DNA of 64,000 nt. It comes from Desulfitibacter sp. BRH_c19. Its GTDB lineage: Bacteria; Bacillota; DSM-16504; Desulfitibacterales; Desulfitibacteraceae. The notes beneath the pieces were generated by a model. The model was not told the DNA's origin. It saw only the letters and a program-made list of their open reading frames with translations, and searched no databases. The stretch covers positions 62,001 through 126,000 of the forward strand of contig LOER01000016.1 of the NCBI GenBank assembly GCA_001515945.1, in the 5' to 3' direction. Made by a program: the position numbers and the translations under genes. The stretch's first letter is position 1, and each line of letters opens with the position of its first letter. Below are positions 1 to 64,000 of the stretch, piece after piece.

Positions 1-273
1 ATGGCCAATAAAGAGCATAAATTGAATGCCGGACCCGGTGATTTTGCAGAAAATATTCTAATTGCTGGCCTGGATTTATCGCGCTTGACTGTTGGAAGCA
101 AAATCAGATTGGCTATAGATGCAGTATTACAGGTAACTCAAATTGGTAAAGAGGATCATCCTAGTATTGTTAGCAAAACATTTGGAGTAAGCCTTTTACC
201 AAGCAAAGGTCTGTTTTGTAAAGTTATTAAAGGTGGTAAAATAAAAAAAGGGGATTCTGTAGAACTAATATGA
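1..273 (+). CDS. MOSC-domain protein, C-terminal part (5' end outside window)
   Basis: This is the C-terminal half of a MOSC domain, the sulfur-carrier fold of molybdenum-cofactor sulfurases and of small stand-alone proteins found with molybdopterin genes. The pattern GPGDFAENI, then LTVGSKIRL, then VTQIGKEDH, then SKGLFCKVIKGGKIKKGDSVE follows the family closely. Stand-alone MOSC proteins are about 140-160 residues, so the ATG at base 1 is probably internal and the N-terminal half lies to the left. The usual Cys of the KxCH segment is absent here (KEDHPSI). A hairpin terminator follows. The family call is good; the substrate is unknown. Confidence 0.8.
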   Translation: MANKEHKLNAGPGDFAENILIAGLDLSRLTVGSKIRLAIDAVLQVTQIGKEDHPSIVSKTFGVSLLPSKGLFCKVIKGGKIKKGDSVELI

Positions 274-310
274 CCTTAAAACTTCCCACTATTTGAAAAA
301 ATGATATCAC

Positions 311-360
311 AACCGCCGATTAAGGTTTGTGCGTCTTGATCAGCGGTTATTTACTGTTTT
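311..360 (+). terminator. Probable intrinsic terminator of the MOSC gene
   Basis: AACCGC (311-316) pairs with GCGGTT (343-348). After one mismatch, GATTAAG pairs with CTTGATC with one G-U pair. The stem has 13 pairs and a 10-nt loop and is followed by a T-rich run ending in TTTT at 360. Confidence 0.6.
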
Positions 361-397
361 GGAGCAAAAATCCTTGAAAGACTACCAATAATATTAG

Positions 398-487
398 CAG
401 GAATATTATATAGGAAGCAAATATGTATGTAAAGATGGTCCAGTATTTGGTATGGCCGAATTAGAAGAATTACCGGCAGAATATTAG
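398..487 (+). pseudogene. Decayed C-terminal fragment of a PyrK/ferredoxin-NADP reductase-like subunit
   Basis: The frame open from 398 to the TAG at 485-487 ends with KYVCKDGPVFGMAELEEL. It resembles the last residues of dihydroorotate dehydrogenase electron-transfer subunits (PyrK) and related flavin reductases, where a Cys-Lys-Asp-Gly-Pro-Val-Phe stretch follows the iron-sulfur ligands. An in-frame stop lies just upstream (395-397) and no start or ribosome site is present, so this is a remnant rather than a gene. The call rests on one short motif and could be chance. Confidence 0.35.
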
Positions 488-589
488 TTTTATGGTAAAA
501 CTAAATCTAAACCTTGCTTTTTTAGGATATATGTGTATAGACTTATATTAATGTACTAAATATATTATACACGAGGGGGTAAGAATCTA

Positions 590-1939
590 ATGGTTTCTAT
601 ACAAGCCACGGGTATGGAACAAATTATTGGTAGCCTGGAACCACCTAATGTATCAAGTGGTTTAATACAAACAGCAGGTGAACATTTAGGTCTTGGTAGT
701 GATATCATAACAGAATTGATTAAACCGCAAAACATTTACATATTCCGATTGCCCGTAGAAGTCTTTGGAAAAATTATTAATGTTTGGGGTTGTATAGTTC
801 TTCACAACAATGCACGCGGTCCTTACAAGGGTGGTATTAGATTGGCTAATGATGTTGACGTTTGGGAAACAACAGAGTTAGCTAGACTTATGACTTTAAA
901 AACTGCTGTGACAGGTATTGAGTTTGGTGGTGGAAAAACTGGGATACGAGTTGATATGCAAGATTTTTATAACTTATTTGCTATAAAAACTAGGAGTTTA
1001 GATTTTGAGAAGGTAATAAAAAGGGCAATTTTTAAGGAATACGGAAGTAAGTTTCGAGCAATGTTAACTAGCCATACTTATATTCCTGCACCAGATATGG
1101 GTTCAAGTGGAGAACAGATGACAGAAATATATAATGCTACAGATGACCCTGCTTCAGTAACTGGGAAACCCGAAGGAGTACATGGTTGGTTATCTGGCAG
1201 AAAAGAGAGTACCGGTTATGGTGTAGCAGTTTCCACAATTGAAACCTTAAAACATTTAGGCATAGAACCATCAAAAGCTAAAATAGCTATTCAAGGTTTT
1301 GGTAACGTGGGTTCTTATACTGCTTATTACCTAGCTGAACAAGGTGTTACTATTGTAGGTGCTAGTGATATTAATGGCGGTGTATATTCTAAAGGTGGCT
1401 TTGATATTGAAAAAATGATGAATTATGCTGAAAAAAAAGGCACTATAGTAGGGTTTTCAGAAGAAGTCATTGACAATGATCAATTATTTAGTTTAGAGGT
1501 AGATGCTCTTTTACCTTGTGCAGCAGGCCATGTACTAAATGAAAGAACATCCAAGCTTGTGCGAGCTAAAGCTGTAGTTTCCGGAGCTAATATGCCTATT
1601 ACTCCAGATGGCATGAATATTCTAGAAGACAAAAAGATATTTGTTTTTCCAGATATAGTAGCAAATTCTGGTGGCGTTATTGCTTCTAATATGGAATACT
1701 CTGGCTCCTTAAGTGCACAACAAAGGAAGAAAGAAACAGTTTTTAATTTTGTTGATTTCATAATTAAGGATACTTTTGTCGATATCCTTGATATAAGCAA
1801 TAAGGAAAAAATCAATTTAACGGAAGCTGCAATTTTGTTGGCTGTTAAACGTATAATTGATTCTATGAGACTAAGAGGCTCTTTAAGCACAACTAGCTGT
1901 GATTTTAATGGCCTATCAAACGGGAAGCATCAACGCTAA
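590..1939 (+). CDS. Glu/Leu/Phe/Val dehydrogenase family protein (glutamate dehydrogenase-like)
   Basis: This NAD(P)-dependent amino-acid dehydrogenase interconverts an amino acid (most likely glutamate) with its 2-oxo acid and ammonia. Visible marks are GPYKGGIR (residues 77-84, substrate-binding Lys), LKTAVTGIEFGGGKTG (103-118, catalytic Lys region), PAPDMG (catalytic Asp about 169) and the Rossmann motif GFGNVG (236-241). At 449 aa it has the family's usual length, although the 124-150 segment between the two lobes diverges from typical sequences. GAGGGGG lies 9-15 bases before the ATG. It is monocistronic with its own terminator. Glutamate versus leucine/valine specificity cannot be settled by eye. 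Confidence 0.85.
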   Translation: MVSIQATGMEQIIGSLEPPNVSSGLIQTAGEHLGLGSDIITELIKPQNIYIFRLPVEVFGKIINVWGCIVLHNNARGPYKGGIRLANDVDVWETTELARLMTLKTAVTGIEFGGGKTGIRVDMQDFYNLFAIKTRSLDFEKVIKRAIFKEYGSKFRAMLTSHTYIPAPDMGSSGEQMTEIYNATDDPASVTGKPEGVHGWLSGRKESTGYGVAVSTIETLKHLGIEPSKAKIAIQGFGNVGSYTAYYLAEQGVTIVGASDINGGVYSKGGFDIEKMMNYAEKKGTIVGFSEEVIDNDQLFSLEVDALLPCAAGHVLNERTSKLVRAKAVVSGANMPITPDGMNILEDKKIFVFPDIVANSGGVIASNMEYSGSLSAQQRKKETVFNFVDFIIKDTFVDILDISNKEKINLTEAAILLAVKRIIDSMRLRGSLSTTSCDFNGLSNGKHQR

Positions 1940-1971
1940 TTAATGAATTTATAGAATAAAATGTGTACTGA

Positions 1972-2010
1972 AAGCCTGTATCAGCAAGATAGATACAGGC
2001 TTATTTATAT
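1972..2010 (+). terminator. Intrinsic terminator after the dehydrogenase gene
   Basis: A perfect 11-bp stem, AAGCCTGTATC (1972-1982) with GATACAGGCTT (1992-2002), has a 9-nt loop and the T-rich tail ATTTATATTT. Confidence 0.85.
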
Positions 2011-2043
2011 TTACTTAGCAAAAATTTTCACCATAGAAGAAAA

Positions 2044-2072
2044 TTGACAAGAAAGCATGTATTACCTATGAT
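2044..2072 (+). promoter_or_regulatory. Sigma-A promoter of the helicase gene
   Basis: A consensus -35 TTGACA (2044-2049) and near-consensus -10 TATGAT (2067-2072) are separated by exactly 17 bp. Transcription should start near 2079, about 35 bases before the helicase start codon. It is the clearest vegetative promoter in the window. Confidence 0.75.
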
Positions 2073-2113
2073 AGATATAATGCATAATCAAAAAGAATAG
2101 GAGAAATTTGCTA

Positions 2114-4159
2114 ATGACTTCATGGCTCGATCATGTCTTAAATAAAAAAATTGAAATACAACCCCGTAGTAAACCAGCAAAAAAAGTGAAGCCCTTACGA
2201 GAAACCATTGAACAAATCACACCTGCCAATATTTCCAATATAGACTTAAATTCAAAGAAAATCATAACCAACAATAGCAAAGATGCTTGGTTCTTTAGAG
2301 GTCTTGAAAAAGCTAATATTATACTTAATAAAAGCCAATTAGAAGCTGTAAAGGCACCGTTAGGTGCTAATTGTATTTTAGCTCCCGCAGGCTCAGGAAA
2401 AACCACCACAATTATAGCTAGAATAGCTTACTTAATAGCCGTTCAAAAAATAGACCCAAAAAGCATTTTGGCAGTTACATTTACAAAAAAAGCTACAGAA
2501 GAAATGAAAGATAAACTCCAAGTTATTTCAATATTATCTAAAGATCAAGTAAACAACGTTGTTATTAGAACACTACATAGTGTATTTTATAAACTTTTGC
2601 AATGGTCAGGCTATCAGATAAATCTCATTTCTAACGAAAGAAAAAGAATACTAATCACCAATCTACTTAAAGATACAGGATTAAGGGGAAGTGTCTCTTA
2701 TGAAGATACAAATACAGCAATAACTTTTTGGAAAAATAACATGCTGCACCCAGAAGACATATCTGATGATGATTCTAATGCTAATCTTGTACAGGTCTAT
2801 CAGAATTATGAAAATTATAAATCGCAAAATAGATTTTTAGACTTTGATGATTTAATTATTGAAACTAATCATTTAATAAAGAAGAACATCAATGTAAGAA
2901 AATCCTGTCAAAACAGATTCAAACACATTTTAGTAGATGAAATGCAAGATACCAGTAAGAGCCAGTGGGAAATTGTTAAGATGATTGCAGAGCCTGATGA
3001 TAGTCTTTTTGTAGTTGGCGATGATGATCAAGCAATCTATGGGTTCCGCGGAACTAGCCCAGAAATTCTTTTATCATTTTCGAAAATATTTCCGAAATCT
3101 CACTTCTATCAGTTAAATGTTAATTATAGATCTTGTCCTAAAATTATAGGTCTTTCCTCAAAAATAATCTCAAACAATGAAACACGAATTCAAAAAGAAG
3201 TTCTAGCTACAGATAAAGTAAATGGATCAGGACCTAAATTAATTAATGTAGAAGATGAGTCAGCTGAAAGCTTATATCTCGCAGGAAGAATTAAGACATT
3301 AGTATCAGAAGAAAGATACTCATTTAATGATTTTGCTGTGCTATTTAGAACTAACAGTTACGTCCGCTCAACTCTAGAAACCTTACTAGAGTTTGATATC
3401 CCTTTCATTATTGATCAAGAAGGGGAGGGGTTCTATGAGAAGCTAATGGTTAGTGGACTTATTTCTCATTTACGGTTAGCACTAGACCCAAATGATTTTA
3501 AATCTTTTTCTAAAATTTCTCCATCATTGTATCTAAGTAAAGAAAAGGAAACATGGATTATAGAAGGAACTAAAGCGGGCAAGTATTCTAATATTCTTGA
3601 AGCTGTTAAAACAATAAGTGATATGCCAGATTATCAAATAAAAAATATGAAGGATAAAATTTCTTTAATAAACAGTCTTGGAAATATTAAACCAGTTGAA
3701 GCTATTAGATTAGTAAGAAACAAAGGAAATTATGACTCATTTATCTTAAAGGGTAACAATGTCTATGAGAAAAACGATAAGGTTATTCTTGAAGATCTTG
3801 AAGAACTTGAAGCTTCAGCGAAGAAATTTCAAACCGTTAAAGATTTTATTGAGCATATTGATAAGATAAGTGAAATACAGCAGGAGAAAAAGAAGATAGC
3901 ACTTAATCCCAATGCAGATGTCGTTCGTTTATTAAGTATTCATAAAAGTAAAGGCATGGAGTTTAAGTATGTGTTTATAATAGGAGCCATTGAAGATGTT
4001 ATTCCACATGCAAGAAGTTCCTCAACAGAAGATATTGAAGAAGAGCGACGCTTAATGTATGTGGCCACCTCTAGAGCTAAAAAGGAACTTGAGATGATTG
4101 TGCCTAAAGAACGTTGGGGAGAAAAAGTAACCGTCAGCCGCTTTTTGAGTGAGTTATAA
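2114..4159 (+). CDS. UvrD/PcrA/Rep-like superfamily 1A DNA helicase
   Basis: ATP-dependent 3'-5' DNA helicase of the UvrD group, used in repair, recombination and replication-fork clearance. Motifs in order: Q motif LNKSQLEAV, Walker A APAGSGKTT (about 90-98), motif II LVDEMQDTSKSQ (Met where most family members have Tyr/Phe), motif III VVGDDDQAIYGFRG, motif IV NYRS, motif V SIHKSKGMEFKYVF and motif VI EERRLMYVATSRAK. At 681 aa it is slightly shorter than PcrA and has about 65 extra residues before the Q motif. AGGAG (2099-2103) precedes both this ATG and an in-frame TTG at 2108, so the start may be six bases upstream. It is a paralogue candidate; canonical PcrA usually lies next to ligA, which is not seen here. 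Confidence 0.9.
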   Translation: MTSWLDHVLNKKIEIQPRSKPAKKVKPLRETIEQITPANISNIDLNSKKIITNNSKDAWFFRGLEKANIILNKSQLEAVKAPLGANCILAPAGSGKTTTIIARIAYLIAVQKIDPKSILAVTFTKKATEEMKDKLQVISILSKDQVNNVVIRTLHSVFYKLLQWSGYQINLISNERKRILITNLLKDTGLRGSVSYEDTNTAITFWKNNMLHPEDISDDDSNANLVQVYQNYENYKSQNRFLDFDDLIIETNHLIKKNINVRKSCQNRFKHILVDEMQDTSKSQWEIVKMIAEPDDSLFVVGDDDQAIYGFRGTSPEILLSFSKIFPKSHFYQLNVNYRSCPKIIGLSSKIISNNETRIQKEVLATDKVNGSGPKLINVEDESAESLYLAGRIKTLVSEERYSFNDFAVLFRTNSYVRSTLETLLEFDIPFIIDQEGEGFYEKLMVSGLISHLRLALDPNDFKSFSKISPSLYLSKEKETWIIEGTKAGKYSNILEAVKTISDMPDYQIKNMKDKISLINSLGNIKPVEAIRLVRNKGNYDSFILKGNNVYEKNDKVILEDLEELEASAKKFQTVKDFIEHIDKISEIQQEKKKIALNPNADVVRLLSIHKSKGMEFKYVFIIGAIEDVIPHARSSSTEDIEEERRLMYVATSRAKKELEMIVPKERWGEKVTVSRFLSEL

Positions 4160-4184
4160 AGTAGGTTTAAAATAAAGTCTTTCC

Positions 4185-4232
4185 AGGATTGAAGGAAACA
4201 GAGAAATCTGACCACCTTCAATCCTTTTTTTA
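4185..4232 (+). terminator. Intrinsic terminator of the helicase gene
   Basis: A perfect 11-bp stem, AGGATTGAAGG (4185-4195) with CCTTCAATCCT (4215-4225), is followed by a run of seven T. Confidence 0.9.
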
Positions 4233-4386
4233 TTAACAGCACAAATTATATTTCCATAAAGTTGCAGGATATGTAATTTTTGTATAGAAATTGTCTAAAA
4301 AGTAAGTCTTCTGAATAATCAGCTGAGGTATTATGATTAAGCTAAACACTAATTAGGCCAATGTTAATATTAAAATACATTTGGGG

Positions 4387-4466
4387 ACTGTAGAGATAGT
4401 AAGTACTATCTATCTGCAGTTCGCTAATGCCAATCATATTGGCATAAAAACAGAACTAGCGTTCTG
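4387..4466 (+). promoter_or_regulatory. Three consecutive hairpins upstream of a small gene (possible structured leader)
   Basis: Between the helicase terminator and the gene at 4522, about 80 bases hold three hairpins in a row: an imperfect ACTG...CAGT stem (4387-4420), a perfect 8-bp ATGCCAAT/ATTGGCAT with 3-nt loop (4427-4445), and a perfect 6-bp CAGAAC/GTTCTG with 4-nt loop (4451-4466). No known riboswitch was recognised. It may be an RNA leader or a set of operators. The rest of 4233-4521 is A/T-rich with no gene seen. Confidence 0.35.
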
Positions 4467-4521
4467 GAATGCAATAGTTATATCAAATCTTTACATAGTT
4501 TTTAATTTGGGAGGAGTACTT

Positions 4522-4806
4522 TTGTTACATTTGTCTGAAAGAACAGTGAGACTAATCAGCAAGTTATTTCCAGAGAATGAAGTTGAAAGTATAAAAGATC
4601 TCTTGATAAGTAAATGTAATACCCATCTGCCATTATGTGAAGGCTTCACTTCTGGACAAATGGAAAGGATTCAATTTGCTGCTATCAAATTATCTGATGG
4701 TAAGTATGAAGAGCTTTTGAATGCTGTAAAGCTTGCGAATATGGATTGGAGAGACCTATTGGTTTCCGTTGGTTTTGCCAATGATCATAATTGCGATGTA
4801 GACTAG
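4522..4806 (+). CDS. Small acidic protein of unknown function
   Basis: A protein of about 94 aa starting at TTG 4522, chosen because GGGAGGAG lies 5 bases before it; the frame is open further upstream but without a ribosome site. It is predicted all-helical and acidic, with no signal peptide or membrane segment. The sequence suggests a short adaptor: SERTVRLISKLF, then SKCNTHLPLCEGF, then ERIQFAAIKLSDGKYEELL, then MDWRDLLVSVGF. Two Cys flank THLPL. Family not recognised. It lies at the left edge of the accessory region next to another very small gene. Confidence 0.6.
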   Translation: MLHLSERTVRLISKLFPENEVESIKDLLISKCNTHLPLCEGFTSGQMERIQFAAIKLSDGKYEELLNAVKLANMDWRDLLVSVGFANDHNCDVD

Positions 4807-4860
4807 GCAAATAGTGTTCTACATAATAATTATTAATTTACAGCTTAGGAATAGGAATTT

Positions 4861-4933
4861 GATGGCTTGGAGAGACGCCATCCATGGCGGCTTTTGGCTA
4901 TGGGGCCCCCACTTCTTATAACAAGGTGTTATA
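4861..4933. ncRNA. Dense run of hairpins; possible structured RNA of unknown class
   Basis: GATGGC/GCCATC (4861-4866/4877-4882, 10-nt loop), CCAT/ATGG (4882-4903), GGGGCCCCC (4902-4910) and TATAAC/GTTATA with a 5-nt loop (4917-4933) follow directly on one another. The segment is clearly more G+C-rich than its surroundings. It is not a tRNA. A 6S-like or other regulatory RNA was considered but could not be confirmed by eye. Confidence 0.3.
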
Positions 4934-5050
4934 CCGTAACTTTGCAAAGATGAAGGTAGCATGACGCTAGTGACATTCCCCTGTCCATATTGTAAAGACA
5001 ATAAATTTATTGTTAGGGAAAAAAAGGGTAGTCTGAAAGGAGGTGAGGAA

Positions 5051-5200
5051 ATGGCAGTTAAACATATACCGACTGGAATTGTACACTCTGGAACAAAGGG
5101 TGGAACAACTGGTTGCGGAACTAATACCAACGAACATTCGAGCCATTGGGTAAATACTAGTTCTAAAATAACTTGTGATAAAAATGGTTGTAAGAATTAA
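5051..5200 (+). CDS. 49-aa Cys/His-containing small protein, possible zinc-binding peptide
   Basis: An ideal ribosome site (AAAGGAGGTGAGG) lies just before this ATG, fixing a 49-residue product; the open frame continues upstream to an ATG at 4961 (adding a CPYC segment) but that start has only a weak site. Key residues are TKGGTTGCG, HSSHW, then ITCDKNGCKN at the C-terminus, so Cys-x(n)-His-x2-His-x(n)-Cys-x4-Cys could bind a metal. It resembles small uncharacterised Firmicute proteins of this pattern, but I cannot name the family. A strong terminator follows directly. Confidence 0.6.
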   Translation: MAVKHIPTGIVHSGTKGGTTGCGTNTNEHSSHWVNTSSKITCDKNGCKN

Positions 5201-5221
5201 TTATCACAACATCAAACAAAA

Positions 5222-5265
5222 GTAACCGTCCTTACGATTAGTAGGTGACGGTTACGGGGGTTTTA
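5222..5265 (+). terminator. Intrinsic terminator of the 49-aa gene
   Basis: A perfect 9-bp stem, GTAACCGTC (5222-5230) with GACGGTTAC (5247-5255), is followed by GGGGGTTTT. Confidence 0.8.
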
Positions 5266-5430
5266 ATTATGAACTTACCATACTAAGTGGTAGTAACCTC
5301 ATATTTTATAATTGTAAAATTTATCATAAATAATTTTGTGATTTATTAAATATTAGTCAGCAAATAATAAAAGATAGGAAATTCCAAATAAATGTAAGTT
5401 GACAAAAAAGACATTTATTCACATTATAGA

Positions 5431-5471
5431 GGCTAACGACATCGGAGAAATTTTCTGTGAAGCATTTAGCC
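5431..5471. repeat. 41-bp inverted repeat beside the integrase breakpoint
   Basis: GGCTAA (5431-5436) and TTAGCC (5466-5471) are inverted around a centre containing AGAAATTTTCT-like symmetry. Read on the - strand it lies immediately after the truncated integrase and ends in GTTAGCC, close to but not matching the attC core consensus GTTRRRY. It could be a decayed recombination site or an element end. The rest of 5266-5493 is A/T-rich with nothing recognised. Confidence 0.35.
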
Positions 5472-5493
5472 CCACCAAAAGCAGCTAATTTAA

Positions 5494-6021
5494 CTATGGG
5501 AATAGACTAAGGTTTTCTTTCCATAGTATGATAAAGCGATCTTTACCACCCTTACCACAACGAACCTTGATAAGCATATTAGTGGAGTCAATATCTAAAA
5601 CACAAAGGTTAAGAACCTCACTAATGCGAAGACCTGCAGAATAGGCAGTCAAAAGAATGGTTTTATGCTTCACATTAGGGATGTGATTCATGATTAAGAA
5701 AATTTCATCCTTGGATAGAACATAAGGGAGCTTCTTTACTTTTTTAGGACGAACAATAACCTCATCAGACCAATTACGTTTAAGGATAGAATTAAACATG
5801 AGTTTGAAGGCATTGCAGGAAATGTTAACGTTGCTGTAGCTAATACCTTTCTTAATTCGGTGATGAAAGAACTTTTTAATTTCATCAGGAGAGACCTGAT
5901 CTGCGGATTGACCATAATACTTTTCAAGTAATCGGACATGGCTCAAGTAATGTCTTTTGGTGTTTTGGGAGTATCCACGGAGCTCCATCTCAAACTTCAT
6001 TTTTTCACAATGATTTGTCAT
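5494..6021 (-). pseudogene. Tyrosine recombinase (XerC/D- or integron/IS91-type integrase), 3'-truncated
   Basis: A 175-aa product with the SAM-like core-binding domain (ELRGYSQNTKRHYLSHV at the N-terminus) and the first part of the catalytic domain (TAYSAGLRISEVLNL with the first catalytic Arg, then GKGGKDRFIIL). It stops there, so the catalytic Lys/His-x-x-Arg and the Tyr nucleophile of a roughly 280-330-aa enzyme are missing. AGGAGG precedes the ATG at 6021. The gene points away from the cassette-like genes at 6322 onward, the arrangement of intI relative to its array. The diagnostic extra helix of IntI would lie in the lost part, so IntI cannot be told from IS91-associated or other Xer-like integrases. 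It should be inactive. Confidence 0.8.
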
Positions 6022-6093
6022 AAGGTAACATCCTCCTAGTTAAATTTATAGGAAGATGATACCATGAAACTGGAATCAGATGACCACCGCGTA

Positions 6094-6109
6094 GCGGTTT
6101 AGTACAACA
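6094..6109 (+). repeat. Copy 1 of a 16-bp repeat bracketing the integron-like segment
   Basis: GCGGTTTAGTACAACA occurs here. A one-mismatch direct copy is at 11062-11077, and an inverted copy of the last 15 bases (exact) is at 11003-11017. These look like ends of a former insertion sequence or MITE. No transposase gene is present. Confidence 0.5.
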
Positions 6110-6151
6110 CGAGCTTTCCCGCAAGGGGCGGTGGGGCGAGTTTTAGGGTAA

Positions 6152-6269
6152 GCCGCCCACATGTCCTCTGTCACAAGACTTGCATTGAGGGTTGTGCTAA
6201 TAAGGATGAGGCAAGTCTTGCGCCAGCCCTAGTGGGACGGACACGTCGGGAATGCCGGGAACGTTAGGC
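6152..6269 (+). other. attC-like or attI-like recombination site at the left end of the cassette segment
   Basis: The right end is GTTAGGC (6263-6269) followed by GAAA, identical through CGTTAGGCGAAA to the end of the attC at 7983-8152. Inside is a perfect 10-bp inner stem (CAAGACTTGC with GCAAGTCTTG) and a matching outer stem (ACATGTCC with GGACACGT, one mismatch). A left core (RYYYAAC) is not visible, so this is either an attI, where only the right core is expected, or a damaged attC. It lies between the truncated integrase and the first cassette gene. Bases 6022-6151 hold the integrase ribosome site, a repeat copy and a GGGCGG/CCGCCC hairpin. Confidence 0.5.
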
Positions 6270-6321
6270 GAAACCCCGCATTTGGGTCAATAATTGATGG
6301 TAATGAAGAGGTGATTTTTGA

Positions 6322-6834
6322 ATGACCGTTATGATTCAAAATATTGAAGAATCATTATCCGTATCTTATGTCAGCTCTGTTGTTGCTAAGTCTGGCGCAT
6401 CTTTTGACATAACCTCGAAAGATTATGGTGTAGATGTAAGTGTAAGACGAGTAGATAGATTTAACGGAAAATTGATGGATATGGGAGTGTCATTCGATTG
6501 TCAACTGAAAGCGACAACAAACTGGGCAGCAGAAGAGGAAGCTATTGTTTATGATCTTGAGGTAGACACCTACAATAAACTTGTATATAGACATCAAAAC
6601 TCTTCCATCCCATGTTTATTAGTATTATTATGTTTGCCAAAGGAAGAAGATGACTGGTTAAATATTTCAGAAGAAGAAATTATACTTAGGAAATGCTCAT
6701 ATTATTTTTATTTGGATGGTGCGCCAACGAAAAACAAGAATACTGTCAGGATAAGAATACCACGAACAAATGTGTTTTCTCCCGATGCAGTAATAAAGCT
6801 AATTGAAAAAGTACGTTTGGGGGAAATAGCATGA
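6322..6834 (+). CDS. DUF4365 domain protein (predicted PD-(D/E)xK-like nuclease)
   Basis: A 170-aa single-domain protein matching DUF4365: ESLSVSYVSSVVAKSG at the N-terminus, KDYGVDVSVR (33-42), FDCQLKATTNW (58-68), then a segment with LVLLCLPKEEDDW and a terminal IRIPRTNVFS. The spaced Asp (DYGVD) and Gln-x-Lys (CQLKAT) fit the active-site layout of PD-(D/E)xK nuclease-fold proteins. DUF4365 proteins are often found in mobile or defence settings. GAAGAGGTGA precedes the ATG. The stop overlaps the next gene's start (ATGA), so the two are translationally coupled. Nuclease activity is inferred from fold similarity only. Confidence 0.8.
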   Translation: MTVMIQNIEESLSVSYVSSVVAKSGASFDITSKDYGVDVSVRRVDRFNGKLMDMGVSFDCQLKATTNWAAEEEAIVYDLEVDTYNKLVYRHQNSSIPCLLVLLCLPKEEDDWLNISEEEIILRKCSYYFYLDGAPTKNKNTVRIRIPRTNVFSPDAVIKLIEKVRLGEIA

Positions 6835-7967
6835 ATAATTCAAATGATCGGTTCGAGTTTAATAAAATATCTTTGGAGGATATAGAAAGATATCTTATTG
6901 AAAACAATTGGGAGACGAAAGATCATCCCAATAAAAAAATAAGGTTATTCTTAAGTCCTAAAGATAATGAAGGCAATAGACTTGAAGTGCTATTGCCTCA
7001 GAACAGAGAATTGCAGGATTATATTAGAAGAATAAAAGATACGTTGACTATTATGTCGTTAACTAGTGACATGGATATTAATAGCCTAATACAAAAAATC
7101 ACTCTAATAAGTCATGACATCATTAAAGTCAGGATTCTGGATGTTGGGCCTTCAGGGACGATACCTTTATCGGTAGCAGCCAACGATGTGTATGCTTTAA
7201 AAAACTTGTTTATTTATGCTGCAAGTTCTGAAGAAAAAAGCCTTCCGTTCTTTGATAAACCATTAGCTGTTGGCATATATCATGCCGATATATGCCAATT
7301 TGGCCACACGTTTGAAGGAAGTTTTGGATTTACAATTAACTCACCAATTATAGCAAACTATATACAGTTAACGCTTTTTCAAGAAAAAGAGGAAGTGCCC
7401 TTTGAGAGACGTGTTATGGAGCGGATTATTCGTGGATTGGATTTAGTGGAAAAGTCCGTTAATCAAGATAATGCTGATATTTTAGTGGAGAATTTTGACA
7501 TTGGTTTAAATGCTAGAATGTGTGAAGCCCTTTTAGAATTGTCACAAGAAAAGGCTAAGGAAATCAATTTCCATGTATCTTGGAGTCCTAAAATTAGTGT
7601 GCCTGAGGATATAAGAAGTAAACAATTGTGGAAGCTTGAAAAAAAATCATACGAAGTATTAGAATATGCGGCAGATGAGCTAAAGAAAATCGAACCATTT
7701 CAAGAGACTATTGTTGGTCAGATTATTACATTACACTCAACTAAGAATCCAATGAGTGATGAAGCATTTAATCGCCAAGCTATAGTTAAATATGATTACG
7801 ATGGAAAGACAGTATATGTCAAACTTGATTTAGATAGACATCAATATAGGATTGCTTACGAGGCACATGGGAAGGGGCAACTAATAAGAGTGACAGGGGA
7901 ATTGTTCAGGAAGGGTAATACATGGAAAATGACTGACATAGAAGAGATAACTATAGCTATTAGATGA
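6831..7967 (+). CDS. Protein of unknown function, coupled partner of the DUF4365 gene
   Basis: A 378-aa soluble protein with no signal peptide or membrane segment. It starts at the ATG overlapping the previous stop. The N-terminal half contains SNGTI-like GPSGTIPLSVAANDVYALKNL, and the middle region (about 190-290) is rich in charged helices. The C-terminal 70 residues (IVKYDYDGKTVYVKLD, then YRIAYEAHGKGQLIRVTGEL) look like a small beta-barrel. I do not recognise the family. It shares one cassette with the predicted nuclease, between two GTTAGGC core sites, so the two probably act together, perhaps as effector and sensor or immunity partner. That last point is inference. Confidence 0.75.
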   Translation: MNNSNDRFEFNKISLEDIERYLIENNWETKDHPNKKIRLFLSPKDNEGNRLEVLLPQNRELQDYIRRIKDTLTIMSLTSDMDINSLIQKITLISHDIIKVRILDVGPSGTIPLSVAANDVYALKNLFIYAASSEEKSLPFFDKPLAVGIYHADICQFGHTFEGSFGFTINSPIIANYIQLTLFQEKEEVPFERRVMERIIRGLDLVEKSVNQDNADILVENFDIGLNARMCEALLELSQEKAKEINFHVSWSPKISVPEDIRSKQLWKLEKKSYEVLEYAADELKKIEPFQETIVGQIITLHSTKNPMSDEAFNRQAIVKYDYDGKTVYVKLDLDRHQYRIAYEAHGKGQLIRVTGELFRKGNTWKMTDIEEITIAIR

Positions 7968-7982
7968 TTCTGCGGGGCATCC

Positions 7983-8152
7983 GCCTAACAATGTGTCTGC
8001 ACAAGGGTGCGGACCAGTGATGTCACGAAGAAGGACTTTGGAGAACGAGCATGAAGATAGCCGCACCATATCCCTTTACTGGGTGCAAGCACCGCCAAGG
8101 GGTATTCCTATGATGTCCAGTTCAGGGACATCGCAGACACGGAACGTTAGGC
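7983..8152 (+). other. Integron attC site (about 170 bp)
   Basis: The left end GCCTAAC (7983-7989) fits the inverse core RYYYAAC and the right end GTTAGGC (8146-8152) fits the core GTTRRRY; they are exact reverse complements. The inner arms GTGTCTGC (7993-8000) and GCAGACAC (8133-8140) pair over 8 bp, and the unequal spacers leave the unpaired bases expected of an attC. The long loop has further stems (GGTGCGG/CCGCACC and GATGTCC/GGACATC). It lies 15 bases after the stop of the coupled gene pair and 45 bases before the next start, as expected for a cassette boundary. Confidence 0.8.
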
Positions 8153-8197
8153 GAAATATTTATATCTGACTTGAGGTCATTAAAAGGAGGTAGATGT

Positions 8198-10864
8198 ATG
8201 AAAAAATATTCGGGTTTACAATTTAAGAAGTTTGATCTCCATGTACATACTCCGGGTTCACATGACTTTCAAGACAAGACTGTAACTGCTGAACAGATTG
8301 TAAAAAAAGCCCTTGAGAAGGGGCTAAGAGGTATAGCAATTACCGATCATAATACTGGTGAATGGGTAGATAAAGTAAAAGAGGCTGATAAAGGCAAAAA
8401 TCTGACTATATTTCCTGGTGTTGAAATTTACTGTACTGGTGGTAAAGCCGGGATACATGTAATCGCAATTTTAAGTCCTGATAAAGGCACTAAACATATC
8501 CAAGGTTTATTAGCAACTTTGAAAATTAATCCGGATGATTTTGGGACGCCAAAAGCTGTTACTCCTTTTGCACCCTATCAGGTTATAGATGCGATTTCAT
8601 CCGAACCATACAATGGACTTGCTGTATTAGCTCACTGTACATCATCGAAAGGTGTTCTTCATGATATAACTGGAGAGACTAGGACAAAAATTTTTGAACA
8701 TAAGGGATTATTAGCAGTTGAGACTTCTCTTAATGACTTTATTAATCCTGAAAAGAAAAAGAAATCAATTAGGGCGATTGATTTGTTGAATGGAAAGGAC
8801 CCAAACTATAATTGCCGAAAACTAGGTGTTTATATAGTCTCAGATTCAAAGAAAGGCGATGAAGATAAACATAGTTTAGATGGAATTGGAGCAAAATTTT
8901 CTTATTTTAAGGTTGATGATGAAGTAGATTTGGAGAGTCTTAGACAATGCTTTATCGATAGAGAAGTTCGTATAAGACAGCAATTTGAATTTCAACAACT
9001 AATTTACCCATATATAAAATCTGTGAAAGTAAAGGGTGGCTTTTTTGACGGGCAAGAAGCCATGTTCCATCCTGGTTTAAATAGCATTTTAGGTGCAAAG
9101 GGAGCAGGTAAATCTCTGTTAGTAGAGCTTATGAGATTTGTTTTGGGACAAGTATCGTCTCAAAAGGACATATTTGAAGATCATAATAGAAAGCTACAGA
9201 GAAAGTTAGATACATACGGTTCAGTTGAAGTTAGAGTTCTAGATGAAACTGGGGTAGAACACTATATTGAGCGTACTTATAACCCTACTAAAGGAAATCC
9301 TTATGCAGAAGAAGAACATGAAAGAATTGCGAGTTCATTTCCTATTTTATTTTTAAGCCAAAATGAAATAGTCAAAATTGCAGAAGATGAACAAGAGCAA
9401 ATTCGATTTATAGATAGGTTTTTTGATTTTAAACATTTTCAAAACAGAATAAAAAATATGGAACTCGACTTAAGTGAGTTGGATACACAATTTGCAGGTG
9501 GACTCAAATCTTATAATATTTTGGCTGACATTAGAAAGCAACTCTTGACTAATCGTACTGAGCTTGAAAAACTAAATAAACTTTTATCTGACCCAATTTA
9601 TGACCAGTATAAGTTACTTGAAGAAAAGGATAGAGTTCTAAAGTGGCAACAAACAAGCCTTGAAAACTTACATAACGAGATAAAAGCTGAAATTAATGTA
9701 ATAAAGAAAATGGAATTTCCACATATAGAGGATCCATTATCGAAAGATCCTGTAATAAAAAGGAATCAAGATACTATTAATCTTGTCAGAAATGAAACTG
9801 ATGAATTAATGAACTCTGTATCTGAGGAAATTGAGAAATCTTTAAATAAAATAGAAGTCGAATATAAAAAGTGGAGCTTAATTTTTAACGAAGAAAAGAA
9901 AAAGTATGAAGAACATGTAAGGAAAGCTGGGGGAGATAGAAAAGGCATTGAACTTCAAAGATTGAGAGTAATCAAGCAAATCGATGATTTAGTTAAAAGA
10001 GAAACTTCTCTAATAGAGAAAGCAAATAAATTAAAAAACATTAAAACCCAAAGAGATTCCAAGATGAAAGATTTATTCAAGGTATTTGAAGAATACTCTC
10101 AAGAACGCAAAACTAAATGTAAGAAATTTGAACGTGAATCGGGTGGTTGTTTACAGATTAAAATTCATGAGTCAACCAATGTTGACGAATTTAAAAATAA
10201 ATTATATGTATTGAAGAAAGGATCTTACTTACGAGATTCTGAAATTGACGATATATGTTCTAGAATTACTCCATATGAATTTATTTTAACTTTACTTAGG
10301 TATGAGGTTAAAAAAGATATTACACAACTTACAGAACTCTCAAAAAAGACAGGCGTGGAAATTCAAAAACTTCAAGCTTTATGTGAGTTTCTTCTTAGTC
10401 AAGTTGAGTATGAGGAATTATTACAACTACAATATCGTTCACATCCCCAAGATAGACCAGAAATTAAATTTCGTGTTAATGACGAAAAGTACGAGTTGAT
10501 CAGAGATATATCAGTTGGTCAAAAATGTACTGCTATGCTGATAATGGCACTTAGTGATGGTAAGTTCCCGATAGTTATTGACCAACCAGAGGATTCCTTA
10601 GATGTAAGAAGTGTATGGAATGATATGTGCGTTAAGATTAGAAAGCGAAAAGATAATCGCCAGTTTATTTTTACCACTCATAATTCCTGTCTTGCTGTTG
10701 CCTCAGACACAGATAAATTCACTATTATAGAAAGTGATGCTACACGTGGATCAATTGTAATGTCTGGTGCACTTGAAACCCAAGAGGTTAAGGAGGAAGT
10801 GATCAAATATCTTGAGGGAGGCAGACCAACATTTCAAGCTAAGTCATCAAAATATGGAATTTAG
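8198..10864 (+). CDS. PHP-domain SMC/ABC-type ATPase (TrlF-like)
   Basis: The 888-aa protein starts at ATG 8198, 7 bases after AAAAGGAGG; the longer frame from TTG 8171 lacks a site. Residues 1-260 form a PHP phosphoesterase domain: DLHVHTPGSHD, ITDHN (48-52), FPGVEIY, LAHC, VSDSKKGD. Then come Walker A LGAKGAGKS (298-306), a long coiled coil (about 420-660), the ABC signature ISVGQKC, Walker B IVIDQPEDSLD and the H-loop FIFTTHNS. The layout fits the TrlF family of AAA/SMC-like ATPases carrying a metal-dependent PHP hydrolase; related PHP-SMC genes sit in defence-type islands. Nucleic-acid substrate and role here are inferred. It is the second cassette-like gene after the attC. Confidence 0.85.
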   Translation: MKKYSGLQFKKFDLHVHTPGSHDFQDKTVTAEQIVKKALEKGLRGIAITDHNTGEWVDKVKEADKGKNLTIFPGVEIYCTGGKAGIHVIAILSPDKGTKHIQGLLATLKINPDDFGTPKAVTPFAPYQVIDAISSEPYNGLAVLAHCTSSKGVLHDITGETRTKIFEHKGLLAVETSLNDFINPEKKKKSIRAIDLLNGKDPNYNCRKLGVYIVSDSKKGDEDKHSLDGIGAKFSYFKVDDEVDLESLRQCFIDREVRIRQQFEFQQLIYPYIKSVKVKGGFFDGQEAMFHPGLNSILGAKGAGKSLLVELMRFVLGQVSSQKDIFEDHNRKLQRKLDTYGSVEVRVLDETGVEHYIERTYNPTKGNPYAEEEHERIASSFPILFLSQNEIVKIAEDEQEQIRFIDRFFDFKHFQNRIKNMELDLSELDTQFAGGLKSYNILADIRKQLLTNRTELEKLNKLLSDPIYDQYKLLEEKDRVLKWQQTSLENLHNEIKAEINVIKKMEFPHIEDPLSKDPVIKRNQDTINLVRNETDELMNSVSEEIEKSLNKIEVEYKKWSLIFNEEKKKYEEHVRKAGGDRKGIELQRLRVIKQIDDLVKRETSLIEKANKLKNIKTQRDSKMKDLFKVFEEYSQERKTKCKKFERESGGCLQIKIHESTNVDEFKNKLYVLKKGSYLRDSEIDDICSRITPYEFILTLLRYEVKKDITQLTELSKKTGVEIQKLQALCEFLLSQVEYEELLQLQYRSHPQDRPEIKFRVNDEKYELIRDISVGQKCTAMLIMALSDGKFPIVIDQPEDSLDVRSVWNDMCVKIRKRKDNRQFIFTTHNSCLAVASDTDKFTIIESDATRGSIVMSGALETQEVKEEVIKYLEGGRPTFQAKSSKYGI

Positions 10865-10902
10865 GGTAGGTAGTAGTACATCTCCTAATATTTGGAGATT
10901 TG

Positions 10903-10993
10903 TGATGTTCAGCAAGCAAATAAAAACCCCGGAACAAGATAGCACCGAGTGGAAGTTACAGAGGCATATAATATTATGAGAACTAGAACATCA
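10903..10993. repeat. 8-bp inverted repeat after the PHP-ATPase gene
   Basis: TGATGTTC (10903-10910) and GAACATCA (10986-10993) are exact inverted copies 75 bp apart. A separate ATCTCC/GGAGAT hairpin lies just before them (10880-10899). This is where a cassette-end attC would be expected, but neither GTTRRRY nor RYYYAAC was found at the arms, so it is at most a decayed site. Confidence 0.3.
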
Positions 10994-11002
10994 TGAATCT
11001 TG

Positions 11003-11077
11003 TGTTGTACTAAACCGTCTGCCATACAAAAGTGACGAATTACCTATAGCAAATCAATACAGCGGTTTAGTTCAACA
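11003..11077. mobile_element. 75-bp MITE-like element or insertion-sequence remnant
   Basis: The ends TGTTGTACTAAACCG (11003-11017) and CGGTTTAGTTCAACA (11063-11077) are 15-bp inverted repeats with one mismatch, enclosing 45 bp without coding capacity. A copy of the right-end motif lies at 6094-6109, so the same ends flank the segment from the integrase to the PHP-ATPase. No transposase is present, and no clear target duplication was seen. Confidence 0.5.
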
Positions 11078-11164
11078 GAGTATTCCTAAAATCTGAGAGA
11101 ATATGAATGTAGTAACCAGACTTCGGGAATACACGGTACGTTATCGGGACATGTTTAATTTAAA

Positions 11165-11200
11165 TCTATTGTATAAATCGGGAGAGATTTATACAATAGA
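11165..11200. promoter_or_regulatory. Perfect 15-bp inverted repeat before the phosphoesterase operon
   Basis: TCTATTGTATAAATC (11165-11179) and GATTTATACAATAGA (11186-11200) are exact inverted copies with a 6-nt loop, 28 bases before the likely TTG start and just upstream of its ribosome site. No T-run follows, so it is not an ordinary terminator. It fits an operator for a dimeric repressor or an RNA hairpin controlling translation. Confidence 0.5.
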
Positions 11201-11228
11201 CTTAAATATTTTGGAGGGAGAAGTTGAA

Positions 11229-12032
11229 TTGATAATAATACAATTATCAGATTTGCATATGTGGGCAGGGCATAATTCAGAGGGTATTGATAAACGAATT
11301 CAAGGAATTTTTGATGAAGTAGAAAAGTTTAATGATAATAACATCGTCTGTGTTATATGTGGGGACGTGACCAACAGAGGAAATCCAGACGGATATATTT
11401 GTGCCAAGACTTTTTGCGACAAGTTGAGTTCAAAATTTGAATTGAAAAGTTTTAGGTATGTATTTTGTCCTGGGAACCATGATATTGCCACAGAAGAATG
11501 GAGGAAATTTGCTAGGTTTGATCGTTTTACGTGGGATATAACAAAAAAGACAAATTATGCATTTAGCAATCATAATGTCCAAACAGAAGTAATCCATGAC
11601 TGGGAGTTTCTTATTATTAATAGTGTTTATCATGGAGATCGTAATTATGGTAGGGTGGATATAAATTTACTTAAGGAAAAACTGGACCAATCGAGAAATG
11701 ACAATAAAATATTTATATTGCACCATCACTTAATTCCAATATTAAAGAAAGAGAGATCTGCAACAGAAAATGCTTATGAGTTATTTTTGCTTGCTGAGAA
11801 ATATGGTGTAAAGTTAATTTTGCATGGACATCAGCATATGTATATTAATATTTCAGTTGGGAAAACTCCATGCCAAATTATTGGAGTAGGAAGTTTACTT
11901 AAGAACTCAGGTACGGATTATAGTAATCAGTTTATAATAATAAGTTTAACCGATAGTTTAATAGGAGATTTCAAATGTTTTCGGTATAATGGAGATTGTG
12001 TAGCAAGTGGAACTATGGGAGGATTTATTTAA
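11229..12032 (+). CDS. Calcineurin-like metallophosphoesterase, first gene of a four-gene operon
   Basis: The start is TTG 11229, preceded by GGAGGGAGAAG; an upstream in-frame ATG at 11103 would read through the 15-bp hairpin and add nothing domain-like. The 268-aa protein has the full metal-ligand set: SDLHMW (7-12), GDVTNRG (45-51), GNHD (82-85), the triple His of FILHHHL and HGHQHM near residue 190. The family includes phosphodiesterases and nucleotide phosphatases; the substrate is unknown. It is followed at 19 bases by the TS-like gene. Next to a MazG-like enzyme it may act on nucleotides, which is inference. Confidence 0.8.
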   Translation: MIIIQLSDLHMWAGHNSEGIDKRIQGIFDEVEKFNDNNIVCVICGDVTNRGNPDGYICAKTFCDKLSSKFELKSFRYVFCPGNHDIATEEWRKFARFDRFTWDITKKTNYAFSNHNVQTEVIHDWEFLIINSVYHGDRNYGRVDINLLKEKLDQSRNDNKIFILHHHLIPILKKERSATENAYELFLLAEKYGVKLILHGHQHMYINISVGKTPCQIIGVGSLLKNSGTDYSNQFIIISLTDSLIGDFKCFRYNGDCVASGTMGGFI

Positions 12033-12051
12033 GGTATCTAGGGGGGATATT

Positions 12052-12969
12052 ATGAGTGATGTTAATAATATTATAAGTAATACACTTGAAGAGTTGTATA
12101 ATAGTACATTAGAGCGCTGCCAAGAAGTTCAAGAAAACTTAATCTTAACAGGTACATTTAATATTAACGAGATATACTCACAGTTTATTACCTTGAACTA
12201 TGATATAGCAGAAAAATGGCAAATGGAACAAAAACCACCAGAGTTAATAATAAATCATGGAGAATATATTAACAAAAAAAACCTTGCAGATAGTGAGTCA
12301 GGAATTTCATTTATAATTGAGGAACTAAAGAGGAAAAATGAAGGTAACCGGGCCTGTTTCAGCTTAATTAATATGTATGATATCATTGACAGCGGAGATG
12401 AGGCTATTCCCTCGTTTCTTGTTTTGCAATTTAGTTTTTCTCATTATGATCCAAAAACGCTCCTCGTAACTGCCTATTTTCGTGCTTTAGAAGTTGAAAA
12501 TTTTCTGCCTATAAACTTAGCTGAAATTTGTATAAATATCAATAAGATATGCCAACACTTTCCGAAAATTGAGACATTCAAATTACATCTTGTCGCGTTT
12601 AGGGCTCAGAGAATTAAGAATTTTAGTTGTTTGACTAAATGTACAATAGATGTAATAGATTCTATGAAAATTATGGTGTTGATTGATGATGGAAACAGAA
12701 GTGAGATAGTAAAATTGTTGCAAGAGAAATTGAACTCTAAAGAGTCTGTAATTATTACTGATGGTATTCAATCTTTATCCAAAGGTATGAAATTAAGAGG
12801 ATTCGAAATAATATCTGAACAAATTGATGAAATAGTAAAAGCTATGAATGAAGTTAATACACTTAGAAAAAGTACTTCAGTATACAATGATAAATTAAAA
12901 GAGAAATATCAGGAAATAAGTTGTAACCTGGAAAAAGCATTAAAGTTGATAGAAGAGGAGTGGAACTAA
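12052..12969 (+). CDS. Thymidylate-synthase-fold protein with degenerate active site
   Basis: Start ATG 12052 has AGGGGGG 6 bases upstream. Residues 99-205 of the 305-aa protein follow the thymidylate synthase pattern: NRACFSL, IPSFLVLQFSF, LLVTAYFRALEVENFLPINLAEI. In true enzymes the segment reads FRS-x-D and is followed by a conserved Asn; here Ser and Asp are replaced (FRALE), so classical catalysis is doubtful. The C-terminal 80 residues are charged and helical, probably coiled coil. The assignment is from recognisable sequence pattern, not a search. It sits between a phosphoesterase and a MazG-like gene, suggesting a role in binding or modifying a nucleotide. Confidence 0.6.
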   Translation: MSDVNNIISNTLEELYNSTLERCQEVQENLILTGTFNINEIYSQFITLNYDIAEKWQMEQKPPELIINHGEYINKKNLADSESGISFIIEELKRKNEGNRACFSLINMYDIIDSGDEAIPSFLVLQFSFSHYDPKTLLVTAYFRALEVENFLPINLAEICININKICQHFPKIETFKLHLVAFRAQRIKNFSCLTKCTIDVIDSMKIMVLIDDGNRSEIVKLLQEKLNSKESVIITDGIQSLSKGMKLRGFEIISEQIDEIVKAMNEVNTLRKSTSVYNDKLKEKYQEISCNLEKALKLIEEEWN

Positions 12970-12970
12970 A

Positions 12971-13312
12971 ATGGACTTAAAGGAAATCATCAAGATACAA
13001 GAAGAGTTTGACCAGAATCACTCCAGCAAGTTCAACTGGAACAAAAAAATTACAAATGATAATCTAGAAATGTTAGAATTTATTTTAATTAGTATGTTTG
13101 GGGAAATAGGCGAAACAGCTAATCTAGTAAAAAAAATTATTAGAGGTGATTTCAAATTAGACGAAAAAAGGTCAGCCCTTTCTGAGGAAATAGCAGATAT
13201 ATTTATCTATCTAATTAAACTAAGTAACCAATTAGATATTGACCTAGAACAAAGCTACTTTAATAAGCTGGAGAAAAATAGAAAGAGATTTCAAAGATAT
13301 GAAATTGAATAA
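12971..13312 (+). CDS. MazG-like nucleotide pyrophosphohydrolase
   Basis: The 113-aa all-helical protein has the MazG metal-binding pattern GEIGETANLVKKI (44-56) and EEIADIFIYLIKLSNQLDI (72-90). Family members cleave (d)NTPs or modified nucleotides to monophosphate and pyrophosphate, as house-cleaning enzymes or within phage-bacterium conflict systems. It starts one base after the TS-like stop, and its end overlaps the radical SAM start by 14 bases, so it is translated within the operon. Confidence 0.8.
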   Translation: MDLKEIIKIQEEFDQNHSSKFNWNKKITNDNLEMLEFILISMFGEIGETANLVKKIIRGDFKLDEKRSALSEEIADIFIYLIKLSNQLDIDLEQSYFNKLEKNRKRFQRYEIE

Positions 13313-14216
13313 TATAGATACAATAGAGATTCATTACGAAATTACATCACAGTGCCCACTGAGTTGTAAACATTGTTCATCTGAATCCTCTTACAGAAAC
13401 ACTAACAAAGCAGACTTAGGAAATTATTTAAAACTCTTAAAGATTCTTTCAAAGAAAAACGATATTATCTCAATATTTACTGGTGGAGAGCCATTAATAC
13501 ATGGGAGTCAATTTATTTGTGAATCATTAAAGAAGGTAAATAAGATTGAAAATATTAAGTTGGGCCTATTCACATCAGGTTGTTCTACAGCTAATAATCA
13601 TATTTATCCAGTCACTAAAGAATATGCAAACGAACTAAAAGAAAGTGGTCTTGATTTTGTTTATATGTCGATATATAGCCATAAGCCTGAAATACATGAC
13701 CAAATTACAGGAACGCTAGGTTCTTTCAATGCTTCTTTAAAATCAATCTATAATTTTATTGGAGCAGGAGTTACTGTTAACGCGCACTTGGTTCTTTTAT
13801 CTAATAATGTGACAGACATTAAAGAGACTATCCAATACTTAATTGAATTAGGAATAAAAGAAGTTAGACTGTTACGTCTAGTTAAACATGGGAGAGCTAA
13901 AGATAACTGGAACGAGATAGGGATGTCAAGAGAGGAACAGGCGGATATTGTTAAAAGTATATGCGGTTCTAATCAGTTTAATAGATCTGTTACAGTAAGT
14001 GGTTTTCTAGAGATACAAAATTGTCTTAGTTTCAAAAAGAGCAATAAATGTTACGCAGGTATAAATAAATTATATATAGATAAAGATGGTTATGTTTATG
14101 GGTGTGCTTGTAAGAAAAAGATTGAACTTTTCAGACTTACAAATATAAAAGATATAGATACAAATTTCAGACTCCAACGAATTAATTCATTGGATATGTG
14201 TATGCAAGATTTATAG
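13299..14216 (+). CDS. Radical SAM enzyme with partial SPASM/twitch-like C-terminus
   Basis: A 305-aa radical S-adenosylmethionine enzyme. CPLSCKHC (Cys 19, 23, 26) binds the [4Fe-4S] cluster, TGGEP (61-65) contacts SAM, and conserved beta-barrel strands follow. Near the C-terminus, NKCYAGINKLYIDKDG then VYGCACKK and a final Cys resemble the first half of a SPASM or twitch auxiliary-cluster domain, but the protein ends soon after. It overlaps the MazG-like gene by 14 bases and ends the operon before a hairpin terminator. The substrate is unknown; peptide maturation (usual for SPASM) or nucleotide chemistry (suggested by the neighbours) are both possible. Confidence 0.8.
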   Translation: MKLNNIDTIEIHYEITSQCPLSCKHCSSESSYRNTNKADLGNYLKLLKILSKKNDIISIFTGGEPLIHGSQFICESLKKVNKIENIKLGLFTSGCSTANNHIYPVTKEYANELKESGLDFVYMSIYSHKPEIHDQITGTLGSFNASLKSIYNFIGAGVTVNAHLVLLSNNVTDIKETIQYLIELGIKEVRLLRLVKHGRAKDNWNEIGMSREEQADIVKSICGSNQFNRSVTVSGFLEIQNCLSFKKSNKCYAGINKLYIDKDGYVYGCACKKKIELFRLTNIKDIDTNFRLQRINSLDMCMQDL

Positions 14217-14219
14217 ATG

Positions 14220-14246
14220 TAGGTAGATATAATATCTGCTATTTTT
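14220..14246 (+). terminator. Probable terminator of the four-gene operon
   Basis: TAG, AGATAT and ATATCT, CTA form a near-perfect hairpin (14220-14241) directly followed by TTTTT. Confidence 0.55.
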
Positions 14247-14329
14247 ATAATCATTCTATTTAATACAATATGTTAAATTGAGGATATTCAAGCAGCTAAG
14301 TATACATAACATTAGAGGTGGTGGTTTTA

Positions 14330-14902
14330 ATGATATCGAGGTGCAAATGGGTTGCTAATGACCCATTGTATGTAAGATACCATGATAAAGAGTGGGGAGT
14401 CCCAGAACATGATGATAGTAAGTTGTTTGAGCTTTTAACACTAGAAGGGGCTCAAGCTGGATTGAGTTGGTTTATAATTCTCAAGAAACGAGAGAATTAC
14501 AGAATAGCTTTTGACGATTTTGTTATTGAAAAGGTAGCAAACTATGATCAAGCAAAGGTAGAAGTGCTGATGCAAAACAAGGGAATTGTAAGAAACCGAT
14601 TAAAAATACAGTCTACTACAAATAATGCAAAAGCAGTAATTAAGATACAAAAAGAGTTTGGTAGCTTTGATACTTATATATGGGGTTTTATCGGCGGTAA
14701 ACAAATAAGAAATGCTTGGACAAACCAGTCGGATGTGCCTGTAAAAACTTGTGAATCAGATGCGATGAGTAAGGACCTTTCTAAAAGGGGATTTAAATTT
14801 GTCGGGTCTACGATTTGTTACGCTTTTATGCAAGCAACAGGGATGGTTAACGATCATATAACTCAGTGCTATCGATATCAAGAAATAGATAATATAAAAT
14901 AG
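14330..14902 (+). CDS. tag: DNA-3-methyladenine glycosylase I
   Basis: This base-excision enzyme removes 3-methyladenine from alkylated DNA. The ATG 14330 lies about 10 bases after GAGGTGG; a GTG at 14318 in the same frame overlaps that site. The four zinc ligands are present and spaced as in Tag: Cys5 (SRCKW), His18 (RYHDKEWG), His176 and Cys180 (NDHITQCYRY). LTLEGAQAGLSWFIIL contains the catalytic Glu region. At 190 aa it has the usual length. It is monocistronic at the right end of the accessory region. Confidence 0.95.
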   Translation: MISRCKWVANDPLYVRYHDKEWGVPEHDDSKLFELLTLEGAQAGLSWFIILKKRENYRIAFDDFVIEKVANYDQAKVEVLMQNKGIVRNRLKIQSTTNNAKAVIKIQKEFGSFDTYIWGFIGGKQIRNAWTNQSDVPVKTCESDAMSKDLSKRGFKFVGSTICYAFMQATGMVNDHITQCYRYQEIDNIK

Positions 14903-15541
14903 TATAGGTAACTTTTTGTATATGAATGAGGGTAGCGTTATGTAAACCTTTCTTGATTTTAAAATTCACCATAGTAACTTATTAATTATTATTCTTTCTT
15001 TAGTAAAAGAGACTTCACAACACATATCCATATTACATTAGTGATAATTCGACTAACCTTTTCAAGGTTAATAAAGAATATGCATAAAACATTAGCAATT
15101 GGCAATGATTATTAGACTCTAATAACTTCAAGACTATATTTACACCAAATTAACAGGATAATAAGCCCACTAATAACTTTCAAGGCAGAAACACCTTAGG
15201 AGGTAATTTTAAAACGCTTAGAAAGCAAATATGGGCGCCATGTAAAATTGTCAGATCATAAAAAGTTATAATAGAACAAAAGATGATTCAAAATAACTAA
15301 ATAAGGAAAACTATAAGATAACATCAAGAAACTAACCTTGCTAAAAAGCTTCTTGCTAAAAAAGTTTTATGAAGTAATTAAAACTGGAGAGGGGACCCAA
15401 AATCTTATCTAAAAACGCCTCCTCCTGTAAAAATTTCTCTTTGGTTTACATAATATCTATTATCGGAAGTCATATAAGTAATCAAAAGAAAAAGAACCTA
15501 AGGTAAAAAAGGTCCTCTTCAATATGTACATAAAACTAAGT
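14903..15541. other. 640-bp A/T-rich stretch without a recognisable gene
   Basis: No reading frame with a start, ribosome site and family resemblance was found. A short open stretch at 15200-15271 begins in an AGGAGG and reads KRLESKYGRHVKLSDHKKL before a stop; it may be the tail of a decayed gene. Several short stop-rich segments suggest erosion. The right end contains the yneA terminator. Confidence 0.5.
15484..15519 (-). terminator. Terminator of the yneA-like gene
   Basis: On the - strand AAGAGGACC (15519-15511) pairs with GGTTCTTTT (15498-15490) with two G-U pairs, leading into TTCTTTTG. Confidence 0.55.
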
Positions 15542-15817
15542 TTATTGAACTGGTATTTCGAGCTGTTGTCCTGGATATATAAGACATTTTTTAATGTTGT
15601 TTGCCCTTTCAATTTCAAAGACTAGTTTACGGATATCCTTGTTAGATGTGTTATGTTTTTTAGCGATACCCCATAATGTGTCACCTTCATTAACAGTTAT
15701 TGTTATTACATTGTTTTGATTAGCAGCACTAACTATTTGAAAAGATGTAATTCCTAATCCAAATACAATGGTTACAATAACAAGTACAAATATTAATCTT
15801 AGTTTATTTAATTTCAA
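15542..15817 (-). CDS. yneA: LysM-domain cell-division suppressor, YneA-like
   Basis: A 91-aa protein with an N-terminal membrane segment (about residues 7-31, LRLIFVLVIVTIVFGLGI) followed by one LysM peptidoglycan-binding domain (TITVNEGDTLWGIAKKHNT to LIYPGQQLEIPV). YneA of Bacillus is the SOS-induced secreted inhibitor of cell division, encoded divergently from lexA exactly as here. The start is TTG, fixed by GGAGGGGG 6-7 bases upstream. Its control region contains three LexA boxes, one inside the promoter spacer. Function in division is inferred from domain and position. Confidence 0.85.
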   Translation of the reverse strand: MKLNKLRLIFVLVIVTIVFGLGITSFQIVSAANQNNVITITVNEGDTLWGIAKKHNTSNKDIRKLVFEIERANNIKKCLIYPGQQLEIPVQ

Positions 15818-15836
15818 ATTAATCCCCCTCCATGCT

Positions 15837-15919
15837 CAAACGTTTGTTCTGTTTTTATTATATCAGAACATTCGTTCCCTTTACAATAGCTAATTGCTAT
15901 TTTTACGAACAAATGTTTT
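15837..15919. promoter_or_regulatory. Divergent lexA/yneA control region with three LexA (SOS) boxes
   Basis: Matches to the Gram-positive LexA consensus CGAACRNRYGTTYG are: 15837-15850 (on the - strand AGAACAAACGTTTG), 15865-15878 (AGAACATTCGTTCC) and 15906-15919 (CGAACAAATGTTTT). The middle box fills the spacer of a yneA promoter on the - strand (TTGTAA 15886-15881, TATAAT 15862-15857). The third overlaps the -35 region of a lexA promoter whose -10 TATAAT is at 15939-15944. Both genes should therefore be LexA-repressed. Confidence 0.85.
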
Positions 15920-15980
15920 CAAAATAAAAGAAATATGATATAATTACCAATATAAAATTATGTAAACAAAGGTGATTAAT

Positions 15981-16598
15981 ATGTTAGAAGATTTAACCTC
16001 ACGGCAAATTCAAATTTTAAATTTTATTAAAACTGAAATCCTAGGCAAAGGTTATCCCCCATCTGTTAGAGAAATTGGTAAGGCTGTTGGTCTTAGCAGT
16101 AGTTCTACAGTACATGCTCATCTGTTCCAACTTGAAAAAAAAGGTTATATCCGTAAGGATCCAACCAAACCAAGGGCAATTGAAATTCTTGATGGATATA
16201 ATAATGATTTTCCTAAAAAAGAAATAGCCCACATACCAATAGTGGGCAAAATTACAGCTGGTGAACCTATTTTAGCTGTAGAGAATATTCAAGATACATT
16301 TCCCATTCCAGTAGAATTCATTGGAAATGGTGAATTCTTTATTCTAACGGTTTCTGGTGAAAGTATGATTGAAGCAGGTATAAATGATGGTGATTATGTT
16401 ATCATCAAAAAACAAAACCATTGTCAAAATGGTGAAATTGTCGCTGCCATGATTGAAGACGAAGCCACAATAAAGAGATTTTACAAAGAAAAAGACTGGA
16501 TTAGGCTCCAGCCAGAAAATAGTTCTATGGATCCAATAATTACCTCGGATGTTATGATTCTTGGCAAGCTTGTTGGTTTATACAGAAAAGTATATTAA
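15981..16598 (+). CDS. lexA: SOS repressor LexA
   Basis: A 205-aa transcriptional repressor of the DNA-damage response, inactivated by RecA-stimulated self-cleavage. The N-terminal winged helix contains [20 protein letters not shown]. The cleavage site is Ala93-Gly94 (KITAGEP), the catalytic Ser is 128 (VSGESMIE) and the Lys is 165 (EATIKRF). The ATG 15981 has AAAGGTG 6 bases upstream; a GTG at 15972 overlaps that site. Its 3' end overlaps the convergent DUF456 gene by 21 bases. Confidence 0.97.
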
Positions 16599-17075
16599 TA
16601 TTATCTTTAAAGCAAAGGAAATTATCATTGCTACACCAATAAAAAACCTAAAGGCAATTCCACTTAAAAAACCTAGTGCTATACCAAGGGTTACTTTTAA
16701 AGCATCATTTAAAGTCTTTCCTTTGAACATTTCAGTAAAAACAACAGCTATAACAGGGCCAATAATTATGCCAGCTAAACCCATTGAAAAAAAACCAAAT
16801 ACTAGTCCAACTAGCATGGTAAAGAGGCTTAGTTTACTTGCACCATATTTCTTTGCTCCAACTATGCTTCCTAATATGTCTATAAATGTCCCAACTCCAG
16901 TCAATAATACCATTGTCAATAGAAAATTATAACCGAGGACACTATAACCCACATGCCATCCATAAATAAGAATTCCTGCCAGCATAAGTATAAGACCTGG
17001 TAAAGCAGGAAGAATAGTTCCCACAAGACCCACAACCATAAAGAGAAAGCTTATAGCAATAATTATAGTATCCAA
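16578..17075 (-). CDS. DUF456 family integral membrane protein
   Basis: A 165-aa, very hydrophobic protein with about five membrane segments and glycine-rich repeats in the middle ([16 protein letters not shown] and [15 protein letters not shown]), the pattern of DUF456. Function is unknown across the family. It lies 25 bases after the PLP-enzyme gene on the same strand and may be cotranscribed. It runs tail-to-tail into lexA with no terminator between them. Confidence 0.8.
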
Positions 17076-17100
17076 CTTATTCCCCCCTACAATACTTTAA

Positions 17101-18336
17101 CTAAGTATTATTTTTTATTGCCTCCGCAACTTTTAATAATACAATTTTACCATGTTCCGCTACTAGACTTCCTTGTACATAAACTACAAAGGGTTCCTTT
17201 AAAGGTGCATCTGCTGATAATTCTATAGAGGCTCCTTGAACAAAAGTGCCTGCTGCCATAATCACTTTAGTGTCATAACCCGGTAATTCCCCTGGTTCTG
17301 GTGTGACAATAGAGTCTACTGGCGAATACTTCTGGACCGCTCTACAAAAATCAAGAAGTTTTTTTTCATTTTGTAGAACTATAGCTTGTATTATGTCACC
17401 CCGTGCTTCCCCGTAGGTTGGAGAAACTTTATAATCTAGATCTGAGAACAACTTAGCTGCAAATATTGCTGTTTCTAATGCTTGCATAACAATCATTGGA
17501 GCTAAGAAGATTCCTTGGAATAAAAGTCTTTTATCTATTGAACTTGATCCAATATCTTTTCCAAGTCCTGGCGCAGTTAAATGAGAAACCGCCCTCTCTA
17601 TTAACTTTTTCTTCCCAACTAAATAACCCCCGGAGGGGGCTAAACCTCCTCCAGGATTCTTTATTAAGGAACCTGCAACCAGATCCGCCCCCACTTCACT
17701 CGGTTCTAATCTTTCAACAAATTCACCATAACAATTATCAACAACGATATAAATATCTTTATTTTTTTTCCTAATATATTCAATTAGTAATCCCATTTCT
17801 TCTACATTCAGCGCATTTCTTAAGGTATAACCTCTCGATCGCTGAATAAAGACTACCTTAGGATTTGTTTTTAAATAAGGCTCTAGTATAGAAAAGTTAT
17901 TTGCTGCATCAAAAGGAACTTCATTACATACAATTCCTTGGTTAATTAGAGATAATGGATCATCACCACTTAAACCTATTACCTTTTGCAAGGTATCATA
18001 AGGCTTCCCAATAGTCAAGAAACAATCTCCATGAGACAATATACTTTTTAAAGCTAAGTAAATTGCATGGGTTCCAGATATAATGTTTGGCCTAACAAGG
18101 GCATCTTCAGTTTTAAATATATGTGCAAATACTTTCTCTAAAACATCCCTCCCTGAATCACCATATCCATAACCAGTTGATTGATGAAAATGAAAATCAC
18201 TTATGTTATGCTGAAGAAAAGCATCTAGAACCTTTTCTTGATTATATGACATAATACTTTTAAGCTTTGAAGTCATGTGCTGTGTACTATTTTCTATTTC
18301 TGCCTTTAATACTTGTTGCTTTTCATTTAGAAACAT
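17101..18336 (-). CDS. PLP-dependent methionine gamma-lyase-like protein (YnbB/aluminium-resistance family)
   Basis: A 411-aa fold-type I PLP enzyme of the family annotated as aluminium-resistance protein or methionine gamma-lyase-like, and YnbB in Bacillus. Features: RPNIISGTHAIYLALKSIL (cofactor-phosphate region), VVDNCYGEFVE (PLP-ring Asp) and GSLIKNPGGGLAPSGGY with the Schiff-base Lys. The genuine substrate is unsettled. It is encoded just downstream of spoVK on the same strand, the order known from Bacillus (hfq, spoVK, ynbB). The ribosome site is weak. Confidence 0.85.
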   Translation of the reverse strand: MFLNEKQQVLKAEIENSTQHMTSKLKSIMSYNQEKVLDAFLQHNISDFHFHQSTGYGYGDSGRDVLEKVFAHIFKTEDALVRPNIISGTHAIYLALKSILSHGDCFLTIGKPYDTLQKVIGLSGDDPLSLINQGIVCNEVPFDAANNFSILEPYLKTNPKVVFIQRSRGYTLRNALNVEEMGLLIEYIRKKNKDIYIVVDNCYGEFVERLEPSEVGADLVAGSLIKNPGGGLAPSGGYLVGKKKLIERAVSHLTAPGLGKDIGSSSIDKRLLFQGIFLAPMIVMQALETAIFAAKLFSDLDYKVSPTYGEARGDIIQAIVLQNEKKLLDFCRAVQKYSPVDSIVTPEPGELPGYDTKVIMAAGTFVQGASIELSADAPLKEPFVVYVQGSLVAEHGKIVLLKVAEAIKNNT

Positions 18337-18366
18337 TAGTCTTTATGCCCCCATATCCATTACTAT

Positions 18367-19401
18367 TTACTTTACTTTTTTTAAATAAGTTTCTATTCCT
18401 GAACTGTAGTCTAGGTCTTCGTAAATATCATTCGCATTAATTATTAGTAAGTCATCACGTGACATTGTATTCTTTTCCACAAGTCTATAAGCTTGCTTTC
18501 TAATTGACTTTTCAACAATATTTCTAACCATGCGTGCATTACCTATTTGTGCGTGGCCAGATGCTATATGTTTCTTCAAAACGGTTTCAAGTTTTATTTT
18601 TGCGTCAATGGAAAAATAATAATCCCTTTGCGTTAACATTTCTTCAGCAATTTTAACCAGTTCTTCTAATGTATAATCTGGAAATTCAATATGAATCGGA
18701 AATCTTGAACGTAATCCAGGATTTGTGCGAATTAACTTTTCCATTTCATTCTTGTAACCTGCTAATATAAGTATTATGTTATCTCTATTGTCTTCCATTC
18801 CTTTAACAAGGCAGTCAATGGCCTCTCTTCCAAAATCCTTATCTCCCCCTCTAGCCAAGGAATAGGCTTCATCCACAAACAAAACTCCTCCAAGTGCATT
18901 TTTTATACTTTCTCTAGCACGCATTGCAGTATGGCCAATATATTCCCCCACAAGATCAGCTCTTTCTACTTCAACTAAATGGCCTTTTGAAAGAATACCC
19001 ATTTCCTTAAAAAAGCTCCCTAATATACGAGCTACTGTAGTTTTGCCAGTACCGGGATTACCCTTAAAAACCATGTGAAGTACCATTGCTTCATTTGTAA
19101 GTTTTTCCTTCGATCTAGCCTTTTGAACTAGGACATATGCTCTAAGTTCCTTTATAAGAAGTTTAACCTCATTCAAGCCAACCAAGACATCTAATTCCTT
19201 TAATACATCTTGGCCATCAATAACGGAATTAGTCTGTCTTATTTTAGTGTTTTGAGATATACTATTAGTTTTTTTATTTGCTTTTGTATTTGTATTATTT
19301 TGTATTTGCCTTTGTGTTTGTGTGTTTTTATGGTTATGGTTAGCTGAACTTGCACTATAGGACTTTGACCCTTGCTTATTAAAACTAAATCTAACCTCCA
19401 T
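18367..19401 (-). CDS. spoVK: Stage V sporulation protein K, AAA+ ATPase
   Basis: A 344-aa CbbX/SpoVK-type AAA+ ATPase needed for late spore maturation. After an Asn/Gln/Lys-rich, probably disordered N-terminus (1-65) come Walker A KGNPGTGKTTVAR, Walker B GGVLFVDEAYSLARG, sensor 1 ILILAGYKNEM and the arginine finger NPGLRSRFP. Bacillus SpoVK is about 320 aa and lacks such a long low-complexity tail. A BSGAGG-type site (GGAGGG) precedes the ATG. It sits between hfq and the YnbB-like gene. Confidence 0.88.
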   Translation of the reverse strand: MEVRFSFNKQGSKSYSASSANHNHKNTQTQRQIQNNTNTKANKKTNSISQNTKIRQTNSVIDGQDVLKELDVLVGLNEVKLLIKELRAYVLVQKARSKEKLTNEAMVLHMVFKGNPGTGKTTVARILGSFFKEMGILSKGHLVEVERADLVGEYIGHTAMRARESIKNALGGVLFVDEAYSLARGGDKDFGREAIDCLVKGMEDNRDNIILILAGYKNEMEKLIRTNPGLRSRFPIHIEFPDYTLEELVKIAEEMLTQRDYYFSIDAKIKLETVLKKHIASGHAQIGNARMVRNIVEKSIRKQAYRLVEKNTMSRDDLLIINANDIYEDLDYSSGIETYLKKVK

Positions 19402-19504
19402 TGATTTTCCCTCCTGCCAGTTGAAGAAATAATATTGTCATAATGCGCATAGTATTATATGTTGTACTGCAGGAAGTGTTAATGGTACCTTTTAACAAAT
19501 TAAC

Positions 19505-19536
19505 AAAAAACACTCTCCACTTACTTAAGAGAGTGT
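19505..19536 (-). terminator. Terminator after hfq
   Basis: ACACTCTC and GAGAGTGT (8 bp) form a hairpin (19510-19536) followed on the - strand by TTTTTTGTTAA. It closes the miaB/mutS/mutL/miaA/hfq cluster. Confidence 0.85.
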
Positions 19537-19550
19537 AATGATAGGTTTTT

Positions 19551-19793
19551 TTAACGAGTTTCCTTAGTTTCAGAGGTTAAGTTAACAGCTTTACTGGGTA
19601 CGAGGGTAGAGATAGCATGTTTATAGACCATTTGTTGTCTACCATCTACATCTAACAATACTGTGAAATTATCGAAACCTTTTACCAACCCTTTTATTTG
19701 AAAACCATTAACTAAAAAAATGGTTAATGGAATATTATCCTTCCTAACCTGATTTAAAAATCCATCTTGTAAATTAATATGCACTTTTGACAT
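19551..19793 (-). CDS. hfq: RNA chaperone Hfq
   Basis: An 80-aa Sm-like protein that forms a hexamer and binds small RNAs and mRNA. Sm1 is visible as [28 protein letters not shown] (motif GF..D.F), and Sm2 as MVYKHAIST with the conserved KHA. The N-terminal [11 protein letters not shown] is typical. GGAGGG lies before the ATG. It follows miaA by 58 bases, the conserved order. Confidence 0.95.
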
Positions 19794-19850
19794 TGCGTTC
19801 CCTCCGATATATTTTTATAATTTTTATATTAGTTATTTCCTTATTCAACA

Positions 19851-20810
19851 CTATATATTAATATTCCTGCCAATCTCTGCCTTTATTTGATTAATTATAT
19901 GGCATTCATTAGCGATATCAACCTCAAACCATTTAATCCTTTGATCTCTTCTAAACCATGTGAGTTGCCTTTTAGCAAACCTTCTAGTATCTCTTTTAAT
20001 TATCTCAATGGTTTCTTCTAGTGTACGGAGATTATGTAAATATTCTACTACCTGTTTATATCCAATAGCCTGCATACTTGTATTGGTAGGCTTGACACCT
20101 GAGTTAAGTAGGTTTTTTACTTCTTCCACTAATCCTTGATTAATCATATCATTAACTCTTTCATTGATTCTTTGATACAGTATTGGTCGTGGCATATATA
20201 AACCAATCATCACAAGCGGATTATATATGCTGTATTTATCATTCGCTACAAAACCTTTTGAAATCTGATTTCCAGTAGTTTTGTAGTATTCCAAAGCTCT
20301 AACTATCCTTTTTAAATCATTTGGATGTATTCGCTCAGCACTTTTTGGATCTATTTCTTTTAGCTCTTGGTATAATACATCACCACCATTTCTTTGAGCC
20401 AATTGCCTTAATTTATCTCTGGTGGAGTGATTTACATTAACATCAAAATCATATTCATCTATTACTGACCTTACATATAGACCTGTTCCCCCTAATAATA
20501 TTGGCAGCTTATTTTTTTTGTTTATACTATCTATACATCTTCGTGCATCATCTTGAAACTCTGCTACAGAGTAATCCTTGAAAGGGGGTAAAGTATCTAT
20601 CATATGATGCTTTACTTTTTTCTTATTAGCTCCAATCATTTCTTGATTTTTAATTTTAGCAGTACCTATATCCATTCCTTTATAAATTTGCATCGAATCT
20701 CCTGATACAATTTCACCATCTATCTGTGATGCGAGTTCCACACCAATTTTCGACTTTCCTACTGCTGTAGGACCTACCAAAACCACCAATTTATTGTTCA
20801 CTTTTAACAT
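19851..20810 (-). CDS. miaA: tRNA dimethylallyltransferase
   Basis: Transfers dimethylallyl to N6 of A37 in tRNAs that read UNN codons, the substrate then methylthiolated by MiaB (encoded nearby). P-loop VGPTAVGKSKIGVELA, then GEIVSGDSMQIYKGMDIGTAK, HHMIDTLPPFKDYSVAEF and KRDTRRFAKRQLTWFRRD are family signatures. At 319 aa the length is normal. AGGTGATG lies against ATG 20810, so a GTG at 20798 (6 bases after this site) is an equally good start. It begins 3 bases after mutL ends. Confidence 0.95.
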   Translation of the reverse strand: MLKVNNKLVVLVGPTAVGKSKIGVELASQIDGEIVSGDSMQIYKGMDIGTAKIKNQEMIGANKKKVKHHMIDTLPPFKDYSVAEFQDDARRCIDSINKKNKLPILLGGTGLYVRSVIDEYDFDVNVNHSTRDKLRQLAQRNGGDVLYQELKEIDPKSAERIHPNDLKRIVRALEYYKTTGNQISKGFVANDKYSIYNPLVMIGLYMPRPILYQRINERVNDMINQGLVEEVKNLLNSGVKPTNTSMQAIGYKQVVEYLHNLRTLEETIEIIKRDTRRFAKRQLTWFRRDQRIKWFEVDIANECHIINQIKAEIGRNINI

Positions 20811-20813
20811 CAC

Positions 20814-22616
20814 CTATCTATGAAAACGCTTTATTAATTCTTCTGCTGTTATATGGATTGTAGTTGGTCTGCCATGAGGACAAGTATATGGAACCTCAGT
20901 CTTTGAAAGCATATTTAATAATTCCTGCATTTCATTCTTTGTAAGTATCTTTTTTGCCGTAATAACAGCTTTACAAGCTATCATTTTTACAAGTCTATCT
21001 TGACTTGGTTTCTCACTTTGACCTATAAGCTTGTCGAGCATTTCCTTGATTAAGACAGACCCATTACCAGGATCCACATCAACAGGGACTCCTCTTAACA
21101 AAAAGCTGTTTTCTCCAAAATGTTCGAAAGTAAAACCAGCATTTTGTAGCATAATCATATTCTCAATTAAAAAATCTTTTTCTGCAGGTGTTAAATCTAT
21201 TACTTCTGGATTTAAAAGCAATTGACTTCTATTTTCATCAGTATATGTTTTATTTTTTAATCTATCATAGAAAATTCGTTCATGAGCAGCATGTTGGTCT
21301 ATTAAGTAAAAACCTTTTTGTAGTTCATTAATTGCAATAATATAACTTCCATCAATCTGTTCTAGAGGTTTAAGGGTTGGAAAGAAATCATCATACGAAC
21401 ATTTATTGTCTTCTCTAACATTTTCAGTATATGCAATTTGCCTTTTATCTATTTTTTCATTCTCGATTTCTTCTATAAATTCATTTTTTGTAATAGGTAA
21501 TTCCTTACTCTTAAATTCAGATTGTGGCTGAGTACTGGCTTTCCATGTAAATTCAACCTGCTTGTTTTCTTCTTTGAAAAAAGTTTTTTCTCTTTTAGGC
21601 TTTTCTATAAATATAGAATCTTGACTTTTTAAAGCTTCTTTTATAGCATCCAAAATAAGTTCCTCAATTAATTGATCATTATCAAATCTGATTTCTCTTT
21701 TTGTCGGATGGACGTTTACATCAACTCCACTATATGGGGTTTTTAAATTTAATATATAAATAGGATGTCGATCATTAGGTATTAATGTATTATATGCTTT
21801 ACTAATTACTTTAGAAATTGTAGGTGAATACACCCACCTATTGTTTACATAAAGATACTGATTATGCTTACTTGCTCTATTATATTGAGGTTTTGATATG
21901 TAACCGTCTATTCTCTGATCTTCATTTCTTTCAAAGGTAACTGGTATAAGATTTTTTATTAAATCAAGTCCTAAGATATTTAATATGTTATTTTCTAAAT
22001 TTCCTTTTCCAGCCGACTGAAATATTAATTTATCATTGTGAGTATATTTAAAGCTTATGTTTGGATTCCCTAATGCCATTGATGTAACAACTTGAGCTGT
22101 ATTTCCAGCTTCCTTTGTAACTGACTTAAGGTGCTTTCTACGAGGGGGAACATTATAGAATAGATCTTTAACCAAAATATAAGTTCCATTGTTGCTGGAA
22201 ACCTCTTCTTTGAGTATATCTTTACCTCCTTCTATGACATACTTTATTCCTACTTGTGCATTAATATTCTTCGTTATTAAAGTCACCTTAGCTACGGAAG
22301 CTATACTTGGCAAGGCCTCCCCTCTAAAACCATGAGTTTGTATGCTAAAAAGTTCAGCTGCTGAACTGATTTTGCTAGTAGCATGTCTTTTAAAAGCTAA
22401 GGTTATTTGTTCTGCAGCAATTCCACTTCCATCATCGGATACTATAATTTTTGATATCCCACCCTGATATATTTTAATGCTTATATTTCTTGCACCTGCA
22501 TCTATGGAGTTTTCTATCAATTCCTTCACCACAGACGCAGGCCTCTCTATAACCTCTCCAGCTGCAATTTTATTCGATGTAGCAACATCCAGGATTCTTA
22601 TTTCGTTAATAGACAT
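20814..22616 (-). CDS. mutL: DNA mismatch repair protein MutL
   Basis: A GHKL ATPase that couples MutS to strand incision. N-terminal motifs: IAAGEVIERPASVVKELIENS, DDGSGI and THGFRGEAL. The C-terminal domain carries the latent-endonuclease motif DQHAAHERIFYDRL (metal site) plus ACKAVI and CPHGRP, so this is the nicking type of MutL found in bacteria lacking MutH. At 600 aa it is of usual length with a poorly conserved linker (340-400). It ends next to miaA and starts 5 bases after mutS. Confidence 0.97.
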   Translation of the reverse strand: MSINEIRILDVATSNKIAAGEVIERPASVVKELIENSIDAGARNISIKIYQGGISKIIVSDDGSGIAAEQITLAFKRHATSKISSAAELFSIQTHGFRGEALPSIASVAKVTLITKNINAQVGIKYVIEGGKDILKEEVSSNNGTYILVKDLFYNVPPRRKHLKSVTKEAGNTAQVVTSMALGNPNISFKYTHNDKLIFQSAGKGNLENNILNILGLDLIKNLIPVTFERNEDQRIDGYISKPQYNRASKHNQYLYVNNRWVYSPTISKVISKAYNTLIPNDRHPIYILNLKTPYSGVDVNVHPTKREIRFDNDQLIEELILDAIKEALKSQDSIFIEKPKREKTFFKEENKQVEFTWKASTQPQSEFKSKELPITKNEFIEEIENEKIDKRQIAYTENVREDNKCSYDDFFPTLKPLEQIDGSYIIAINELQKGFYLIDQHAAHERIFYDRLKNKTYTDENRSQLLLNPEVIDLTPAEKDFLIENMIMLQNAGFTFEHFGENSFLLRGVPVDVDPGNGSVLIKEMLDKLIGQSEKPSQDRLVKMIACKAVITAKKILTKNEMQELLNMLSKTEVPYTCPHGRPTTIHITAEELIKRFHR

Positions 22617-22621
22617 AAAAT

Positions 22622-25213
22622 CTATTTTGCCCCCCTTTTCAGCCGTATTTCATTTTGTAGGTCCGCTAATATATTAAGAGCGTTAATGGGCGTCATATTC
22701 CACACATCCAATCTCTCTATCTCTTCCTCAATCACACTTAACTTTACGTTAAACTTTTTTACTTCCATTTCCTCATGCTGGATTGTACCACTAGCTGTAG
22801 CTAAAAAGTTAGAATCTTGCTCAAGTCTTTGTAAAATATATCTTGCTCTTTCCAATATTTCTTTAGGTAATCCTGCAAGGCGGGCAACTTGAATGCCATA
22901 ACTTCTATCAGTACTTCCCTCTCGAACTTCATGTAAAAAAGTAATTTCATCTCCCTTTTCAACTACCCCTACATTGTAGTTTTTGATACCTTTATGCTCT
23001 TCCTGTAGTTTGGTAAGCTCATGATAATGAGTGGCAAACAATGTCTTTGCCTTTATATTTGTATAAATATGCTCTGAAATAGCCCACGCAAGACTTACTC
23101 CATCATAAGTACTTGTCCCCCTACCTACCTCATCTAAAATTACTAAACTGTTTTTCGTAGCATACTTAACTATATTTGCGACCTCCTGCATCTCAACCAT
23201 GAAAGTGCTTTGGCCTTGTGCCAAGTTATCGCTTGAACCTATCCTGGTAAATATTCTGTCTACAATGCCAATTTCAGCTTCATCAGCAGGAATAAAACTT
23301 CCCATTTGAGCCATTAATACAAGAATAGCATTCTGCCTTAAATAGGTACTCTTACCTGCCATATTAGGTCCCGTTATTACCATTAAATCATTAGTTGTAT
23401 TATGCATATCTATATCATTGGGTATAAACAGATGCCCCATTGACCTTTCGACTACAGGATGTCTTCCCTTTATTATTCGTAGTTTAGTAGATGGACCTAT
23501 TTTGGGTCTAATATAATTATTTTGTTCGGCAGTTACAGAAAGACCAGAAAAAACATCTAATGTGGCAACCAGTTTTGCATTACTTTTAATTTGTTGAACA
23601 TACGTTGTGACATCTTGCCTAACTGCATGAAACAATCTATATTCCAATTCAAATAGTTTTTCTTCCGCATCCAAGATGAGATTCTCTAATTCTTTTAATT
23701 TTGGTGTTATATAACGCTCGCAGTTTGCTAGTGTTTGTTTGCGAATATAGTACTCTGGAACTGCGTTAAGGTTAGCATTAGTAACTTCTATGTAATAACC
23801 AAAAACTTTATTAAAGCCAACTTTAAGAGATTTTACCCCTATCCTTTCTTTTTCTTCCATTTCCAAGTTTGCGATCCATGCTTTTCCACTTCTCTTAGCT
23901 TCCCGAAGTTTATCAACTTCTTCATGATAGCCCTTCTTAATTATATTTCCATCCTTAAGGCCAGAGGGTGGGTCATTTATAATACTCTTATCTAACAGAT
24001 CTACCAAGTAAATTAATGGATCTAAAATATCAATAATTTTACGTAAAGGGCTGAACGTTTCTTCTGCAAATAATGCTTTTATATTTGGCACCAAAGCTAA
24101 TGAGGTTTTTAATGCCAGCAAATCTTTAGCATCAGCGTTACCGTACATAATCTTCGTAATAAGACGTTCCATATCATAAAAATCTCTAAGATAATTTCTG
24201 AGTTCTTCCCGTACTACACTTCTTTGAATAAAGTACTCCACAAGATCATGCCTTGATACTATTTCATCTATATTTTTGAGGGGTTGCTCTATCCATTGCC
24301 TTAATACCCTAGCTCCACCAGCTGTGATTGTATTATCAATAATAGATAACAAAGTATTTTCTTTGTTCCCATTAATATTAGCAGTTAATTCCAAATTCCG
24401 CCTTGTGGCATAATCTAGGACCATATAAGCATCGGGACTGTATACTTCCATCTGGTTTATATGGTCTATCTCTGTTTTTAAGTTTGTTTGAATATATTTA
24501 TATAAAGCACCTGCCGCCAACAAAGAAACCCTGTTGTTATGTAAACCAATGCTGAAAATATGATTTGCAGAAAACTTATCCTTTAATACATTAAGGAGTC
24601 TTTCATAATTATAATTGCTGTTCGCCAATGTATATATATTAGTTCTAGCGGTTATCTTTTTCAGTAATGTTTTTTTCTCAAAGCTATCTGGTGTAAGACA
24701 TTCTATTGGGTTCAATTTTGCAATTTCATCAATTAAACTGTCTTCCCCTTTAATTAATGCCACTTTAAAAATCCCAGTAGAAAGATCACAGAAAGCAAGA
24801 CCATAGTTATCCTGTTTAGAATAGATGCTTACTATGTAGTTGTTTTGATCAGCAGACAAATAGTTTTCATCTAATATAGTACCTGGAGTTATTACACGAA
24901 CAACTTGACGTTCTACTGGTCCCTTTGAAGTTTTGGGATCACCAATTTGCTCACATACTGCTACTTTATATCCATTATGTAAAAGCTTTGGTAAATATGA
25001 TCCAACTGCATGATAGGGTATTCCACACATGGGAGCTTTTTCAGAAGTACCTGATTGACGAGCTGTTAATGCAATTCCTAAAACTTTTGAAGCCTTTTTT
25101 GCATCCTCATAGAACATTTCATAAAAGTCCCCTAATCTATAAAAAAGAATACAATCCATGTATTCTTGCTTTATACTTAGATATTGCTTCATCATAGGCG
25201 TAATATTGTTCAA
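22622..25213 (-). CDS. mutS: DNA mismatch recognition protein MutS
   Basis: An 863-aa mismatch-binding ATPase. The start is TTG 25213, because GGGAGGGAAGG lies 6 bases upstream and the protein then begins [12 protein letters not shown] like other MutS; a longer frame from ATG 25237 would contain that site. Features: the mismatch-contacting Phe-x-Glu (LGDFYEMF), Walker [14 protein letters not shown], Walker [17 protein letters not shown] and [10 protein letters not shown]. The dimer helix and a C-terminal tail follow. A terminator separates it from miaB, so it may have its own promoter or depend on read-through. Confidence 0.97.
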
Positions 25214-25239
25214 AAACCTTCCCTCCCTTTTATTCATTA

Positions 25240-25270
25240 TATCACAAATAAAAGCCGCTATTTAGCGGCT
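25240..25270 (-). terminator. Terminator between miaB and mutS
   Basis: AGCCGCT and AGCGGCT (25253-25259/25264-25270) form a tight 7-bp hairpin with a 4-nt loop overlapping the last codons of miaB; the - strand tail is TTTTATTT. Confidence 0.65.
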
Positions 25271-26619
25271 ACTTCAATTATTTCACCTATTAAATTCCAC
25301 GTTTGAGCTTTGATTATCTTTACATTAATAAATTTACCAATTAAAGTTTTATCCCCTGTGAAATTAACAACCTTATTCGTCCTTGTCCTACCAGTAAGAC
25401 GGCTACTATCTGTCCTGCTAACACTTTCAACTAATACTTCAAAATCTTTGCCAATAAGTTCTAGATTTTTTTGAATACTAATCTTATTTTGTAATTCCAT
25501 TAATCTATGTAATCTTGCCTTTTTTTCAGTATCAGAAATTTGACTTTCCATCTTAGCTGCCGGTGTTCCTTTTCTTGGAGAATAGGCAAAGGTATATGAT
25601 GCATCAAATCTTACTTTTTCGACAATATCCAATGTATCCAGAAAATCCTCTTCACTTTCATTAGGAAAACCCACTATAATATCACTAGTGATTGAGTAAT
25701 TTGGTGTTTGTTGAGATATTTTCTTTACTAGTTCTAAGTATTCTTCTCTGGTATAACCTCTATTCATAGCTTTCAATACCTTATTACTTCCCGCTTGCAC
25801 AGGTAGATGATAGTGCTCACAAACCTTATCACATTTTGGAATAGTCTCAACTAGCTTATCAGAGAAATCTCTAGGATGTGAAGTCATATATCTTATTCTT
25901 TCGATGCCATCTATCTTATTTACTTCAATTAGTAGGTCAGCAAAATCCATTTTTGTTTTTAAGTCTTTACCATATGAGTTTACATTCTGACCTAGTAACA
26001 TTATTTCCTTATATCCTTCCTTTACAAGATTAACTACTTCCTCTACTATCTTTTCTGGTGTTCTGCTTCTTTCTCTACCCCTTACATGAGGTACTATACA
26101 ATATGTACAGAAGTTATTGCAACCGTAACTGATATTTATATATGCTTTTATTTTATCAACTCTCCGAGAGACATTGTTTTCCACAATATCTCCTTCCTTT
26201 TCCCAAATCTCAAAGGCTGGCTTTCCAGTATTCTCAATGTCAAATATCAGTCTGGGTAGCTGATGAACGTTATATGTCCCAAAAATTAGATTTACATACG
26301 GAGCTTTATCTTTAATTCTTTGATATACATCATCCTGCTGTGTCATACATCCGCAGACACCAATAATTAAATCAGGTTTCTTCTTTTTTAGCTGACTTAA
26401 CTCTCCTAATTTGCCAAATACCTTCAATTCTGCTTTTTCCCTTACACAGCAGGTGTTTAAAATGATTATATCTGCCTCCTTCTCTGTCTCTGCAAGGCAG
26501 TAACCCATATTCTCTAAGTATCCCTCTAAGACTTCTGAATCCCTTTCATTCATTTGACATCCATAGGTTAATATTGAATACTTTTTACTTGAAAAAAAAT
26601 GATTACTATGTTGCTCCAT
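25258..26619 (-). CDS. miaB: tRNA-2-methylthio-N6-dimethylallyladenosine synthase
   Basis: A 453-aa radical SAM methylthiotransferase that turns i6A37 of tRNA into ms2i6A. The N-terminal UPF0004 domain has three Cys ([20 protein letters not shown]), the radical SAM motif is [19 protein letters not shown], and a C-terminal TRAM domain follows (about 385-450). An AGAGGTG site lies 7 bases before the ATG. RimO, its paralogue, is at 46203-47567. Confidence 0.96.
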
Positions 26620-26672
26620 TTATTAGCACCTCTTCTTTATACTAAAACTACTTTAAAGTATTAATTCTTTCA

Positions 26673-26867
26673 TTATCTCTTTTCTTTTATGTCTTTTGTT
26701 TCACTAGTTTTTTTCTGGAATTTTTCTGCTGCTTGACCAATTAACCCACCTACTAAACCACCTACTACAGTCAGGTATACTAAATTTGTATCAAATGTAG
26801 CTCCAAATACTACAAGTGCACCAAATCCCGCACCGATGCCTCCGTACCGCTTAGGATCAATCCTCAT
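26673..26867 (-). CDS. Small glycine-rich membrane protein, unknown function
   Basis: The 64-aa protein has two short hydrophobic, glycine-rich segments (GGIGAGFGALVVFGATF and TVVGGLVGGLIGQAA) and a charged Lys/Glu tail. No family recognised. It starts at an ATG preceded by GGGAG and is 53 bases upstream of miaB, perhaps in one transcript. Confidence 0.6.
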   Translation of the reverse strand: MRIDPKRYGGIGAGFGALVVFGATFDTNLVYLTVVGGLVGGLIGQAAEKFQKKTSETKDIKEKR

Positions 26868-27007
26868 TTCCTAAAACTCCCTTCCCATACACTTCTATGT
26901 AAGTTTTATGGTATTACACAACTTGGTTTTGGCCAGTATTTTGCGCATTGCATTGCGTAGAGATATATCTATCTATCAAGGATATATTGTTTGATAGTGC
27001 AAAGAAA

Positions 27008-27038
27008 AAACCCTTGAGACACTTTAAGTCAAGGGTTT
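27008..27038 (-). terminator. Terminator of the Nudix gene
   Basis: AAACCCTTGA and TCAAGGGTTT (10 bp, 11-nt loop) are followed on the - strand by TTTTCTTT. Bases 26868-27007 also hold a CTATCAA/TTGATAG hairpin of unknown role. Confidence 0.85.
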
Positions 27039-27057
27039 CTTCAGTAAAATTAAACTA

Positions 27058-27483
27058 TTAAGCACCTATTTTTGATAATTCTTTAACTTTTTGGTGGGAT
27101 ATTCGAACTAATGATTTTTCTTGGTTATGGGTTATTATCTTTAAGGAGTCTTCCATACTAAAAAAACCACCATCAGAGAACCCTTGGTTTTTTGATATGT
27201 TTATAGATTCATTTTTTGCTTCCATTATAAACCAGGTAATCATGTTACATACGGGTCTTTGACGTGAATAGGAAAAAAATTCGTAACTAGTCTCACCAGC
27301 CGAACCAACTATCTGTGCTGTAATACCTGCTTCATCTTGTACTCTCGACAATGCAACTTCATCGGCTGTATTACCGTGCCTGATGGCTCCCTTGGGAAGG
27401 CTCCATTCTCCCTTATCATTTTTCAGGAGTAAAACCTTATTTTCCCAAAATACTACTCCACCGGCACAATGTCTCAAAATCAT
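27058..27483 (-). CDS. Nudix-fold hydrolase with imperfect Nudix box
   Basis: A 141-aa Nudix-domain protein. The fold pattern is clear (AGGVVFWENKVLLLKNDKGEWSLPKGAI), but in the box GAIRHGNTADEVALSRVQDEAGI the first Glu is Asn and the REx(2)E core is reduced to RVQDE. Metal-dependent hydrolysis of nucleoside diphosphate derivatives may therefore be weak or lost. Monocistronic with its own terminator; start ATG after a GGGTGGG-rich site. Confidence 0.8.
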   Translation of the reverse strand: MILRHCAGGVVFWENKVLLLKNDKGEWSLPKGAIRHGNTADEVALSRVQDEAGITAQIVGSAGETSYEFFSYSRQRPVCNMITWFIMEAKNESINISKNQGFSDGGFFSMEDSLKIITHNQEKSLVRISHQKVKELSKIGA

Positions 27484-27587
27484 TGACCCACCCCCAAATA
27501 TTGTTTGTTTTACTATATTCGAGATGTGTTAAATAAGTCCTGCATAATTTAATATTATTTTATCCTAATTTTAACTCTTTATTCACT

Positions 27588-28979
27588 CTAAAATACTTTT
27601 TTTACAACTATTTCTAATTGATCCATGTTTCTACATTCAAATACTTTATGACAATATCTTGCATATTCTTTAATTATGCTGTCTCTATTATTCCATTCTC
27701 CGATTGGTTGTGGATTTAACCAATATAGTCTATGGCATTTGTCTCTAATCTTAGATAAATACTCTATCCCAGAAGGTCTCCAATTATTTTTCCCGTCTCC
27801 TAAAATAATGACTGTTGATTTATCATTAACAATATGAAGGTGACTCTCACAGAATTCCCTAAATGTATTTCCAAAATGTGAATATCCAGTTTCAGTAACC
27901 TCAGTTAAGTATGGCAATTCAGATAGTACTTCTTCTAAATCATAATTTTTAAACAATCCGGTAACTTCTACTAGATGATCAACGAACACAAAAAGTGATA
28001 CATCCTTAAATAGACGCTGTGATAAATATATTAATTGAAGCATGAAACTACTAAATTGGGCTACAGAGCCTGATATGTCACACAATAGTATCAGACTAGG
28101 CCTAGCCATCTTTTTATTTAGATAATTAAGTTTTATTGGTATTCCACCATATGGCAATGAATTTTTAACTACTTTTTTAATATTTACTTTTCCGCGGTTT
28201 GCCTTTCTATATCTACGGCTTTTTCTTGTTGCTAGCTTTTTTCCTAAATGTACTATTTTTATTTGTAGCTCCTCAATTTGGTTACCCTTTAAATCCACAA
28301 AGTTAGTTTTGTAAATATTCTCTTTCTCCGCAATCTTTTTTAAGGCCTCTTTTCCAAACCTTACAATAAAATTCATCTCTAACATGTTTTTTAGTGTTTC
28401 TTTCAAATAGTTAAGGTCTTCTATAGAATAATAATAATCTATTACTGATATTTCTTCCTGTTCCTTCATTCTTTCAAGTTTATTAACAACCATAAACCAT
28501 TCCATTTGTATTTGAGTTTGTCTAACAATATCATCAATGTTATTTAATGTATCTAGTCCTAGCAGTACTGAATCTCTTTCCTCTATAACCTTATGAAAGT
28601 GCTCAATAATTAAATTACTATCCTTTGACAATAAAGCTTGTAGTAGATCAGGAGTCCCACCACCTGCTGCTGTACTCGCAAGTCCTCTGCCATCAGAAAG
28701 CCCTGCTTTTTTTTCAATTGCACCTAATCCTTGGTTATGATAATTGTTTCTTAGGTTAGACGTTTGACTTCTATGATTAAAATAAAGATTAAAAATTTTA
28801 TCAAAAACAGGCATATCTTTCTTCTCTTTTACAAGGGTTGATTGAAGACCTATGTAGTAAAGCTCTTTTTCAAAGCCAAGTAGCTTTACAGCATTTAATG
28901 AATCAATTACTTCTGTAGTGGTTAATTTAAGCCCTGCTTTTCTTAATAGATTTATAAATTCAAGTATCTGTAATTTCAC
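27588..28979 (-). CDS. VWA-domain protein (CoxE-like), partner of a MoxR ATPase
   Basis: A 463-aa protein whose C-terminal half (about 280-460) is a von Willebrand A domain with MIDAS motif LLCDISGSVAQFSS and later ILGDGKNNW, as in the CoxE-like family. It starts with GTG, after AGAGG, 18 bases behind the MoxR gene. MoxR-VWA pairs act as chaperone-like systems that insert metals or mature enzyme complexes. The client here cannot be read from neighbours (HAD phosphatase and guaB). Confidence 0.85.
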   Translation of the reverse strand: MKLQILEFINLLRKAGLKLTTTEVIDSLNAVKLLGFEKELYYIGLQSTLVKEKKDMPVFDKIFNLYFNHRSQTSNLRNNYHNQGLGAIEKKAGLSDGRGLASTAAGGGTPDLLQALLSKDSNLIIEHFHKVIEERDSVLLGLDTLNNIDDIVRQTQIQMEWFMVVNKLERMKEQEEISVIDYYYSIEDLNYLKETLKNMLEMNFIVRFGKEALKKIAEKENIYKTNFVDLKGNQIEELQIKIVHLGKKLATRKSRRYRKANRGKVNIKKVVKNSLPYGGIPIKLNYLNKKMARPSLILLCDISGSVAQFSSFMLQLIYLSQRLFKDVSLFVFVDHLVEVTGLFKNYDLEEVLSELPYLTEVTETGYSHFGNTFREFCESHLHIVNDKSTVIILGDGKNNWRPSGIEYLSKIRDKCHRLYWLNPQPIGEWNNRDSIIKEYARYCHKVFECRNMDQLEIVVKKVF

Positions 28980-28997
28980 TTTTAAAACAACCTCTAC

Positions 28998-29858
28998 TTA
29001 TAATCCTAAAATTTTCTTTTCAACCTTTTTCACATCTGCCTGATATTTAATTAGTAAACTCATAGTTTCTTGTATTGTATCCTTATCAAGTTCTTTTTTT
29101 CCTAGAATCAAAAGAGCCTTCGCCCAGTCCAAAGTTTCTGCTACGCTTGGAGCCTTTCGCAAATCTAGTTTTCTGACTGACTGCACAAATGAAACCAATC
29201 CTTGGGCTAAGTCTCTATCTATATCTGGTATCTTCATATTTAATATGTCCAATTCCCTATTGTGATCTGGATAATCAATGTACAAATATATGCATCTTCT
29301 TTTAATTGCATCACTCAGTTGTCTCTGATTATTACTTGTTAATATTACAAATGGATAGCTAGTTGCTTTAATAACTCCATATTCAGGAATGCTTACCTGA
29401 TAATCAGAAAGGGCTTCAAGTAAAAAGCTTTCAAACTCATCATCGCTTTTATCTAATTCATCAATTAATAATGTACAAGATTTTTCTGAAGTAAAAGCTT
29501 TTAGTAAAGGTCTCGCCAAAATAAATTCAGGAGTATAAATATTCTCCTTTATGTCTCTCCATGATAAATTGCTCTTATCTTGGAAGCTCTGAATGCATAG
29601 CAATTGTTTTTGATAATTCCACTCATATAGTGCCTTGGCCTCATCCAAACCTTCATAACACTGTAATCTAATAAGTTCAGATTCAGTAGCTTGGGCAATA
29701 GCTTTACCTAGTTCAGTTTTTCCCACTCCAGCAGGTCCTTCAACCAATAAAGGTTTGTTTAATTTTCTTGCCAAGTAAACACAGGTAGCTGTCTTACTAT
29801 CTGTTAAATAACTAGCACTTCCTAGCAATTTCATCACGCTGTCAACATTCTTAAACAT
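28998..29858 (-). CDS. MoxR-family AAA+ ATPase
   Basis: A 286-aa AAA+ ATPase of the MoxR/CoxD type. Walker A VEGPAGVGKTELGKAIA, Walker B TLLIDELDKSDDEFESFLLEAL, sensor 1 FVILTSNNQR and the arginine finger region AIKRRCIYLYIDYPD. It is the first gene of the MoxR-VWA pair and lies 12 bases after the HAD gene, probably in the same operon. Confidence 0.88.
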   Translation of the reverse strand: MFKNVDSVMKLLGSASYLTDSKTATCVYLARKLNKPLLVEGPAGVGKTELGKAIAQATESELIRLQCYEGLDEAKALYEWNYQKQLLCIQSFQDKSNLSWRDIKENIYTPEFILARPLLKAFTSEKSCTLLIDELDKSDDEFESFLLEALSDYQVSIPEYGVIKATSYPFVILTSNNQRQLSDAIKRRCIYLYIDYPDHNRELDILNMKIPDIDRDLAQGLVSFVQSVRKLDLRKAPSVAETLDWAKALLILGKKELDKDTIQETMSLLIKYQADVKKVEKKILGL

Positions 29859-29870
29859 TGGTTTCTCCCC

Positions 29871-30572
29871 TTATACCAATTCCATTATATAATTGCGCAT
29901 TTCTCCAAAAGAGCCTCTAAATGTAGGTTCTATATGGTTTGTTCTATTGTCAATTAAATAATCTTCAACCAAAAATGTTTTCATGCCCAACTTACCAGCA
30001 ATCATGTCCTCTTGAATGTCATTTCCAACCATAAGACATTTTTCAGGTAAAATACTGAGATCATCTAGTATTTGTTGATAGTATTGTAACTGTGGTTTAC
30101 AAGCCTTCATATTTTCATAGCTAGTTATTAGTTTAAATTTAAATTTGTCAAGACCTACCCAACGCATCCTTTCTTTAATCGCAATTATAGGAAATACAGG
30201 ATTAGTGGCTATAATAACTCCTATATCCTTTGAATTTAAATAATCAAGAATCTCTATTGCTAATGGATTTGGTTTTGAATAAATCTTTAAAGTTTTATAT
30301 TCATTAGAATAGAATTTCTCAAACTCTTTCATCATGAATTCTTTGTTGTGAGGACTATCTTGAAAGAAGTTTTCAATAAATACTTCTTCATTTGTTCTCT
30401 CCCCTATATTTAATACCATCGCTTCAGTTGCCTTTAATAATTTTGGCACAAATATATTAGGCTCAATATGATGGGCCATTTTCTCACTAAGGAGCTTTAA
30501 ATATTTTTTAATAAAGTCGTCAGTATCTAAAGGCAACAAGGTTCCATCTAAATCAAACAACACATACTTCAT
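29871..30572 (-). CDS. HAD-superfamily hydrolase
   Basis: A 233-aa haloacid-dehalogenase-type phosphatase: nucleophile motif FDLDGTLLPLD (residues 6-16), motif II IIATNP, Lys in the CKPQLQYYQQIL segment and motif IV MVGNDIQEDMIAG. Substrate unknown. Located 25 bases downstream of guaB. Confidence 0.85.
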   Translation of the reverse strand: MKYVLFDLDGTLLPLDTDDFIKKYLKLLSEKMAHHIEPNIFVPKLLKATEAMVLNIGERTNEEVFIENFFQDSPHNKEFMMKEFEKFYSNEYKTLKIYSKPNPLAIEILDYLNSKDIGVIIATNPVFPIIAIKERMRWVGLDKFKFKLITSYENMKACKPQLQYYQQILDDLSILPEKCLMVGNDIQEDMIAGKLGMKTFLVEDYLIDNRTNHIEPTFRGSFGEMRNYIMELV

Positions 30573-30596
30573 AGTAATCTCCTTATATGCCTTAAA

Positions 30597-32078
<1,482 letters not shown>

Positions 32079-32117
32079 CTAAAATATTTTATGGTGTTCA
32101 GCTTTGACTGAACGAGT

Positions 32118-32510
32118 TCACTTCATGATTATTCGTACGTGACCTGTTGCTAAATAGTGTTTAAGAAGATTTTTTAAGTAATCTTTAAAAAACCTTCTTG
32201 AACCTGGCAATAGACATAGAAACCCAAAAATATCAGTAATTAAACCAGGTGTAAGTAAAACTAAACCCCCTGCGAATATGAATATACCGTCTAGTATAGC
32301 ATCCCCTGGCATTTGTCCATATGATAGAGAATTCTGAAGTTGCTTAACCACTATAAAGCCTTGTTGCTTAGCAAGTAAGACTCCTACAAAACCTGTCAGG
32401 ACTATTATTAAAATAGTATACCCAATCCCAATTAATTGGCCTATTTTTAGCAATAAAGCAAGTTCAATTAATGGTACTCCAATAAAGATTAACAGTAATT
32501 TTGAAAACAT
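32118..32510 (-). CDS. fxsA: FxsA-family membrane protein
   Basis: A 130-aa inner-membrane protein of the FxsA family (suppressor of F exclusion of phage T7 in E. coli). The pattern PLIELALLLKIGQLIGIGYTI, LLAKQQG and GGLVLLTPGLITDIFG is characteristic, with three to four membrane segments. Function in Firmicutes is unknown. It lies upstream of guaB, separated by a GTTCAG/CTGAAC hairpin (32095-32112). Confidence 0.88.
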   Translation of the reverse strand: MFSKLLLIFIGVPLIELALLLKIGQLIGIGYTILIIVLTGFVGVLLAKQQGFIVVKQLQNSLSYGQMPGDAILDGIFIFAGGLVLLTPGLITDIFGFLCLLPGSRRFFKDYLKNLLKHYLATGHVRIIMK

Positions 32511-32580
32511 TTATTTACACACACTTCCCATATATTTTAAAATACATTTTATCACTATCTCAAATTAAAAACAACTGGAT

Positions 32581-32619
32581 ACCTAAAAAGCCTCTATAGT
32601 TTATAGAGGCTTTTTAGGT
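32581..32619. terminator. Very strong hairpin terminator
   Basis: A perfect 18-bp stem (32581-32598 with 32602-32619), loop GTT, contains AAAAAG and CTTTTT so that both strands can end in a T-run. It closes the gene cluster starting at 33672 on the - strand. Confidence 0.9.
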
Positions 32620-32657
32620 TATTATACTATGGTATAAATGAATATTATACAGGTTAT

Positions 32658-33068
32658 TTAATCTAGCAAATAAACTTGCCTATAGATTGGAAGCTTTTCA
32701 CCTTGCCAATCATAGCACAAAAAATACAATTGTTTTCGATAAAAAAGATCCTTTGAAAAACTTGAAATTTGTATTCTAGCTACTTCTACGTTACCAAAAG
32801 TATATACCCTATTAGTTCTATATTTAGTGTCGCTAATAGAGTAATTTAAAGCAATTACGACTATATTGTTATTAAAATCAACTGCTGTATCGAAACTATC
32901 AATTTTATAGAATTTAATATAACTCTCTAATTCTGCCTCAGTCTGTATCATCTTAATATCAGTTCGAGTATCTTTAACATCCCCAGAATACAGAATCTTC
33001 TGTCTTAAAGTTATATATTGTACTACAGGATAGTCTAAAACCTTGTAATAAATATTTCTCCTCTCCAT
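32658..33068 (-). CDS. Protein of unknown function, PrcB-like beta-rich
   Basis: A 136-aa soluble protein, without signal peptide, rich in Tyr and beta-strand pattern. KMIQTEAELESYIKFYKIDSFDTAVDF then NNIVVIALNYS recalls the C-terminal PrcB-type domain, but the likeness is weak. It ends just before a strong terminator and follows two other small unknown genes. Confidence 0.55.
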   Translation of the reverse strand: MERRNIYYKVLDYPVVQYITLRQKILYSGDVKDTRTDIKMIQTEAELESYIKFYKIDSFDTAVDFNNNIVVIALNYSISDTKYRTNRVYTFGNVEVARIQISSFSKDLFYRKQLYFLCYDWQGEKLPIYRQVYLLD

Positions 33069-33109
33069 ACTTTATACCCCCTTTAAAAGTATAAGACAGG
33101 AATTTTTTC

Positions 33110-33334
33110 TTAATCCTGTCCTACAATTGATTGAACTCCATATTTTTCAAAATGTTCTTTTAAGTGTTTTATAATTTCGTCATCAACACTAAACTCGTGT
33201 GACATCTCCATATCACTTTTATTATCTTTTAAGCATTTAATAAAATCATCAAAGTTAATACCTACTTCTTCTGTCATTTGCTTTAAACTAGGCTGTAAGC
33301 TCCATGGAGCTCTAGACACATAATTCTTATGCAT
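33110..33334 (-). CDS. 74-aa protein of unknown function
   Basis: The start is ATG 33334, since AAAGAGGAGG lies 8 bases upstream; the longer open frame runs back through an inverted repeat and is unlikely to be translated. The product (MHKNYVSRAPWSLQPSLKQ onward) is acidic and helical with FDDFIKCLKDNKSDMEM and EIIKHLKEHFEKYG. Family not recognised. Confidence 0.6.
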   Translation of the reverse strand: MHKNYVSRAPWSLQPSLKQMTEEVGINFDDFIKCLKDNKSDMEMSHEFSVDDEIIKHLKEHFEKYGVQSIVGQD

Positions 33335-33359
33335 CAGATAAACCTCCTCTTTAATGTAT

Positions 33360-33408
33360 GGGGACACACCTCTTTTAAGGCCATACTCTGTGGCTGAGGA
33401 ATGTCCCC
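33360..33408. repeat. REP-like imperfect palindrome
   Basis: GGGGACA (33360-33366) pairs with TGTCCCC (33402-33408), then CCTC (33369-33372) with GAGG (33396-33399), with a further GGCCA/TGGCT pairing in the centre. The GGGGACA...TGTCCCC layout resembles short repeats mobilised by Y1-type (REP) transposases in clostridial genomes. No transposase is nearby. Confidence 0.45.
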
Positions 33409-33423
33409 CTTGGTACACCTAGT

Positions 33424-33672
33424 TTAACCAAATATATCATTATTATGAATCACACAATTCTTTTTTAAATCTAGTATTCTCTTTGCATACCTTGCGTTAG
33501 AAAGCTTTAGCTTCCTATTTTCCTTAGCTAATTGAGCAATGGTAAAATTCTTCTCCTTTTCAATGTTTTCTATAAGATTCATTAAAATTCTCCTACTTAC
33601 CCGTAATTGGTGGATTTTATCTTCTAATTCTTCAACTTTTTTAATTAAATAATCCTGGTTGTGGTAATCCAC
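33424..33672 (-). CDS. Small coiled-coil protein, unknown function
   Basis: The 82-aa product has a continuous heptad-like region (LIKKVEELEDKIHQLRVSRR to IAQLAKENRKLKLSNARYAK), so it should form a coiled coil. It starts with GTG after TAGGAGG. No catalytic motif. It lies between the aminotransferase and a REP-like repeat; role unknown. Confidence 0.6.
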   Translation of the reverse strand: MDYHNQDYLIKKVEELEDKIHQLRVSRRILMNLIENIEKEKNFTIAQLAKENRKLKLSNARYAKRILDLKKNCVIHNNDIFG

Positions 33673-33735
33673 TATAGTCCTCCTAGAATATAATATTATA
33701 GCCCTTAGTCATATTTATATTCTAATGTTAAATAA

Positions 33736-34908
33736 TTATTTCCTATTTAAAAAGGTTTTTATTTTTTCTACTGCATCTAACAACAAATTTTCTTCCTGCA
33801 CAAGTGCTATTCTAACATAACCATCTCCGTGTTTACCGAATGCTACTCCAGGAATAACCAACACTCCTACTTCCTCTAGCAGATCTTCGGCAAATTCTTG
33901 ACTATTAGTATAACCCGATGGTAATTGTGCCCATAAAAACATGGAAGCTTTAGGTTTTTCTATATCCCAACCTATTTTCTGTAATCCATTTACTAGTATA
34001 TCTCTTCTTTTTTGATATACCATACTATTATCAATTACCCATTCCTTATAGCTATCTAAAGCCACTTCAGCCGCTTTTTGAACTGGTAAAAAAACACCAT
34101 AGTCAATATTAGCCTTCACATTAGTTAACGCTCTAATTGTTTGGCTATTGCCCACTACAAAACCAATTCTGCAGCCAGCCATATTAAAAGTTTTTGAAAA
34201 AGAATGAAATTCTACTCCTACTTCCTTTGCCCCTTCTGCTTGCAAAAAGCTTGCAGGTACAAAACCATCATAGGCTAACTCAGAATAGGCATTATCATGA
34301 CAGATAATAACTGAGTTTTTTTGTGCAAACCTTACTGTATCTTGAAAAAATTCTATAGTCCCCGGAGCAGGAATCGGGTTACCAGGGTAATTTAAAAACA
34401 TTATTTTAGCCATGCCACAAACTTCCTCAGGAATATCTTCATATATTGGTAAAAAGTTGTTATCTTGGGTTAATGCCATTGGATATTTTATTGCATCTGC
34501 TAAAAGTACACCAGCTGAATAAACTGGATAACCTGGATCCGGAACCAAGGCTATGTCTCCTGGGTCTAAGATAGCCTGACAAACATGGGCTAGTCCATCT
34601 TGCGAACCCATTAATACCAGCACTTCATTTTCATAGTTTAATTTAACCTTAAACCTATCCCAATACCATTTTGCTATAGCTTTACGTAACTCTTCTGTTC
34701 CATCAGTTAATGGATACCTATAACTATCTTCATTCATTACCCACTCACTAAGCGCTTGTCTCACTTCAATGGAAGGTGCCCTGTCTGGACTACCAATCCC
34801 CAAGTTTATTACCTTTAGATCTTTTTTCTCTTCAACTTGCCTTTTTAATGCATCCATGTGGGAAAAAATGGATGCATGCATTTTTTCTATTCTTTTAGAA
34901 AATTGCAT
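33736..34908 (-). CDS. Class I/II aminotransferase, LL-diaminopimelate aminotransferase-like
   Basis: A 390-aa fold-type I PLP enzyme. NLGIGSPDRAPSIEV and YPLTDGTEELRKAIA at the N-terminus, YPGNPIPAP (substrate-binding Asn), CHDNAYSELAYDG (PLP-ring Asp/Tyr) and FSKTFNMAGCRIGF (Schiff-base Lys). The pattern resembles DapL-type and MalY/AlaT-like enzymes; the DapL identity is uncertain, although DAP genes are present elsewhere in the window. Its start overlaps the PHP gene's stop by one base. Confidence 0.8.
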   Translation of the reverse strand: MQFSKRIEKMHASIFSHMDALKRQVEEKKDLKVINLGIGSPDRAPSIEVRQALSEWVMNEDSYRYPLTDGTEELRKAIAKWYWDRFKVKLNYENEVLVLMGSQDGLAHVCQAILDPGDIALVPDPGYPVYSAGVLLADAIKYPMALTQDNNFLPIYEDIPEEVCGMAKIMFLNYPGNPIPAPGTIEFFQDTVRFAQKNSVIICHDNAYSELAYDGFVPASFLQAEGAKEVGVEFHSFSKTFNMAGCRIGFVVGNSQTIRALTNVKANIDYGVFLPVQKAAEVALDSYKEWVIDNSMVYQKRRDILVNGLQKIGWDIEKPKASMFLWAQLPSGYTNSQEFAEDLLEEVGVLVIPGVAFGKHGDGYVRIALVQEENLLLDAVEKIKTFLNRK

Positions 34909-35729
34909 TACTCTCTCTCCCCCTTAAGTCTTTGTAGTTCACGAATTACAGAAATATTTACTGTATGACTACCTAACTCCGTTCCCTTAAACCCTCCATG
35001 AAAATCAGAACCTCCAGTAGTAAGCAAATCCATTTCTTTAGCTATTAAGCTTAACCACCTTTTAAATTCAATATAATGGTTCGGGTACTCAACTTCAACT
35101 CCAACAAATCCTAATTTTAAAACATCAGTTATCTGTTTTTTATTATTTAAAAACACTGGATGGGCTAAGACAGGTAATCCATTAGCTTTTAGAATTATCT
35201 GTATTGCTTCTTCTGGACTGACTTTTTTTCGTGGCACAAAGGCTGCTCGACCTTTTAACAAGAATTTATCAAATGCATTTTTTATGGTATTGGTATGACC
35301 CTTTTCGACCAGTAATTGAGCAATATGAGGCCTGCCAATAGTGCCACTATTTACATGACCTTTTAATTCCTCAAAACTTATTTTTATTCCAATTTCATTT
35401 AGCTTTTTAACTATTTTCTTAGATCTTTCTTCTCTTTCTGCCTTCATTTTATTTAGAAATATTTTAAGATCTGTACAGTAATGATCTATAAGATACCCAA
35501 GAACATGAACCTCTGTATCATCATATTCAGTACTCAGTTCTATTCCTGAAACAAAGATAAAATCAGAGTAACGTTTAGATGTTTCTATAGCTTCATCTAT
35601 ACCTTCTACTGTGTCGTGATCTGTGATTGAAATTGCTTCCAATCCAATATCAACAGCCTTTTGTATACATTCATAGGCTTTTAACGTCCCATCTGATGCT
35701 GTTGTGTGAACATGTAAGTCAGCACCCAT
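34908..35729 (-). CDS. PHP-domain phosphoesterase (RNase AM/TrpH-like)
   Basis: A 273-aa PHP protein: ADLHVHTTASDGTL (metal His-x-His), ITDHDTVEG, SGIELSTEY, LAHPVFL and GGSDFHGG. It matches the YciV/TrpH group that removes phosphate from 3',5'-nucleoside bisphosphates and can trim RNA 5' ends. It sits 2 bases after the dipeptidase gene and overlaps the aminotransferase, so all three form an operon. Confidence 0.87.
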   Translation of the reverse strand: MGADLHVHTTASDGTLKAYECIQKAVDIGLEAISITDHDTVEGIDEAIETSKRYSDFIFVSGIELSTEYDDTEVHVLGYLIDHYCTDLKIFLNKMKAEREERSKKIVKKLNEIGIKISFEELKGHVNSGTIGRPHIAQLLVEKGHTNTIKNAFDKFLLKGRAAFVPRKKVSPEEAIQIILKANGLPVLAHPVFLNNKKQITDVLKLGFVGVEVEYPNHYIEFKRWLSLIAKEMDLLTTGGSDFHGGFKGTELGSHTVNISVIRELQRLKGERE

Positions 35730-35731
35730 AA

Positions 35732-36670
35732 TTACCTCCTAGGAAGAGTCTTTTTAAGAAGTCCTATTATATTATTTCCCATTACCTTTGCTATTTCCTG
35801 GTCATTAAAACCATTTTGTTTGAGTACTTTTATTAAGTTTGGTAATCTTGAGGAATCCTCCAAATTATTGATAGAAAAATCAGCCCCATCAAAATCTGAC
35901 CCGATCCCAACATGGTCAACTCCCACTAAGTCGGTTACATGTCTTATATGGGCTACAATTGAATTTACATCTTGCTTTAAACCTATAAAATCAGGGTAAA
36001 AGGTAATAGATATAATACCACCAGTCTTTGCTATTTCCTTGATCTGATTATCGGTAAGATTTCTTAGATGAGGACATAAAGCATGGCAATTCGAATGTGA
36101 TGCTATTAGTGGATTCTGTGTAATACTAATTACATCCCAAAAACTTGCAGGGGACAAATGAGATATATCACATAATATACCCAATTCAGTCATTCTGTTT
36201 ACTATTTGTTTTCCAAAAGAGGTTAGTCCACCGGTTTCATTACATCCATCAGCTATCATATTTCGATGATTCCATGTAAGTCCTATACTTCTTACTCCAA
36301 GATGTGCAAAAATATCTAACATAGGAATACTTTCAATCGGCTCTGCCCCTTCTAGAGAGAGGAGGATGCCTGTTTTTTCAGGATACTTGGAGATAACTAT
36401 CTCAAGATCCTCTTTGTTTTTAATATGTATTAGCTTTGGATCCTTGGCAATATCTAAAAAGTTATTTATGAGTTCCAAACTTCTTCTTAAGCTTAAGCCA
36501 GGTTTATAGACTGAGTGAATATATACTGCCATAAACTGAATCACAACACCAGATTGGCTAAGTTTTGGTAGATCTACATGGGCAGCAGCATTTTTAAAAA
36601 AATCAATTTCACCTGAATTTATTTTCAATAGGGTGTCACAATGACTATCTACTATCTTAATATTACTCAC
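35732..36670 (-). CDS. Membrane dipeptidase family protein (M19, renal dipeptidase-like)
   Basis: A 312-aa zinc dipeptidase: VDSHCDTLLKI (His-x-Asp), LSLEGAEPIES (bridging Glu), CDISHLSP (metal His), ASHSNCHAL, and GIGSDFDGAD. Bacterial members are cytoplasmic and cleave dipeptides including those with D-residues. First gene of the dipeptidase-PHP-aminotransferase operon. Confidence 0.9.
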   Translation of the reverse strand: MSNIKIVDSHCDTLLKINSGEIDFFKNAAAHVDLPKLSQSGVVIQFMAVYIHSVYKPGLSLRRSLELINNFLDIAKDPKLIHIKNKEDLEIVISKYPEKTGILLSLEGAEPIESIPMLDIFAHLGVRSIGLTWNHRNMIADGCNETGGLTSFGKQIVNRMTELGILCDISHLSPASFWDVISITQNPLIASHSNCHALCPHLRNLTDNQIKEIAKTGGIISITFYPDFIGLKQDVNSIVAHIRHVTDLVGVDHVGIGSDFDGADFSINNLEDSSRLPNLIKVLKQNGFNDQEIAKVMGNNIIGLLKKTLPRR

Positions 36671-36703
36671 TCATAATTCCCCCTTAGCAATAAGCTCATA
36701 TAA

Positions 36704-36733
36704 AAACCTGTCTACTCCTTGCGGAACAAACAG
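36704..36733 (-). terminator. Probable terminator after spoVS
   Basis: CCTGT and ACAGG (with partial extension) flank a 19-nt loop; the - strand continues with TTTTTATATG. The stem is short, so the call is moderate. Confidence 0.45.
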
Positions 36734-36759
36734 GCATTAAAACTTAATTATAGTATATA

Positions 36760-37020
36760 TTATCTCGGTTCAACAATTAACTTAATAGCAGTTCTTTCCT
36801 CTCCGTCAATTAGAATGTCTGTAAATGCGGGTATACAAATAAGGTCCATTCCACTAGGAGCTACAAATCCCCTTGCAATTGCTACTGCTTTTACTGCCTG
36901 ATTAAGTGCACCTGCACCTATTGCTTGCATTTCAGCAGCACCTTTCTCTCTTAAAACCCCTGCTAAAGCACCTGCTACAGAATTTGGACTTGATTTTGCT
37001 GAAACTTTCAATACATTCAT
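36760..37020 (-). CDS. spoVS: Stage V sporulation protein S
   Basis: An 86-aa Alba-like protein, one of the most conserved sporulation proteins. The sequence MNVLKVSAKSSPNSVAGALAG... with AIGAGALNQAVKAVAIARGF and a terminal ERTAIKLIVEP is essentially the family consensus. It follows ymdB and rny, the usual order in Firmicutes. Confidence 0.97.
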   Translation of the reverse strand: MNVLKVSAKSSPNSVAGALAGVLREKGAAEMQAIGAGALNQAVKAVAIARGFVAPSGMDLICIPAFTDILIDGEERTAIKLIVEPR

Positions 37021-37128
37021 TAACTAACCTCCCTTAATTGTTTCATTGAAAATTGGATACCCTTCTAAATTTAATATATTCTTCTCAGTTTAAAAAAATC
37101 CTTTTATTGAAATATTTATTTTAATATA

Positions 37129-37908
37129 TTATTCAAAATATTTTTGTAATCTCTCTATTTTTACAGTTTTGCCGGATAGATCATCTACTTCAATAAACAC
37201 TCCATTTAACTGTGATAAACCTGTAGCAACCTCAAAACGATTTGGCATTTGGGTTAAAAATCTTGAAATAATATTTTCCTTCTTTATGCCTAAGACAGAT
37301 TCATATGGGCCAGTCATTCCAACATCAGTTATGTAAGCTGTCCCTTTTGGTAAAATCTTATTATCCGCTGTTTGGATGTGAGTATGCGTTCCTAAGACAG
37401 CTGAAACTTTTCCATCTAGATAATAGCCTAAAGCCATCTTCTCAGAAGTAGCCTCTGCATGAATATCTACAATAACTATATTTGTTTGGTCAATAATTTG
37501 TGATAGGATTATATCCATAGTTCTAAATGGACATTCTAATGCTTGCATATATACACGGCCTTGAATATTTACAATACATATTTTTATATTGTTTTTCGTA
37601 ATTATCTTGTACCCTTTACCAGGAGTTGCTGGCGGATAATTGGCTGGCCTTACAATTTTCTCTTCTGTATCAATGAAACTAATAATATCTTTCTTATCCC
37701 AAACATGGTTTCCCAATGTAATAAAGTCAACTCCATCATTATAAAGCTCATTAGCAACCTGTGCTGTTAATCCATTTCCTCCGGCAGCATTCTCTGCATT
37801 TGCTATAATCATATCGGCATTAAATTCTGCTTCTAGCTGTGGCAACATATTTTTAATAATACTTCTGCCTGGTTTACCAACAATATCTCCAATAAATAAA
37901 AACTTCAA
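37129..37908 (-). CDS. ymdB: YmdB-family metallophosphoesterase
   Basis: A 259-aa calcineurin-like phosphoesterase: FIGDIVGKPGR, NAENAAGGNGLT, LGNHVWDKKDI, DIHAEATSEK, GTHTHIQTAD. YmdB of Bacillus hydrolyses 2',3'-cyclic nucleotides in vitro and affects motility and biofilm decisions. It lies between rny and spoVS as in Bacillus. Confidence 0.93.
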   Translation of the reverse strand: MKFLFIGDIVGKPGRSIIKNMLPQLEAEFNADMIIANAENAAGGNGLTAQVANELYNDGVDFITLGNHVWDKKDIISFIDTEEKIVRPANYPPATPGKGYKIITKNNIKICIVNIQGRVYMQALECPFRTMDIILSQIIDQTNIVIVDIHAEATSEKMALGYYLDGKVSAVLGTHTHIQTADNKILPKGTAYITDVGMTGPYESVLGIKKENIISRFLTQMPNRFEVATGLSQLNGVFIEVDDLSGKTVKIERLQKYFE

Positions 37909-37932
37909 ATTCTAGCCCTCCGACTATATCTA

Positions 37933-38445
37933 TTATTTATTAAAAACCATTACTTTTCCTTCTTCCCTAAATGCAAAAAGCTTTTGGTTCATCATTTCAT
38001 GACCAAGATTGTCTAGCATTGTTCCAATTAGATCTTCTTGAAAAAGCTGATCTTCTTTTGTAAGCTCTTCTACTTCTACTACAATGGAATTCTTAAAATA
38101 ATCTTGCGTTAATGAAATTATAAGATTTACCTCTTGAGCAGAAAGATTTTCCATTTTTCTATATATATCTAATACAGTTAATCTTCCACAAGTACTGTAT
38201 TTTATGTTGAACGGATTAACTACTTGTCCTTTTTCTAAATAATAAAGGGTGCTAAGACATTTATCTATTAATGAGGAAAACTCACTAATATTATTGTCAT
38301 TATCGTTTAATAAAAAAGTAAACTTTATTTCTCTTGAATCTGGTTCACAGCATATACTACTAATTTCCGGGTACCTAACAAGCATTGATATTAGTAAGCC
38401 AACACCATCAGATACCTGTTTCCCACTTTTGTAACGTAAAGACAC
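37933..38445 (-). CDS. Conserved protein of unknown function between rny and ymdB
   Basis: A 170-aa soluble acidic protein without recognisable motif; two parts are seen, a beta-rich N-terminal half (PEISSICCEPDSREIKFTFLL) and a helical C-terminal half (EDQLFQEDLIGTMLDNLGHEM). It lies 24 bases upstream of ymdB on the same strand and may share its transcript. Family not recognised. Confidence 0.65.
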   Translation of the reverse strand: MSLRYKSGKQVSDGVGLLISMLVRYPEISSICCEPDSREIKFTFLLNDNDNNISEFSSLIDKCLSTLYYLEKGQVVNPFNIKYSTCGRLTVLDIYRKMENLSAQEVNLIISLTQDYFKNSIVVEVEELTKEDQLFQEDLIGTMLDNLGHEMMNQKLFAFREEGKVMVFNK

Positions 38446-38572
38446 TATATCACCACTCCTCTATCTCTTTTGAGCTAATTAATCTTATTATCTTTTCTTC
38501 ATATTCTTATAAAACTCCTGCTATAAATAATTATTTATATGGAACAAAAATTTCCAAGAAAACTGCAAAAAG

Positions 38573-38599
38573 AAATAACGGTCTTTATGACCGTTATTT
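38573..38599 (-). terminator. Terminator after rny
   Basis: AAATAACGGTC and GACCGTTATTT form a perfect 11-bp stem with a 5-nt loop that overlaps the rny stop codon; the - strand tail is CTTTTTG. Confidence 0.8.
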
Positions 38600-40144
38600 T
38601 GCATAATCAACTGCTCTAGTTTCTCTGATAACCACAACTTTTATTTGTCCAGGATACTCTAGCTCTTGTTCAACCTTCTTAACTAAGTCCCTTGCTAGGG
38701 TCACGGATTGTATGTCATCTATTCTATCAGGTTTAACCATTATCCTAACTTCTCTTCCTGCTTGTATTGCATATGATTTTTCAACACCTTCAAATGAATC
38801 GGCAATTTCTTCTAACTTTTGAAGACGTTTGATATATGACTCTAATGTCTCCCTACGTGCACCTGGCCTTGCAGCTGAAATTGTATCAGCAGCTTGAACC
38901 AAAACTGCTTCAATACTATGAGCCTCAATATCACCATGATGCGCACCTATTGCATGAATAACTGCAGAAGATTCCTTATACTTTTTAGCTAAATCTACCC
39001 CAAGTTGTACGTGAGGCCCTTCTACTTCATGATCAACAGCCTTGCCTATATCATGTAAGAGACCAGCTCTTTTTGCTAATTGAACATCTACACCTAACTC
39101 AGAAGCCATCGTTCCAGCTAAATGAGCTACTTCTATGGAATGCTTCAGAACATTTTGTCCATAACTTGTACGGTAATGTAAACGTCCTAAAAGTCTAACT
39201 AACTCTGGATGAAGGCCATGAATATTTGTTTCAAAGGTCGCCTGCTCTCCCTCTTCCCGGATTTTTTGCTCTACTTCCTTTTTACCTTTTTCTACCATTT
39301 CTTCAATTCGAGCAGGGTGAATTCTACCATCAAGAATTAACTTTTCAAGAGCAATTCTAGCAACCTCACGACGAATCGGGTCGAAACCTGACAAGATTAC
39401 TGCTTCTGGTGTATCATCAATAATTAAATCTATACCAGTAAGTGTTTCTAGTGTCCTAATGTTTCTACCTTCTCGTCCTATTATGCGACCTTTCATTTCA
39501 TCATTGGGGAGAACCACCACAGATACTGTAGTTTCAGCAACATGATCAGCTGCACACCTCTGGATTGACAGAGTTATAATTTCTTTTGCTTTTTTATCGG
39601 CTTCTTCTTTAGCCTGGTTTTCTAACTCCTTTATCAAAATAGCCATTTCATGTTTGATTTCTTGTTCCACATTACCCAGTAATATCTGTTTGGCTTCCTC
39701 AGAGGTCATACCTGAAATTCTTTCTAATTCCCCTTTTTGTCTATGGGAGGCCTCTACAAGTTCTTTTCTAACATTTTCAAGCTCATTCTCTTTCTTTTGC
39801 ATATATTCTTCTTTTCTCTCAATTGAATCTACCTTTTTATCAAGAGATTCCTCTTTTTGTACTAATCTTCTTTCTAGCCTTTGAAGCTCATTTCTTCTAT
39901 CTTTACTTTCTCTTTCAAGCTCATTTCTTAACCTATGAACTTCTTCCTTTGCTTCTAAAATTGCTTCTCTCTTTTTTGCTTCTGCATCCTTTTTTGCTTC
40001 TTCTACTATCTTTTTAGCTGCTTCTTCTGCAGATGTAATTTTTGCTTCTGCGATATATTTTCTAATTAAATAGCCAATTACCAAAGAAATAACAACAATC
40101 ACACCAATTATTAATATTCTTTCTGGGGAATAAATACTATTCAC
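38594..40144 (-). CDS. rny: Ribonuclease Y
   Basis: A membrane-anchored endoribonuclease that starts mRNA decay in Firmicutes. N-terminal membrane helix ([18 protein letters not shown]), long coiled coil (40-190), KH domain ([19 protein letters not shown]), HD domain ([12 protein letters not shown]). The only in-frame GTG/ATG is a GTG (40144) lying inside the AGGAGGTG site itself, while an ATT at 40133-40135 is 8 bases from AGGAGG, so an unusual ATT start is possible. The predicted protein is 513-516 aa, as usual. Confidence 0.95.
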
Positions 40145-40179
40145 CTCCTACTGCTTCTATTTTGCTGACATAAAATAAA

Positions 40180-40200
40180 CCGAGCATCAAGAAAACTCGG
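40180..40200 (-). terminator. Weak hairpin between recA and rny
   Basis: CCGAG and CTCGG (5 bp, 11-nt loop) are followed on the - strand by TTTATTTT. It may end recA transcription; the stem is short. Nothing else is seen in 40201-40390. Confidence 0.35.
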
Positions 40201-40390
40201 CATAGAAACATACTACCAAAACATAATTTAATATAGAAGACTCTTTTATTTTAAAAATACATCCCAATAATAAACAGTCCTCAAGTATTATTCTAATGTT
40301 ATATATAATAACCATTGGTTGGTAGTGTTTCTAATTCACATTTTCCTGCTTTTCAATTGTATTTGTTTTTATTAGAGTTGTCAAGATTAT

Positions 40391-40436
40391 TGAACATTTT
40401 AGTGTTTTTAAGTCTGAACATTTTAGTGTTTTTAAG
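40391..40436. repeat. Tandem 24-bp duplication at the recA stop codon
   Basis: TGAACATTTTAGTGTTTTTA plus AG occurs at 40391-40412 and again at 40415-40436. The recA stop codon lies in the second copy. Confidence 0.7.
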
Positions 40437-41442
40437 ATTCTGTTTTGGGACTAACTCTCTTTTTAAATTCCTCACGGATCTTAGTTTCAATTTCATCTAG
40501 TATTGTTTTATTATTCATAAGAAACTCTTTTACATTTTCACGCCCTTGTCCTAGTCTTTCCTTTTCATATGAATACCAGGAACCACTTTTGTTTATTATA
40601 TTCATTTCTGTTGCAACGTCGATGATATCTCCTTCTTTTGAAATGCCTTTGCCATATATAATATCAAACTCTGCTAGTTTAAATGGAGGAGCAACCTTAT
40701 TTTTTACTACCTTAACTCTTGTTCTATTTCCAACCATATCTGTTCCATTTTTTAAAGTTTCTATCCTTTTTACCTCTAATCTAACAGAAGAATAGAACTT
40801 TAACGCTCTGCCACCGGGTGTGACTTCCGGATTTCCAAACATAATTCCAACTTTTTCCCTAAGTTGGTTAATAAAAACGGCTGCAGTTTTGGATTTATTA
40901 ATAGATCCAGCAAGTTTTCTCAATGCCTGCGACATTAATCTTGCCTGTAATCCCACATGGGAATCTCCCATTTCGCCTTCGATTTCAGCTCTTGGAACTA
41001 ATGCTGCTACAGAATCCACCACAATTATATCAACAGCTGAACTTCTTACAAGTGCCTCAGCTATCTCTAATGCCTGTTCACCTGTATCGGGCTGAGATAT
41101 TAAGAGGTTATCAATATCTACACCTAGGTTTCTTGCATATGTAGGATCTAAGGCATGTTCAGCATCTATAAATGCAGCTATTCCACCCTTTTTTTGTGCT
41201 TCTGCTATTACATGTAGTGCAACTGTTGTCTTACCAGAAGACTCAGGGCCATAAATCTCAATAATTCTCCCCCTAGGAAGACCACCAATACCTAATGCAA
41301 GATCAAGCGAGATGGCCCCACTTGAAATAACTTCAATATGCATTCTTGCACTAGCCTCTCCCAATTTCATAATGGAACCCTTGCCAAATTGTTTTTCTAT
41401 CTGCCCCAAAGCAGCTTTTAAAGCTTGTTCTTTATCAGACAT
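40432..41442 (-). CDS. recA: Recombinase RecA
   Basis: A 336-aa strand-exchange protein and co-protease for LexA. ATG 41442 is chosen because GGGGAGAA lies 7 bases upstream; the open frame extends 12 codons further without a site. Walker [13 protein letters not shown], Walker B-like [10 protein letters not shown], and L2 loop region [21 protein letters not shown] are present. The C-terminus ([10 protein letters not shown]) is short and lacks the usual acidic tail. Confidence 0.97.
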
Positions 41443-41566
41443 AAAAAATTCTCCCCTTTCCCATCCTAAGCCAAACAATTGTTCTTTTAAATTATATTTT
41501 ATATACTATATACTGTCAACAATTTACAAATTATTTAATTCATATATCTTAACTTTTAACAATCAT

Positions 41567-42946
41567 TTAATCAAAAATTGTCCTTTGTATATTAAATCCA
41601 CCTTCTAAGTTGAATACTTTAATAACATCAGCTGCCCTCAATATAGTATTTTCTTCCTCTTCTTTTCTAATGAAATGTAATAAAACTACACTATACGGTA
41701 CTTCTGTTTTACTTTGCAATCCCTTGATTCCCGCAGCCCCTGTAGTACCCGCATCAATTATAACACTTTCAGCATCACTTTTTATTGAAACCCTATGCCG
41801 ATGTCCATGCAATATAACTGGTATTCGATTCACAAATGCCTCTGCTATATGCGGATGATGAACCATAAAGATATCTGGAGTAGCTTCAAAATTTCCTAAT
41901 ATCATTTCTGCCCTTAGTATATACTCAAATACTGTTTCTTCATTTGGGGGAACTAAAGCACTTGAAACTGCAGCGGGATCATGAATACCTAAAATATTAA
42001 ATCCTTTAATATTGACAATTTCATCATTTACAACTACAACATTATTTATAAGTTCCATTGCTGAAATAATTTCAGGGGAATCATGGTTTCCTGCCACAAA
42101 TAGATACGGAATTGTAAAATTATTAATTTTTTCAAGTAAAATTGCCTCTAATGGACTCCCAAAATCAGAAATATCTCCTGTATCTATGATTATATCTACT
42201 TCAAAGCTTTCGGAAACCTGTTTAATAAACTCAAAAGCAGCAGGATTATTATGTATATCGGAAACATGAAGGACCTTTATTGTATCAGCAAATTCTCCTA
42301 TTGGTCTAACTAGATCAACTTTTTCAAATAACTCATAGAGACTATCAGCACTAACTTTGAGTTGCTCTCCTAATTTATCTACCTTTACAAATGCTTCTTG
42401 TGCAAATCCTATCATCCATGGAGCAGCTTTAATTACACCTCTATATTGTGGATTAGAAAACTCATTAATGTTATATGTGTAAAAGGTCCCAGTTAGTAAA
42501 ATTGCCATTATCCCAAAACCCATAAGAGCCGCTTTTAAATAATCAAATACATCTCGCTTGTGTAGCAAAAGCATGGCGAAAGCACCACCTATGAATGCAA
42601 TCAAAAGCATTCTTGCAATAAATAGTCCTGCATGCCACCTAACTTCATTGATTACCTTGTCCACGAAGTCTGCTTGATCTATTGGTTCTTCAATAAGCTC
42701 TTGAAGTAAATCTATATCTATATTTATAAGGGTAACACCCAGTTTTATGGGAGTCTGATGAGTTTTCGCACTAATAATACCCACAGGTGGAATGCTAATT
42801 TCTGTTAATCCATCATCAAATATCTCTAAAGATAATCTAAACTCAAAACCCTCAATGCTAAAACTCATGTCCCCAAAAAGTGTAACAAATGTAAAAGTTG
42901 TTACTACTATTAATATAAGGATTAACCATGTTTCTTTGGAAATCAT
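41567..42946 (-). CDS. Membrane-anchored metallophosphoesterase
   Basis: A 459-aa protein with an N-terminal membrane helix (8-25), two more (about 105-160) and a C-terminal cytosolic or exposed calcineurin-like domain from residue 225: HVSDIHNN, DTGDISD, GNHDSPE, VHHPHI, HGHRHRV. All metal ligands are present. The extracytoplasmic segment between helix 1 and 2 is unrecognised. It is next to pncC; substrate unknown. Confidence 0.8.
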   Translation of the reverse strand: MISKETWLILILIVVTTFTFVTLFGDMSFSIEGFEFRLSLEIFDDGLTEISIPPVGIISAKTHQTPIKLGVTLINIDIDLLQELIEEPIDQADFVDKVINEVRWHAGLFIARMLLIAFIGGAFAMLLLHKRDVFDYLKAALMGFGIMAILLTGTFYTYNINEFSNPQYRGVIKAAPWMIGFAQEAFVKVDKLGEQLKVSADSLYELFEKVDLVRPIGEFADTIKVLHVSDIHNNPAAFEFIKQVSESFEVDIIIDTGDISDFGSPLEAILLEKINNFTIPYLFVAGNHDSPEIISAMELINNVVVVNDEIVNIKGFNILGIHDPAAVSSALVPPNEETVFEYILRAEMILGNFEATPDIFMVHHPHIAEAFVNRIPVILHGHRHRVSIKSDAESVIIDAGTTGAAGIKGLQSKTEVPYSVVLLHFIRKEEEENTILRAADVIKVFNLEGGFNIQRTIFD

Positions 42947-42950
42947 GTAT

Positions 42951-43427
42951 TCACCTTTCTTCCATCAATAATAAGAGAGAATTCGCTATAGCAGAGGAAA
43001 CAGACTGTTTTCTAATATTTTTCCGGTTTCCTGCAAATAGATGTTTATATATTAAAATATTATTCTCCATAGCAATTCCGATATACACGAGACCAACAGG
43101 TTTATCCTTACTTCCTCCTCCCGGCCCAGCAATCCCTGTTATAGCTATACCAATATGTGCATTAGCAATATCTCTTATCCTTAGGGCCATTTCTTTAGCA
43201 GTATTTTCACTAACTGCCCCATATTGTTGGATTGTACTGTTTTTCACTCCAAGTAGATTGATTTTTGCTTCATTACTATATGTAATTAATCCTATTTCAA
43301 AAAATTCAGAGCTGCCAGGAATACTTGTTAATTCTGCTGCAAGTAATCCACCAGTACACGATTCAGCAACTGCAACCTTAATATTATTTCCTTTTAACTG
43401 TTTTACCAAAGACTCTAAATTTTTCAT
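42951..43427 (-). CDS. pncC: Nicotinamide-nucleotide amidohydrolase (CinA C-terminal type)
   Basis: A 158-aa stand-alone CinA C-terminal domain that deamidates NMN to nicotinate mononucleotide in NAD recycling. Motifs VAESCTGGLLAAELTSIPGSS (catalytic Ser/Thr region), VGLVYIG and ITGIAGPGGGSKDKPVG. The N-terminal CinA domain is absent. It ends 5 bases before the membrane phosphoesterase gene begins. Confidence 0.9.
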   Translation of the reverse strand: MKNLESLVKQLKGNNIKVAVAESCTGGLLAAELTSIPGSSEFFEIGLITYSNEAKINLLGVKNSTIQQYGAVSENTAKEMALRIRDIANAHIGIAITGIAGPGGGSKDKPVGLVYIGIAMENNILIYKHLFAGNRKNIRKQSVSSAIANSLLLLMEER

Positions 43428-43469
43428 TTACTACTCCTTAGGTTATGTTGTTTAATCAATTTATAGCAT

Positions 43470-43504
43470 AAAAAAGAACCTATAACAAACTTTTGTTATA
43501 GGTT
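43470..43504 (-). terminator. Terminator after the FtsH-like gene
   Basis: A perfect 12-bp stem, AACCTATAACAA (43477-43488) with TTGTTATAGGTT (43493-43504), is followed on the - strand by CTTTTTTATG. Confidence 0.88.
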
Positions 43505-43525
43505 TAGTGAGAAACAGTCACTTGA

Positions 43526-45007
43526 TTAATTTAAATAGTTTCTTAGGTCTTCTCCATTAACATATTCATCATCTACAAGTTTCTGGCTGAGTTTAGTCAA
43601 TGCAGCAAGATTATCTTCTAATATTTGATTGACAGTATCTTCTTGTTCACGAAGTATTAATTGACACTGTTTACCTAATAAGTTTTTACTTATATCCTCA
43701 GGACTTATTATTCCCAGAGTAGACATTCCATTAAATATAATTCTTTTAACCATTTTCAAGGCTTCATTATAATCATTTCCTGAGCCTGTACTCTTGCATT
43801 TTAAAATAATCACTTCAGCAGAAGCTCCTGCTAAAAGTATTTTTATCTGATTTTCTAAATAATCTAATGTATATAAATACATATCTTCTGCAGGCTTTTG
43901 TCGCATGTAGCCAAGGGCACTATCTCTTGAAGTAATAGTTATATGGGATACAGATTCAGGTCTTACAGATTCACTTATTATTGCATGCCCTATTTCATGT
44001 ACGGCTATGCGATATTTTTCTTCTTTTGAAGGCTTCCGATCAGTTTTTTCCCCAAGCATTACTTTGTCTACTGCTTCTTCAAAATGTTTTTGCTTTATAT
44101 CAATACTTACTTCTCTTAATGCCAAAATTGCAGCTTCATTTGCTACGCTTTCTAAATGAGCACCTGAAAAACCAAAAGTGTCTCTAGCAATTTGTTCTAA
44201 ATCCACATCAGGAGCTAAAGGTTTATTTCCTGTATGAATTTGTAAAATCTGCATCCTAGCTTCTTTTTCAGGTAAATCAACTCTTACCACTCTATCAAAT
44301 CGACCAGGACGTAACAAAGCCTCATCTAGCATGTCTACCCTATTGGTAGCACCAACAATTAATATTTTTATATCTAGATCATTGCTATCTAAACCATCCA
44401 TTTTAACAAGAAGCTCATTTAGGGTTTGGTCGTACTCCATATGGTTACTGTTTTGTCCTCGTTTGCTTCCTAAAACCTCTATTTCATCAATAAAGATTAC
44501 TGCGCGTGTCTTTTTTTCTTTGATTGCAGTCTCTTCAGCTTTTTTGAATAGATTTCTTACTCTTTGTGCTCCCACCCCTGCATACATTTCAATAAATTCA
44601 CTACCACTTGCAGACATGAATACTGCTTCTGTATAATTTGCTGCAGCCTTTGCTAAAAGCGTCTTACCAGTACCAGGAGGACCTGTCAGTAACAAACCTT
44701 TTAATGGCCTAATACCCATTATAGATATATCTTTATCTTTAATAATAAAGTCTAAGGCCTCTTTTAATTCTTGTTTAGCACTTCTTTGTCCCCCAATATC
44801 CTTAAACTGAATTGCTGATGAGTTAGCAATCCTTTTTCCTCTTCCTCCCACATTTAACACACCATTTTTCTTAAGAATGAAAAACAACATTCCTCCAAAA
44901 ACTGCAAATAATAAAATCGGGAAAATATTAAATCCTTGAATTGCTAGAAATGTAACTGCTGCTATACCGGTACCAATAATAATTTCTTTTAACTTTCCTT
45001 TTAACAT
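43526..45007 (-). CDS. FtsH-like membrane ATP-dependent metalloprotease (short paralogue)
   Basis: A 493-aa AAA+ protease with two closely spaced N-terminal membrane segments (about 8-46) and no extracytoplasmic domain. Walker A GPPGTGKTLLAKA, Walker B VIFIDEIEVLG, second region of homology GATNRVDMLDEALLRPGRFDR and zinc motif HEIGHAII with a later Asp ligand candidate (GSGNDYNEAL). True FtsH is about 600-650 aa with an outer loop; the shorter build suggests a separate lineage found in Clostridia. It shares an operon with the membrane-anchored protein upstream. Confidence 0.87.
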   Translation of the reverse strand: MLKGKLKEIIIGTGIAAVTFLAIQGFNIFPILLFAVFGGMLFFILKKNGVLNVGGRGKRIANSSAIQFKDIGGQRSAKQELKEALDFIIKDKDISIMGIRPLKGLLLTGPPGTGKTLLAKAAANYTEAVFMSASGSEFIEMYAGVGAQRVRNLFKKAEETAIKEKKTRAVIFIDEIEVLGSKRGQNSNHMEYDQTLNELLVKMDGLDSNDLDIKILIVGATNRVDMLDEALLRPGRFDRVVRVDLPEKEARMQILQIHTGNKPLAPDVDLEQIARDTFGFSGAHLESVANEAAILALREVSIDIKQKHFEEAVDKVMLGEKTDRKPSKEEKYRIAVHEIGHAIISESVRPESVSHITITSRDSALGYMRQKPAEDMYLYTLDYLENQIKILLAGASAEVIILKCKSTGSGNDYNEALKMVKRIIFNGMSTLGIISPEDISKNLLGKQCQLILREQEDTVNQILEDNLAALTKLSQKLVDDEYVNGEDLRNYLN

Positions 45008-45024
45008 ATTAAACCTCTCCCACT

Positions 45025-45552
45025 TTATAGATTAGTGTTAGTTCGCTGCATTATCCTATAGATATAGTTTTCATGGGATTGGACCTGAATAAATAAATGA
45101 GTATCATTAATATACACTTGATAGTCAATATTTTCATCGTTTTGTACTAAGCTTTGCATGCTATCCTTCAAGGTTACAAAATCACCTTGAGCCAAAGACT
45201 GATATGCATAATACTGTATTTCATTCCATACTGTTATTAACTCATTATTTGGGTTATCTACTATTCTAATTTCAAATCCTTCGTTATCCTTGACATGAGA
45301 ATGGCCTATTTCATTTAGATTTGAGTAAGCTGTTTGAATATTGTTTACCATATCTAATTCTACTGTTAAAATCAGTCCTTCTGTACCTTTTTCAATAGTA
45401 TAGTTCCTCACACCATCTACCTCAGAAATCTCTTGCCCAAGAGGTTTTTTAACTGCCATTTCAGTATAAACCCAGTTTAAGGACATAAACACACCTAGCG
45501 CTAACACAAAGGCTATTATTATTACAGGTAGGCTAAATCCTTTAATTTTCAT
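45025..45552 (-). CDS. Membrane-anchored protein of unknown function
   Basis: A 175-aa protein with one N-terminal membrane segment (residues 7-27, SLPVIIIAFVLALGVFM) and a predicted extracytoplasmic domain of about 145 residues, beta-rich near the end (IDYQVYINDTHLFIQVQ). Start ATG 45552 follows GGGGGAGG. It lies 17 bases before the FtsH-like gene and may be its partner or substrate adaptor; that is inference. Confidence 0.7.
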   Translation of the reverse strand: MKIKGFSLPVIIIAFVLALGVFMSLNWVYTEMAVKKPLGQEISEVDGVRNYTIEKGTEGLILTVELDMVNNIQTAYSNLNEIGHSHVKDNEGFEIRIVDNPNNELITVWNEIQYYAYQSLAQGDFVTLKDSMQSLVQNDENIDYQVYINDTHLFIQVQSHENYIYRIMQRTNTNL

Positions 45553-45646
45553 ATACGTTCCTCCCCCTTGACCTGTAATTTGATACATTCCTCATTATAA
45601 CTTAAAGTTTAATATATATCCTTATGAAATAGATGGAACAAAAAAA

Positions 45647-45671
45647 CCATATGAGGATAATCCCCATATGG
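45647..45671 (-). terminator. Terminator after pgsA
   Basis: CCATATG and CATATGG with an inner GGA/TCC pairing form a hairpin followed on the - strand by TTTTTTTG. Confidence 0.85.
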
Positions 45672-45685
45672 ATCTGCTGTACAAT

Positions 45686-46234
45686 TTATTTATTTAGTTT
45701 TAAAACTTTCCACCCATTTACAAAATAGTCAACTCCAGACCATAATGTAAAGATAACCGCTATATAGATTGAAATCTCACCTATGTTAAATGGAATATTG
45801 AAAAGGTTGACAAATAAATCATTGAGTATAATGGCTACAATAGCTACTATCTGTGTTACTGTTTTAACCTTGCCCAATTTACTTGCAGAGATTATCACAC
45901 CATCACTTGCTGCAATGGATCTTAAACCCGTTACTGCAAACTCACGCCCAATAATTATTACCGCAATCCAAGCTGGCACAAGATTAATCTCTACCAAAGA
46001 GATTAAAGCTGCTGATACTAGAAGCTTGTCCGCAAGGGGATCCATTAATTTACCAAATTTTGTTACTTCTTTCCTCGCACGTGCTATATATCCGTCTAAT
46101 CCATCTGTACTGGCAGCCAGCACAAATATCGCAGCTGCGATGTATTCCCCAAATGGAATTCTAATTAGTATGAAAAACATAAAAATTGGAACTAAAAATA
46201 TCCTAGCCAAGGTGACTCTGTTGGCAAGATTCAT
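45686..46234 (-). CDS. pgsA: CDP-diacylglycerol-glycerol-3-phosphate 3-phosphatidyltransferase
   Basis: A 182-aa CDP-alcohol phosphatidyltransferase that makes phosphatidylglycerophosphate. The family signature DGLDGYIARARKEVTKFG, KLMDPLADKLL fits D-x2-D-G-x2-A-R-x8-G-x3-D-x3-D. Four or more membrane helices. Its 5' end overlaps the rimO 3' end by 32 bases, implying coupled translation. Confidence 0.95.
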   Translation of the reverse strand: MNLANRVTLARIFLVPIFMFFILIRIPFGEYIAAAIFVLAASTDGLDGYIARARKEVTKFGKLMDPLADKLLVSAALISLVEINLVPAWIAVIIIGREFAVTGLRSIAASDGVIISASKLGKVKTVTQIVAIVAIILNDLFVNLFNIPFNIGEISIYIAVIFTLWSGVDYFVNGWKVLKLNK

Positions 46235-47567
46235 CTGTAACCTCTCCTATCAAATCAATGTTGGTAGAACCAATAATATCTACAGGTATTATATTACCAA
46301 TCTTGTTTTGTTTAACTGTTTTTAAATTGATATATACTTGACCATCAATCTCTGGGCTTTGCAAATAACTTCTTCCTAAATACCAATCCTGCTCATTAGG
46401 TATTTTTTCTTCAATTAATACAGGTATTCTTCTACCAACATATTTTTCAATTTCTTCAATTGTTACTTTATCTTGTATTTCTTTTACTTTTGATACTCTT
46501 TCCAATTTTATTTCTTCTGGAACCTGATTAGGCATTATAGCAGCTGGAGTCCCTTCTTCTTGTGAATAGGTAAAGAAACCACTCCATGTAAACTTTAATT
46601 CTTTTAATCCATCACTAAGTATTTCAATGTCTCTCTTATTTTCCCCGGGAAAGCCAACAATAAATGTACTACGAAGTGCTATATCAGGCAAAATCTTTTT
46701 TGTTTTTGCAACCAAGTTATTGATATCCTCACTTAAAAATGTTCTTCCCATTCTTTTTAGAACATCATCACTTAAGTGTTGGAGTGGTATATCTAAGTAC
46801 TTACAAATTTTTTCTTCTTCAGCTATCGTATAGAGCAATTCATCACTTAAGTAATTTGGATAACAATATAGAAGTCTCAACCATTTTAGATCCTGAATTT
46901 TAGTTAAGTCTTTCAAAAGGCTAGGTAAATTATAATTAGAATTTATGTCTTTCCCATACTGCCCAATATCTTGAGCAATCAGAATAACTTCTTTAAATCC
47001 TTTATTTACTAAGTATTTTGTTTCTTTGATAATGTCCTCCGGTAATTTACTTCTATAGTTTCCTCTTACTAGTGGTATAACGCAATATGAACAATAGTTA
47101 TCGCATCCATCTGCTATTTTAAGATAACTAAAATACCCATCCTCCACTCTTTCTCTGTTAACGAACCCTTCACGTTTAAACTCCATAGCATCTTTAACTG
47201 CAAAAACTTTTTCCCCACCGAAAAGTTCCCTTATAATATCTGGCAACCTGTCTATCTGATCATTTCCTACGATTCCATCAACTTCTGGAATTTCTATGCT
47301 TATCTCTGTAGAATATCTTTGAGCTAGACAACCAAAAATAACTAATTTTTGAAAAACCTTTTTCTCTGATGCTACACTTAAAATTGTTTCAATTGATTGT
47401 TCCTTGGCATCTTTTATAAATCCACATGTATTTATAAGAATTACATCAGCTTTCTTAATGTTTTCTTGCCATTTAAAACCATCAGCTAAAAGCAATCCCT
47501 TTACTACTTCTGAATCTACAGTATTTTTTGCACACCCTAGTGTGATTAATGCTACTTTTAAAGACAT
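46203..47567 (-). CDS. rimO: Ribosomal protein S12 methylthiotransferase RimO
   Basis: A 454-aa radical SAM enzyme that methylthiolates the conserved Asp of ribosomal protein S12. MSLKVALITLGCAKNTVDSE at the N-terminus, LINTCGFIKDAKEQSI, FGCLAQRY, radical SAM motif DGCDNYCSYCVIPLVRG, C-terminal TRAM domain. Paralogue of MiaB in this window; RimO identity rests on CAKN-x-VDSE. It starts 12 bases after the RodZ-like gene. Confidence 0.94.
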   Translation of the reverse strand: MSLKVALITLGCAKNTVDSEVVKGLLLADGFKWQENIKKADVILINTCGFIKDAKEQSIETILSVASEKKVFQKLVIFGCLAQRYSTEISIEIPEVDGIVGNDQIDRLPDIIRELFGGEKVFAVKDAMEFKREGFVNRERVEDGYFSYLKIADGCDNYCSYCVIPLVRGNYRSKLPEDIIKETKYLVNKGFKEVILIAQDIGQYGKDINSNYNLPSLLKDLTKIQDLKWLRLLYCYPNYLSDELLYTIAEEEKICKYLDIPLQHLSDDVLKRMGRTFLSEDINNLVAKTKKILPDIALRSTFIVGFPGENKRDIEILSDGLKELKFTWSGFFTYSQEEGTPAAIMPNQVPEEIKLERVSKVKEIQDKVTIEEIEKYVGRRIPVLIEEKIPNEQDWYLGRSYLQSPEIDGQVYINLKTVKQNKIGNIIPVDIIGSTNIDLIGEVTDESCQQSHLG

Positions 47568-47579
47568 AACATTGCTCCT

Positions 47580-48323
47580 TTAGATATCATCTTCTATTGA
47601 AAAAGTTTTTCTAACAACTTCACCATCATTACCTATTGGTTCAATTAATTGTCCATTATACACTATATCAACGGCGCCTGCATCTCCAAACACCATATTT
47701 ATTCCATTTTCATCTTCAAAAATAAGGCTATCTTCCCCTTGTGTTATTATACGTGAAAATACAATTGTATTATTTATTGAAACTTCTAACCAACAGTCTC
47801 CTCTTTCAGGTATTACTTCAATATTTACACCAGCATATTCAGGTTCAGTATTAATATCCTCATTTGGTGTTTCATCTTCATTATTCTCATTTGGTTCACT
47901 TATTATTGTATCATTTGGGGGCGGTGGACTAGGAATTGTATTATTCCATATTTTATTAATTCCTATTAACACAATTACTGCTAAAACAAGTATTCCAAAC
48001 CTTACTAATTTACTATAATTAAAATTAACTTTTGGAGACTTTTTTTGTCTATAAGAAGTTTCTTCTACGTACTTGGAAACATTATCTGTATCAATCCATG
48101 ATTGATTAAACTCCTCTAAAATTTCTGTGGGGTCAAGATCTAGTAATTTGCAATAACTACGCAAAAAACCTATTATATATACTTTGCCTGGTAGAACTTT
48201 ATACTCATTATTTTCTATTGCTTCTATATAAAATCTCCTTATTTTTGTATATTCTTCTACTTGTTCTATTGATAGTCCTAGACTAATCCTTCGTTCCCTC
48301 AACTTCTCTCCTACGCCTGACAT
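47580..48323 (-). CDS. RodZ/YmfM-like membrane protein with XRE helix-turn-helix
   Basis: A 247-aa protein: N-terminal HTH_25-type helix-turn-helix (GEKLRERRISLGLSIEQVEEYTKIRRFYIEAIE...), one membrane segment (about 113-133, FGILVLAVIVLIGI), a Pro/Glu/Asn-rich linker and a beta-rich extracytoplasmic domain (IEVIPERGDCWLEVSIN...). This is the RodZ architecture; RodZ links MreB to the elongation machinery. ATG 48323 is used (GGGGGG 7 bases upstream). Neighbours pgsA/rimO/ftsK match the Firmicute ymfM locus. Confidence 0.87.
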   Translation of the reverse strand: MSGVGEKLRERRISLGLSIEQVEEYTKIRRFYIEAIENNEYKVLPGKVYIIGFLRSYCKLLDLDPTEILEEFNQSWIDTDNVSKYVEETSYRQKKSPKVNFNYSKLVRFGILVLAVIVLIGINKIWNNTIPSPPPPNDTIISEPNENNEDETPNEDINTEPEYAGVNIEVIPERGDCWLEVSINNTIVFSRIITQGEDSLIFEDENGINMVFGDAGAVDIVYNGQLIEPIGNDGEVVRKTFSIEDDI

Positions 48324-48434
48324 TAAAAGCACCCCCCTCTCATTATAGATACTAGGTCAAATCTAATCATAATTATGTCTAACAGTATAGACTTTCTTCA
48401 TTAGTATCGAATTTTCCTGCAGATTAATAAAGGA

Positions 48435-50684
48435 TTAAAAGTTTTTAAACATATCTTTGTACTCTTCCCAGCCAATTAAAAGCGCCCTCGGTTTACTTCC
48501 TTCATACCCACCTACTATACCTTTCTCTTCCATTAAGTCTATTAACCTAGCAGCCCTTGTATACCCTATTCGCAATCTCCTCTGTAACAAAGAGATAGAT
48601 GCTTGGTTACTCTCAAGTAATATTCTCGTTGCTTCAGGAAGCAATTCATCATCTATTTCTAGCTGCTTCTTGGGAGGATTTTTTTCTTCAAGTACATTTT
48701 CATATTTTGGAGCACCTTGTACCTTTAAAAATTTAACTATTTTTTCGACCTCTTTATCTGAAACATAAGCGCCTTGAACTCTGACAGGCTTAGGTTTTCC
48801 CATCGGGAAGTATAACATATCTCCCTGACCTAGTAGTTTTTCTGCACCACCTATGTCTAATATTGTTCTAGAATCAACTTGAGATGATACTGCAAAGGCA
48901 ATTCTAGATGGTATATTAGCTTTTATAAGACCAGTTATGACATCAACAGAAGGTCTTTGAGTCGCTACAACTAAGTGAATTCCTGCTGCTCTTGCCATTT
49001 GTGCTAATCGGCATATTGCATCTTCGACATCTGCTGGGGATACCATCATCAAGTCTGCTAATTCATCTATTAGTATTACTATATATGGAAGTGCAGGTTG
49101 TTGACCTTCAGGGTCTTCCTGTGCTTTCAAATTATTAAAACGTGTAATATCCTTTACTCCCGCAGCAGCAAACATCTCATATCGGTTTTCCATTTCATTA
49201 ACCATCCAACGTAAAGCTGTTGCAGCTTTTTTAGAGTCTGTTACTACAGGTGCAATTAGATGGGGAATACCATTAAAATTAGTAAGTTCCACCATTTTCG
49301 GGTCAATAATTAAGAGCTTCAGCTCTGTGGGTAGTGCTTTAAATAATAAACTACAAATTAATGAGTTCATACACACACTTTTACCGGACCCTGTAGCACC
49401 AGCAACCAATAGATGAGGCATAGCTGATAAATCTGCTACCACTACTTTCCCAGCTATGTCCATTCCAAGGCCAACAGCTATTTTTGATGAATTCTCTATA
49501 AATTGGGGACTTTCTAGAACTTCGCGAAAGCTAACAATTGCAACTTCCTTATTGGGGACTTCTATACCAACTGCAGCTTTCCCAGGTATAGGGGCTTCAA
49601 TTCTTACTTGAGATGCTTCCAAGTTTAATGCAATATCATCTGATAGATTTACTATCTTACTAACTTTAGTTCCAGTCTCAGGTTGTATTTCGAACCTTGT
49701 AATTGCAGGACCACAGCTCACCTGTGAAACTTTACATTTAACTCCAAAGCTTGCGAGGGTTTCTTCTAATTGTCTAACCTTTTCAGATATATCTTTATTC
49801 ATTCTAGGATTTTTTAGTTTAATATTTCTCTGAAGCAATGAAATTGGTGGTAAGGTAAATTCACTACTTGTATTATTATATAAACCAGGTACTCCAATAG
49901 GGCTTCCAATTTCTTCAATCTCCTTTGTTTCATTTTCTTCCGAAATAGACACTAACTTATCCTTTTCTTCATCCTCATAGTCGCTGTCTTCTTCTGAATC
50001 TTGATACATATGAACAACAGGAACAGCTTTTGATTTTACTTTTTTATTTTTCTTCTTTGTTGAAATTTTTGCTGTAGAAGTATTTTCTTCATCAAATAGG
50101 AATTGTGAAAGACCATTTCCCATTTTAGTAAAGCTATTTCTAAATACTGCAAATGTCGAAGCTAAAAGGCCAATAAGATGAGTATTGGTAAGAAGCATGA
50201 ATGATAGTAATAACGATGTTACTATAATTATATAACTACCAAAAACACCAAAAATTTTAATGAAAATGATAGAAAATGTTGCGCCAATTAATCCTCCACC
50301 TATTCCTTCCATAGATTCACCTAAAATAGTACTTATTGGAAGAGTACTGCTAGTAATATTTATATGTAATGCTACTGTAATTGTAATAAAGGCTAAAAGT
50401 ATTCCAAATCCTTGATTTGAAATACCTGATACTTTTTTATTTTTAAACAACATAATTGCATAAAGAATCATCAATAGTGGTACTAAATACTTGGCTTGTC
50501 CCACTAGACCTGTAAATATTCGCGCTATAAATAAACCAAAAAATCCTATAAAATAATTAGAAGTAAATGCCACTTCCATATCAACCACATATATGCTAAT
50601 CCCACTTAAGGCCGCAAATGCTAACCATAAAATAGCAGCTACTTCACTTCGAGATTCCTCTTTTATTTTCTGCCAAATTTGCAT
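48435..50684 (-). CDS. DNA translocase FtsK/SpoIIIE
   Basis: A 749-aa membrane motor that pumps DNA during division or sporulation. Four N-terminal membrane helices (1-165), acidic linker (200-265), alpha/beta motor with Walker A VAGATGSGKSVCMNSL, Walker B VILIDELADLMM, and a C-terminal gamma winged helix (SISLLQRRLRIGYTRAARLIDLM...) that reads KOPS/SRS-type polar sequences. Whether it acts as FtsK or SpoIIIE cannot be decided by sequence. The order ftsK, rodZ-like, rimO, pgsA agrees with Bacillus spoIIIE-ymfM-pgsA. Confidence 0.94.
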   Translation of the reverse strand: MQIWQKIKEESRSEVAAILWLAFAALSGISIYVVDMEVAFTSNYFIGFFGLFIARIFTGLVGQAKYLVPLLMILYAIMLFKNKKVSGISNQGFGILLAFITITVALHINITSSTLPISTILGESMEGIGGGLIGATFSIIFIKIFGVFGSYIIIVTSLLLSFMLLTNTHLIGLLASTFAVFRNSFTKMGNGLSQFLFDEENTSTAKISTKKKNKKVKSKAVPVVHMYQDSEEDSDYEDEEKDKLVSISEENETKEIEEIGSPIGVPGLYNNTSSEFTLPPISLLQRNIKLKNPRMNKDISEKVRQLEETLASFGVKCKVSQVSCGPAITRFEIQPETGTKVSKIVNLSDDIALNLEASQVRIEAPIPGKAAVGIEVPNKEVAIVSFREVLESPQFIENSSKIAVGLGMDIAGKVVVADLSAMPHLLVAGATGSGKSVCMNSLICSLLFKALPTELKLLIIDPKMVELTNFNGIPHLIAPVVTDSKKAATALRWMVNEMENRYEMFAAAGVKDITRFNNLKAQEDPEGQQPALPYIVILIDELADLMMVSPADVEDAICRLAQMARAAGIHLVVATQRPSVDVITGLIKANIPSRIAFAVSSQVDSRTILDIGGAEKLLGQGDMLYFPMGKPKPVRVQGAYVSDKEVEKIVKFLKVQGAPKYENVLEEKNPPKKQLEIDDELLPEATRILLESNQASISLLQRRLRIGYTRAARLIDLMEEKGIVGGYEGSKPRALLIGWEEYKDMFKNF

Positions 50685-50753
50685 AATCTCACCTCAAATG
50701 ATATTTCTACATAATTATTTCAAATCCTTTAGCGTTTATAATATTAGTACTAA

Positions 50754-50787
50754 TTAGGCCTCCTATATACTGATATAGGAGGCCTAA
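50754..50787. terminator. Strong hairpin between uppP and ftsK
   Basis: TTAGGCCTCCTATAT (50754-50768) pairs perfectly over 15 bp with ATATAGGAGGCCTAA (50773-50787), loop ACTG. A T-run is found on the + side; the - strand tail is weaker. Confidence 0.75.
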
Positions 50788-50841
50788 ATTTTTTCCACAA
50801 CAAAAGCATACTTTATCCATGGAAATATTAGTGGCCTTAGT

Positions 50842-51618
50842 TTATGAAGCAAAAGTATTTAGTAGGATAATTGTTGCTCCTACTATCCAGCAATAAACAG
50901 AAAAATATCTAAGCTTACCCTCTTGTAAAAATTTTAATAGTATTTTTATTGCAAAGTACCCTGAAACTGCTGCAGTAATGGTTCCAACTATATAAGGACC
51001 ATATACAGTTGTCGTCATGGGTTCTGATAGTAAATCCTTAGTTTTTAATAAGGTAGCCCCTAATATTACAGGTACAGCTAGTAGAAATGAATATCTTGCA
51101 GCAGTCTTTCTGTCTAACCCTAAAACCAAGGAAATCGCAATTGTTGTTCCTGATCTTGAAATGCCAGGAGTAATTGCAGCCCCTTGCGCAAGACCAATAA
51201 TAACTGCATCTCTATATTTCATCTGGCCAAGGCCCTTATAATTGTTTTTAAATGACTCAGCTATCCACAATAATGTTCCAGTTACTAATAAGGTAAAACC
51301 AACAACAAGAAGAGAACTAAACATCCTTTCAAAGGTATCTTCAAGTGCAAGTCCGATGATTGCTGTAGGTATTGACCCAGCAATTATTAGCAATGTTAAT
51401 TTTTGAAATGGATTACGAATTAAACTTATAATATCATCTTTAAAAACCACTAATATTGCAATTAATGTGCCGAAGTGTACTAACACTTCAAATGTTAAGC
51501 CCTCTGGTTCAACACCAAGAATAGAACTTAAGATTACCAAGTGGCCAGAACTACTTACAGGTAAAAACTCAGTTAACCCTTGAATTAAACCAAGAAGTAC
51601 AGCTTCTATATAAGTCAA
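50842..51618 (-). CDS. uppP: Undecaprenyl-diphosphatase
   Basis: A 258-aa multi-spanning BacA-type phosphatase recycling undecaprenyl phosphate for wall synthesis and conferring bacitracin tolerance. Signature GLIQGLTEFLPVSSSGHLVI with catalytic Glu/Ser, and AQGAAITPGISRSGTTIAISL with the active Arg. About eight membrane helices. Distinct from PAP2-type enzymes. Confidence 0.95.
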   Translation of the reverse strand: MTYIEAVLLGLIQGLTEFLPVSSSGHLVILSSILGVEPEGLTFEVLVHFGTLIAILVVFKDDIISLIRNPFQKLTLLIIAGSIPTAIIGLALEDTFERMFSSLLVVGFTLLVTGTLLWIAESFKNNYKGLGQMKYRDAVIIGLAQGAAITPGISRSGTTIAISLVLGLDRKTAARYSFLLAVPVILGATLLKTKDLLSEPMTTTVYGPYIVGTITAAVSGYFAIKILLKFLQEGKLRYFSVYCWIVGATIILLNTFAS

Positions 51619-51632
51619 TTATATTGCCCCCC

Positions 51633-53237
51633 TTATAATTCCCCCAGAACAACTTCTGCAATATTGTGTGAGTGATCGCTTACTCTTTCCAGGTTGCTAA
51701 TTATATCCAAAAATACAACACCAGATCCAGCATGACATTTCCCAGAATTTAGACGTCTAATATGACTTTTACGCAAAGTTTTTTCCATAATATCTACTTC
51801 ATTTTCCAATTCAACAACTCTATCTGCCAATGTAATGTTGTCGTCCTCTAACGCACTAATCGAAGTCGTATAGGCTTCTAATGATAAAATTTTCATTTTT
51901 TCTAATTCTTCCAAAGCAAATTCTGAAATTGGAAGCCTTTCATTAATCTTTATTCTAGCTAGCTGAGCAATATTCTCGGCGTGGTCTCCTACCCTCTCAA
52001 TATCATTAACTGCATGTAGTAAACCTGTATGTCTTTTTGAAGAGGTACTAGTCATACCTTTTTGTGACGTTTTTGACAGATATCTTGTAATCTCCTTTTC
52101 TAATTCATCAATAATATCTTCATTTCTCATTACTTCATCTAATATTTTATTATCTTCTTTAAAGAAGCCTTCCATTGCCATATTAACGTTATCTTTAGCA
52201 AGATTTGCCATTCTAATAATTTCTTTCGTTGCTAATGCTAAGGCTAAACCTGGTGTTTTTAACATTCTGTCGTCAAGATACACAGGCCCAGTTGGTTTGA
52301 TCTCCTCTGATCCAGGAACAATCCTAATAATTAGTCTTACAAAAACGCTGATTAACGGTAAGAAAAGTAAAGTATTAAAAATGTTAAAAGAGGTATGGGC
52401 GTTGGCTATTTGTCTTGCTACGTCATCAGGGGGAGAAACAAGTAAAACAAATTTCATGAAAACGGGCAGCAATATAAGTACAATAATAGTCCCTGCCACG
52501 TTAAAAATAATGTGAGCTGCTGCAGCTCTTTTAGCTGATAAATTCGCACCTATTGATGCGAGAAGGGCAGTAATACACGTTCCTATATTATCACCTAGAA
52601 GAATTGGAATAGCAGCTTCAATTGGTATTAATCCTTGAGCTGCTAACGCAATAAGAATAGCAATAGTTGCACTACTTGATTGAACTAAAGCAGTTGTTAC
52701 TATCCCAACAAATACTCCTAGAATAGGGTATTTACTTAACTGTTGGATAGCTGAAATAAATTGAGGATAGTCCTTTAAAGGTGACATAGCCTCTTGCATT
52801 AAACTTAAACCTAATAATAAAAGTCCAAACCCAAATATTACTTGTCCAATATATTTCATTCGTTTTTTCTTGCTTAAAAAATTCAGTAAAAAGCCTATGA
52901 AAATTATTGGGAAAATATAATGACTAAGCTTAAATGATATAAGTTGAGCTGTAATGGTTGTACCTATATTAGCTCCCATCAAAACACTAACAGACTGTTT
53001 TAATGTCATTAATCCAGCATTTACAAAGCTTATAACCATAACTGTGGTAGCACTACTACTTTGTATTGTGGAAGTAACAAATGCACCCATTAGAACTCCC
53101 ACTACAGGAACACCTGTCAACACTTCTAAAACTCTACGGACTTTATCTCCAGCAGTTTTTTGTAACCCATCTGCCATTGATTGCATAGCATAGATAAAAA
53201 TTGCTAACCCACCAGCAAACCCAAAAAATATTTCCAT
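51633..53237 (-). CDS. Na/Pi cotransporter family protein with PhoU-like domain
   Basis: A 534-aa protein: two inverted copies of the Na/Pi cotransporter domain (QSSSATTVMVISFVNAGLM and QSSSATIAILIALAAQGL, both with the QSSS motif) over about eight helices, then a cytosolic PhoU-like helical domain (from about 335; NDIERVGDHAENIAQLA, NLERVSDHSHNIAE). Likely imports phosphate with sodium. Fifteen bases separate it from uppP. Confidence 0.9.
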   Translation of the reverse strand: MEIFFGFAGGLAIFIYAMQSMADGLQKTAGDKVRRVLEVLTGVPVVGVLMGAFVTSTIQSSSATTVMVISFVNAGLMTLKQSVSVLMGANIGTTITAQLISFKLSHYIFPIIFIGFLLNFLSKKKRMKYIGQVIFGFGLLLLGLSLMQEAMSPLKDYPQFISAIQQLSKYPILGVFVGIVTTALVQSSSATIAILIALAAQGLIPIEAAIPILLGDNIGTCITALLASIGANLSAKRAAAAHIIFNVAGTIIVLILLPVFMKFVLLVSPPDDVARQIANAHTSFNIFNTLLFLPLISVFVRLIIRIVPGSEEIKPTGPVYLDDRMLKTPGLALALATKEIIRMANLAKDNVNMAMEGFFKEDNKILDEVMRNEDIIDELEKEITRYLSKTSQKGMTSTSSKRHTGLLHAVNDIERVGDHAENIAQLARIKINERLPISEFALEELEKMKILSLEAYTTSISALEDDNITLADRVVELENEVDIMEKTLRKSHIRRLNSGKCHAGSGVVFLDIISNLERVSDHSHNIAEVVLGEL

Positions 53238-53397
53238 GAGTAATTCTCTCCTAATAATGAAATTATCGTAAATGCCTCATAAATTATATCATAGGTCATG
53301 TAAGTTAACCATATATAAATCAGGGCAAAATCAAAGGTAAATATCTACAACTTTAATACTAACACAATTGATGGTTATACGCTCTGATTGTATAAAA

Positions 53398-53422
53398 AAA
53401 GGGAACTTGGATAGTTCCCTTT
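53398..53422 (-). terminator. Terminator after ylzJ
   Basis: AAAGGGAACT and AGTTCCCTTT form a 10-bp stem with a 5-nt loop; the - strand tail is TTTTATAC. Confidence 0.85.
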
Positions 53423-53457
53423 AAATCTGTTGAAATATCTCTTGTGTGAAATGCTAA

Positions 53458-53691
53458 TTAGTGTTTAAGAAACCCATTAACTATTTCATTTTTTAAAACT
53501 GTACCTGGCTGTAATTCAGAAATTAAAAAATCCTGTGGACATGAACTTATAATGCGAACTATTCTATATTGACCTTCCTCTAACATTTCCACCTGTAGTC
53601 TTTTTCCTTGATAATCTATCTCTCTAAGCTCTTTTATTTTATCTTGATCCTTTAGCACCTCTTCCACTAATAAAGGTGTATATAATACCAT
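53458..53691 (-). CDS. ylzJ: YlzJ-like protein
   Basis: A 77-aa protein (MVLYTPLLVEEVLK then QYRIVRIISSCPQDFL) matching the YlzJ family, always encoded next to tepA (ymfB) in spore-formers. The ATG follows the tepA stop directly. Its role is unknown. Confidence 0.85.
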   Translation of the reverse strand: MVLYTPLLVEEVLKDQDKIKELREIDYQGKRLQVEMLEEGQYRIVRIISSCPQDFLISELQPGTVLKNEIVNGFLKH

Positions 53692-54528
53692 TTAATGCCC
53701 CCCTTGGGGATTCATCATCCTTCGATTTTGTATCAACTCATCTAATTTCCTTACCGCTTGTCCTATCCCTCCAACTTCATTAATTAAACCTTCATTTACA
53801 GCATCTTTACCAACTAAAATTGTTCCTATATCTCTTGCAAGTTCCCCAGTTCTAAACATTAACTCTCTAAACCGTTTAGCTCCAATTGTTGAATGTTCAC
53901 ACACAAAACTAACTACTCTTTCCTGCATTTTATCCAGATATTCATATGTTTGTGGTACTCCAATCACAAGACCTGTTAACCTTATGGGGTGAATGGTCAT
54001 AGTTGCTGACCCTGCAATAAAGCTATGGTCGCTTGCTACCGCAATGGGTACCCCAATACTATGTCCTCCTCCTAATACTAAAGATACTGTTGGCTTTGAC
54101 ATGCTGATTAGCATTTCAGCTATTGCCAACCCTGCTTCTACATCTCCTCCTACAGTATTTAAAACTATTAAGACTCCTTCAATATTTGGATTTTGCTCCA
54201 AGGCAACCAATTGAGGAATTATATGTTCATACTTTGTAGTCTTATTTTGTGGAGGCATTACCATATGTCCTTCAATCTGTCCTACTATGGTAATACAATG
54301 GACATTAGTTGGTGCATCGGGTATATTAATTTCTCCAAATTCTTTAATATTATTACTTCTATTACCTTTTACCTTTTTCTTTTCTTTTCTTGGATTTGTG
54401 TTAGGTAAATTTGGGTTTACATTAGGATTAAAGTTTGGATTAGGATTAGTATTTGGATTAGTATTTGGATTAGTATTTGGATTAGTATTTGGATTAGTCA
54501 TAAAGCTATCCATAAAATTCTCGTTCAT
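53692..54528 (-). CDS. tepA: ClpP-like translocation-enhancing protein TepA
   Basis: A 278-aa ClpP-fold protease-like protein (YmfB/TepA) linked to sporulation and SASP processing or secretion. Core: [16 protein letters not shown], active Ser in [14 protein letters not shown], and HPIRLTGLV replacing the usual His region. The N-terminus has an Asn-Pro-rich stretch built from a 12-bp tandem repeat, absent from typical TepA. AGGGGG lies before the ATG. Adjacent ylzJ and nearby rnj/dap operon are the usual context. Confidence 0.9.
54443..54490. repeat. Four perfect 12-bp tandem repeats in the tepA N-terminus
   Basis: GGATTAGTATTT occurs four times in a row (54443-54490) and once more with a changed end; on the coding strand it makes NPNT units. 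The unit is a multiple of three, so slippage would alter length without frameshift. Confidence 0.9.
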
Positions 54529-54583
54529 ATTTTACCCCCTACCATTTTTTAAGTTTATTTATAGTATACTTTTATAAAAAGAA

Positions 54584-54613
54584 AAAAATACATGGCCTGA
54601 GCCATGTATTTTT
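54584..54613 (-). terminator. Terminator after the RNase J gene
   Basis: AAAAATACATGGC (54584-54596) pairs perfectly over 13 bp with GCCATGTATTTTT (54601-54613); loop CTGA. On the - strand it ends in TTTTTTTC and overlaps the rnj stop codon. Confidence 0.9.
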
Positions 54614-56273
54614 ATACTTCCATCAATATTGGTAATATCATTGGTCTTCTACGTGTTTTTTCATACAAGAATTTACTTAGAACATCTTTAACACTTGATT
54701 TTATTGATGACCACTCGGTGATGTTCTTCTGCCCACATTTTTCTAAGCATTGTTTTACTCTTTCTTTAGCCTCATCCATCAACTCTTCTGATTCTCGTAC
54801 ATAAACAAACCCTCTTGAAACAATATCTGGGCCAACAATAACTTTTCCGGTTTTTTTATCTAGGGTTACCACCATTATTAAAATGCCATCCTGTGACAAC
54901 TGCTTTCTGTCACGTAAAACAATGTTTCCTACGTCCCCTACACCTAAACCATCAACTAAAATTCTCCCGGCTTGAATTCTACCTTTCACACAACTTGTTT
55001 TTTTATCAAAGTTTATTATCTGTCCATTCTCAAGTACGAAGATGTTTTCTTCTGGAATTCCAACAGTTTTTGCAATTTCAGCATGCTTTATTAGCATACT
55101 ATACTCACCGTGAATGGGTATAAAGTACTTTGGTTTTACAAGGTTAATCATTAATTTTAAGTCTTCTTGACTAGCGTGTCCAGAAACATGTATGCCTGAA
55201 ATAGCTTCATGTATTACATCAGCACCAGCTTTATATAATTGGTCAATTACACGTGCGACAGTCTTTTCATTTCCAGGAATAGGAGTTGCTGATATTATTA
55301 CTGTATCTCCTGGCATAATTTCCAAACGTCTATGATCATGCATTGCAATTCTAGTTAAAGCTGACATTGGCTCTCCCTGACTTCCCGTAGTAATAATAAC
55401 TACCTCATCTAAAGGAAGGTTTGCTACTTCATCAATATCAATTAGTGTATTATCAGGAATGTCAAGATAACCAAGTTCATGTGCAACAGTTACCACATTC
55501 ACCATACTTCTACCAACTACTGCTACTTTTCGCCCATAGTTTGATGCAGTTGAAATTACTTGTTGAAGGCGATGAACATGGGAAGCGAAGGATGCGACTA
55601 AAATTCTTCCCTTGGAATTTCTAAATATATCATCAAAGGTTTGACCAACAGCTTTCTCAGACATTGTATATCCTGGTCTTTGAGCGTTAGTACTATCGGA
55701 AAGCATTACAAGTACTCCCTTTTCTCCGATTTGTGATAACCTTGCAAAGTCCATAACATCTCCATCAACTGGTGTATGGTCAACCTTAAAATCTCCAGTA
55801 TGCAAAATAGTACCCACAGAGGTATGTATTGCTAAACCTACTGCATCTGCTATACTATGACTTACTCTAAAAAACTCAATGTTAAATGTTCCAATTTGGA
55901 TAGTATCCCGTGGTTTTATAACCTGTAATTTGGCATTGCTTAGACCATTTTCCTTAAGTTTTGTTTTAACTAAACCTAATGTTAATTTTGTACCGTATAC
56001 TGGCACATCTAATTCTTTAAGTACATATGGTAATGCACCTATATGATCTTCGTGCCCGTGTGTAAGAACAATACCTTTAACCTTGTCCTTATTCTCTATT
56101 AAATAGGTAAAATCAGGTATTACAACATCTACACCTAACATCTCATCCTCTGGGAAGGTTAATCCTGCATCAATAACTACTATCTGACCATTATATTGTA
56201 TAACCCACATATTCTTTCCAACCTCACCCAATCCGCCTAGTGGAATTATATTTAGTTTTTTTTCATCTATCAT
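54612..56273 (-). CDS. Ribonuclease J
   Basis: A 553-aa metallo-beta-lactamase/beta-CASP ribonuclease with 5'-3' exo- and endonuclease activity. HGHEDH motif (H72-H77, LTHGHEDHIGALPY), HTGDFKVDHT, SDSTNAQRPG, and the C-terminal IPIHGEYSM beta-CASP His. ATG 56273 follows ATAGGAGGTG; the upstream frame is 40 codons longer without a site. It sits next to tepA and downstream of dapA as in Bacillus rnjB (ymfA), so it may be RNase J2-like or a sole J enzyme. Confidence 0.95.
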   Translation of the reverse strand: MIDEKKLNIIPLGGLGEVGKNMWVIQYNGQIVVIDAGLTFPEDEMLGVDVVIPDFTYLIENKDKVKGIVLTHGHEDHIGALPYVLKELDVPVYGTKLTLGLVKTKLKENGLSNAKLQVIKPRDTIQIGTFNIEFFRVSHSIADAVGLAIHTSVGTILHTGDFKVDHTPVDGDVMDFARLSQIGEKGVLVMLSDSTNAQRPGYTMSEKAVGQTFDDIFRNSKGRILVASFASHVHRLQQVISTASNYGRKVAVVGRSMVNVVTVAHELGYLDIPDNTLIDIDEVANLPLDEVVIITTGSQGEPMSALTRIAMHDHRRLEIMPGDTVIISATPIPGNEKTVARVIDQLYKAGADVIHEAISGIHVSGHASQEDLKLMINLVKPKYFIPIHGEYSMLIKHAEIAKTVGIPEENIFVLENGQIINFDKKTSCVKGRIQAGRILVDGLGVGDVGNIVLRDRKQLSQDGILIMVVTLDKKTGKVIVGPDIVSRGFVYVRESEELMDEAKERVKQCLEKCGQKNITEWSSIKSSVKDVLSKFLYEKTRRRPMILPILMEV

Positions 56274-56519
56274 TCTTTCACCTCCTATATTGTATAAATC
56301 CCGCTCATTACAATGACATTGAAAAAGCACTACTTCAAATAGAGTAGTGCATAGCATCAGCCGCACAACAACTCCTTTTAAGATTATACTCAAATATATC
56401 TATTTAAGCAAGTTTTAGTGGATACTACTATTATTATTTCCGGCTACAATTATTTATAAACACATATAATTACAGATGAGGTAGATATACCGCTTTCCAC
56501 TATATCTACCTCAATATAT

Positions 56520-57404
56520 TTAGATCTTAACTTTCCTAAATTTCTTTAACCTATCATAAACTATTTGTTTTTTCTGGTCATCAAGCTCTAGTAATGGTAA
56601 CCTAAGTGAGCCAGCATTAAACCCTGCCATATTGACAGCGGCCTTGACAGGTATTGGGTTTGTTGTTATAAACATAGCCTTAAATACTGGCATTAATCTA
56701 TAGTGTAATTCAGAGGCTTCCTTAACTCTGCCTTCCTTAAATAAAGCTATCATTTCTTGAATTTCTTTTCCCACCACTTGAGCAGCTACACTTATTACAC
56801 CATGACATCCAAGAGATAACATTGGTAAAGTTAAAGAATCATCTCCACTATATATTGTAAAATTTTCTGGAACAAGCATTTTTAAACTGCTTATTTGATC
56901 CATATCTCCGCAAGCTTCTTTAATACCTATTATATTATCAATTTGAGCTAATTTTACTACTGTTGAAGGTTCCAAATTAGTTACAGTTCGAGATGGAACA
57001 TTATACAATACAATAGGTAACGTTACAGCTTCAGCAATGGCTTTAAAATGGGCATATAAAGCTTCCTGAGGTGGCTTGTTGTAATATGGAACAACAAGAA
57101 GTATACCGTCCACTCCCAGTTTTTCAGCTTCCTTAGAAAGTTCAATAGAAGCTCTGGTATTATTGCCACCTGTCCCAGCCATAATTGGAGCTTTACCTTT
57201 TAAAGCGACTGTTACTTTTTCAAAAAGTTGTAATTTTTCTTTAGTTGTCAATGTAGGGGATTCTCCTGTGGTTCCGGCCAGCAAAACTGTATCTGTTCCT
57301 TCAGATATAAGTCTTTCAGCTAATTTTATTGCTTGATCATAATCTACTTCTAGCTCATTATTAAATGGTGTAACCATTGCAGTAATTACTTTTCCAAAAT
57401 TCAT
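56520..57404 (-). CDS. dapA: 4-hydroxy-tetrahydrodipicolinate synthase
   Basis: A 294-aa (beta/alpha)8 Schiff-base aldolase condensing pyruvate with aspartate semialdehyde, first step toward lysine, DAP and dipicolinate. AGTTGESPTLT (substrate Thr), LYNVPSRT (catalytic Tyr), Lys162 in GIKEACGD, YSGDD. ATG 57404 chosen because AAGG is 5 bases upstream. It ends the dap operon; the 245 bases to rnj contain no gene. Confidence 0.96.
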   Translation of the reverse strand: MNFGKVITAMVTPFNNELEVDYDQAIKLAERLISEGTDTVLLAGTTGESPTLTTKEKLQLFEKVTVALKGKAPIMAGTGGNNTRASIELSKEAEKLGVDGILLVVPYYNKPPQEALYAHFKAIAEAVTLPIVLYNVPSRTVTNLEPSTVVKLAQIDNIIGIKEACGDMDQISSLKMLVPENFTIYSGDDSLTLPMLSLGCHGVISVAAQVVGKEIQEMIALFKEGRVKEASELHYRLMPVFKAMFITTNPIPVKAAVNMAGFNAGSLRLPLLELDDQKKQIVYDRLKKFRKVKI

Positions 57405-57431
57405 TGACACCTTCTCACCACCTTGAAATTA

Positions 57432-58643
57432 TTAGATAAACTTTTTGTGCAAAGCATTAACAGCTTTCTCTAAGTCTTCCTCATCAATCAAACACCAGAT
57501 AGATGTATAAGAATCTGCTGATTGGTAGATTTTTATATTTTGTTCAGTTAAAGCTTCTACAACTTTAGCAACCACCCCTGGTATCCCAGTCATCCCAGCC
57601 CCGACTGTAGCAACTTTTGCACAACCTTCTGTTTTTTCTACTTGGATATTCAAATTCTCTAAAACCTTAACAGCCTTTTTGGCTACATCCGTTTTTACGG
57701 TAAATAATAAAATTTCAGGTAAAATATTAATAAAATCTACACTTATACCTGCTAATGCCAAAGCATTAAATACTCTCTTTGATAAAAAACTATCATCGCC
57801 TGGTACAGGTATCTTTATTTGAGTAATATTTGTAGAATGAGTAATGCCCGTAATCATTCTATCTGTAACCCGAATAGAACTTCTTTCGATGGAACCACCA
57901 TTAGCACAAATTAGAGTTCCTGGATTATTATCAAATGTACATTTTATCTTCAGTGGAATATTTTTTTGCATTGCTATCTCAACGGCTCGGGGGTGGATAA
58001 CCTTCGCACCTTCATAAGCAAGCTGACAAATTTCTGAATAGGTAACTTCTTCTAAGGTCTTAGTATCATGAACTAATCTAGGATCAGCTGTTTTTACCCC
58101 ATCTACATCTGTATATATTTCTACTGATTCAGCGTTAAGTGCCACAGCAAGGGCAGCTGCAGTAGTATCACTACCTCCTCTTCCTAAGGTAGTAATTTCT
58201 CCTTCTTCAGATAAACCTTGAAAACCTGCGACGATAACAATGCTATTTTCCTCTAATTTTTTTAGGATTTTTTTGGGCTCAATTTTTAATATTGAGGCAT
58301 TTCCATGATCAGAATCAGTAATCACACCAGCTTGCGCTCCCGATAAAAAGCAGCAAGAGTAACCCATGTTTTTTAAAGTACTTGACAAAAGCACTCCAGA
58401 TATTATCTCACCACAAGACATTACTATATCAAGCTCTCTTAAGTCTACTTCAGCACTCATTTCTTTAACTATTTCAATTAGCGTATCAGTAGCGTATGGA
58501 TCCCCTTTACGTCCGATGGCTGAAACTACAACTACCATACTAAACCCAGTTTTTTTTGCTTGAATAATTTTTTGAGCTACCATTGCTCTTTTGTCTGCTG
58601 TTGCTACAGATGTCCCACCAAATTTTTGTACTAATATTTTCAC
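57432..58643 (-). CDS. dapG: Aspartate kinase
   Basis: A 403-aa monofunctional aspartokinase. VQKFGGTSVAT (substrate Lys), GRGGSDTTAAALA, EIYTDVDGVKTADPR, then two ACT domains (265-400; FINILPEILLFTV, VGAGMTGIPGV). GTG 58643 is used (AGAGAGG 7 bases upstream), giving an MKILVQKFGG start. Position between asd and dapA as in Bacillus dapG, the DAP-sensitive isozyme. Confidence 0.94.
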   Translation of the reverse strand: MKILVQKFGGTSVATADKRAMVAQKIIQAKKTGFSMVVVVSAIGRKGDPYATDTLIEIVKEMSAEVDLRELDIVMSCGEIISGVLLSSTLKNMGYSCCFLSGAQAGVITDSDHGNASILKIEPKKILKKLEENSIVIVAGFQGLSEEGEITTLGRGGSDTTAAALAVALNAESVEIYTDVDGVKTADPRLVHDTKTLEEVTYSEICQLAYEGAKVIHPRAVEIAMQKNIPLKIKCTFDNNPGTLICANGGSIERSSIRVTDRMITGITHSTNITQIKIPVPGDDSFLSKRVFNALALAGISVDFINILPEILLFTVKTDVAKKAVKVLENLNIQVEKTEGCAKVATVGAGMTGIPGVVAKVVEALTEQNIKIYQSADSYTSIWCLIDEEDLEKAVNALHKKFI

Positions 58644-58703
58644 AATATACACCTCTCTTGACGCAAGTTTTTAGTTTTGAGAAAACTACGCCATCTGGTC
58701 AGG

Positions 58704-59708
58704 TTAAACAAGGCTTTTCTTTACTAACAACTCAGCAATTTGAACTGCATTTGTAGCAGCTCCCTTTCTTAGTTGGTCTGCTACAACCCAAAAGCTAAGT
58801 CCATTGTCAAAAGCCAAATCATTACGTATGCGCCCTATAAATACTTCATTTTTAAAAGAACAATCTATGGGCATTGGATAAATATTCTGGGATATATCAT
58901 CCAGAACAATCACCCCAGGTGCGTTACTAAAACAGTCTCTGGCCATTTCTGTAGTGATTGGTTGTTTTGTTTCAATGGTTATGGCTTCACTATGGCTACG
59001 CAATATTGGAACTCTCACAGTAGTTGCAGATATTCTAATTTCGTCGTCATGAAACATTTTTTTTGTTTCATCTACCATCTTCATTTCTTCTCTTGTATAA
59101 TCGTTTTCCATAAAACGGTCTATATGGGGAATTAAGTTGAAAGCTATTTGATGCTGAAAATTCTCTGCTTTGACTGGGTTGCCTCCTAATACCTGTTTTG
59201 TTTGAATAAGTAATTCATCCATTGCTTCTTGACCAGCACCTGATACAGCCTGATAAGTAGATACTATTACTCTTTTAATTCCTACTTTATCATAAATGGG
59301 CTTTAAAGCAACAACCATTTGTATTGTAGAGCAGTTCGGGTTTGCTATTAACCCTTTATGCCATTCCACATCCTCAGGATTAACCTCTGGAACAACTAAT
59401 GGCACATCTGTTTCTAACCTGAAGGCACTCCCGTTATCAATTACGACTGCACCCATGGAAACAGCAGATTTGGCATACTCTAAACTAGCTGCTCCTCCTG
59501 CAAAAAGGGCAAGATCTATTCCCTTAAATGATGATGTTTTAGTTTCTTCAATAATTATTTTTTCACCTTTAAAATCTATAGTTTTCCCAGCCGAGCGCTT
59601 TGTAGCCAAAAGCTTTAACGAATTAATGGGGAAATCCCTTTCCTCTAGAACTTCTAGCATGGTATTTCCAACAGCTCCTGTACCTACTAATGCTACATTA
59701 TAACCCAA
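58704..59708 (-). CDS. asd: Aspartate-semialdehyde dehydrogenase
   Basis: A 334-aa NADPH-dependent enzyme making aspartate semialdehyde. Rossmann motif VGTGAVGNTMLEVL, catalytic Cys126 in NPNCSTIQ, and QIAFNLIPHID. It starts with TTG behind AAGGAGGAG. Sixty bases upstream of dapG. Confidence 0.96.
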   Translation of the reverse strand: MGYNVALVGTGAVGNTMLEVLEERDFPINSLKLLATKRSAGKTIDFKGEKIIIEETKTSSFKGIDLALFAGGAASLEYAKSAVSMGAVVIDNGSAFRLETDVPLVVPEVNPEDVEWHKGLIANPNCSTIQMVVALKPIYDKVGIKRVIVSTYQAVSGAGQEAMDELLIQTKQVLGGNPVKAENFQHQIAFNLIPHIDRFMENDYTREEMKMVDETKKMFHDDEIRISATTVRVPILRSHSEAITIETKQPITTEMARDCFSNAPGVIVLDDISQNIYPMPIDCSFKNEVFIGRIRNDLAFDNGLSFWVVADQLRKGAATNAVQIAELLVKKSLV

Positions 59709-59732
59709 TTATACTCCTCCTTATAATCATTC

Positions 59733-60320
59733 TTATTTGTGCTGCATTAAAATTGGCTGAATTTGCCTACCTTCTAAGGCTTCAAGAACAGTATCCTTAA
59801 TGAAAGGAAAGTGAGCTACTATGGATCTCGCTTTACTTTTAGGGTTATCCTGCCCAAATGGAACAAGATAAATATTTCTTGAATTTAAAAGGATACCTAG
59901 ATTTCTTGCATTCATACTCAAACCATCATTTGTAGATATTGCAATGACAACTGGCCGTTCATTCCTGAGTTGTGCTTTTGTCGCCATTAAAACAGCAGTA
60001 TCTGTAATACCGTTAGCTAATTTTGCTAGTGTGTTTCCTGTACACGGCGCAATTATCAATATGTCTAATATCTTTTGTGGGCCTATTGGTTCTGCATCGG
60101 CAATGGTAGTAATTATCTTGTTTGAGGTGATTTGCTCCATTGTCTTTCGCCAAAATTCGGCCTTGCCAAACTTAGTGTCATTTTGAAAAGCTGTAGGGGA
60201 CATAATAGGCATTACCTTTGCCCCTTCATCGATAAGAGTTTTAATATATGGCATTGTTTGTTCAAGAGTACAAAAGGAACCTGTTACAGCAAAGCCAATA
60301 TTTAGTCCTTTAACAGACAT
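59733..60320 (-). CDS. spoVFB: Dipicolinate synthase subunit B
   Basis: A 195-aa flavoprotein-like subunit (DpaB/SpoVFB) of the enzyme that oxidises dihydrodipicolinate to dipicolinic acid in the mother cell. GFAVTGSFCTLEQTMP and IIAPCTGNTLAKLANGITDTAV match the flavoprotein fold. ATG 60320 follows GGGGGTG; its start overlaps the end of subunit A by 11 bases. Confidence 0.94.
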   Translation of the reverse strand: MSVKGLNIGFAVTGSFCTLEQTMPYIKTLIDEGAKVMPIMSPTAFQNDTKFGKAEFWRKTMEQITSNKIITTIADAEPIGPQKILDILIIAPCTGNTLAKLANGITDTAVLMATKAQLRNERPVVIAISTNDGLSMNARNLGILLNSRNIYLVPFGQDNPKSKARSIVAHFPFIKDTVLEALEGRQIQPILMQHK

Positions 60321-61242
60321 TTGTAACACCCCCTCTACCTTTGGAAATGTAATCTATTATGACTCGAGGATAAACTGTCCCCAAAATATTTCCAGCGGTA
60401 ATGGGTGCAACTCTGCCAGGTAAGCCAGGTGCTAAATATGATCTTATGCCTAGTTCGTCTGCCGCATTGTAATCAAGCCCACCTGGTGCAGAAGCTAAGT
60501 CAATTATTACACAATTCTTATTTAAAAGCTTTAATCTTTCCTTTGGCAAAATAAGTGCCGGAACAGTATTAAAAATAATATCCATTTCCTGTAGTTTTTT
60601 TTCTATATCATTTAGATCCAGTACATGGCAATTCATTTCCAAGGCCCTTGCTAATTGTTCAATATTTCTAGCTGCAACAAAAGTATTAGCACCTAGGCCT
60701 TTAAGCATCCTTGCTAAAGTAATTCCAACTCTTCCAAAACCAATCACCATACTATTACTATTATGTATAGTGATTTTAGTTAATTCCATTGCCTTTGCCA
60801 AAGCACCTTCTGCAGAAGGTATCGAGTTTAGTATAGAAAGATCATTTAATTCAGCAGTTTCAATTAAATTTAAGTTATGTTGTTCTTTCAAATCCAAAAG
60901 ATAGGGCGAAACTATACCTACTAATATTAATGTGTGGGATTTAAAAGACTTTACCACTTCCTGGGTTAATTGAAAACTATTTTTTGTAGTGGTTTTCACG
61001 AAACCTTGGTTATCTACCCCTGGTATTGGTAAAATGAATATGTCGGTTTTCTTTGCAGGCTCTATTAGATTTTGAAAAAACTGTACTCTCTTTAACTCTT
61101 TAAAGTTTAACGCTACTTCATTTCTATCAAAACCTACCAATAATAAATTTGCATTAATCTCAATTAATCTTTTGGCAAGATAGATATCTCTTTTGTCACC
61201 ATACACCATGGTGATGGTTAAGCCGTCTAAGTCTTTCCGCAA
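60310..61242 (-). CDS. spoVFA: Dipicolinate synthase subunit A
   Basis: A 310-aa NAD(P)-binding subunit (DpaA/SpoVFA). TITMVYGDKRDIYLAKRL opens it, the Rossmann motif VIGFGRVGITLARML lies near 165, and SAPGGLDYNAADELGIRS follows. It starts with TTG after GGGGGAGAAAA. Together with subunit B it diverts lysine-pathway intermediate to spore dipicolinate. Confidence 0.94.
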   Translation of the reverse strand: MRKDLDGLTITMVYGDKRDIYLAKRLIEINANLLLVGFDRNEVALNFKELKRVQFFQNLIEPAKKTDIFILPIPGVDNQGFVKTTTKNSFQLTQEVVKSFKSHTLILVGIVSPYLLDLKEQHNLNLIETAELNDLSILNSIPSAEGALAKAMELTKITIHNSNSMVIGFGRVGITLARMLKGLGANTFVAARNIEQLARALEMNCHVLDLNDIEKKLQEMDIIFNTVPALILPKERLKLLNKNCVIIDLASAPGGLDYNAADELGIRSYLAPGLPGRVAPITAGNILGTVYPRVIIDYISKGRGGVTNVC

Positions 61243-61314
61243 TTTTCTCCCCCCTTATATATCACTAATTGTCAATAATAATATATGATAGTGGGAGTAA
61301 TTCGGTGAATAGAA

Positions 61315-62088
61315 TTATAGATCCAAGACATTTTCCAAGCCATATATTAATCCCTTACATGCAACTACTTTTTTAATAGCCAAAGCAACTCCGGGCATAA
61401 AACTTGTCCTATCAAAAGAGTCGTGTTTAATTGTGAGGGTTTGTCCTTGGGCTCCAAATATAACTTGTTGATGGGCAATCAATCCTGACAACCTAATGCT
61501 GTGTACAGGCACATTATTTACTATTTTGCCCCTAGCGGCTGATTTATCATATATTAATGGAATGCTTTTTAGATTTTTAGTTATACCCTCTGCTGTTTTT
61601 AATGCGGTACCAGAAGGGGAATCAGCCTTCTTAGGGTTGTGCATTTCGATTATCTCAACTTCAGAAAAATGCTTTGCAATCTGCTTTGATATTTCCATCA
61701 TTAATACAGCACCTAATGCAAAATTTGGAGCTACTAAAACTCCCACACCTGTTTCTTCAGCTGCCACATGTATTCTATCTAAATCATTTTCCCCCAATCC
61801 TGTGGTTCCTACAACTACAGCAACCCTTTCCTTTAGTGAAATTAATGTATTATCCAACACAATCCCAGGATGAGTAAAATCTACTACCACATCTGGTTTG
61901 CTTAAACGAATGGTTTCTTGTAGATTTTGTCCAATAAAAATTTCATTTGGTAGATTATATGTACAATTATCGGAGGTATCTACAATTGACACCAGTTCTA
62001 AATCATCAGAATTTAATACCATGTGAACAACTTCTTTTCCCATTTTTCCATATGCACCTATAACTAATACTGCTATTTTTTTATCCAA
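61315..62088 (-). CDS. dapB: 4-hydroxy-tetrahydrodipicolinate reductase
   Basis: A 257-aa reductase giving tetrahydrodipicolinate. Rossmann motif VIGAYGKMGKEVV, VVDFTHPG, GTTGLGENDL, and EIIEMHNPKKADSPSGTALK with active His/Lys. It starts with TTG after GGAGAGA. First gene of the dapB-spoVFA-spoVFB-asd-dapG-dapA operon, behind a strong terminator. Confidence 0.95.
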   Translation of the reverse strand: MDKKIAVLVIGAYGKMGKEVVHMVLNSDDLELVSIVDTSDNCTYNLPNEIFIGQNLQETIRLSKPDVVVDFTHPGIVLDNTLISLKERVAVVVGTTGLGENDLDRIHVAAEETGVGVLVAPNFALGAVLMMEISKQIAKHFSEVEIIEMHNPKKADSPSGTALKTAEGITKNLKSIPLIYDKSAARGKIVNNVPVHSIRLSGLIAHQQVIFGAQGQTLTIKHDSFDRTSFMPGVALAIKKVVACKGLIYGLENVLDL

Positions 62089-62151
62089 TTTGGATCTCTC
62101 CTTTTATTACTTCAATACTTATTTTAAGCAGATTATAATATATTATCAAAA

Positions 62152-62183
62152 AGGACGATTTAAGGGTAAACTTAAATCGTCCT
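62152..62183 (-). terminator. Terminator after the ymxH gene
   Basis: AGGACGATTTAAG (62152-62164) pairs over 13 bp with CTTAAATCGTCCT (62171-62183); the - strand tail is TTTTGATA. It separates ymxH from the dap operon. Confidence 0.9.
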
Positions 62184-62289
62184 AATAATAAATTTTAAAG
62201 GTTAAGTTGTTACAAGTCAATTGATATAGCTGTTAAAATCTGTCCAAAGCTAACATTTTTCTTATTAGCAATAATTCTATTATGAATTA

Positions 62290-62556
62290 TCATGAATTAA
62301 GCTTCATTTTATGATAAGTTCTGTCTAGCTCAACAATTATTACCTGGTCACCAATCTTCTTAATAGCTTCCCATGGAATTGTAAGGGTACTTCTTTCTCC
62401 AAAAACCCTTAAAAAACCATTGGGGTTTGGCAATAAAATACTATCAACGAAACCGCTATCTCTATCTATCATTAAATCAGAATCTCCTATAGTACCAAGT
62501 CTTGCCCCATCATAAATATTTATTATTTCTTTACCTAATAAGTCACTTAGTTTCAT
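62290..62556 (-). CDS. ymxH: YlmC/YmxH-family PRC-barrel sporulation protein
   Basis: An 88-aa PRC-barrel protein (MKLSDLLGKEIINIYDGARLG, TIPWEAIKKIGDQVIIV) of the YlmC/YmxH family, encoded between mlpA/ymxG and the spoVF-dap operon in many spore-formers. Its biochemical role is unknown. Confidence 0.88.
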   Translation of the reverse strand: MKLSDLLGKEIINIYDGARLGTIGDSDLMIDRDSGFVDSILLPNPNGFLRVFGERSTLTIPWEAIKKIGDQVIIVELDRTYHKMKLNS

Positions 62557-62560
62557 TATT

Positions 62561-62893
62561 TTACCACCTCTTTGTAATTTTTTTAAATATCTTTAAAATA
62601 AATGGTTGTGCCAAAGTTAGTATAAGTGCTATTCCAGCAATAGTATCAATCTCAACGGAAACTAATTTCATTTTTGAGGGCAATTCTAACCCTAAAAAAG
62701 TAGTTAACATAAGTAAAGAGAGATACACACCTCCTGCGATTGCCACTAATTCGGCTAAAGCTTGGGAAACTGGACTAGATTTTATTTCTTCAGGAATACC
62801 AGATGCTGATGAGGTTCTTACCTTATGCTTTACTTTTTCACGGACTGCAAAGCCAATTAAAACTACTATCAGTAACAATACAAATATTTTCAT
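62561..62893 (-). CDS. Small membrane protein of unknown function
   Basis: A 110-aa protein with about three membrane helices (IFVLLLIVVLIGFAV; LVAIAGGVYLSLLMLTTFLG; IDTIAGIALILTLAQPFIL) and a basic C-terminus. It lies 4 bases before ymxH on the same strand. Family not recognised. Confidence 0.65.
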   Translation of the reverse strand: MKIFVLLLIVVLIGFAVREKVKHKVRTSSASGIPEEIKSSPVSQALAELVAIAGGVYLSLLMLTTFLGLELPSKMKLVSVEIDTIAGIALILTLAQPFILKIFKKITKRW

Positions 62894-63036
62894 ATATAGC
62901 CCCCCACAAATATACTTTCATTATCGTTTTATGATTGGATAAGCATATATATGACTAAAAATTAAACGAGTACATTGTATGCACTCGTTATAGAATCAAT
63001 TCAGATAATTAATATGATATACGACTGGTAACAAAA

Positions 63037-63477
63037 CTAAAAGCCTGTATGACCAAATCCTCCTTTGCCCCTATCAGATTTGGACAATTCATCTCCTATT
63101 TCAAAAGTAGCCTTTGCAACAGGAGAAAATACCATTTGAGCTATCCTGTCACCTCTATCTATAGAAAAGGTCTCTTGTCCATGGTTTATTATGATAACCT
63201 TAATTTCACCTCTGTAATCACTATCGATTGTACCTGGACTATTTAGTAGTGTAATTCCCCATTTTAATGCTAGTCCACTTCTAGGCCTTATTTGGGCCTC
63301 ATAACCATTTGGTATCTCAACAGATAATCCAGTAGGCACCAATGCGGTCTTGCCAGGTTCAATTGATAAGCTTTCAGTAACACAAGCATACAGATCCAAA
63401 CCTGCTGATCCAGTAGTCATGTATTCTGGAGGTGGCATGTCCTCATAGGTTAGTTTAATAGATACTTTAATCTTCAT
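63037..63477 (-). CDS. dut: dUTP diphosphatase
   Basis: A 146-aa trimeric dUTPase keeping uracil out of DNA. All five motifs: [34 protein letters not shown] and the flexible Gly-rich [13 protein letters not shown] 63477 follows GGGAGAA by 7 bases; the open frame is 7 codons longer. Confidence 0.95.
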
Positions 63478-63517
63478 AAACAGTTCTCCCATTATCATAG
63501 TATGAAACTTCTATCAG

Positions 63518-63615
63518 TAGGTTTTCAACTGATAGTTAGCTAAACTAATCAGGAATTTAGCATCCGTTAAGACCAACTTACGCTGTGAAGTGGGGTATTA
63601 CGGATGGTTGATGCG
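63518..63615. repeat. Inverted repeats between the M16 gene and dut
   Basis: CTATCAGT/ACTGATAG (63512-63536 region) and CATCCGT/ACGGATG (about 63561-63607) form two hairpins in the short gap. The second has a long loop and no T-run; it may be a control site or weak terminator for the M16 gene. Confidence 0.3.
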
Positions 63616-63626
63616 TGACAAATTAA

Positions 63627-64000
63627 TCACTTTATATCGTTAGGTCCAACAGTTACAAGTGAATACTTGTCAAAATTATTTAAGATCTCAGTTAGCTTGT
63701 ATACATCATCCATTGAAACTTTTATTAGCTTATTTGTAACCTCTTCCGCAGTAATTATTCTACCATATGTAATCATGTTTCTCCCTAACCTGCTCATTCT
63801 GTGACTTACACTTTCCATATTAAGCAAGATGTTACCCTTTAGCTGATTTTTGGACCGCTCTAATTCAGTTAAACTTATCTCCTTACTACTTAAGCATTTA
63901 ATCTGACTATATATCTCATCTAGTATTTTTGCAGCGTTTTTAGGACCTGTTCCTGAATAGATCACAAAAAGCCCCGCATCACTAAAAACAGTCAAGTATG
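63627..64000 (-). CDS. M16 peptidase (YmxG/MlpA-like), C-terminal part
   Basis: The last 124 codons of an M16-family zinc peptidase; the frame is open to the window edge, so the catalytic HxxEH is outside. The segment TVFSDAGLFVIYSGTGPKNA and SLTELERSKNQLKGNILLNMES match the C-terminal domain of the processing peptidase-like YmxG encoded before dut/ymxH in Firmicutes. A TTG at 63993-63995 is not a real start. Confidence 0.82.
   Translation of the reverse strand, partial: YLTVFSDAGLFVIYSGTGPKNAAKILDEIYSQIKCLSSKEISLTELERSKNQLKGNILLNMESVSHRMSRLGRNMITYGRIITAEEVTNKLIKVSMDDVYKLTEILNNFDKYSLVTVGPNDIK

Follow-up and report, generated by a model that had tools for sequence, protein, structure and literature searches.

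Does the 170-nt segment that lies between two genes of the Firmicute Desulfitibacter sp. BRH_c19 represent an integron attC site, as was read from its letters alone, and which recombinase would act on it? In integrons, the bottom strand of an attC extrudes as a hairpin, the G^TT core of which is cut by a tyrosine recombinase; a second attC or an attI serves as the partner in the exchange of the circular cassette. The segment (positions 7983-8152, the target) was analysed in its window, that is, the whole stretch of 64,000 nt of contig C16, and together with the rest of the genome and a sample of the phylum. The coordinates of the features are collected in table 1.

The target site and its neighborhood

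The target carries the structural features of an attC: inverse R'' and R' boxes (..AAC and GTT..), paired L boxes, an unpaired spacer and an extrahelical base. In detail, the GCCTAAC and GTTAGGC ends are exact inverses, as the sequence-only reading had claimed, and were read at 7983-7989 and 8146-8152. Its further claims, that the inner arms pair over 8 bp with unequal spacers and that the site falls between two genes, proved correct as well; the arms are GTGTCTGC and GCAGACAC, the preceding stop codon is at 7967 and the next gene starts at an ATG at 8198 or a TTG at 8171. Folding of the bottom strand, a check which that reading had proposed, gave an attC-type hairpin of -30.5 kcal/mol with a z of -2.6, equalled by none of 200 shuffles; its R and L boxes are paired, one side has an unpaired spacer of 4 nt, and the inner hairpins are long.

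A crude scan for R and L boxes returned many false sites and was replaced by covariance models. Model R1 was built from seven short attC sites, and 9 of its 12 stem pairs show compensatory changes. Model R2, our own, was built from 10 long attCs, the target being kept out of the training. The covariance search, also proposed beforehand, scored the target with R2 at 58.3 bits (E 9.2e-12, whole genome), and since the target is absent from the training, this match is an independent test of it. When the genome was searched at the DNA level, two relatives of the target turned up on contig C20 (78% and 72% identity). The Rfam search found no family at the target up to E 10, with one chance match outside the site. 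Traces of recombination (insertion at G^TT, flank divergence) were found only at sister sites and not at the target itself. The target is a genuine attC, ending one gene cassette and beginning the next, and the claim of an attC in a Firmicute is borne out by the structure, the fold, the independent R2 match and the further copies.

Table 1. Coordinates of the features in the window (plain numbers) and on other sequences (named)
Feature	Position	Strand	Remarks
Truncated IntI-like tyrosine recombinase gene, 175 aa	5494..6021	-	Pfam SAM_4, Phage_integrase
Internally deleted IS91-like element remnant carrying the recombinase fragment	about 5501-6101		5501-6112 91% DNA-identical to the C1 element
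attC 1, 168 nt	6102..6269	+	R'' GTACAAC, R' GTTAGGC; R2 149 bits (training member); fold z -3.75
Two-gene cassette, genes overlapping	6322..7967	+	Candidate anti-phage system PDC-M02A/B (PADLOC: PDC-M02A 3.4e-63, PDC-M02B 5e-152)
DUF4365 protein gene	6322-6834	+	Pfam DUF4365 3.9e-22
378-aa protein gene, second in cassette	6831-7967	+	
attC 2 (target), 170 nt	7983..8152	+	R2 58.3 bits, not in training; fold
Second cassette, PHP + SMC-like ATPase protein	8198..10864 (start possibly 8171)	+	Pfam PHP, AAA_23; PADLOC Ppl 5.4e-46
IS91-like remnant (one long end + terminal hairpin)	10878..11069	+	Directly before attC 3 R''
attC 3, 77 nt	11070..11146	+	R1 84.7 bits (training member); sequence
IS91-like insertion junctions	6101/6102; 11069/11070; L016 about 4630; L053 about 2061		
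Gene-less mini-cassettes, this lineage	L010:5777-5960, L017:2450-2640 and others		Two hairpins each
Shared two-gene cassette	L088:8300-8933 (congener G001); L033:17036 onward (this genome)		
Chryseobacterium plasmid mini-cassettes, three copies at GTT cores	L179:7113, 9208, 11589		Gene-less; sequence unlike that of Bacillota

Judged by its profile matches, the product of 8198-10864 appears to be a Ppl-type defence protein, and the cassettes of the window look like phage-defence genes, a cargo that a swappable gene bank would be expected to hold. Beyond attC 3, at 11147-14902, there are genes for a calcineurin-like phosphoesterase, a 320-aa protein, a MazG-like protein, a radical SAM protein and a 3-methyladenine glycosylase-like protein; these may be further cassettes or the flank of the array. 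No further attC was found between 11146 and about 16000 of the window. On the spore-forming nature of the host, which the sequence-only reading had named, the analysis covered one ORF, at 18367-19401, which by eye is presumably SpoVK-like.

The attCs at both ends of the window array adjoin remnants of IS91-like elements. The related element of contig C1 has an IS91 transposase (NF033538, E 5e-127) with a recombinase adjoining it, to which the product of 5494-6021 is 91% identical in protein. This fragment was considered as an integron integrase and rejected, being part of an IS91-like element that sits at an attC. The second remnant is 86% identical to the C1 element over 10878-11058, and its junction with attC 3 reads TTTAGT/TCAAC. 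In its IS91 transposase and its Int of the same broad clade, the C1 element resembles IS91-family elements with an accessory tyrosine recombinase, from which it differs in placement: in four of the four copies seen (two in the window, one on C1 and one, of 70% identity, in the related MAG L053), the element end TTTAGT directly abuts the R'' box, (A/T)CAAC, of an attC. The IS91-like element with its own IntI-like recombinase occurs in two genomes and at different attC types, always at the R'' box, and apparently targets attC. No report of IS91 targeting of attC was found in the open-access literature searched.

The window array has no integrase of its own, only the IS91-borne Int fragment being nearby, and no attI-like site (palindromic repeats with a GTT core) was found for it. 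With at least two attCs less than 4 kb apart and no neighboring integron integrase, it classifies as a CALIN. Because it has no integrase of its own and carries IS91-like remnants at its attC boxes, the window array is seen as an integrase-less cluster with apparently attC-targeting insertion elements.

Cassette arrays and traces of recombination across the genome

At least 30 attCs are present in this Firmicute genome, on several contigs. The sequence-only reading had named a score below threshold and a lack of further copies as what would speak against it; R1 matched 21 places in the genome and R2 18, together about 36 distinct ones. The lower figure is stated because some R1 matches are weak or are parts of a 181-bp mini-cassette. 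Arrays of co-oriented, unrelated small genes separated by attCs, the arrangement expected of an integron, are found on contigs C1, C6, C8, C16 and C20, with weaker or isolated attC matches on C2, C3 and C34. Hairpins between genes on C20, C1 and C8 share the box layout of the target. Both congeners and the related MAG (L053) carry attC arrays by R1 and R2 as well, and the earlier suggestion of cassette capture in this lineage is upheld by all these arrays.

The 181-bp mini-cassette has no gene and is complete in three of the seven places where it occurs, being cut by contig ends in the others. Its copies are identical over the 110-nt core compared. Four different attCs have the mini-cassette directly behind their ..ACG, and two attI-like sites directly behind their ..AATAG; its end is at CCACG/TTA, where CCACG is followed by TTAxxx. 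On C8 and C40, mini-cassettes are located directly at attI-like sites. Similarly, one cassette is duplicated, with a copy at an end of C8 and another at an end of C20; the two agree fully across 291 nt upstream and on through the attC as far as the GTT, after which the neighbors differ. The placement of the mini-cassette exactly at the G^TT of different attCs is an indication that site-specific recombination has occurred here. As read from the junctions, exact insertions at G^TT and divergence of the flanks after GTT bear the mark of exchange at the crossover point of integrons.

Gene-less mini-cassettes in general consist of two hairpins and are multiplied within arrays, their sequences differing between Bacillota and a Chryseobacterium plasmid; they could be terminators or selfish cassettes. 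Group II intron remnants are also found within cassette arrays (L010:3903-3994 and L017:8741-8846, both on the minus strand). The Rfam matches are to RF00029 (just under the cut-off) and RF02005, and the one on C20 is inside an attC. A two-gene cassette, encoding a 129-aa aspartyl-protease-like protein and an 87-aa partner, is found in the arrays of two congeners with different neighbors. In the related MAG, the cassette at L053:5735-8212 matches the candidate defence pair PDC-M37A/B.

The recombinases heading the arrays and their spread

The canonical IntI profile (TIGR02249) gave nothing over its cut-off in this genome, in the genus or in four genomes of the window's class, and passed the cut-off in 2 of 399 genomes of the phylum. 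The tyrosine recombinases that head the arrays are mostly of 355-395 aa and match the IntI profile in two stretches, the middle being absent. Their KxxDR-to-HxxRH distance is 58-60 aa, compared with 64-65 in Xer and 100 in IntI1, IntI2 and the canonical IntIs of the phylum. By sequence, the family is related to IntI but lacks its additional (patch III) domain of ~41 aa, and an IntI with this domain was not found in the present genome either by profile or by spacing. Most members have an N-terminal extension of ~75 aa.

The intact member in this genome is a 355-aa protein of contig C8. Its best PDB match is VchIntIA (2a3v, E 1.5e-41), and a C-terminal SPLxR motif is found in both. A C-terminal SPLD motif is common to the family and IntI and absent from Xer. 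In the maximum-likelihood tree, canonical IntI is supported at 100/100, and IntI together with the family is split at 100/100 from the XerC/D-like proteins of the genomes, so that the family does not group with the host Xer recombinases. The branching order inside the group of IntI and the family is largely unresolved. The Xer-like genes of C16 and C32 were considered and found not to be integron-associated, and so were the recombinase fragments of C2 and C9, which are contig-end repeats. No description of a patch-less integrase class was found in the open-access literature searched.

When Int and attCs are on one contig, the array lies downstream of Int and on the same strand in 16 out of 16 genomes (G000 C8, G281, G387, G343, G069, G120, G043, G383, G127, G275, G256, G009, G126, G084, G128 and G228), with the caveats that the Int gene is interrupted in G387 and G228 and that the attC of G127 is weak (20 bits). 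Contig C18 of G187, with a shorter Int of the IS91-borne clade head-on to an attC, was set aside from this count. Most Int genes whose 3' end was read have, within about 150 bp of the stop, palindromic repeats (such as ACGAAN5TTCGT, CGAACN4GTTCG or CGACAN4TGTCG) and a GTTAKRY core, which resembles the attC R' box. Among the exceptions are L144 (G281), with a core and no clear palindrome, and L152 (G015), with neither. By their sequence pattern, these repeats and core are read as attI-like. On C8, for instance, an attI-like site with palindromic CGAAC..GTTCG repeats comes after the Int gene, and the cassette array then runs on in the same direction. In the array-bearing G235, G152, G276 and G203, no such Int was found at E 1e-30 (Xer-level or no matches), so these arrays are either orphans or depend on some other factor.

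The phylum was sampled evenly with 399 genomes, of which 33, from 28 of 267 genera, have attCs by R2 (E 1e-5 or better). Twelve regions were read, eleven from other genomes and C40 of this one; they hold long arrays, the matches of each region being on one strand, and in some arrays over 20 sites are packed into 19 kb. G126, G228, G235 and G275 are each assembled into a single contig and have two or more R2 matches. Around the canonical IntI loci of G311 and G125, and in two integron-bearing regions of Pseudomonadota used as checks, R1 and R2 found no attC. As the models miss those canonical loci, they are lineage-limited and 33 of 399 is a lower bound. With IntegronFinder 2.0, integrons appeared extremely rare in Firmicutes (PMC9024848): besides a few CALINs, Limnochorda alone had a complete one. 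The rarity asserted by the sequence-only reading is this published view, beyond which the present evidence goes: attC arrays are common in the phylum, and the integrase type at their head escapes the IntI-specific profile.

Explanations, tet(X) and relation to known integrons

In Bacteroidota, a Chryseobacterium plasmid encodes an Int of 347 aa, 40% identical across 97% of the query, with a co-oriented array downstream, in which R1 recognises one attC (32.1 bits, E 1.1e-5). Judged by these matches, the patch-less integron class is probably found in Bacteroidota too. The "xerD" beside tet(X3) of Acinetobacter is, by its alignment, a truncated member of the patch-less family, with 56% identity to the C8 Int over 211 aa and a place in the same tree clade. 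In the plasmids compared (NZ_CP043637, L181; NZ_CP123862, L182; NZ_CP041297, L180), the sequence shared by tet(X2) (Empedobacter and Sphingobacterium plasmids) and tet(X3) starts exactly at GTTATGT. Upstream of it there are three unrelated sequences (13, 17 and 24 matches in 60 nt, near chance). Both tet(X2) copies share the complete downstream attC to the GTT, and the flanks then diverge; in Acinetobacter, tet(X3) is followed by an attC of which apparently half is missing, beside the res/ISVsa3 region. The exact G^TT boundaries in unrelated contexts indicate that tet(X) behaves as an integron cassette, and an apparently overlooked kind of integron may explain how this tigecycline-resistance gene became mobile.

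The target would work as an attC hairpin cleaved at G^TT by a tyrosine recombinase. The best candidate for this enzyme is the IntI-related family without the patch III domain, represented here by the C8 Int. The window array would then be a detached cluster, once connected to such a platform and either acted on in trans or now static. Directly readable in the DNA are the attCs and their arrays, the insertions at G^TT, the absence of the additional domain and the constant order of the genes; we infer that the patch-less recombinase carries out the recombination and that the repeats act as attI. It is highly probable that the target is an attC of an integron array of a non-canonical, co-directional class, with the patch-less Int family as the candidate enzyme, and the best reading is that this class is filed as integrase-less arrays by searches for the IntI domain.

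Among the rival explanations, the one with some weight is that canonical IntI of other bacteria seeded the arrays, which would then be CALINs with unrelated passengers as head recombinases. The near absence of canonical IntI (2 of 399 genomes, none in the four class genomes), the window array without integrase and the commonness of CALINs in bacteria (PMC9668308) fit such an origin. It is nevertheless unlikely, as passengers would not be expected to keep position and orientation in 16 of 16 cases, to be followed by attI-like repeats or to recur in the same layout on the Bacteroidota plasmid, and mini-cassettes lie directly at the attI-like sites of C8 and C40. Far less probable is that the hairpin is some other GC-rich repeat, such as a terminator, a REP-like element, a structured RNA or a transposon end. 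Although the site is GC-rich in an AT-rich genome and IS91-like remnants are nearby, no Rfam family is found there, and the R/L layout, the covariation, the place between unrelated genes and the G^TT insertion are all attC-specific; the independent R2 match largely refutes this reading.

Least credible is contamination, by which the cassette contigs and the site would be foreign to the lineage. C1 (5 kb) and C20 (8 kb) are indeed small, but the window belongs to a 409-kb contig, the arrays of C8 surround apparent thiC, cobS and purF genes, a congener has an array 1.18 Mb into a 1.24-Mb contig, arrays are found in the single-contig genomes G126, G228, G275 and G387, and the contamination of the genome is 1.31%. 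Beyond the target, we consider it likely from the compared sequences that a second functional integron lineage exists in Bacillota and Bacteroidota, with a co-directional patch-less Int, a 3' palindromic attI and standard attC cassettes, and that it was the platform that captured tet(X) and other resistance genes of Flavobacteriaceae before these reached Acinetobacter and Enterobacterales.

About 8% of the 399-genome phylum sample carries attC arrays, many of them headed by a different integrase. The additional domain was reportedly found necessary for the activity of a canonical IntI (Messier and Roy 2001, cited in PMC2426708), which counts against recombination by the patch-less Int. If the patch-less Int is active, attC recombination would not universally require this domain, which could then have been gained within a broader clade of integron integrases, and standard surveys would undercount integrons. 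For the part played by XerD in tet(X) mobilisation, which a 2020 paper did not decide (PMC7473080), a testable answer is now offered. In addition, a candidate enzyme is offered for the resistance genes of Riemerella, for which a 2026 paper described an attC-like end without a known integron and RecA-independent integration (PMC13148043).

Canonical chromosomal integrons (Vibrio-type) and class 1 integrons have in common with the present arrays the attC structure, the G^TT crossover, the co-oriented arrays of small genes, a repeat-bearing attI (putative in the present arrays) adjoining the integrase gene and a related tyrosine recombinase with a C-terminal SPL(D). They differ in that the Int here is without the patch III domain, mostly has the N-terminal extension and is transcribed toward the array, the putative attI being at the 3' end of the gene. 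Integrons of Treponema presumably carry a canonical IntI. Their integrase is also transcribed toward the array (PMC3607928), so that they share the integrase-to-cassette orientation of the family described here and differ in the integrase. The xerD-tet(X) modules (PMC7473080, PMC9784759) are alike in having xerD in the patch-less clade and tet(X) with cassette boundaries; unlike the intact arrays, those of Acinetobacter have a truncated Int and an apparently half-lost tet(X3) attC. A search that requires the IntI profile would call the present arrays CALINs (PMC9024848, PMC9668308), which is true of the window array alone, whereas in at least 16 arrays of the sample a recombinase occupies the place where one would be expected.

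What the first reader, a model, noticed from the sequence alone, without database searches (positions are those of the whole stretch)
11229..14216. Four-gene operon: phosphoesterase, TS-fold protein, MazG-like enzyme, radical SAM enzyme
The genes are spaced 19, 1 and -14 bases and end at one terminator, so they act together. The combination of nucleotide-handling folds with a radical SAM enzyme recalls systems that make or destroy modified nucleotides. I know of no described system with this exact set; it is the best candidate here for a new conflict or metabolite pathway.
Basis: inference. Interest (0 to 1): 0.8.

Follow-up and report, generated by a model that had tools for sequence, protein, structure and literature searches.

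The report
Modular nucleotide-sensing defence-like gene cassette
Four tightly packed genes form a mobile cassette found in very different bacteria, in which an apparent nucleotide sensor joined to a phosphoesterase travels with a nucleotide-clearing enzyme and a swappable modifying enzyme, and which looks like an undescribed way for bacteria to detect and fight viruses.

Summary
The operon is real: metallophosphoesterase (MPE), thymidylate-synthase-fold protein (TSL), MazG-family enzyme and radical SAM enzyme (rSAM), spaced +19, +1 and -14 nt. The same set recurs in four other Bacillota; in all four, MPE and TSL are one fused protein. E. coli and a Pseudomonas carry MPE + TSL + the same MazG subfamily, but with a thymidylate-synthase/hydroxymethylase-like enzyme instead of rSAM. 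Priestia, Lysinibacillus and rhizobia carry that MazG with an FMN oxidoreductase and, instead of MPE + TSL, a dCTP-deaminase-fold protein with predicted membrane helices; Psychrobacter combines the latter with the TS-like enzyme. Both candidate sensors lack the usual catalytic residue (TS Cys is Ser in 7 of 7 TSLs; deaminase Glu is Val or Ser in 7 of 7), while MPE, MazG and rSAM motifs are intact. Five of ten loci scanned lie near known or predicted defence genes (window: TrlF, PDC-M02; elsewhere Gabija, CARF6, PDC-M37). Best reading: a modular anti-phage system in which a dead nucleotide enzyme senses a modified pyrimidine nucleotide, set by MazG plus the swappable enzyme, and gates the effector. 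Modularity is shown; sensing, effector role and phage defence are inferred. The claimed terminator was not confirmed.

The parts
11229..12032 (+). Metallophosphoesterase (calcineurin-like), 267 aa; proposed effector. Motifs SDLH, GD, GNHD, HH and HGHQH intact.
   Evidence: PF00149 E 6e-17; NCBIfam nearest DS9_1 anti-phage phosphoesterase E 3e-23, below its cut-off; alignment with 5 homologues plus one N-terminally truncated row
12052..12969 (+). TS-fold protein (TSL), 305 aa: TS-like domain about 2-191, C-terminal helical bundle about 209-305; Ser121 in place of the TS catalytic Cys, Arg144 and Asn155 kept; proposed nucleotide sensor.
   Evidence: AlphaFold2 model and PDB comparison; hhalign TSL against the TS-like enzymes, E 3e-4, probability 41%, Ser121 on Cys151; alignments
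12971..13312 (+). MazG-family all-alpha NTP pyrophosphohydrolase, 113 aa, of the subfamily that goes with the cassette; E45, E48, E73, D76 invariant in 10 of 10.
   Evidence: PF12643/PF03819; alignment A5; tree
13299..14216 (+). Radical SAM enzyme, 305 aa: CX3CX2C plus conserved Cys242, 251, 269, 271, 301 (auxiliary-cluster type); swappable nucleotide-modifying enzyme (inferred).
   Evidence: PF04055 E 4e-17; alignment A6 of 5 sequences; model and fold comparison
11158..11207 (+). 22-nt-arm inverted repeat with 6-nt loop in the leader just before the MPE ribosome-binding site; possible operator or RNA hairpin.
   Evidence: 95% complementary; RNA fold z -4.4; no repeat found before 5 other cassettes; no Rfam match
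8201..10864 (+). Context: TrlF-family PHP-SMC-like ATPase (Ppl-like defence protein).
   Evidence: NF045780 388 bits, above cut-off 350; PADLOC Ppl E 6e-46
6831..7967 (+). Context: PDC-M02B candidate defence protein.
   Evidence: PADLOC E 5e-152
6322..6834 (+). Context: PDC-M02A candidate defence protein (DUF4365).
   Evidence: PADLOC E 3e-63; PF14280 E 4e-22
5494..6021 (-). Context: short tyrosine-recombinase (integrase) reading frame left of the defence genes.
   Evidence: PF13495 E 5e-12; PF00589 over profile positions 2-76 of 172 only

Best explanation
A modular, horizontally spread defence-type cassette that guards the pyrimidine nucleotide pool. Shown: a core of sensor-effector (MPE + TSL, often fused) and a dedicated MazG, with an exchangeable fourth enzyme (rSAM here; TS/hydroxymethylase-like with or without thymidylate kinase, or FMN oxidoreductase elsewhere); and an exchangeable sensor-effector (MPE + TSL, or dCTP-deaminase fold plus predicted membrane helices). 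Inferred: the rSAM, TS-like or FMN enzyme makes a modified pyrimidine nucleotide; MazG removes or resets its triphosphate; the catalytically dead TS or dCTP-deaminase domain binds this nucleotide (or the natural one it competes with) and holds the effector, MPE or membrane helices, inactive; when a phage remodels the nucleotide pool or its enzymes use up the signal, the effector is released and the cell or phage nucleic acid or nucleotides are destroyed.
For: Recurrence and fusion of MPE-TSL with MazG and rSAM in Desulfosporosinus, Fusibacter, an Oscillospiraceae MAG and a Clostridiales MAG. Enzyme swap in E. coli and Pseudomonas. Sensor swap in Priestia, Lysinibacillus, Sinorhizobium, Rhizobium, Psychrobacter, G691. 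In the MazG tree E. coli (MPE+TSL) is sister to Psychrobacter (DCD-TM) with 97/90 support, Pseudomonas (MPE+TSL) next to them, so a sensor module was exchanged inside one MazG lineage. Catalytic Cys to Ser in 7 of 7 TSLs with Arg and Asn kept; DCD Glu to Val (5) or Ser (2) in 7 DCD-fold rows, one of which (L017) has no annotated MazG; hydropathy-predicted helices after the DCD domain in 6 of 7, the seventh (G691, row cut at 200 residues) being fused to MazG instead. The TS-like enzyme is closest in the PDB to CMP 5-hydroxymethylase MilA (E 4e-26). Defence neighbours at 5 of 10 loci. Patchy spread: 1 of 398 genomes of the phylum for TSL. Kin of the variable enzymes sit in nucleotide-modification operons, one with a TIR protein.
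Against: No experiment; I found no report that a copy of this cassette stops a phage. Sensor function rests on missing catalytic residues and kept binding residues, not on a ligand; named dCTP deaminases 8y1w and 9ln0 also lack the Glu at that column. Flanking genes scanned at Desulfosporosinus, Fusibacter, Lysinibacillus and Pseudomonas (one or two each) gave no PADLOC match, and at G691 only a methyltransferase and a weak protease match. The cassette proteins scanned have no strong PADLOC match: window TSL and MazG, Psychrobacter TS-like, Priestia DCD-TM and Desulfosporosinus MPE-TSL none, window MPE partial (best E 6e-8), rSAM pVip E 6e-9. MPE could be the enzyme that acts on the nucleotide rather than an effector. 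The substrate of the rSAM is unknown; its fold is equally close to viperin and to peptide maturases. Pattern-limited scans of viral contigs gave no TSL or rSAM relative.
Confidence: 0.5

Rival explanations
1. Direct nucleotide depletion: MazG turns dNTP into dNMP, TSL captures the dNMP and the MPE dephosphorylates it, starving the phage, as dCTP deaminases and dGTPases do; the fourth enzyme is a regulator or broadens the substrate.
For: MPE and MazG motifs are intact and TSL keeps the Arg and Asn of the TS nucleotide site; MPE and TSL are fused in four genomes.
Against: In six of the 13 lineages in hand MPE and TSL are replaced by a deaminase-fold protein, mostly with membrane helices, that lacks the usual Glu. 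A TS-like enzyme and, in two genera, a thymidylate kinase in the same operon would make nucleotides, not remove them.
Confidence: 0.2
2. Toxic nucleotide analogue, viperin-like: the variable enzyme makes a chain-terminating or miscoding nucleotide and MazG protects the host by hydrolysing its triphosphate.
For: The rSAM model is as close to viperin (Z 22.7) as to anything, PADLOC pVip matches at E 6e-9 and matches its Parabacteroides relative at E 9e-14, and the TS-like enzyme resembles MilA, an enzyme of nucleoside-antibiotic synthesis (recalled).
Against: SPASM-type families match the rSAM better (HxsC 81 bits against pVip 34 bits), it carries five extra conserved cysteines, and SkfB is tied at Z 22.5. 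It gives no role to dead TS or DCD domains or to the membrane helices.
Confidence: 0.15
3. DNA base hypermodification with restriction: the modified nucleotide enters DNA and the MPE cuts unmodified DNA.
For: Relatives of the variable enzymes lie in operons with aGPT-PPlase/ADDT, Nmad2 and HMUDK_hel families; MPE folds include DNA nucleases (recalled).
Against: Pfam shows no enzyme acting on DNA bases and no DNA-binding domain in the cassette proteins scanned; the deaminase-membrane version has no recognisable nuclease.
Confidence: 0.08
4. Ordinary house-cleaning or metabolic operon that merely travels in islands.
For: MazG and MPE are common house-cleaning families (recalled); the cassette's own proteins have no strong defence-library match.
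Against: Rare and patchy (1 of 398 phylum genomes; 1 of 4 of the class), on conjugative plasmids, beside defence genes and an integrase frame, with missing catalytic residues, and the genome has its own TS.
Confidence: 0.07

Closest known systems
Clover (CloA dNTPase + CloB), PMC12265719 (outline with abstract, and section 3, read)
   Same: Logic: nucleotide pool sensing, with activating and inhibiting nucleotides controlling an effector.
   Different: No shared protein family in the text read; Clover uses an HD dNTPase and a nucleotidyltransferase, not MazG, TS-fold, DCD or rSAM.
DefensePredictor systems (DS-8/DS-9 metallophosphatases; a validated system with a thymidylate synthase domain; MazG among predicted untested defence domains), PMC13092281 (passages, sections 5, 7 and 15 read; figures and supplements not seen)
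   Same: MPE (nearest NCBIfam model is DS9_1, E 3e-23), TS and MazG domains all flagged as defence-linked.
   Different: DS-9 pairs its MPE with a HAD phosphatase, DS-8 fuses it to NACHT; the four-gene set and its dead sensors are not described in the text read. Whether a figure or supplement shows one of these operons could not be checked.
Prokaryotic viperins (pVip)
   Same: Radical SAM enzyme acting on nucleotides is the analogy; weak PADLOC match; fold Z 22.7.
   Different: Better sequence matches to SPASM/HxsC families, extra conserved Cys, constant partners MazG and MPE-TSL.
Nucleotide/base hypermodification operons (Nmad, aGPT-PPlase, HMUDK, ADDT families)
   Same: Plasmid relatives of the rSAM (29% identity) and of the TS-like enzyme (31%) sit in such operons, one with membrane and TIR proteins.
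   Different: The cassette lacks those families and has MazG plus a dead TS- or DCD-fold protein instead.
MilA/TS family (thymidylate synthase, CMP hydroxymethylase)
   Same: TSL fold; swappable TS-like enzyme best matches MilA.
   Different: TSL has Ser for Cys and, by eye, no TS C-terminal His/Tyr motif in the alignment; it is followed by a helical bundle.

Membership tests
Thymidylate synthase (enzyme) - for TSL | TS fold | tested here: met
   VIA Z about 10-12 to TS-family chains over residues 2-191; Foldseek alone E 1.7e-3
Thymidylate synthase (enzyme) - for TSL | Catalytic cysteine | tested here: not met
   Ser at that column in 7 of 7; hhalign puts Ser121 on Cys151 of the TS-like enzymes
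Active dCTP deaminase - for the DCD-TM proteins | Catalytic glutamate (role recalled) | tested here: not met
   Val in 5 and Ser in 2 of 7 rows; aligned with Glu of a canonical deaminase chain, PDB 4a6a. Against: the best PDB matches 8y1w and 9ln0, named dCTP deaminase, show Met there
MazG NTP pyrophosphohydrolase | ExxE ... ExxD metal-binding motif (recalled) | tested here: met
   E45, E48, E73, D76 invariant in 10 of 10 and in the rhizobial rows of A3; PF12643 27.6 bits, cut-off 27
Calcineurin-like metallophosphoesterase | DxH, GD, GNHD/E, H, GHxH motifs | tested here: met
   All present in window MPE and 5 homologues; the seventh row is truncated and keeps the C-terminal motifs
Radical SAM/SPASM-type enzyme | CX3CX2C and further conserved Cys | tested here: met
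   5 of 5; SPASM Pfam itself only E 0.2
pVip | Best sequence match to viperin models | tested here: not met
   pVip 33.8 bits against HxsC 80.7 bits
pVip | Viperin fold | tested here: inconclusive
   Z 22.7 viperin, 22.5 SkfB, 21.5 BlsE: about tied
DS-9 anti-phage phosphoesterase | NCBIfam cut-off score; HAD partner | tested here: not met
   82.5 bits, cut-off 420; no HAD family among the seven genes scanned
Anti-phage defence system | Protection against phage | not testable with these tools
   Needs plating assays
Anti-phage defence system | Location beside other defence genes | tested here: met
   5 of 10 loci scanned: window, Rhizobium, Sinorhizobium, Priestia, and (less specific, Old-like ATPase) Psychrobacter; 4 with no match and 1 (G691) with only a methyltransferase and a weak protease match

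The most novel reading that the evidence does not exclude
A new class of immune logic: catalytically dead nucleotide enzymes (TS fold or dCTP-deaminase fold) serve as interchangeable sensors of a dedicated modified pyrimidine nucleotide, kept at set level by MazG and by interchangeable enzymes from three unrelated superfamilies (radical SAM, TS/hydroxymethylase, FMN oxidoreductase), and trigger interchangeable effectors (phosphoesterase, membrane helices, possibly a trypsin-like protease) when phages disturb the pool.
Probability: 0.35. Interest if true: 0.9.

Novelty: new variant of a known kind. Interest (0 to 1): 0.75.

Why it matters
If true, it extends nucleotide-pool sensing in bacterial immunity to a modular family with an unknown small-molecule signal, found from Bacillota to Pseudomonadota. 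The E. coli copies make it directly testable in laboratory strains. It also offers a route to new pyrimidine chemistry: three unrelated enzyme types appear to fill the same slot, so identifying one product would constrain the others.

Tried and rejected
TSL as a plain sequence relative of solved proteins: phmmer (only chance-level rows, E 0.16 and worse) and a profile search of the PDB found nothing; only the model and hhalign showed the fold.

First collection scans with TSL queries found no relatives, nor did A7 (TSL) and A6 (rSAM) in viral contigs; these scans need exact short patterns and can miss divergent copies. A MazG scan worked. MazG hits in the phylum sample (4 genomes besides G000; ORFs read) and the five viral loci (checked) showed no partner genes. 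The nearest non-cassette MazG, Pyrobaculum L030, has no partner.

Phages collection: no TSL match. Vibrio plasmid L008 MazG: no partner genes by annotation. Rhizobium L017: a DCD-like protein with a predicted membrane helix near a uracil-DNA glycosylase, no MazG annotated; it is one of the 7 DCD-fold rows.

Terminator claim: not confirmed. RNA element in the leader: no Rfam match; the inverted repeat is not seen before 5 other cassettes.

Thymidylate kinase as a general part: seen only in Pseudomonas and Psychrobacter; not in the window or E. coli operon. No match at E 1e-25 on plasmids.

PADLOC control: of 9 window proteins outside the defence genes, 6 gave no match, 2 AAA proteins matched weakly (E 1e-9, 1e-6) and a UvrD helicase matched GajB at 4e-82. 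Helicase, ATPase and methyltransferase matches are thus not specific; the Old-like ATPase near Psychrobacter and the methyltransferases count for little.

Literature: ten full-text searches listed no description of this gene set. Two papers that I recall as relevant were not held.
Full report
WHAT IS THERE. The window (3.85-Mb genome) carries four closely packed + strand genes: MPE 11229-12032, TSL 12052-12969, MazG 12971-13312, rSAM 13299-14216. The stated spacings are right. Upstream on the same strand lie PDC-M02A, PDC-M02B and a TrlF-family ATPase, and a short integrase frame on the other strand. Downstream follow a 3-methyladenine glycosylase, a LysM protein and LexA, and then a long run of genes mostly on the other strand. 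The operon thus sits in a small island of defence-type genes.

IDENTITY OF THE PROTEINS. MPE and rSAM are clear by Pfam; MazG is just over its cut-offs. The TSL is nearly invisible to sequence search, but six TSL sequences gave a model with mean pLDDT 74.8 whose first 190 residues match the thymidylate-synthase family (Z up to 11.9, nearest a dCMP hydroxylase and CMP hydroxymethylase MilA); the last 100 residues are a helical bundle. Low-confidence loops include 68-81 and 109-121, which end at the Ser discussed next, so residue-level claims rest on the alignments. hhalign (E 3e-4, probability 41%) aligns TSL Ser121 with Cys151 of the TS-like enzymes and keeps Arg144 and Asn155. Ser is invariant in 7 of 7 TSLs. 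The genome has a separate normal TS.

RECURRENCE. A MazG-based scan of genome contigs (84,980 species) gave 32 loci. The best 7 of 32 carry partner genes; in the other 25 phmmer (E 1e-4) found no partner in the DNA held, some of which is short. Four of the 7 (Desulfosporosinus fructosivorans, Fusibacter sp. 3D3, an Oscillospiraceae and a Clostridiales MAG) have MPE-TSL as one protein (575, 573 and 586 aa; the Clostridiales one, 449 aa, is cut by the contig end), then MazG, then rSAM of the same subfamily (34-39% identical to the window's). This is a direct sign that MPE and TSL work together.

SWAP OF THE ENZYME. E. coli (two IncHI1B plasmid records; five of 5,426 complete genomes, on chromosomes) and Pseudomonas bubulae have MPE, TSL and MazG followed by a TS-like enzyme; in plasmid L003 the TS-like gene is frameshifted. 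The enzyme keeps its Cys and the His and Tyr of the TS pocket (roles recalled) and in the PDB is nearest to CMP 5-hydroxymethylase. Pseudomonas also has a thymidylate kinase inside the operon (PF02223 E 4e-40).

SWAP OF THE SENSOR-EFFECTOR. Priestia, Lysinibacillus, Sinorhizobium and Rhizobium have the MazG subfamily with an FMN oxidoreductase (PF00724) and, in first place, a dCTP-deaminase-fold protein with one or two C-terminal helices predicted from hydropathy. In one copy (Priestia L007) MazG was matched in two pieces and is not annotated, so it may be broken. Two Psychrobacter-type genomes (L025/G400 and G1276 of its family) have thymidylate kinase, MazG and TS-like enzyme with a divergent DCD-TM gene, and no MPE or TSL beside them; their flanks are the same, so they are one event. 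In G691, DCD and MazG are fused, followed by a relative of the FMN oxidoreductase (PF00724 below its cut-off), with a divergent trypsin-like protease gene beside it; that the protease is the effector there is a guess. The DCD-fold proteins have Val or Ser where a canonical deaminase has Glu, though two solved proteins named dCTP deaminase have Met there.

INDEPENDENCE OF THE SWAPS. In a tree of 13 cassette MazGs and 27 others the cassette MazGs cluster (2 changes; shuffled mean 11.2; 0 of 500 shuffles as low). They are not shown to be one clade: the Pyrobaculum MazG and a long-branched phage MazG fall among them, and 7% of bootstrap trees have one change. MazGs in hand that were not put in the tree: L008, L011, L013-L016, L021, L022, L041 and near-copies of rows used. 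E. coli and Psychrobacter MazGs are sisters (97/90) with different sensor modules.

DEFENCE CONTEXT. Of 10 loci whose flanks I scanned, 5 have strong PADLOC matches: window (TrlF/Ppl-like, PDC-M02A/B), Rhizobium (Gabija just upstream, GajA E 1e-279, GajB 7e-248), Sinorhizobium (CARF6 E 2e-45), Priestia (PDC-M37A/B, PDC-S60) and Psychrobacter (Old-like ATPase, less specific). Four gave none (Desulfosporosinus, Fusibacter, Lysinibacillus, Pseudomonas; one or two flanking genes tested each) and G691 gave a methyltransferase and a weak protease match. By protein: 7 of 10 and 3 of 10 matched. PDC labels are themselves predictions, and the control shows that helicases and ATPases match unspecifically. 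The spread is patchy: 1 of 398 genomes of the phylum for TSL, and for the MazG profile 2 of 398, 1 of 250, 1 of 82, 2 of 189 and 1 of 187 in samples around other carriers. Each of these counts includes the carrier used as centre, so only G691 and G1276 are new.

KIN OF THE VARIABLE ENZYMES. The best plasmid relative of the window rSAM (29%, Parabacteroides) sits in an operon of a membrane protein (PDC-M50A-like), a ThsB-like TIR protein, Nmad2, a 5-hmdU DNA kinase helical-domain protein, the rSAM and a protein without a Pfam match. A TS-like relative on a Rhizobium plasmid is followed by an aGPT-PPlase3/ADDT family protein; a Roseomonas copy looks alike by eye, and the Neorhizobium copy has the same order by annotation. 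I looked at 3 of the 145 plasmid records with TS matches, and at 1 of 77 with rSAM matches; many of the rest are ordinary TS or PqqE. The swappable slot thus seems filled from enzyme pools also used in nucleotide-modification operons.

MECHANISM. The facts that need one explanation are: two unrelated nucleotide enzymes, both lacking the usual catalytic residue, occupy the same operon slot; one is fused to a phosphoesterase, the other to predicted membrane helices; both travel with one MazG subfamily; and three unrelated enzyme types share the last slot. A sensor-effector gated by a modified pyrimidine nucleotide explains all of them. Clover, in which dTTP activates and p3diT inhibits an effector (PMC12265719, outline with abstract and section 3 read), shows that such logic exists. 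The ligand, its sign (activating or inhibiting) and the effector's target are unknown.

NOVELTY. Ten literature searches listed no such set. DefensePredictor (passages and sections 5, 7, 15) lists MazG as a predicted, untested defence domain and validated a TS-containing and two metallophosphatase systems; its figures and supplements could not be seen, so a related operon may be drawn there. I therefore call it a new variant of nucleotide-centred defence, with a fair chance of being a new class.

Noticed in passing
window 11158-11207: Near-perfect 22-nt-arm inverted repeat in the leader before MPE (RNA fold z -4.4); not found before five other cassettes; possible operator or regulatory hairpin.
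   Followed up: partly
L073:1348-6506: Parabacteroides plasmid operon: membrane protein (PDC-M50A-like), ThsB-like TIR, Nmad2, 5-hmdU kinase helical domain, radical SAM related to the window's, and a 521-aa protein without a Pfam match; looks like another nucleotide-modification-linked defence system.
   Followed up: partly
L070:3085-7074, L071:3995-7075, L072:3100-7029: Plasmid-borne TS-like gene followed by an aGPT-PPlase3/ADDT family gene (Pfam on Rhizobium L070; Roseomonas L071 by eye; Neorhizobium L072 by gene order only), facing a gene annotated ImmA/IrrE family in L070 and L071.
   Followed up: partly
L058:6263-7105: Trypsin-like protease gene divergent to a fused DCD-MazG protein in G691; could be an alternative effector.
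   Followed up: no
L020:260-3811: Phage contig with a MazG beside genes that look by eye like QueD, QueE, FolE and a DpdA-like transglycosylase, i.e. 7-deazaguanine DNA modification.
   Followed up: no
L025:7067-7429 and L023:7009-7425: Small proteins of 120-138 aa follow the TS-like gene in Psychrobacter and Pseudomonas; relation to each other not tested.
   Followed up: no
L017:4920-5654: Rhizobium leguminosarum DCD-fold protein with one predicted membrane helix near a uracil-DNA glycosylase gene, without an annotated MazG.
   Followed up: no
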